In this document: one piece after another, positions 1-21,500 of the stretch
How the letters are laid out: the number at the start of each line of letters is the position of its first letter
Numbering within the stretch: the stretch's first letter is position 1
Origin: a virus
IMG/VR virus record: IMGVR_UViG_3300006637_000045
Span: 1-21,500 of that record
Strand: one strand, 5' to 3'
Length of the DNA: 21,500 nt
Notes under the pieces: generated by a model
The model's input: only the letters and a program-made list of their open reading frames with translations
Databases searched by the model: none
Told to the model about the DNA's origin: nothing
Made by a program: the position numbers and the translations under genes

Positions 1-1203
1 ATCCTGAAGGCTATTGCGGCTATGAGTGATGGCAAGCCCAGGCCGAGGGTGGGGTATATCGCGCCTCTTTTGAAACAGGCTCGCACGGTGGCGTGGGACT
101 ATGCCAAGGAATTCACGGCACAGCTTCCTGGGTTCCGGCCCAATGAGGGCAACCTGCACATCGATTTCCTGGACGGCTGTCGGCTTAATCTGTACGGGTC
201 TGACAATCCTGACGCCGCCCGTGGAATTTACCTCGACTATGTGGTGATGGACGAATACGCTCAGATGGCACCGAATATGTGGACGGAGATCATCCGGCCG
301 GCACTATCGGATCGTCAGGGTGGTGCGGCGTTTATCGGCACTCCAAAGGGCAAGAATGCATTCTACGATCTCTACATGAGGGCGCAGAATGACGAGAGCG
401 GCCTGTGGCAGTCCTATCTGTACACGGCGTCGGAGACACAGTATGTCGATGAAGGGGAGCTCCAGGCCGCCCGCAACGACATGACGGAGGAGGAATACCT
501 CCAAGAGTACGAGTGCTCCTTTGATGCCGCCATCAAGGGGGCTTACTACGCCAAGCAGATGGAGAATCTGACCAAGGAGAAGCAGATCACATCTGTGCCT
601 TACGATCCGGTCCTCTCTGTAAACACTGCCTGGGACTTGGGCCTGGACGACATGACGGCGATCATTTTCTATCAGATTGCCGGCAAGGAAATCCGCATCA
701 TCGACTACTATGAAAACAGTGGTGCCCCACTCAACCACTATGTCCAGGTTCTCCGGGAGAAGGGATATACCTACGGAGAGCACAATCTTCCGCACGATGT
801 TAGGGTTAAGGAGCTTTCCACCGGCAGGTCTCGTCAAGATGTGCTGCGCTCACTTGGCTTAAACCCACTACTGATTGTGCCAAAGCTTGGCATCGAAGAG
901 GGGATCAATGCTGTCAGGTCCGTCCTTCCCAGGATGTGGATTGACGAGAGGAAGTGTGATCGCCTGATTGAGGCGTTGCGCCAGTACAGGACTGAATTCG
1001 ACGCCAAGACAATGACGTTCCGCGCCCGCCCGCACCATGACTGGACATCCCACCCGTGCGATGCGATGCGATACTTGGCGGTTTCACTTAGAGACCCTGT
1101 TGACCAAAGAAGGCTACAGTCCCTGGCGCAGCAAGATTACGATATCTTCAACCCGATGGGGCATGACAATCTGGCCTCATCAAATGACTGGGTGCCGTGG
1201 TAA
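1..1203 (+). CDS. terL: Terminase large subunit (DNA-packaging ATPase/nuclease), 5'-truncated
   Basis: This is the motor that drives DNA into the procapsid and cuts the concatemer. The frame is open from base 1, so the ATG at 22 is probably internal and the N-terminus with the Walker A loop lies outside the window. Counting from the Met at 22, the segment YIAPLLKQARTVAWDY (12-27) is the stretch that normally follows Walker A. VVMDEYAQM (74-82) is Walker B with the catalytic Asp-Glu, and GTPKGKNAFYDLY (106-118) is the coupling motif. The C-terminal RNase H-like nuclease shows WDLGLDDMTA (204-213), a middle Asp in LPHDV (256-260), and HHDWTSHPCDAMRY (338-351), which carries the usual last metal-binding Asp. 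The gene ends in TAATG, shared with the next start. Identification is secure; the exact family (P22-, T7- or BPP-1-like) is not decided. Confidence 0.95.
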   Translation: MLKAIAAMSDGKPRPRVGYIAPLLKQARTVAWDYAKEFTAQLPGFRPNEGNLHIDFLDGCRLNLYGSDNPDAARGIYLDYVVMDEYAQMAPNMWTEIIRPALSDRQGGAAFIGTPKGKNAFYDLYMRAQNDESGLWQSYLYTASETQYVDEGELQAARNDMTEEEYLQEYECSFDAAIKGAYYAKQMENLTKEKQITSVPYDPVLSVNTAWDLGLDDMTAIIFYQIAGKEIRIIDYYENSGAPLNHYVQVLREKGYTYGEHNLPHDVRVKELSTGRSRQDVLRSLGLNPLLIVPKLGIEEGINAVRSVLPRMWIDERKCDRLIEALRQYRTEFDAKTMTFRARPHHDWTSHPCDAMRYLAVSLRDPVDQRRLQSLAQQDYDIFNPMGHDNLASSNDWVPW

Positions 1204-1724
1204 TGGATTACAATAAAGCTCGCATGGAGGCAGAGGCGCAGTACCCGTTTCTGTCTAAGTTCAGGAATGTTCGCATTGTACCGGCGAGGGGCGACAACCT
1301 TCGCGGCCTTGGGGAATACTTCCACCCGAAAGAACCATCGAACCCAAACCCTGGTGAGTTTACCATATCAATTGGCAGCAAATCAAAAGACCAGCCAGGT
1401 GGCGTGGCGTCAACGATTATCGCAGACATGGTTCATGCCGCTGGAGATTTGTCGCCTGAGTTCCGAAAGCTGAAGTCTGAACTGATCCAAAACTTGAGTG
1501 CCGGTGAGATAAATTTTGCCAGAAAGAAGTTTGAGGAAAAACGCCTAAAGCATAGCGGAGAAAACTTCTCTAACTTTGAAAAGTTTATGGAAAATTACTG
1601 GAGTGACGGGATCATCCAGCATCTATTAATCCCACACAACTCAGAGATAGACGAGATCAAGCGCGGGAGCCCAGGCGCGGTTGAAACTTTGAACAAGATC
1701 AAAGCTTTGTTTGAGGGCAAATAA
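1203..1724 (+). CDS. Conserved-type phage protein of unknown function, 173 aa
   Basis: I do not recognise a function. The start is the ATG overlapping the terminase stop by one base (TAATG); an in-frame GTG six bases earlier is possible but less attractive. The protein is soluble, with no signal peptide or membrane segment. The N-terminal half has short beta-type stretches (NVRIVPARG 22-30, GEFTISIGS 51-59), and EYFHPKEPSNPNPG (38-51) resembles a conserved turn I associate with terminase-adjacent podophage proteins. The second half is helical and charged, with IADMVHAAGD at 73-82 and a Lys/Glu-rich region at 105-130. IADMVHAAGD has one His and no HExxH, so I do not call it a metallopeptidase. 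The 3' half is AT-rich compared with the terminase gene. The next gene starts two bases after its stop. Confidence 0.8.
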   Translation: MDYNKARMEAEAQYPFLSKFRNVRIVPARGDNLRGLGEYFHPKEPSNPNPGEFTISIGSKSKDQPGGVASTIIADMVHAAGDLSPEFRKLKSELIQNLSAGEINFARKKFEEKRLKHSGENFSNFEKFMENYWSDGIIQHLLIPHNSEIDEIKRGSPGAVETLNKIKALFEGK

Positions 1725-1725
1725 A

Positions 1726-2172
1726 TTGATCCGCCCGTGGGAGGAAGACGATCTCGACGCCCTTCTTGCGCTTGGGAGCCGGTTTTACGACGAGGCTCAA
1801 TCCTACCGCAACTTTAAGTTCTCGCCGCACAAGGTCATGGAGAATTTCTTTTTCATCCTTGAGCGCCACGATCAGGTTGGCCTTTGCTATGATGACGGAG
1901 AGATAAAGGGGGCGATTGCTGGGGCGATATACCCTCAATTTTTTTCCAAAGGATTAACGGCGTCGGAATTGTTTTTATTTGTGGACCACGGCGCGAGGGG
2001 TGGCGTTATTGGCAAGCGCCTAGTAAATGCGTTTGAAAACTGGGCCATGGCAATGGGGGCGAATGAAATTCGCGTTGGCGTGTCCAGCGGAATAAAACAA
2101 GAACGAACTATTGGCCTTTACGAAAAACTCGGGTATACTTCCACCGCAACTCAACTACGAAAGGTTTTGTGA
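1726..2172 (+). CDS. GNAT-family N-acetyltransferase, 148 aa, TTG start
   Basis: A small GNAT acyltransferase, expected to move an acetyl group from acetyl-CoA to an amine; the substrate is unknown. It opens with IRPWEEDDLDALLALG (2-17), the usual first strand and helix. Strand beta4 is ELFLFV (81-86), followed by HGARGGVIGKRLV (88-100), the pyrophosphate-binding loop. RGGVIG is degenerate relative to the canonical R/Q-x-x-G-x-G/A, a variant I associate with phage copies of this type. LYEKLGY (131-137) is the typical C-terminal motif. I chose the TTG at 1726 because it gives the standard N-terminus and GAGGG at 1713-1717 sits 8 bases upstream. A TTG at 1711 in the same frame would add five residues. 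The gene is AT-rich against the head genes and ends in TGATG. Acetylation of a host or virion protein, or a small molecule, is possible but unproven. Confidence 0.85.
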   Translation: MIRPWEEDDLDALLALGSRFYDEAQSYRNFKFSPHKVMENFFFILERHDQVGLCYDDGEIKGAIAGAIYPQFFSKGLTASELFLFVDHGARGGVIGKRLVNAFENWAMAMGANEIRVGVSSGIKQERTIGLYEKLGYTSTATQLRKVL

Positions 2173-2390
2173 TGGGTGGTTTTTTCTCGTCGCCGGCTCC
2201 TGCCCCGGTAGCACCGCTCCCTACGCCCGCGCCCGCCGCGCCCACGAAAAGCGACGAGGATGTGAGGGCTTCCCGCGAAAATGAGCGCAAGCGCCGACTG
2301 GCTGCCGCCGGACGCCAATCCACAATCTTGACTTCTGCTGCCGGCACTAGGACGCCGACGACTGAGAAGAAAACCCTCCTGGGGGCGTAA
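2172..2390 (+). CDS. Small Pro/Ala-rich phage protein, 72 aa
   Basis: The start ATG at 2172 overlaps the GNAT stop (TGATG); a GTG three bases earlier is in frame. The N-terminal third is a Pro/Ala run (about residues 7-25), probably disordered. A charged helix follows (DEDVRASRENERKRRLAAAG, about 28-47), then QSTILTSAAGTR and a C-terminal KTLLGA. A Pro-rich head, an Arg-rich helix, a TILTS-type motif and a TLLG-type end recur, from memory, in short proteins near terminase and portal genes of many podophages and some siphophages. None that I know has a proven function. A head-assembly or packaging accessory role is a guess from position. The next gene starts in its stop codon (TAATG). Confidence 0.75.
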   Translation: MGGFFSSPAPAPVAPLPTPAPAAPTKSDEDVRASRENERKRRLAAAGRQSTILTSAAGTRTPTTEKKTLLGA

Positions 2391-2530
2391 TGCCTCTCAA
2401 GAAGGGGACAAGCCAAAAGACCGTCTGGGCAAATGTTAAGACGCTTGTAAATGAGGGGTACAAGCGTGATCAGGCTATAGCGATAGCCATGAGGAAGGCG
2501 GGCAAGGCGCGTGGTAAAAAAGCGAAATAG
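2390..2530 (+). CDS. Lys-rich micro-protein, 46 aa
   Basis: A short gene whose ATG overlaps the previous stop by one base (TAATG). The protein begins MPLKKGTSQKTVWANVKTLV, continues through NEGYKRDQAIAIAMRKAG and ends in a very basic KARGKKAK tail. This matches a small phage family I know from memory: MPL-K-x-S-x-K-T start, a helix, then a G-x-x-x-x-Q-A-I/V-A-I-A helix and a basic end. Its function is unknown. At 46 residues it is easily missed by gene finders, but the start/stop coupling on both sides and the family-like pattern support it. Its last 20 bases overlap the proposed GTG start of the next gene. A nucleic-acid or virion-associated role is plausible from the charge alone. Confidence 0.8.
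   Translation: MPLKKGTSQKTVWANVKTLVNEGYKRDQAIAIAMRKAGKARGKKAK
2473..2488 (+). repeat. Short perfect hairpin inside the 46-aa gene
   Basis: GGCTAT (2473-2478) and ATAGCC (2483-2488) form a six-pair stem with an AGCG loop. It encodes the A-I-A-I-A stretch of the micro-protein and lies just before AGGAAGG (2492-2498), the probable ribosome site of the next gene. It may affect initiation there, or simply reflect the repeated Ala-Ile codons. Confidence 0.4.
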
Positions 2531-3827
2531 CAACGAGCAGTTTGTACGCGATGTCGCGCTCATGCATGATTCGCCGCTCGGCACCCCCGTGCCTACGTCA
2601 AACGTGTATCCATTACCCGTTACACATAACGACACCCAGCTCGATGCCTTTTCCCGCCTGCGTGTGTCTGATCCTACCACCTTGTTTGGGAGTTCCAGCC
2701 AGTACGACGACGGCACACGGGACAAGTGGTATCACAAGACCACCGGCACAGGTGCGACATCGTTTAGTAGCAACGAAGCCTGCATCAACATCTCAGTCTC
2801 GGCCAACAATGACGAGGTGATCCGGCAGACGCAGCGATACATTCGCTATCAGCCCGGTAAGTCGCAGCTAATCTTCATCACGTTCAGCTTCCGCAGCGTT
2901 GACAGCGGCACGATCAAGGAGGTTGGATACGGTGACGACGATAACGGCGTGTTCTTCCGCTATTATGGCGACACTGGCTTGGCGTCGATCATCCTGCGCT
3001 CTAACCGCACCGGCACCCCTGTCGATCGAGAAGTCTTCAGCCAGGACTGGAATGTTGATCCATTTGACGGCACCGGCCCCAGCGGCGTCACGTTTGACCC
3101 AACCAAGTCGCAGATCATGGTGGTTGATTTGCAATGGCTTGGTGTTGGCCGTGTTCGTGTAGGCGCTGACATTGACGGCAAGCTGTACTACGCCCACCAC
3201 TTTGAGAACGCCAACGTCCTTCCTGGCGTTTATATGTCCACCGCTGACCTGCCTGTCAGGTATCGCATCGTCAGCACTGGCGGCTCCGGCTCAATGGACT
3301 GCATCTGTGCGTCTGTTAGCTCTGAGGGCGGCTTTGTTGCCGACCTGGGCCACGAGCATGTCACGCCTAATGGCATCCCCGGAAAATCGTGCCCTGTCAC
3401 CGTCGAAACACCGGTCATCTCGATCCGCCCCAAGGCGCTGTTCAATTCCATCACCAACCGTGGTGAGTATGTGCCGGAACAGATCAGCTTCTACATTACC
3501 GGCAACGCCGTCTTGCTGCGGATGTATCTCGGCTCAACGCTGACTGGTGCAAGCTGGGCAAGCTCTGACACTGAAAGTGGAATTGAGTATGACGCATCTG
3601 CCACATCGTTTACTGGGGGCCATCTTACGAACAGCGAGTTCGGTGCCGCTGCGTCTGGGGGTAAAGCCTTCTCAACAGTGGGCAAGGCTGCTGCGTCGAG
3701 CCGCATTTTCTTGACCCTGGACATTGACGGCAACAATGTTGACAGCAGCAACTTCACAGTTGTCGGCACTGGGATCGGCGGCACGGCTGTTGTCTACTGC
3801 AACCTCCATTGGACGGAGATTAAATAA
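2511..3827 (+). CDS. Beta-rich virion structural protein, 438 aa
   Basis: Probable virion protein of unknown location. DAFSRLRVSDPTTLF (45-59) is its best signature, followed by RYIRYQPGKSQLI (106-118), a GYGDDDNGVFF patch and a WLGVGRVRVG segment (about 208-217). From memory, this order occurs in uncharacterised structural proteins of marine and other phages. The C-terminal third (about 310-438) looks like a separate beta domain rich in Gly, Ser and Thr. There is no signal peptide or membrane segment. The GTG start at 2511 has AGGAAGG upstream at 2492-2498 but at a long 12-base spacing. The alternative is ATG 2562, which would remove 17 residues and lacks an obvious ribosome site. The gene sits between the terminase block and the portal, an unusual place for a fibre. 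A head-surface, neck or tail-associated protein are all possible. Confidence 0.8.
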   Translation: MVKKRNSNEQFVRDVALMHDSPLGTPVPTSNVYPLPVTHNDTQLDAFSRLRVSDPTTLFGSSSQYDDGTRDKWYHKTTGTGATSFSSNEACINISVSANNDEVIRQTQRYIRYQPGKSQLIFITFSFRSVDSGTIKEVGYGDDDNGVFFRYYGDTGLASIILRSNRTGTPVDREVFSQDWNVDPFDGTGPSGVTFDPTKSQIMVVDLQWLGVGRVRVGADIDGKLYYAHHFENANVLPGVYMSTADLPVRYRIVSTGGSGSMDCICASVSSEGGFVADLGHEHVTPNGIPGKSCPVTVETPVISIRPKALFNSITNRGEYVPEQISFYITGNAVLLRMYLGSTLTGASWASSDTESGIEYDASATSFTGGHLTNSEFGAAASGGKAFSTVGKAAASSRIFLTLDIDGNNVDSSNFTVVGTGIGGTAVVYCNLHWTEIK

Positions 3828-5416
3828 TGGACGCTGAGAAATACATCTCCCGGCAAGAAGCTTTGGAGGCAGACCGTCGAAACTGGGACTATCATTGGCA
3901 AGAGATCGCTGAGGTCGTCTTCCCGCGCCGCGCTGACTTCATCTCGACGGTGGTCAAGGGAGAGAAAAAGAATACCAAGGTAGTTGACTCCACGGCTATC
4001 ATAGCAAACGAGCTTCTGGGTGCCGGCCTCCACGGGATGCTGACAAACCCTGCGTCAAAATGGTTTAAGCTGCGCCTCACTGACCCACGCCTGATGAAGG
4101 ATACGAGCGTATTGCGCTGGCTGGAGGATGTCGAGCGGATCATTTACATGTCGCTGAACTCCCCAAAGGCGTCCTTCGCGTCACACATGCATGAACTGTA
4201 TCTCGACCTGACGGCGTTTGGGACCGGGGTAATGTTTATCGGCGAGGACCCTGACACTGGGGATTTGACATTCTCCACGAAGCATTTGAAAGAGTGCTTC
4301 CTGTCTGAGGACATGAATGGGTTTATCGACACGGTCTACCGGAAATTCTCATATACATCTCGGCAGATTGTCCAGCGGTGGGGGATTGAGAAGGTTGGAA
4401 AAGATGTGCGGGAGGCGTTTGAAAAGGGTGAGTTTGATAAGCAATTCGATATTATCCACTGCGTCCAGCCTCGCAAGGACCGTGACTACAACTCGCTTGC
4501 CCGCGATCAGCTTCCGGTTACGTCTACTTACGTTTTATGCGAGGGTAAACATATTATTGATGACGGTGGCTTTGAGGAGATGCCTTATGTCTCTCCTCGA
4601 TGGGCCAAGGTCTCGGGCGAGACTTATGGTCGCGGCCCTGGCGTATCGTGTCTGCCCGACATCAAGATGCTACAGGAGATGGCTAAGACTGTCCTCAAGG
4701 CCGCCCAGAAGATTGTAGACCCGCCACTTCTTGTCCCTGATGACGGGGCGCTTAACCCGGTCAAGACTGTGCCCGGTGGGCTGAATTTCCGACGCTCCGG
4801 CTCTGATCCGATTACGCCGCTGCAAACGGGCGGCAATATTCCGATTGGCATGGAGATGCTGCTTGATGTGCGTCAACGTATTCGCAGCGGCTTCTATATC
4901 GATCAGCTTCAGTTGCAGCAAGGCCCGCAGATGACGGCCACCGAGGTGCTACAGCGCCAGGAAGAGAAGCTTCGCCTGATGGGTCCGGTCCTTGGACGCT
5001 TGCAAACGGAATTGCTCGGTCCGATGGTGGAGCGAGTATTTAACCTTCTCAATCGTCGCAGAAAGTTTCCAGCCGCCCCCGAGGTCCTTGATGGCGCGGA
5101 TTATGACGTTGAGTATGTCTCTCCCCTTGCGAGGGCGCAGAGGCAAACGGATGCCAACGGTCTATTGCGTGTGTTTGAGATCGCAAGCCCAATCATCCAA
5201 ATGCAGCCCGAATCTGCCCAGATCATTAACGGAGAGGACACGATCCGCTGGCTTGGAGACCTGTTCGGCACGCCGAATTCACTCTTTAAGTCGGAGGAGG
5301 AAATGGAGCAGATGCGCCAGCAACAACAGCAAGCCCAACAGATGGCTATGTTGCAGCAGGGTTTAGAAGCAGCCGGTCAAGGGGCTGACGTTCTCTCGAA
5401 ACTTAACCAAGGTTGA
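3827..5416 (+). CDS. Portal protein (T7 gp8-type head-tail connector), 529 aa
   Basis: Forms the dodecameric ring at one capsid vertex through which DNA is packaged and ejected; the gp11-like adaptor docks on it. The length, 529 residues, is close to T7 gp8 (536). Recognisable segments are the N-terminal helix with WQEIAEVVFPRRADF (24-38), then DSTAIIANELLGAGLHGML (54-72), NPASKWFKL (74-82), and a central DLTAFGTGVMFIGED. Around residues 275-300 GPGVSCLPDIKMLQEMAKTV forms the expected stem helix. QGPQMTATEVLQRQEEKLRLMGPVLGRL (residues 365-392, quoted by its ends QGPQMTATEV and GPVLGRL) is the hallmark near the C-terminal wing. A Gln-rich tail follows (about 496-515). The start overlaps the previous stop (TAATG) with GGAG a few bases upstream. 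Confidence 0.95.
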   Translation: MDAEKYISRQEALEADRRNWDYHWQEIAEVVFPRRADFISTVVKGEKKNTKVVDSTAIIANELLGAGLHGMLTNPASKWFKLRLTDPRLMKDTSVLRWLEDVERIIYMSLNSPKASFASHMHELYLDLTAFGTGVMFIGEDPDTGDLTFSTKHLKECFLSEDMNGFIDTVYRKFSYTSRQIVQRWGIEKVGKDVREAFEKGEFDKQFDIIHCVQPRKDRDYNSLARDQLPVTSTYVLCEGKHIIDDGGFEEMPYVSPRWAKVSGETYGRGPGVSCLPDIKMLQEMAKTVLKAAQKIVDPPLLVPDDGALNPVKTVPGGLNFRRSGSDPITPLQTGGNIPIGMEMLLDVRQRIRSGFYIDQLQLQQGPQMTATEVLQRQEEKLRLMGPVLGRLQTELLGPMVERVFNLLNRRRKFPAAPEVLDGADYDVEYVSPLARAQRQTDANGLLRVFEIASPIIQMQPESAQIINGEDTIRWLGDLFGTPNSLFKSEEEMEQMRQQQQQAQQMAMLQQGLEAAGQGADVLSKLNQG

Positions 5417-5664
5417 TGAGTAGTCAAAAATTAGCCCAGAGGACTAGGGACTACAAAATCGCTTTCAGCACAGACGAGGGGCGGCGTGTCTTAAACGACA
5501 TTGTCACCAGTTGTTTTGTGTTGGATTCGACTATTGGTGCCTCGCCTCAAGAGACGGCGTTTAATGAAGGCATGCGTAACGCGGCACTCCGCATTATGTC
5601 CATGTTGCATTATTCGCCTGAAGATTTCATCACATTGCCAGAGAGAGTAGAAGAGAATGTCTGA
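5416..5664 (+). CDS. Bbp19-family small phage protein, 82 aa
   Basis: The ATG at 5416 overlaps the portal stop (TGATG). The core DYKIAFSTDEGRRVLNDIV (about 12-30), then ETAFNEGMRNAALRIMSML (about 46-64), matches the pattern of the Bbp19 family, named after Bordetella phage BPP-1: D-Y-x-x-x-F-x-x-x-x-G-x-x-V-L, then a T-A-F-x-E-G motif and a terminal helix. The function is unknown. In BPP-1 and relatives the gene sits in the head cluster between portal and scaffold, exactly as here. The last 8 bases overlap the scaffold start, so translation is likely coupled. The protein is all-helical by appearance, without a membrane segment. Confidence 0.85.
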   Translation: MSSQKLAQRTRDYKIAFSTDEGRRVLNDIVTSCFVLDSTIGASPQETAFNEGMRNAALRIMSMLHYSPEDFITLPERVEENV

Positions 5665-6493
5665 AGAAGCTATCCAGGAAACTGTTGAAGAACCCACCGC
5701 CGATGCCCCCGCGCCGGCCAACGACGATTGGCGCACCACCTTGCCGGAAGACTTGCGCGACCATGAGGGGCTGAAAAAGTATTCCAGCGTCGAGTCCCTG
5801 GCAAAAGGGTACATCAATGCGGCATCGATGCTTGGGCGTGATAAGCTTGTTATGCCGAAAAGCGATGACGAGTGGGGCGATTTCTACAACCAGATCGGCC
5901 GCCCGGAAGACCCAAATGGGTATGAGTTTGAGAAAGTCGACCTCCCCGAGGGGACACCCATCGATGAGGCCGCGCTTGAAGAGTTTAAGCAAGTTGCCCA
6001 CAAAACAGGCTTGACGGCGAAGCAAGCCAACGAATTGCAGAAATGGTACATGGAGCAGACTGGGCAGCAGTTTGAAGACATGATCCGTGGTGCCGAGGAC
6101 GAGATGGCAAACGCCCAGACTCAACTTCGCTCAGAGTGGGGCAATGCTTATGATCAAAAGCTCAATCAGGCCATGCGGGCGATTCGCGAGTTTGGCGGGG
6201 ATGAGTTGGTTGCAGAGCTGGACAGCACGGGCGTTGGCAACAATGTCCAGCTTGTGAAGGCATTTGCCCAGGCCGGCGAAAAGATCATGGGCGACACCGC
6301 GCTTGAGGGCGGCATGGAAGGGGCCCGCACCCCGGCGCAATTGAAGGCTGAGATCGCCAAAATCCAGAGCGATCCGTCCTTCTATGACGCAGAAAACCTT
6401 GAGCGTCCTGCGATGGTGCAGAAAATGCAGCGCCTTATGGAAGAGCTTCACGGAAAGGATGTGATCGGTGAGTACACAATTGGACGTTATTGA
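5657..6493 (+). CDS. Capsid assembly scaffolding protein, 278 aa
   Basis: An internal scaffold that guides capsid-protein assembly and is then lost. It is acidic, with a disordered N-terminus (about 1-24). The conserved core follows: DWRTTLPEDLRDHEGLKKY (24-42), SVESLAKGYINA (44-55), a GRDKLVMP segment (60-67) and YNQIGRPEDPNGYEF (77-91). This W-x-x-x-L-P-E-D-L-R ... L-A-K-x-Y ... G-R-P-E-x-P-x-x-Y-x-F pattern is typical of podophage and siphophage scaffolds. The rest is helical with Glu/Gln/Ala-rich coiled-coil character. The C-terminus (about 255-278) probably binds the capsid protein, by analogy with other scaffolds. Size is comparable with T7 gp9 (307). It overlaps the Bbp19 gene by 8 bases and the next small gene by 26. 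Confidence 0.92.
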   Translation: MSEEAIQETVEEPTADAPAPANDDWRTTLPEDLRDHEGLKKYSSVESLAKGYINAASMLGRDKLVMPKSDDEWGDFYNQIGRPEDPNGYEFEKVDLPEGTPIDEAALEEFKQVAHKTGLTAKQANELQKWYMEQTGQQFEDMIRGAEDEMANAQTQLRSEWGNAYDQKLNQAMRAIREFGGDELVAELDSTGVGNNVQLVKAFAQAGEKIMGDTALEGGMEGARTPAQLKAEIAKIQSDPSFYDAENLERPAMVQKMQRLMEELHGKDVIGEYTIGRY

Positions 6494-6668
6494 GCTGCGT
6501 ATGCGGGCATTTGAGTGTCTCGCCAAACATGCCACTGCGAATGAGTGGAGAGATGTTGACAATATCATCCATAAGGCTAAAATGATTAGCGACTTTTGCA
6601 TGGATGCCAGAAAGCACTCCGCCATTGAAAAGCGGGTGCCAAAAGCGCCAAGCAAAGTGAAAGCCTAA
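6468..6668 (+). CDS. Small helical protein between scaffold and capsid genes, 66 aa
   Basis: I do not recognise a function. The GTG start at 6468 lies inside the scaffold gene. AAAGGA at 6454-6459 stands 8 bases upstream, a good ribosome site, so the start is credible despite the 26-base overlap. The protein is mostly one or two amphipathic helices (LDVIELRMRAFECLAKHA, about 5-22, and VDNIIHKAKMISDFCMDA, about 30-47) ending in a basic Lys/Pro/Arg tail (about 55-66). Helical proteins of 60-90 residues are often found immediately before the capsid gene in phages of this type, usually uncharacterised. Its stop codon lies within the first hairpin of the capsid leader (6665-6691). Confidence rests on the ribosome site and position, not on a family match. 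Confidence 0.65.
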   Translation: MSTQLDVIELRMRAFECLAKHATANEWRDVDNIIHKAKMISDFCMDARKHSAIEKRVPKAPSKVKA

Positions 6669-6766
6669 GACACCGACTACTGTCGCCTTAGCACTTTAGT
6701 CTCGCATCAGATTAGGCCGGTTTCACCGACACCCTAAACGGCGGGTTTTGTTGACCCACTTGGGTC
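6665..6766 (+). promoter_or_regulatory. Structured leader of the capsid mRNA: three hairpins
   Basis: This is the largest non-coding gap in the window (6669-6800). Hairpin 1: CTAAG (6665-6669) pairs with CTTAG (6687-6691) and CGAC (6674-6677) with GTCG (6682-6685), with ACAC opposite a single C as internal loop. Hairpin 2: TTAGG (6712-6716) pairs with CCTAA (6733-6737) and CGGT (6718-6721) with ACCG (6725-6728), again with a single C opposite ACAC. Hairpin 3: GACCC (6753-6757) pairs with GGGTC (6762-6766). CCTAA at 6664-6668 could pair with the same TTAGG, so alternative folds exist. I see no convincing sigma70 promoter: TTGACC at 6751 has no good -10 at normal spacing. Plausible roles are mRNA processing or stability, partial termination, or translational control of the capsid gene. 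Confidence 0.45.
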
Positions 6767-6788
6767 TGTGTAACTGGTTTAATTTGAT

Positions 6789-6794
6789 GGAGGG
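6789..6794 (+). promoter_or_regulatory. Strong ribosome binding site of the capsid gene
   Basis: GGAGGG ends six bases before the capsid ATG at 6801. It is among the strongest Shine-Dalgarno matches in the window and fits the very high expression expected for the major capsid protein. It also fixes the start codon. Confidence 0.85.
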
Positions 6795-6800
6795 ACGAAA

Positions 6801-7688
6801 ATGTCCATTCAAATCACTACGGCATTCGTTGAGCAGTACTCTGCCAACGTGATGCATCTTTCGCAGCAGAAAGGCTCCCGCCTTCGCGCTGCTGTTAGCG
6901 TTGAGTCGGTCACCGGCAAAAATGCATTCTTTGAGCAGATCGGCTCCGTCGCGGCCCGCAAGCGCCCGTCGCGTCACGCCGATACGCCTCAGATGGACAC
7001 CCCGCACGCCCGTCGTCGGGTCTCGCTGGTCGATTATGACTGGGCTGACCTGATCGACAATGAGGACCGTGTCCGTATGCTGATCGATCCCACCTCCCCC
7101 TACGCCCAGGCTGCGGCCTTTGCGATGGGCCGTGCGATTGATGAGGCGATTGTCGAAGCCGCTGATGGCACTGCCTACACCGGCGTTGACGGTTCGACTG
7201 CCACTTCCTACGACAGCGCGAACACCATCGATGTCCAGGTCGGTTCCGGTTCCCCGGCTGCCGATGTTGGCCTGAATGTGGCGAAGCTGCGTGCCGCCAA
7301 GGAAGTCTTGGACGCCAACGAAGTCAACCCTGATGAAAGCCGCTTCATCATCCTGAATGCCAAGCAGCTTAAAAATCTGCTGGCGGAAACCGAGATCACC
7401 TCGTCCGACTACAACGTGGTCAAGGCCTTGGTTCAGGGCGAAGTCAACACCTTCATGGGCTTCAACTTCATCCGCACCGAGTTGATCGGTACTGACGCGA
7501 ATGCCGACCACAAAGTTCTGTATTTCGCCCAGTCCGGCATCAAGCTTGCCGTTGGGTCCAACCCGACTGCCCGCATCTCGGAACGCGCCGATAAAAACCA
7601 CGCCACCCAGGTTTTCTACTCCATGTCTATCGGGGCCACCCGCATGGAAGAGAAGCAGGTTGGCTACATCGAATGCGATCCCAGCTAA
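6801..7688 (+). CDS. Major capsid protein, 295 aa
   Basis: Builds the icosahedral shell; expected to have an HK97-type fold. Recognition rests on the conserved N-terminal half: MSIQITTAFVEQY (1-13), QQKGSRLRAAV (22-32), RHADTPQMDTPHARRRVSL (58-76, with the D-T-P motif), DYDWADLIDNEDRVRMLID (78-96) and a long helix with AMGRAIDEAIVEAADG (108-123). This pattern is that of the phage capsid family found with T7-like and BPP-1-like head genes, not T7 gp10. The central RAAKEVLDANEV and FIILNAKQLKNLL segments are the usual helix and strand of the axial domain. The C-terminus (about 262-295) is SERADKNHATQVFYS and a terminal strand. A strong SD precedes it, and scaffold lies upstream and a decoration-type gene downstream, as in BPP-1. 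Confidence 0.93.
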   Translation: MSIQITTAFVEQYSANVMHLSQQKGSRLRAAVSVESVTGKNAFFEQIGSVAARKRPSRHADTPQMDTPHARRRVSLVDYDWADLIDNEDRVRMLIDPTSPYAQAAAFAMGRAIDEAIVEAADGTAYTGVDGSTATSYDSANTIDVQVGSGSPAADVGLNVAKLRAAKEVLDANEVNPDESRFIILNAKQLKNLLAETEITSSDYNVVKALVQGEVNTFMGFNFIRTELIGTDANADHKVLYFAQSGIKLAVGSNPTARISERADKNHATQVFYSMSIGATRMEEKQVGYIECDPS

Positions 7689-7693
7689 GGAGG
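7687..7693 (+). promoter_or_regulatory. Strong ribosome binding site of the decoration protein gene
   Basis: AAGGAGG overlaps the capsid stop codon and sits nine bases before the ATG at 7703. A near-consensus site here suggests the product is made in high amount, as expected for a protein present once per capsomer or capsid subunit. Confidence 0.8.
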
Positions 7694-7702
7694 GTATGAG
7701 AT

Positions 7703-8209
7703 ATGACCACCAAAGACAGTGATCTGGTCACTAACTACCAGGCAACCCCGCCCGTGGCTAACCCCGCCCATCAGTTGGGTGGCGTCAAGCGCGTGGCGCA
7801 AGGCACGTTGGAATTGGCGACCACCGATCTCGATAACAATGACATCGTGATGCTGGCTCCGGTTCCGTCGAATGCGTCGATCACTTCGATCCAGATTGCC
7901 ACGGATGACCTCGACACCGCGTCGCCCGCCGCGCTGGCTTGGAATATCGGCCTGTACGACAAGGACGAAACGGTCATCGATGAAGACTGCTACGCCACCG
8001 CCGTCACGGCGGGTCAGGCTGCCCAGGCCTTCACCGAGTATCGTTGGGAAGTTGCTGACATCAACACCACCGGACAGCAAGTCTGGGAAGATGGTGGACT
8101 GTCGGCTGACTCCGGCGAGATGGTCTACGTTGCCCTGACGGCGTCTGCTGCTGCCGGTACGCCGGCTGCCGGCACTCTCTCCTACAAGATTGAGTTTGTC
8201 GTCAATTAA
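7703..8209 (+). CDS. Probable capsid cement/decoration protein, 168 aa
   Basis: A beta-rich protein following the capsid gene with a near-perfect SD. It opens DLVTNYQATPPVANP (7-21), then GGVKRVAQGTLELATTDL (26-43), a V-P-S-N-A-x-I-T-S-I-Q-I strand (about 54-65), DDLDTA, and a C-terminal half with DINTTGQQVWEDGG and LSYKIEFVVN at the end. I recall this arrangement as a common companion of capsid genes in podophages and some siphophages. It looks like a jelly-roll or similar beta-sandwich. In BPP-1 the gene in this place encodes the capsid cement protein Bbp16, but the sequence here does not look like the Bbp16 pattern I remember. The role is therefore inferred from position, expression signal and fold. 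A head-fibre or minor-head role is the alternative. Confidence 0.75.
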   Translation: MTTKDSDLVTNYQATPPVANPAHQLGGVKRVAQGTLELATTDLDNNDIVMLAPVPSNASITSIQIATDDLDTASPAALAWNIGLYDKDETVIDEDCYATAVTAGQAAQAFTEYRWEVADINTTGQQVWEDGGLSADSGEMVYVALTASAAAGTPAAGTLSYKIEFVVN

Positions 8210-8249
8210 TTGACTGGGGTGGGGGTTTCGGCCTCCACCCCTCTCAATT
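8208..8249 (+). terminator. Long hairpin after the capsid/decoration pair; terminator-like
   Basis: An 11-pair stem, GGGGTGGGGGT (8216-8226) against GCCTCCACCCC (8231-8241) with two G-U pairs, closes a TTCG tetraloop (8227-8230). Outside a two-by-two internal loop the stem continues for six pairs, AATTGA (8208-8213) with TCAATT (8244-8249). The left outer arm begins at the decoration gene stop. There is no U-tract after the stem, so classic rho-independent termination is doubtful. Partial termination, an RNase processing site or 3'-end protection of the abundant capsid mRNA are equally plausible. The next SD follows four bases after the stem. Confidence 0.6.
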
Positions 8250-8263
8250 GCTAGGAGAGTCGG

Positions 8264-8845
8264 ATGGCGTCCGAGGTTCAGATATGCAATATCGCCCTCT
8301 CTAAAGTTGGTGACGAGCAAATAACGTCACTGCTTGACGACTCAAAAGCCGCGAGGCTATGCAATCTCACATACGAGCCTCTGCGGGATTCCGTCTTGCG
8401 GGCGCACCTGTGGAATTTTGCCATCTCCAGGGTTGCTCTCGCCAAGAGCACAGACGCCCCTGCATACGAATACAGCGCCAAGTTCGCCCTGCCGGCGGAT
8501 TTCTTGCGTTTGGTTGATACCAATCTTCTGGACACTGAGAAATACAAGGTAGAGGGCAAGTTCATCCTGGCAAACTCTGACACCGTCAGCATCCGCTATG
8601 TTAAGCGGGTGGAGGACCCGAATGAGTTTGACTGGCTTTTTATCGAGGCGCTGGCGGCAAGGATCGCTGCTGAATTGGCGATTGCCCTGACGGACAACAG
8701 GACTTTGTCCGTTGATCTGTTTAACCTGTACTCAACCAAGATAACGGAGGCGCGTACTGCTGATGCCCAAGAAGGCAGCCCGGATGATATTATTGCAGAT
8801 TCCTGGCTACAATCCCGGCTTCTCTATGTTAATCCGGTTGATTAA
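8264..8845 (+). CDS. Tail tubular protein A / head-tail adaptor (T7 gp11-like), 193 aa
   Basis: Connects the portal ring to the nozzle. It is nearly the length of T7 gp11 (196). The N-terminus EVQICNIALSKVGDEQITSL (4-23) shows the I-x-N-x-A-L-x-x-x-G pattern; residues 27-55 contain KAARLCNLTYEPLRDSVLRA, and HLWNFAISRVALA follows at 47-59. FALPADFLRLVD (74-85) is the family's L-P-x-D-x-L-R-V motif. The second half alternates strands and helices, with a long C-terminal helix containing AARIAAELAIALT and a DSWLQSRLL end. The ATG at 8264 has AGGAG at 8253-8257 six bases upstream. The stop overlaps the gp12-like start (TAATG), so the two tail-tube proteins are translationally coupled. Confidence 0.93.
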   Translation: MASEVQICNIALSKVGDEQITSLLDDSKAARLCNLTYEPLRDSVLRAHLWNFAISRVALAKSTDAPAYEYSAKFALPADFLRLVDTNLLDTEKYKVEGKFILANSDTVSIRYVKRVEDPNEFDWLFIEALAARIAAELAIALTDNRTLSVDLFNLYSTKITEARTADAQEGSPDDIIADSWLQSRLLYVNPVD

Positions 8846-11283
8846 TGGTATCGGCATCGTACCCCGTCACAAACTTCACCGCTGGTGAATTAACCCCGCT
8901 CCTTGAGGCGCGGGTTGACCTTGCCCAATACGCCAATGGGTGCAGGACTGTAAGCAATTTCCTGATCCACCCACAGGGCGGCGTGTACCGTCGAGGCGGC
9001 ACAGAATACATTGCCGGCGTGAAGACAAACTCAAAGAAGGTGCGCTTAGTGCCGTTTGAGTTTTCCGTTTCTCAAGCATATGTCCTGGAGTTTGGCGAGA
9101 ATTATATTCGGTTTTACGCCAATCAGGCGCAAGTGGTGAGCGGGTCTCCGTCTGCTGCTGTTGAGGTTTCGACCACCTACGCTGAGGGCGAGCTGTTTGA
9201 TCTGCAATTCGCACAGTCTGCCGACATTCTGTACATCACCCACCCGGATCACGCGCCGGCGCAACTGACTCGCACGGCGGCAACCACCTTCACGTTGTCG
9301 GATGTTGCGTTTGAGGATGGTCCGTATCTGGACGAGAATGTTGAGACGACCACCCTCACCCCAAGCGCGACCACTGGAAGCATTACCATCACAGCTTCTG
9401 CTGTTACGGGGATCAACGATGACACTGGGTTCCAGAGCACGGATGTTGGCAGAATTGTGCGTATCGGTCATGTGGCATCTGCTTGGGCTGCCACTACTGC
9501 TTATAGTGTTGGTGACGTTGTTCGCAACAATGACAATATCTACGAAGCTGTGCGGGCGGGGACTTCTGCCGGCTCTGGTGGGCCAGATGGAGAAGGGACG
9601 GCGATTGTAGATGGCAGCGTGACCTGGGACTATGTGCAGGACGGCGGCGTGCGCTGGGGATACGCAGAGATCACTGCGATCACATCCACCACCCTAGTAG
9701 ATGCCACTGTACAGAAGGCCTTTGGCGGGACTTCAGGGGAAACCTCGTGGCGTCTCGGGGCTTGGTATGGTGGGAGCTATCCTGCGTCCGTTGCCTTCTA
9801 CGAGCAGCGACTATTCTTTGCCGGGTCCACAGATAATCCGCAAACAATCTGGGGATCGAAAAGCGGCGACTATACAAACTTCACTCCGGGGACGCTTGAT
9901 GATGATGGCGTCACCTATACGATTGCGACGGATCAGGTAAACGCGATCCGCTGGCTCTCTCCGGGGAAGGTGCTGGCTGTTGGGACGGCCGGCGGTGAGT
10001 TTAAGGTGTCGGCCTCAACGAATGAGGAGGCGCTGACGCCAACCAATGTGCGTGTTGTCAGGGAAACAAGCTACGGCTCCGCCAACATCCTCCCCAAGCG
10101 TGTCGGCGAGGTTGTCCTTTACATCCAACGCGCCAGCAGGAAGGTGCGTGAATTTGTTTACCAGTTTGAGAGCGACGGCTTTGTTTCTCCAAACTTGACG
10201 CTACTGGCAGAGCACATCACGCAGTCTGGCATCGTTGAGATTGATTATCAACAAGAGCCTGACAGTATCTTGTGGTGCGTCCTCACTGACGGAGCGTTGG
10301 CCGCCCTGACGTACCAAAGGGATCAAAAGGTTGTTGGGTGGCACAAGCACATCATTGGTGGCACATCAGATGCCGCCGGCACCCAAGCTGTTGTCGAGAG
10401 TGTCGCTGTTATACCAGGGGCATCAGAGGACGAGGTGTGGGTTGCGGTGAAGCGATACGTCAATAGCGGGACCGTGCGGTACATAGAGCGCCTGAAGATC
10501 GGCCTGGACGCAACGGCATCCAGAGAAGATGCGTTTTTTGTCGATAGCGGTTTGACGCTGGATTCTGCGGCGACCATTACCGGCGCGACGAAGGCCAATC
10601 CCGTTGTGATCGCCACCTCTTCTGCCCACGGCTTTAGCGATGGTGAGTATGTTGATATCCGGGGCGTTGCCGGGATGACGGAGTTGAATGGCAATCGATA
10701 CATCGTCGCCAACGCGGCATCGACTACGTTTGAGCTGACTGACAAAGACGGAAACAACGTAAACGGCACGGCGTATACAACCTACATCTCCGGCGGCACC
10801 GCGAGAGAGGCCGTGCTAACCATTAGTGGCTTGTCCCATCTTGAGGGCGAAAGCGTGTCGATTTTGGCTAACGGTGCTGTACAGGCGAGCAAGACGGTGT
10901 CCAGTGGATCAATCACTCTCGACTACCGGGCCTCCATTGTCCATGCCGGGTTGCCATACACATCTGAGCTTGAGACTCAGCGCATTGAGGATGGCTCCCA
11001 GGACGGCACGGCGCAGGGCAAGATCAAGCGCATCCATGAGGTGATCTTGCGTATTTACAGGTCTCTCGGAATTGAGGTTGGCCGCCGGGACGGGAATGTT
11101 GACACGATCCCGTTCAGAAGCAGCGCGGATGCGATGGATGCCGCCCCTGCCCTGTATAGCGGAGACCTTAGAGTTGACTTTTCCGAGGGCTTTAACCGGA
11201 AAGGTACTGTATACTTTCGTCAGCAGCAGCCGCTGCCATTGACGGTGCTTGGCATCTTTGCCCACCTGAAGACAAACGGATAG
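8845..11283 (+). CDS. Tail tubular protein B / nozzle (T7 gp12-like) with inserted domains, 812 aa
   Basis: Forms the hexameric tail nozzle below the gp11-like ring. The N-terminus is diagnostic: NFTAGELTPLLEARVDLAQY (10-29), then a V-S-N-F-L-I-H-P-Q-G-G-V-Y-R-R-G-G-T-E-Y stretch (36-55) and VRLVPFEFSVSQAYVLEFG (66-84). Size is close to T7 gp12 (794). YEQRLFFAGSTDNPQTIWGS (about 320-340) and a later ALTYQRDQKVVGWHKH (about 490-505) are further conserved marks. Two insertions stand out. About 213-268 resembles the W-x-x-x-T-x-Y-x-x-G-D-x-V carbohydrate-binding-like module (AWAATTAYSVGDVV). About 576-652 resembles a small beta domain common in phage proteins (SSAHGFSDGEYVDIRGVAGM). Its start is coupled to the adaptor gene. 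Confidence 0.93.
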   Translation: MVSASYPVTNFTAGELTPLLEARVDLAQYANGCRTVSNFLIHPQGGVYRRGGTEYIAGVKTNSKKVRLVPFEFSVSQAYVLEFGENYIRFYANQAQVVSGSPSAAVEVSTTYAEGELFDLQFAQSADILYITHPDHAPAQLTRTAATTFTLSDVAFEDGPYLDENVETTTLTPSATTGSITITASAVTGINDDTGFQSTDVGRIVRIGHVASAWAATTAYSVGDVVRNNDNIYEAVRAGTSAGSGGPDGEGTAIVDGSVTWDYVQDGGVRWGYAEITAITSTTLVDATVQKAFGGTSGETSWRLGAWYGGSYPASVAFYEQRLFFAGSTDNPQTIWGSKSGDYTNFTPGTLDDDGVTYTIATDQVNAIRWLSPGKVLAVGTAGGEFKVSASTNEEALTPTNVRVVRETSYGSANILPKRVGEVVLYIQRASRKVREFVYQFESDGFVSPNLTLLAEHITQSGIVEIDYQQEPDSILWCVLTDGALAALTYQRDQKVVGWHKHIIGGTSDAAGTQAVVESVAVIPGASEDEVWVAVKRYVNSGTVRYIERLKIGLDATASREDAFFVDSGLTLDSAATITGATKANPVVIATSSAHGFSDGEYVDIRGVAGMTELNGNRYIVANAASTTFELTDKDGNNVNGTAYTTYISGGTAREAVLTISGLSHLEGESVSILANGAVQASKTVSSGSITLDYRASIVHAGLPYTSELETQRIEDGSQDGTAQGKIKRIHEVILRIYRSLGIEVGRRDGNVDTIPFRSSADAMDAAPALYSGDLRVDFSEGFNRKGTVYFRQQQPLPLTVLGIFAHLKTNG

Positions 11284-11287
11284 AGAA

Positions 11288-11887
11288 ATGGGCGCTGATC
11301 CTTTTACAATTATGGCGTTTGCATCTGCCGCGAAGTCGGTGGTTGATGGCATTGGCGCGGCAAAGGCCGGTCAGGCCAACAAGGCCGTACATGATCATAA
11401 CGCATCAATTCTGCGCCAGCGGGCTAATGAGTACATCAAGAATGCAAGCTACAACGCAGACATGTTGCGTGACCGGGAAAAGCGCCTCCTGGCCAAGAAT
11501 GCGACGATGGCGTTCAAGAGTAGCGTGGAGATCGCAGGATCGCCCCTTGAGGTGCTGGGGCAAAACGCCGCTGATATCGAGCATGACGCCCAACTAGAGA
11601 AGCACAAGGGCAAGCTACAGGCCTGGGAGGCGCAGACGGAAGCGGCCAACCAAGAGTATATGGGCGCAATGGCAGACTGGAGAGGTAAGCAGCAGAAACG
11701 GGCGGCATTCATGTCTGCTGGGATTTCTTTCGCGGGCGGCGTATGGGGCGCAACTGGCGGCTCACTTGCCGGCGGCGTAAGCACCCCTGGCAATGTTGCT
11801 ACAGCATTCAGATACGGGACAAATATTGGATCAACGCAAACCTCTATGCTGGCGGCACAGGACGCCGGCCTGTACTGGTTAAGATAG
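11288..11887 (+). CDS. Internal virion protein (T7 gp14-like ejection protein), 199 aa
   Basis: Inferred core protein carried in the head and ejected into the cell envelope, where T7 gp14 forms the outer-membrane channel. Length matches T7 gp14 (196), and it is the first of three consecutive ejection genes. A hydrophobic N-terminal helix (about 5-28) is followed by a long charged helix rich in Arg, Asn and Lys. GSPLEVLGQNAADIEHDAQL (about 85-104) is a motif I associate with gp14-like proteins. After another helix comes a Gly/Ala-rich membrane-type segment (about 140-166) and a polar C-terminus. The start ATG lies four bases after the nozzle stop, with only a weak AGAG ribosome site. The call rests on gene order, length and the GSPLxVL segment. 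Confidence 0.82.
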   Translation: MGADPFTIMAFASAAKSVVDGIGAAKAGQANKAVHDHNASILRQRANEYIKNASYNADMLRDREKRLLAKNATMAFKSSVEIAGSPLEVLGQNAADIEHDAQLEKHKGKLQAWEAQTEAANQEYMGAMADWRGKQQKRAAFMSAGISFAGGVWGATGGSLAGGVSTPGNVATAFRYGTNIGSTQTSMLAAQDAGLYWLR

Positions 11888-11888
11888 C

Positions 11889-14660
11889 ATGGGAAGAATT
11901 ACACTATATCAGCAGAAAGGCGCGGTAGCCCAGCCCAGGCTTGGGACAGGCCTTGTGCGTGCAGAATTTAGCAAGGAAGATTTTTCCCTGTCAGTAGGCG
12001 AGGGCATCAAGGCGGCAGTCGGCGTTTATGAGGGAATTCAGAAAAACGAGGATCAGAAGGCCCGCGTTGACATGCGGAGCAAGCTTGCCCAGGCGCGGCT
12101 TGACATGGCAAAAGACATGGTCGCAATGGAGGAGGGCGCGGAGTTAGGTGCTCCTGGCCATGTGCAAAATGCCGAGGCGCTGGCGGCAAAATATGAAGCC
12201 CAGCTTATGGCGGGCATCGATGAGCGATATCATGGCGAATTATCGGCCAATTTCGCTGATCTAAAGGCCGGGGTCGTCTCTGGGGCAATGCGCTTCGAGT
12301 CCCAGCAGACCGGGAAAAAGCTGACGCATGACGTTGCCAACACAACCGAAAACCTTATCAGCCTTGTGCAGCGGCACCCTAGAGAATTCCTGTCTGCCCA
12401 AACTGAATTAGGCAAACTCAAGTCAACCCTGCTGGCAAGCGGACAATTCTCTGCGCGAGATGTTGACGCTGCGATGAAGGCTGAGAGCGAGAGGCTCCAT
12501 GACGCCTATGTTGGCGGGCTAATCAGCGGATCAAAAACGCAGGAAGAGGTTGACAACATTGAAGCCCATTTAAGGGATGGCGACCTCGCCGAGGGGCTTT
12601 CGGCCAAGGCGCTTGGAGAAAACCTTTCTTTTATTGAGACTCGCAGAAGCCAGATAGAGAGGGAGCAGAAGGCGGCCGAAAATGAGGCATCCCGTAGCGC
12701 AATAGCCACCGCCCATACACAATTAAACCTGGACATGGTGAGCGCCCTCAATGGTGACCCAGAGGCTCTGCAACGGATACAGCGCGGGGATCACGTTAAT
12801 GCGGCTGTTGACATTGTGAAGCGATACAACCAGGGGCTTGAGCTTTTGTCCGCTGCGAGATCGGCAACTATGGCGGCGGTGAAAAAGTCACAGGCTGCCG
12901 CTGTTTATGCTGGCGTTGAAGAGCGCGAGTGGGAAATGATTGGCTTTCTTGGGAGTGCGGCGGATGGTTTTCTGGGCAAGCCGCAGCTTGACGCCATGGC
13001 CGAGGACGAGATGATCTCGCCTAAAGAATACAAATCCATCCTTTCGGTCATCGAGGCGAGAGAGAAGGCGGTGGCGCTTGACAAAAAAGGCAACGATAAA
13101 GAGGCGAAAAAGTGGTGGAGTAGCGTCAACAGCACCCTGGACAAGCTGAGGCTGGAAAAGGAGCGCCTGGAGGCCAAAGAAACCATTCATGCGATTAGTG
13201 TCGGGGCATACGAAGACGACAAATTGCAAGAAGTGATTGCCGGGTTGCCGAGGAAGTATCGCATTGAGGCAGACAATGCGGCGCGGACGAGGTCAGCCAA
13301 AGAAGAAACCAAGGCCTTGCGTGATCAAAAGAGAGCGGTGTCGGTTGCTAAAAACAGAATTATGACGAAAATTTACAGCAACAAGGCCACCGAGGAAGAT
13401 GTCCAGGCTGTTATTGATGACCTGGAGGAAAAGTTTGGGTTTACTGATTTCGGCTCTGCCGCCGTCAAGGAGTTGACGAAAGTATTGCAAGAGTCAGGGA
13501 AGCGTGAAGTTTGGATGAATCAGTATTCCGCCACGCTTACTGCCACCATGGCGATGAGGGCGAAGTCTCCGTCTGCCGTCATGCCGCCCCCCGAGGGGAA
13601 AGAGAAAAAAATGGCGGATGAGGTGATCGCTCGCATGTCGCTCGCCGCCCGCAAACAGTTTTCCGATCTCGAGGACGAAAATGGCTATCACGCATGGCAA
13701 GAGAATGTCATCAAGGCTGCCGGCTTTTTCCCGGCGGCGTTTAAGGACGAGATCGTCCGTGGGCTGAAGAGCGATGATCCGCGAGACATTTGGGAGGCCT
13801 CGCAACGCCTGAAGGTCTTGGATCAAAACTTGAGCAACCTGGATACAGGGCTGTCTTCCGAGCAAAAGGAGATTGCGGCATTTTTCCAGGAGCATGATCA
13901 GTTGGCCCCTGAAGCCGTTATGGACTTGTACAAAGAGCGGAAGTCCATCAGGCAGTCGGACAGGGAAGCCCGTGGGCAAGTGTTTTCCTCTCAGTTTTCT
14001 AAGGACAATCTTGAGGCCATTGGTGAAATGGAGTTGGGTCCGAAAGAGCGGGCCTGGGTGGACATGCTTAGTGACGCAAGCGATGACCCTGGATACGCGA
14101 GGGCTGTTGCGCTGTTGCAGTCAAAGACGAAAAACCACTACATCAGCACCGGGGACATTGGTGTCGCCCGCTCCCTGGCCATGCAGGAGATGATGCGCGA
14201 GTTTGGCGTCAGCGAGGTTTCGGGTGCTGGCGGGATTATGCGCTCGCCTCCAGAAAAAGTGTTTGGCGTACCGTCTCTCGATGACAAGGGCAATGCCGAG
14301 TGGATCAGAGAACAGTTTGTTGAGTACGGCACGGCAGCCTATAGAGAGGTGACGAAGCAACCCGGTGCGGTTCTGGAGCCAAGCCGATTGGTTATCAAGC
14401 AAAGCCCTGTGTATCTGGACGGCAAGCCTACCTACAACGCATGGTATGGCGGCCACATTGTGCTGCGGAATGCCCAGCCGGATTGGAAGGCTCATGCAGG
14501 GGTGCATTCGTCACACCTGATGTGGGAGGCAGCCCAAGAGGCCAAGAAGCTCAAGAAGCGCAGAGAGGACGATGCCCTCAACCTCAAGCTTGAAAAGCAG
14601 AAGCATGCGAGAGAGCGGGAAACAACGGAGATGCCATGGATGCTTGAGGCCACGCCATGA
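11889..14660 (+). CDS. Large internal virion protein (T7 gp15-like position), 923 aa
   Basis: Probably the second ejection protein, which in T7 forms the periplasmic tube with gp16. It is larger than T7 gp15 (747). It begins one base after the previous stop with a basic N-terminus. From about residue 40 to the end it is overwhelmingly alpha-helical and charged, with coiled-coil-type stretches at about 55-90, 245-270, 395-450 and 590-680. There is no signal peptide, membrane span or recognisable enzyme motif. Near the C-terminus, KPTYNAWYGGHIVL and HSSHLMWEAAQEAKKL precede a Lys/Arg/Glu-rich helix (about 870-912). The stop overlaps the next start (ATGA), as expected for subunits of one machine. 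Identification is by position, size and composition rather than by clear homology. Confidence 0.78.
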   Translation: MGRITLYQQKGAVAQPRLGTGLVRAEFSKEDFSLSVGEGIKAAVGVYEGIQKNEDQKARVDMRSKLAQARLDMAKDMVAMEEGAELGAPGHVQNAEALAAKYEAQLMAGIDERYHGELSANFADLKAGVVSGAMRFESQQTGKKLTHDVANTTENLISLVQRHPREFLSAQTELGKLKSTLLASGQFSARDVDAAMKAESERLHDAYVGGLISGSKTQEEVDNIEAHLRDGDLAEGLSAKALGENLSFIETRRSQIEREQKAAENEASRSAIATAHTQLNLDMVSALNGDPEALQRIQRGDHVNAAVDIVKRYNQGLELLSAARSATMAAVKKSQAAAVYAGVEEREWEMIGFLGSAADGFLGKPQLDAMAEDEMISPKEYKSILSVIEAREKAVALDKKGNDKEAKKWWSSVNSTLDKLRLEKERLEAKETIHAISVGAYEDDKLQEVIAGLPRKYRIEADNAARTRSAKEETKALRDQKRAVSVAKNRIMTKIYSNKATEEDVQAVIDDLEEKFGFTDFGSAAVKELTKVLQESGKREVWMNQYSATLTATMAMRAKSPSAVMPPPEGKEKKMADEVIARMSLAARKQFSDLEDENGYHAWQENVIKAAGFFPAAFKDEIVRGLKSDDPRDIWEASQRLKVLDQNLSNLDTGLSSEQKEIAAFFQEHDQLAPEAVMDLYKERKSIRQSDREARGQVFSSQFSKDNLEAIGEMELGPKERAWVDMLSDASDDPGYARAVALLQSKTKNHYISTGDIGVARSLAMQEMMREFGVSEVSGAGGIMRSPPEKVFGVPSLDDKGNAEWIREQFVEYGTAAYREVTKQPGAVLEPSRLVIKQSPVYLDGKPTYNAWYGGHIVLRNAQPDWKAHAGVHSSHLMWEAAQEAKKLKKRREDDALNLKLEKQKHARERETTEMPWMLEATP

Positions 14661-17600
14661 GGTTTGCTACTAGGTCAACTGGGCTGGAAGCGCCAGACCC
14701 GATATATCTTGAGCCTGATTATGACCGGCCATTGGTTGATTCCATGGCCGACGCCTTCGCCCTTGAGAATTCATTTGTGTCTTTGGCGCGGTCCATTGAG
14801 GCGGATCGCGGTGAGTACGATCCAGAGTTTAATGCTGTAGATCATATCACCGATGAGAATCGGGAATATGGCGCAGAGCTTGTGCAGTCCATCAATCAGG
14901 GTGATTTCGACAACAGGTGGACTCGCATCCAGGAGGAGCTAGCGGCCAAAGAGCGGCTTGATCAGGACGGCGGCTGGGGGATTCTGTCGTACATGACCGC
15001 TGGCGTACTCGATCCAATCAACCTTATCCCGATTGGTGGAGCAGCGGCCAAAGCATATAAGGGCGGCAACATCCTGCGCGGCTTGTTGTTTGGCGCAGAA
15101 GCTGGGCTTATGGGGTCTGTTGCGACGGAGGCCATTCTCCAGGGGACGCAGCTTGCCCGCACGGCAGAGGAGAGCGCAATTAACATTGCTGCCGGCACGT
15201 TTATGGGCGGCGTGCTCGGCGGGGCGTTTGGTGCGGTAAAGAGTGGCATTGAGGCGCAAGGCACGCGGAGCATGGCCCGCGTAATTGATGATCTGGAGCA
15301 AGAGCTTTATGTCGCCACTGGAGAGGAGAGGGGGCTTGGTGGGTCTGCTGGCGCTGCTGATCCCAAGGTGTTGCCCCGTGAGAAAGTAGTCGAGATCAAC
15401 AAGTCCATTGATGACGACATTGCCGCCGGAAAACTGAGGGCGGAGGAGGCTGCCGACGAGACGATCCGCCGTGTGAATGACGCCTGGAAGGAATTGTCTG
15501 GCTTCAAAGAGACGATCCCCTTGAATGCGTTTCTCAAGGTTGCCCCGTGGATGAAGCACACCACCCCGACCATGCGCGGGTTTATGCAGGAATCCGTTGT
15601 TGGCCGCGAGATTGCTGGCCAGTTGATGGAAACTGGGATGTCGAGGGCTGGATCGGAATATGCTGAGGGCGCTGTCGATCTCCCGGTAGAGGCAGCCATC
15701 AAGCTTTGGGAGGGGAAAAAGTATCGCGCCCAGAAAAATATTCGTGATGCCTATTATGAATATCGGACGGGCAAGCCTGAGATGCCGTTTATCGGTGCGT
15801 CAGCAATCGAGAGCATGCGGATTGGCAAGTCTGCGGCGGGGATGGACTTGGAAACCAAGATATCCCAAAAAATGCTGACGGTGAAGGAGTTCAACGAAGA
15901 GGTGGCGAAGGCCGCGAGAAGTGGCGACACGCATGTTGATCCTGTCATCCAGAAGACGGCACAGATGCTGCGCCGAGAGGTGCTCGATCCTATCAAGGAG
16001 CTAGCTATCGAAGTTGGCTACCTCCCGAAAGATATTGCAGTCAACCCTAAAACGGCAGACAGCTACCTTAACCGCGTGTGGGACACCCAATTGATTGAAT
16101 CTCGCCCAGGAGTGTTTTTGGCGCGGCTAAAGAGGCACTTTGCTGACGAGGCGCATGAAGCGCAGATAAGGGTTGGCGAGTTTGACAGAGATGTTGAGAA
16201 GCTCCGCACCACTGCGCGTGTCCTAAGAGCGAAGCAGAAGGACATAGAGGTTGCTGTCAAAGAGGGCATCCAGGACACAATTAACCAAAAGGCAAAAGAA
16301 GCCATTGAGGCAGCCGGCGATGAGCTTGATATTGATGGCGCGATCCCTACGGCAGCGGATGTGGCGAAGGCAGAAGAGGCCGCCGCATTAAGGGCGTATA
16401 ACCGTGTCCTGCGGAAGGAGCTGACGGACGCGGTCAAGGAGGCTGTTGAGGGCGAGCTGGATGACATGGCTGAGGATGTCATAGATGCCGCTATTGCCCG
16501 CGCAATTGATGAAGAGGAGGCCGCGCTTCTTTCTGTGCTAAAGGAGGAAATCTCGACGCCCATGGCTGATGCCGGCGCTGAGGTTGGAGAAGAAGCCCTC
16601 TCCTCATCCATGCGCGGCGCGGAGATTGCGGCGGCGGAAGCTGCACAGAGTGCTGCGGAAAAATCGTATAAGGCGATCACGAAGAAGATAGAGCGCATGC
16701 TTGAGGATGCGGAATATCGCTCTGAGGTTGGCCGGAAAAAGCTGATTGCAGACGCGAAGCGGGAGGCGACAGAAGAGGCTCGCCGTGCCGGCAGGGATGT
16801 GATGCGGAATGCGACAAAGGAGATTAGCGAGAAACTGCAAAAGGCTTTTGATGATCTGGCGGAGCGGCGCAAGCAGCAGGGCCGGGATGTTGTCCTCCTG
16901 GACATGATGGAAACGGGGGAGATAGACGAGTACGCCCAGAATGTCATGCACCGCATCACCGCGACGGGAGGCATCCGCCCTGCCCATGATATCGATTTTT
17001 CCGGTGCCATCCCCAAGGGTGCGGCGATTAAACCCGGAGCCTTTAAGCGCAGATCGCTACTTGTGAGGGATGAGGATTTCTCTGACTTCATGGTGAATGA
17101 CATCGAAGAGCTTGTTGGCCGGTTGATTGATCAGACAGCGCCCACCCTGGAGTTGAGGCGGACGTTTGGATCATCAGTTTTCGAGGAGACTGAGGCCTAC
17201 AGGAAGCTTGTCGCGGACTGGCAGCGCATTGGGCGTGAGCGAGGGCTGTTTGATGAGGCCCAGCCGTTTTCGGATGATCCGCAAACCTTCTTTGAGCAGA
17301 TGAAGGATTTCGCCGTATCTGTTGGCGGGAAGAAGGAAACCTACAAAAAGTGGGACGCCGAGATGCGCGTCTCCATAAATGATTTCAAGGCTGTTTTCGA
17401 GAGACTTAAAGGCACCTATGGGCTGCCAGAAACGGCAGACGGTGCGCTCAATAGGACAGGCTTATTCCTGAGACAGACAAACTTCATCAGGATGCTGGGC
17501 GGCGTTGTGATATCCGCTATCCCTGATATGGCTCGGCCTCTGATGGTGCATGGCGTGCATAAAGGGTTTGCCCGCCCGCTTGGGTCACTGCTGCGCGGGA

Positions 17601-18649
17601 CTGCTGGTTTCAAGCTGCGGGCTAGAGACATTGAGCGCATGAATATCATCACGGAGATGATATCCAATAGCCGCGTCAACAAAGTGAATGATATTGGAGA
17701 CCCTGGCTTGAGGCGCACCCGCGTCGAGCAGCTTTCTGGCGCAGCGTCGGATACGTTTGGATATGTTTCCGGGGCGTCAAAATGGAATCATGTGATGAAA
17801 ACGTGGGCGGCTTTGGCGTCCCATGACAGCATGCTTGAGATTGTTGAGAAGTGGGCTCGCCATATGGACGATCCGGCAGCGCCTATGCCGACAAAGAAAG
17901 AGATCGCCTATCTGAAGGACAATTACATTGATGCGGGTGCCGCCCAGGACATCTGGAAGATGGTGACCACTCATGGTGACAAGCACAGCAGCGGGTATTG
18001 GATTGCGAATATAGATAAGTGGGATAACGTCAACGCATCCAATCGGTTCCGCGCCGCCATGCATCGAGATGTTGACAGGACGATCATCACCCCAGGACAA
18101 GACATCCCGCTCTGGGCCTCAAAGCCGGTTGGAAAGCTCATATTTCAATTCAAGTCGTTTGCCTTTGCCGCCAGCGAGAAGATGCTTCTGGCTGGATTGC
18201 AGCAGAATGATCGACATTTCTACAGTGGGGTTCTGGCGGCGATTGCCTTGGGGTCAATGACATATGTGGCCAAGGAGAAGCTTAACGGCAAAGACCCATC
18301 GATGGATATCAAAAAGCTGATTGTTGAAGGCATCGACAGAAGCGGCGTTATGGGCTGGCTCATGGAGCCTAACAACTTTATCGAAAAGGTATCCAATGGG
18401 CATATCGGCTTAGGCCCATGGATTGCCGGGGAATCCCTGTCGCGATATCAAAGCCGCAACGCTTTTGGTGCAGCCCTTGGCCCTTCATTCGGCTCCATCA
18501 CTCAGGTGCTCGGCATGGCTGGTTACCTATCTGATTATGCATTTGAGGGGAAAGAGCCAACCGACAAGCAAGTGCAATCAATGATGCGGCTTCTGCCCTA
18601 TTCCAATGTTTTCTATTTGAGGTTGCTGCTAGAGGCTACGTCTGACTGA
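14657..18649 (+). CDS. Giant internal virion protein (T7 gp16-like position), 1330 aa
   Basis: Probably the third ejection protein, matching T7 gp16 (1318) in size and place. The N-terminal 100 residues are polar. Residues about 105-196 form Gly/Ala-rich hydrophobic helices, opening with GWGILSYMTAGVLDPINLIP, the L-D-P-x-N-L-I-P motif I associate with large ejection proteins. A long Ala/Glu/Lys coiled-coil region spans about 495-770. The C-terminal part carries PLWASKPVGKLIFQFKSFAF (about 1150-1169), another conserved mark of these proteins, then hydrophobic helices, and ends in RLLPYSNVFYLRLLLEA. I see no lytic transglycosylase domain at the N-terminus, which T7 gp16 has. The start overlaps the preceding stop, with GAGG six bases upstream. 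Confidence 0.85.
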   Translation: MRFATRSTGLEAPDPIYLEPDYDRPLVDSMADAFALENSFVSLARSIEADRGEYDPEFNAVDHITDENREYGAELVQSINQGDFDNRWTRIQEELAAKERLDQDGGWGILSYMTAGVLDPINLIPIGGAAAKAYKGGNILRGLLFGAEAGLMGSVATEAILQGTQLARTAEESAINIAAGTFMGGVLGGAFGAVKSGIEAQGTRSMARVIDDLEQELYVATGEERGLGGSAGAADPKVLPREKVVEINKSIDDDIAAGKLRAEEAADETIRRVNDAWKELSGFKETIPLNAFLKVAPWMKHTTPTMRGFMQESVVGREIAGQLMETGMSRAGSEYAEGAVDLPVEAAIKLWEGKKYRAQKNIRDAYYEYRTGKPEMPFIGASAIESMRIGKSAAGMDLETKISQKMLTVKEFNEEVAKAARSGDTHVDPVIQKTAQMLRREVLDPIKELAIEVGYLPKDIAVNPKTADSYLNRVWDTQLIESRPGVFLARLKRHFADEAHEAQIRVGEFDRDVEKLRTTARVLRAKQKDIEVAVKEGIQDTINQKAKEAIEAAGDELDIDGAIPTAADVAKAEEAAALRAYNRVLRKELTDAVKEAVEGELDDMAEDVIDAAIARAIDEEEAALLSVLKEEISTPMADAGAEVGEEALSSSMRGAEIAAAEAAQSAAEKSYKAITKKIERMLEDAEYRSEVGRKKLIADAKREATEEARRAGRDVMRNATKEISEKLQKAFDDLAERRKQQGRDVVLLDMMETGEIDEYAQNVMHRITATGGIRPAHDIDFSGAIPKGAAIKPGAFKRRSLLVRDEDFSDFMVNDIEELVGRLIDQTAPTLELRRTFGSSVFEETEAYRKLVADWQRIGRERGLFDEAQPFSDDPQTFFEQMKDFAVSVGGKKETYKKWDAEMRVSINDFKAVFERLKGTYGLPETADGALNRTGLFLRQTNFIRMLGGVVISAIPDMARPLMVHGVHKGFARPLGSLLRGTAGFKLRARDIERMNIITEMISNSRVNKVNDIGDPGLRRTRVEQLSGAASDTFGYVSGASKWNHVMKTWAALASHDSMLEIVEKWARHMDDPAAPMPTKKEIAYLKDNYIDAGAAQDIWKMVTTHGDKHSSGYWIANIDKWDNVNASNRFRAAMHRDVDRTIITPGQDIPLWASKPVGKLIFQFKSFAFAASEKMLLAGLQQNDRHFYSGVLAAIALGSMTYVAKEKLNGKDPSMDIKKLIVEGIDRSGVMGWLMEPNNFIEKVSNGHIGLGPWIAGESLSRYQSRNAFGAALGPSFGSITQVLGMAGYLSDYAFEGKEPTDKQVQSMMRLLPYSNVFYLRLLLEATSD

Positions 18650-18674
18650 TTGATGTGTTGCCGATGTTTATGAT
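18646..18674 (+). promoter_or_regulatory. Possible weak sigma70-type promoter before the tail fibre
   Basis: TATGAT at 18669-18674 matches five of six bases of the -10 consensus. CTGATT at 18646-18651, 17 bases upstream, matches only three of six of the -35. The gap 18650-18697 is the second longest between genes, so an internal promoter is possible. The match is weak and could be chance. Confidence 0.25.
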
Positions 18675-18697
18675 ATGTTCCAGTAGAGGTTAATGAG

Positions 18698-20233
18698 ATG
18701 ACTTTGTCCAGCACCACCACCGAGGTATCATACACGGGCGATGGCGGCACCACCGCTTTCCCGGTGACATTTGCCTTCTTTGGCACAACCACTGCCGCGC
18801 AGCTTGAGGTTATTGAGCGCACCATTGCAACCGGGGCTGAGGCCACCCTGGTAAACGGCACGGACTACACGGTGTCGGGCGGAAACAATGCGACGGGGAC
18901 GGTCACTGCGACATCAGCGCCGGCCAATACGGTAGAGTGGCACATCCGCCGGAATACCACGCAAACCCAGGGGACGGATTACGTTGAGAATGATCCATTC
19001 CCGGCGGCGACACATGAGAATGCCCTGGATCGCCTGACGATGATCGCCCAGGAGCAAGAGGCAGACCATGCTCTGACATTCTCATTCCCTGTCACCTATA
19101 CTGGTGGCGCGTCTACGGCTGTCCCCGAGCCATCTGCAAGTAAGGTGTTGCAGTGGAATTCTGCTGCTGATGCCCTGGAGAATGGCCCGACATCCACTGA
19201 GATCAGCAACGCCCAAACATACGCCTCCGCCGCGTCTGCCAGCGCAGCGGCAGCGGCGGCAAGCTCCGCCCTCGCAAGCGAGTGGGCTTCTAAGACTGAC
19301 GGTCAAGTTGCCTCGACGGATTATTCCTCGAAGGCGTGGGCCATTGGCGGCACTGGCGTCACCGACACTGCAAGCGCGGGAGCCGCGAAGGAATGGGCGA
19401 CTGCTGCTGAAGACGATCTCGTTGACGGCTCTGAGTATTCCGCCAAGCACTACAGCGCGAAGGCGTCTGCCCAGGCTACCGCTGCGGCGAACAGCGCGGC
19501 ATCCGCCGCCGCATCAGCGCAGGGCTTCTCAGGCGTGACGCTGCTAACGGCGTCTTCCAACGATGTCGAGACAACTGACGCCCGCACCTACTATCAGGTG
19601 GATGCGAGCAGCAACACCGTCGCTATCAACCTTCCGAGCATTGGCACCGGCAATGACGGCCTCTCCTACACTGTCGAAGTGCTCGACGTCTCTAACGCCA
19701 TCACGCTTGTCCGAGACGGCAGCGACACGATCAACGGGGTGAGCGGGAACTACACCGGCTTGGTTGAGGTCGGTCAGGTCATCCAGATCATCGCCGACGA
19801 CGGTACGCCGGATAACTGGATCGTGGTGCAGACCTCCGCGCTGAAGGTCGATGACACGACGGTGGAGTTGAGCGGACGCACGATCCAAGTCAAGGACAAC
19901 GGCATCACTCCTGCCAAGGTCGCCGGGTCTATCCAAGATCAAAGCGGGACGAGTTACACCTTGGTCCTTGGAGACGCCTTCAAGACTGTTAGCCTAGATA
20001 ATGCGAGCGCGGTGGCCGTGACGGTGCCGCTGAATAGCTCCGTCGCGTTCTCGACCTCAGACCGGATCGACTTCATCAACGAAGGCGCTGGACAAGTAAC
20101 GGTGTCGGGCGCATCGGGCGTCACGATCAACGACACGGACGCTGGCAGCTTTACTATCGACCAATACGGCGGGGCCACGATCATCAAGGTCGGCACAGAC
20201 GCCTGGATCGCCCCTAACCAGACGGTGGCGTAA
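18698..20233 (+). CDS. Tail fibre protein (T7 gp17-type N-terminus), 511 aa
   Basis: Trimeric fibre expected to attach to the tail and contact the host. The N-terminal about 135 residues are the T7-type tail-attachment domain: TTEVSYTGDGGTTAFPVTFA (7-26), then a V-N-G-T-D-Y-T-V-S-G strand and an R-R-N-T-T-Q-T-Q-G-T-D-Y-V-E-N-D-P-F-P segment. A stalk of about 165-285 is Ala/Ser-rich coiled coil with two fibre repeats, SEWASKTDGQVASTDYSSKA and KEWATAAEDDLVDGSEYSAK. Two small beta domains of types frequent in phage fibres follow (about 290-385 and about 410-505). AGAGGTTAATGAG precedes the ATG. The protein ends without an obvious large receptor-binding tip or chaperone domain. T7 gp17 is 553 residues. 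Confidence 0.9.
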   Translation: MTLSSTTTEVSYTGDGGTTAFPVTFAFFGTTTAAQLEVIERTIATGAEATLVNGTDYTVSGGNNATGTVTATSAPANTVEWHIRRNTTQTQGTDYVENDPFPAATHENALDRLTMIAQEQEADHALTFSFPVTYTGGASTAVPEPSASKVLQWNSAADALENGPTSTEISNAQTYASAASASAAAAAASSALASEWASKTDGQVASTDYSSKAWAIGGTGVTDTASAGAAKEWATAAEDDLVDGSEYSAKHYSAKASAQATAAANSAASAAASAQGFSGVTLLTASSNDVETTDARTYYQVDASSNTVAINLPSIGTGNDGLSYTVEVLDVSNAITLVRDGSDTINGVSGNYTGLVEVGQVIQIIADDGTPDNWIVVQTSALKVDDTTVELSGRTIQVKDNGITPAKVAGSIQDQSGTSYTLVLGDAFKTVSLDNASAVAVTVPLNSSVAFSTSDRIDFINEGAGQVTVSGASGVTINDTDAGSFTIDQYGGATIIKVGTDAWIAPNQTVA

Positions 20234-21500
20234 ATGCACCATGTAGCGCCTATCTCGTTTATCGCGCCTCTGGTTGGCGGTGGCTACGTCATCGAGGGCA
20301 GCGGCCTTCCATCATCCGGTGCAGAGCTTACCCGGACCCTCGGAACGCCGACTGACGTTGATATTCTCGGCCTCAACTTTCTTCTAAAGAAAACCGTCAA
20401 CGGATCGCAGCAGTGTTTGGCGGAAGCCTTCGACGGTTCTAGCCAGCATCAACTCCGTTTCGATAGCTCCGACCGGCTTGAGTACCGCATTGGTGCCGGT
20501 GCCGTTAAGCTGACCACGCAAGTCTTCCGTGATCCAAACGCATGGTACGATATTTCCGTGCTGTATAATTCCACTGCCGGGACGATTACGTTTTGGGTCA
20601 ACGGCACTCAGATCACAGCATTTGACACGGATAGCCCGCCAAGCGGCACCGACTGTCAACTGAACAAATCCGGCAACACCCTAACGTTGCTGCGCGATGG
20701 CACGAATACAGCCGACACCTTTCTTGGATACGTCGCGCGTATAGCGGTTATTGATGGTCAATCTGGTTTCACTGCAACCGACTTCGGCGAGGCGGTCGGC
20801 AACGGCTGGCAAATCAATTCTGCCTCTGGCTTAACTTTCGGAGCAAACGGCGTCTTGATCGAAGGCGGCACGGACATGGCCAGCGGCCATGATAGCAGCT
20901 CAAATTTTACCAACACATACACTTCTATAACGGCTTCAAGTTCCGGCCTTTATTCGGGCGGCACTAGCTACTTCACATTTAGCGGTGATGATATTGTTGT
21001 TACCGCTGGTGACCACGGCATTTGGACAACTTCCACCCTTTCTGGGGACATTGAAGTTGAATTTACGTGCACAGGCTCATGGTCACAAGGCCAGTACGGT
21101 TTTGCCAAGTCCACACATACGCCGTCAGATGATGCTCAAATCGGACTTGGGCCGGATAAGACAAAAGGTTGCGCGGTTCATCATGCGTATTCGCAGATGT
21201 ATTTCCATGATTGGGATAACTCCAGCAACATCGCAAACACTGTTTCGCCAGATGCAACATCTTCAACTAATCCGTCAGGCTCTACAGTTCGCATTCAACG
21301 AACGTCCCAAGGGATTATTCGCGTCTTTGTAGACGACTCTCTAGAGATTGAAGGCTCTGATACCTACACGGGGGATGTCTATTTCTGGATGGCCAATCAC
21401 GGCACTATCACTAATCCGCTGGATATGGACGACATCACCATTAACTCAGGTGGCGCCTATGGAAATGATTTTGCACGGACTGGCACCATTACCGCCACGA
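20234..21500 (+). CDS. LamG/concanavalin-A-like lectin protein, 3'-truncated by the window
   Basis: The frame opens with an ATG directly after the fibre stop and stays open for 422 codons to the window edge. Residues about 40-186 look like a LamG/concanavalin-A-like beta sandwich. Marks are HQLRFDSSDRLEYRIG (72-87), FRDPNAWYDISVLYNS (98-113), ITFWVNGTQITAF (118-130) and LGYVARIAVIDGQ (164-176) followed by DFGE. That order is common in phage virion proteins. Residues about 225-405 resemble a second sandwich, with STVRIQRTSQGIIRVFVDD and YFWMANHG. There is no signal peptide or membrane segment. Position after the fibre suggests a tail or surface protein, possibly binding glycans. The second half of the visible gene is AT-richer than the fibre gene. 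A catalytic domain beyond the edge cannot be excluded. Confidence 0.82.
   Translation, partial: MHHVAPISFIAPLVGGGYVIEGSGLPSSGAELTRTLGTPTDVDILGLNFLLKKTVNGSQQCLAEAFDGSSQHQLRFDSSDRLEYRIGAGAVKLTTQVFRDPNAWYDISVLYNSTAGTITFWVNGTQITAFDTDSPPSGTDCQLNKSGNTLTLLRDGTNTADTFLGYVARIAVIDGQSGFTATDFGEAVGNGWQINSASGLTFGANGVLIEGGTDMASGHDSSSNFTNTYTSITASSSGLYSGGTSYFTFSGDDIVVTAGDHGIWTTSTLSGDIEVEFTCTGSWSQGQYGFAKSTHTPSDDAQIGLGPDKTKGCAVHHAYSQMYFHDWDNSSNIANTVSPDATSSTNPSGSTVRIQRTSQGIIRVFVDDSLEIEGSDTYTGDVYFWMANHGTITNPLDMDDITINSGGAYGNDFARTGTITAT

Follow-up and report, generated by a model that had tools for sequence, protein, structure and literature searches.

What does the DNA just before the capsid gene of this phage do? 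The window, meaning the whole stretch analyzed here, is a 21,500-base ocean phage record whose structural genes follow a T7-like order: terminase, head-tail connector, a protease/scaffold-like gene, a 66-aa ORF, the major capsid protein and tail tubular proteins. The capsid is ∼59-61% identical to those of Pelagibacter phages HTVC010P, HTVC034P and HTVC035P, and the 66-aa ORF has no match in PHROG or Pfam. A GNAT-type acetyltransferase gene (PF00583, window:1711-2172) is flanked by the terminase on one side and the connector genes on the other. Sequence comparison indicates that coat-protein production is probably controlled by the folded leader RNA before the capsid gene (Table 1), a hitherto undescribed element, since the same signal precedes the coat gene of many other marine phages.

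Table 1. Features of the window upstream of and including the capsid gene
Feature	Position	Strand	Remarks
66-aa ORF	6468..6668	+	TAA stop codon inside HP1
Sigma70-like promoter TTGACA-N16-TAAAAT	6556..6583	+	11/12 matches; inside the 66-aa ORF
HP1	6665..6691	+	5-bp outer stem, ACAC (6670-6673) opposite C6686, 4-bp inner stem, loop TACT; CTAAG[ACAC]CGAC-tact-GTCG[C]CTTAG
Burying stem, 5' strand	6699..6722	+	6712-6721 overlaps the HP2 5' arm; duplex z = -3.6
HP2	6712..6737	+	HP1 loop mirrored, C6717 opposite ACAC (6729-6732); TTAGG[C]CGGT-ttc-ACCG[ACAC]CCTAA
Third stem GACCC-actt-GGGTC	6753..6766	+	22 bases 5' of GGAGGG; present only in the window's closest relatives
Burying stem, 3' strand	6772..6796	+	Includes the Shine-Dalgarno GGAGGG (6789-6794)
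Major capsid protein	6801..7688	+	PHROG 3437 major head protein; PF19821

Two hairpins, HP1 and HP2, carry one asymmetric four-against-one internal loop in opposite orientation, as the original prediction had it, and all of its coordinates (hairpins, loops, CCTAA/TTAGG copies and third stem) agree with the sequence. Region 6650-6800 has a folding z of -4.64, with none of 200 shuffles equally stable. Of 3000 dinucleotide shuffles of 6655-6800, 18 contain a 4/1 hairpin and, after it, a 1/4 hairpin with stems as long as those of HP1 and HP2; identical loops appear in none (0/3000). Other parts of the prediction hold as descriptions but not as conserved features. The word CACCGAC is indeed present in both hairpins (6671-6677 and 6724-6730), but in differing registers and by chance; no comparable word common to both hairpins was noticed in relatives. 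The third stem stands where it was placed, at the predicted spacing, but is no conserved part of the element: it is compensated in L003/L004 (GCCCCC/GGGGGC) and missing from the remaining relatives in the alignment.

Relatives were collected by capsid, 80 with the window capsid as query and then 80, 5 and 25 with other capsids, together with named phages; 199 loci enter the capsid comparison, and the fetched relatives do not all enter every count. In 76 representatives, <80% identical, of 142 leaders of sufficient length, hairpins were called strictly, requiring stems of ≥4 bp (outer) and ≥2 bp (inner) around R-Y-A-M opposite Y, the first pair being A.C or G.U. This strict rule finds an HP1-type hairpin in 34, an HP2-type hairpin in 26 and the ordered pair, HP1-type then HP2-type, in 19. 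The corresponding counts are 3, 3 and 0 in 380 shuffles (five per leader) and 4, 2 and 0 in 333 control windows elsewhere in the same loci. Under an equal-last-base rule, both strands of the 199 loci (896,943 bases) contain 53 pairs within capsid leaders, spread over 49 loci, and two elsewhere, and HP1/HP2 is the window's sole pair. The two outside pairs (L062:2003 and L072:1960) each lie ∼1 kb upstream of the capsid. This rule finds no pair in the whole genomes of HTVC010P, whose capsid leader lacks any match, and phiVC8, where only HP1 is matched, yet both hairpins are visible by eye in HTVC010P (HP1, and HP2 with a U.U mismatch) and in phiVC8; the hairpin-pair counts are therefore rule-dependent. 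Relatives 1.257.O, D317, EcoM_APEC and TPWB-05 lack the element or have short leaders.

The finding named beforehand as counting against the element was an absence of covariation and of conservation in relatives; both are clearly present. Across the window clade (alignment A2, 14 rows), HP1 and HP2 are paired in 90.7% of cells, and covariation reaches 0.332 against 0.140 in shuffles (0/500 as high), mostly from HP1. The two HP1 helices are 95.7% and 100% paired in this clade, with both sides changed in 6/9 pairs. For HP2, 37 leader segments taken at fixed distances were aligned with MAFFT without structure (A3), the window and L003 being shifted by 16 nt for their longer spacer; for alignments A1, A2, A4 and A5, segments were positioned manually or from a motif. 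The HP2 stems are paired in 89.1% of the A3 cells, with 63 double changes against 20.6 in shuffles (0/500 as high) and a covariation of 0.563 against 0.185 (0/500). A fold of the window-clade alignment was tried and set aside: it recovers HP1 with covariation, but only three inner pairs of HP2, and puts CCCU on the Shine-Dalgarno in place of the HP2 outer stem. Many relatives (L018, L019, L028, L033, L035, L047) have a conserved hairpin with a GAAAGA/GAUAGA loop between HP1 and HP2, usually after GACA. It recalls boxB-like hairpins, and the window's clade is without it.

In relatives, the internal loop takes the form R-Y-A-N against Y, where N is A, C or G. Across the 37 A3 leaders, the single short-side base faces the first base of the long side as C.A in 22 cases and as U.G in 15, never as a Watson-Crick pair (0/37), and the third long-side base is A in 37/37; each loop is thus made up of a wobble pair and, next to it, a bulge of three bases, Y-A-N. 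The last bulge base is matched between the two copies. With a rule blind to N and to the exact R/Y pairing, which yields an HP1/HP2 pair from 41 of 78 representatives, N is equal in both hairpins of a phage in 39/41 cases (A/A 21, C/C 11, G/G 7) against 16.4 expected, and none of 20,000 permutations, uncorrected for descent, is as high. The two exceptions, L040 and L181, look by eye like wrongly picked hairpins. Loop positions 1 and 2 are weakly concordant (29/41, p 0.004, and 24/41, p 0.04). On the capsid tree, N changes at least 12 times, and it differs between L001 (C/C) and L003 (A/A), whose capsids are 92% identical. Covariation of this kind, with one base matched between two mirrored hairpins, is unusual and points either to a common binder or to an RNA tertiary contact of a new type. 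N class is not followed cleanly by any capsid residue. The best-associated position, residue 53 (window:6957-6959), is arginine in 15/16 C-class phages and often glutamine in A-class phages. This association is confounded by descent, and L001 and L003 have the same residue 53; as evidence for the capsid protein as the binder it is not decisive and was rejected.

The element reaches further than the original prediction supposed, as models from one phage group match the capsid leaders of others. By eye, VP5, K300 and Vibrio phage 1.182.O have both hairpins, as does phiVC8, and ZP6 and Baldr appear to have both loops in the same orientation. For cyanopodoviruses, 35 of the 80 fetched loci and P-SSP7 were considered, giving 17 representatives. 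P-SSP7 and related contigs have one C/A-Y-A-C hairpin (17/17), followed by a GAAAGA/GAUAGA-like hairpin and with no clear second copy of the loop hairpin. This element is paired in 99.0% of cells, with covariation of 0.360 against 0.113 in shuffles (0/500). Model R1, built from cyanopodoviruses alone, gives 13 matches at E ≤1 in 56 sources (432,747 bases): P-SSP7 itself, 11 in HTVC010P-type capsid leaders and one elsewhere. Taken one by one, most of these 11 are weak (E 0.0002 to 0.81), and several rest mainly on the GAAAGA/GAUAGA hairpin. Model R3, built from HP2 of the 37 leaders, gives 16 matches at E ≤5 in 35 sources (232,647 bases): the window HP2, 11 capsid leaders outside the training set (including phiVC8, Yersinia phage YeP5 and six cyanopodovirus loci) and four elsewhere. 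Model R2, built from alignment A1, is badly structured, with only three base pairs; that it matches nothing in 26 sources, the window included, is uninformative.

HTVC019P-type phages (80 loci fetched, 79 considered, nine representatives) were also surveyed. A hairpin seen by eye in their leaders, GA[C]NNNNugcgNNNN[ACAA]UC, has a compensated stem but was left uncounted because the motif is weak, with a 2-bp outer stem and seven occurrences on the + strand of that genome; the rule matched another, doubtful hairpin in 7/9. Taken across groups, the chances are somewhat better than even that one ancient RNA family controls capsid production in several marine and other T7-like podovirus lineages (pelagiphages, cyanopodoviruses, Vibrio, Alteromonas and Yersinia phages), through an undescribed internal-loop module of wobble pair and Y-A-N bulge whose last base is matched between two copies.

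Comparison with known RNAs gives no identity for the element. The covariance models of Rfam 15 have no match in the window at curated score, and the best match at 6400-6900 is weak (E = 4). The leaders of 20 relatives contain no Rfam match, the only ones being group I introns (RF00028) inside two capsid genes (L067:3189-3399 and L047:3104-3313); the window has no such intron. A scan of the + strand for intrinsic terminators (GC stem and T run) finds no terminator-like site at 6665-6800, and the terminator scan and Rfam searches together rule out a terminator or a known Rfam element. A literature search, in which coverage of subscription papers was thin, recognized no capsid-leader RNA of these phages. 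Two-hairpin riboswitches such as guanidine-II (mini-ykkC) likewise have a pair of short hairpins that share a conserved loop and precede a gene, but here the conserved loop is internal rather than apical and lacks an Rfam match. The T7 phi10 leader also precedes a capsid gene in the same genome order, but has no such hairpin under the rule used.

The element frequently lies behind a promoter. A sigma70-like promoter (≥10/12 matches) is found in 17/78 upstream regions, against 6/390 shuffles and 5/341 other windows. Seven of these 17 are the window and L003, L005, L007, L008, L009 and L011, which share the site corresponding to window 6556-6583; as this site is within the ORF in the window, its being common to the seven may partly reflect coding constraint. 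A -10 box stands immediately 5' of HP1 in L015, L016, L083 and L176, and relatives such as L015, L016, L030 and phages ZP6 and phiVC8 have a promoter just 5' of HP1. The suggestion that the leader is ribosome-sensitive through the upstream stop codon in HP1 is consequently not general.

The most stable fold of region 6650-6800 buries the Shine-Dalgarno, a pairing missed by the original prediction: 6705-6722 pairs with 6772-6789, extended by 6699-6703 with 6792-6796. The exclusion that had been predicted between the CCTAA copies (6664-6668 and 6733-6737) for TTAGG (6712-6716) does exist, but the larger one sets the HP2 5' arm against the bases before the start codon. Covariation of the burying stem is weak (0.173 against 0.144, and 0.146 when slid by one column). 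Across phages, the mean unpaired probability of the Shine-Dalgarno region is 0.29 for the capsid gene (n=76) and 0.51 for the gene that follows (n=63; p = 7e-9). Complementarity of the element is greater to its own Shine-Dalgarno region than to those of other phages, lying beyond z -2 in 19/76 leaders against 4.0% of mismatched pairs (p = 2.7e-10); the next-gene control shows a weaker effect (7/63, p = 0.014). A z < -2 between element and Shine-Dalgarno occurs in only 22/76 leaders. The occluding strand varies by clade, being the HP2 3' strand in L194, L197 and L203, the HP1 5' strand in L192, L196 and L201, and the linker with the HP2 5' arm in the window. With HP1 and HP2 forced, the window's leader fold becomes 14.5 kcal/mol less favorable, and the linker still keeps the Shine-Dalgarno paired. 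Since it is paired with the hairpins forced or not (unpaired 0.04 and 0.02), a simple equation of formed hairpins with an open ribosome site fails in the window by thermodynamics alone.

The proposal of a capsid-level control element is nonetheless well supported: the element is specific to capsid leaders, often follows a sigma70-like promoter, and precedes a Shine-Dalgarno more buried than that of the next gene. Conserved structure and an occluded ribosome site before a gene are what characterizes translational control leaders in general, and the element shows both. We consider it an even call, judging from comparative sequence data, that the element acts in cis as a conserved RNA of the capsid mRNA 5' leader and shifts between folds to set capsid translation. 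Its computed features are two modules, each a wobble pair with a Y-A-N bulge, an identical N, a fixed position before the capsid gene and a buried Shine-Dalgarno. One factor, most likely phage-encoded, or the RNA's own tertiary contact would recognize both modules together. Recognition would shift the leader between standing hairpins and a state in which an element strand, 6699-6722 in the window's clade, pairs with the Shine-Dalgarno/start region, and capsid protein would thereby be made at the right time and in the right amount.

Several other explanations bear on the same evidence. An operator, in line with the original prediction's example of a virion protein as binder, appears unlikely; here capsid or scaffold protein would attach to both loops and turn down its own translation, like the coat proteins of RNA phages. 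The element does lie almost exclusively before capsid genes, and N switches in both hairpins together, as a common binder would require; yet no capsid residue follows N, the L001/L003 pair differs in N despite its 92% capsid identity and shared residue 53, and twelve switches within a set of related phages would be a high number for coordinated three-way change of protein and RNA. In MS2-type operators, the coat protein represses translation from a bulged-nucleotide hairpin near the ribosome site of a viral gene by recognizing a fixed apical loop sequence. The present element resembles them in having a hairpin with bulged nucleotides close to such a site, but its conserved part is the internal loop, it comes in two copies, it belongs to dsDNA phages, and its apical loops vary freely. 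A fixed apical loop was rejected, as these loops differ in length and sequence among the 76 leaders. Hairpins that protect the 5' end of a stable capsid mRNA, or are cut to release it, are doubtful to the same degree as an operator: a promoter just upstream in many relatives would put the element near the transcript 5' end, the window has a long duplex, and such a role suits phages with host or own polymerase alike, but by itself it explains neither the identical N nor the complementarity to the Shine-Dalgarno.

The identical N could instead mark a direct, pseudo-symmetric bulge-bulge contact (an N.N homopair) within a compactly folded RNA, whether or not a small ligand takes part, which seems rather improbable. 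Opposite loop orientation in side-by-side hairpins would give a two-fold arrangement, and frequent double switches fit an intramolecular constraint. However, U.U homopairs exist and U is never found at N in 41 pairs, the loops of ZP6 and Baldr by eye share one orientation, and cyanopodovirus leaders with one such hairpin keep the loop. Distinctly improbable is a processive antiterminator RNA that loads on RNA polymerase where the late operon begins, like HK022 put RNA, which binds the zinc-binding domain of the polymerase beta' subunit and suppresses termination. In its favor, the element has two stem-loops behind a promoter; the window hairpins span 73 nt behind the promoter-like site, but other relatives insert one or two hairpins between. 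Unlike put, which acts in early operons, the element is 5' of capsid genes, and a related one precedes the capsid gene of P-SSP7, a phage that presumably transcribes its late genes with its own polymerase. HK022 put is described as an RNA of ∼70 nt with two stem-loops, with putL just 3' of its promoter, and a cryo-EM structure shows a triplex and bulge contacts (PMC9378689). Favoring antitermination, the HTVC010P-type phage Skadi-1 is reported to encode no RNA polymerase (PMC10504331).

The authors of the Skadi-1 report also could identify neither a terminator nor a riboswitch (PMC10504331). With the lack of a polymerase, these absences make late-gene timing in such phages a question, and a conserved RNA before the capsid gene provides a concrete, testable handle on it. 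HTVC010P-type phages are, by one account, the second most abundant known pelagiphage group (PMC12753301).

Cyanopodovirus capsid leaders contain further structures. A glutamine-II riboswitch (RF01704) is located in the same long P-SSP7 leader (L300:3523-3576), but is a separate element ∼100 nt upstream. Several of these leaders have hairpins resembling a tRNA T-arm (e.g. GGGAGGTTCGATTCCTCCC in L345) 5' of the element; for the one upstream in P-SSP7, ARAGORN reports no tRNA. Palindromes of 10-16 bases (e.g. CTCAAAGATCTTTGAG in L347) are found shortly 5' of the capsid start in L324, L345, L347, L361, L366 and similar cyanopodovirus leaders.
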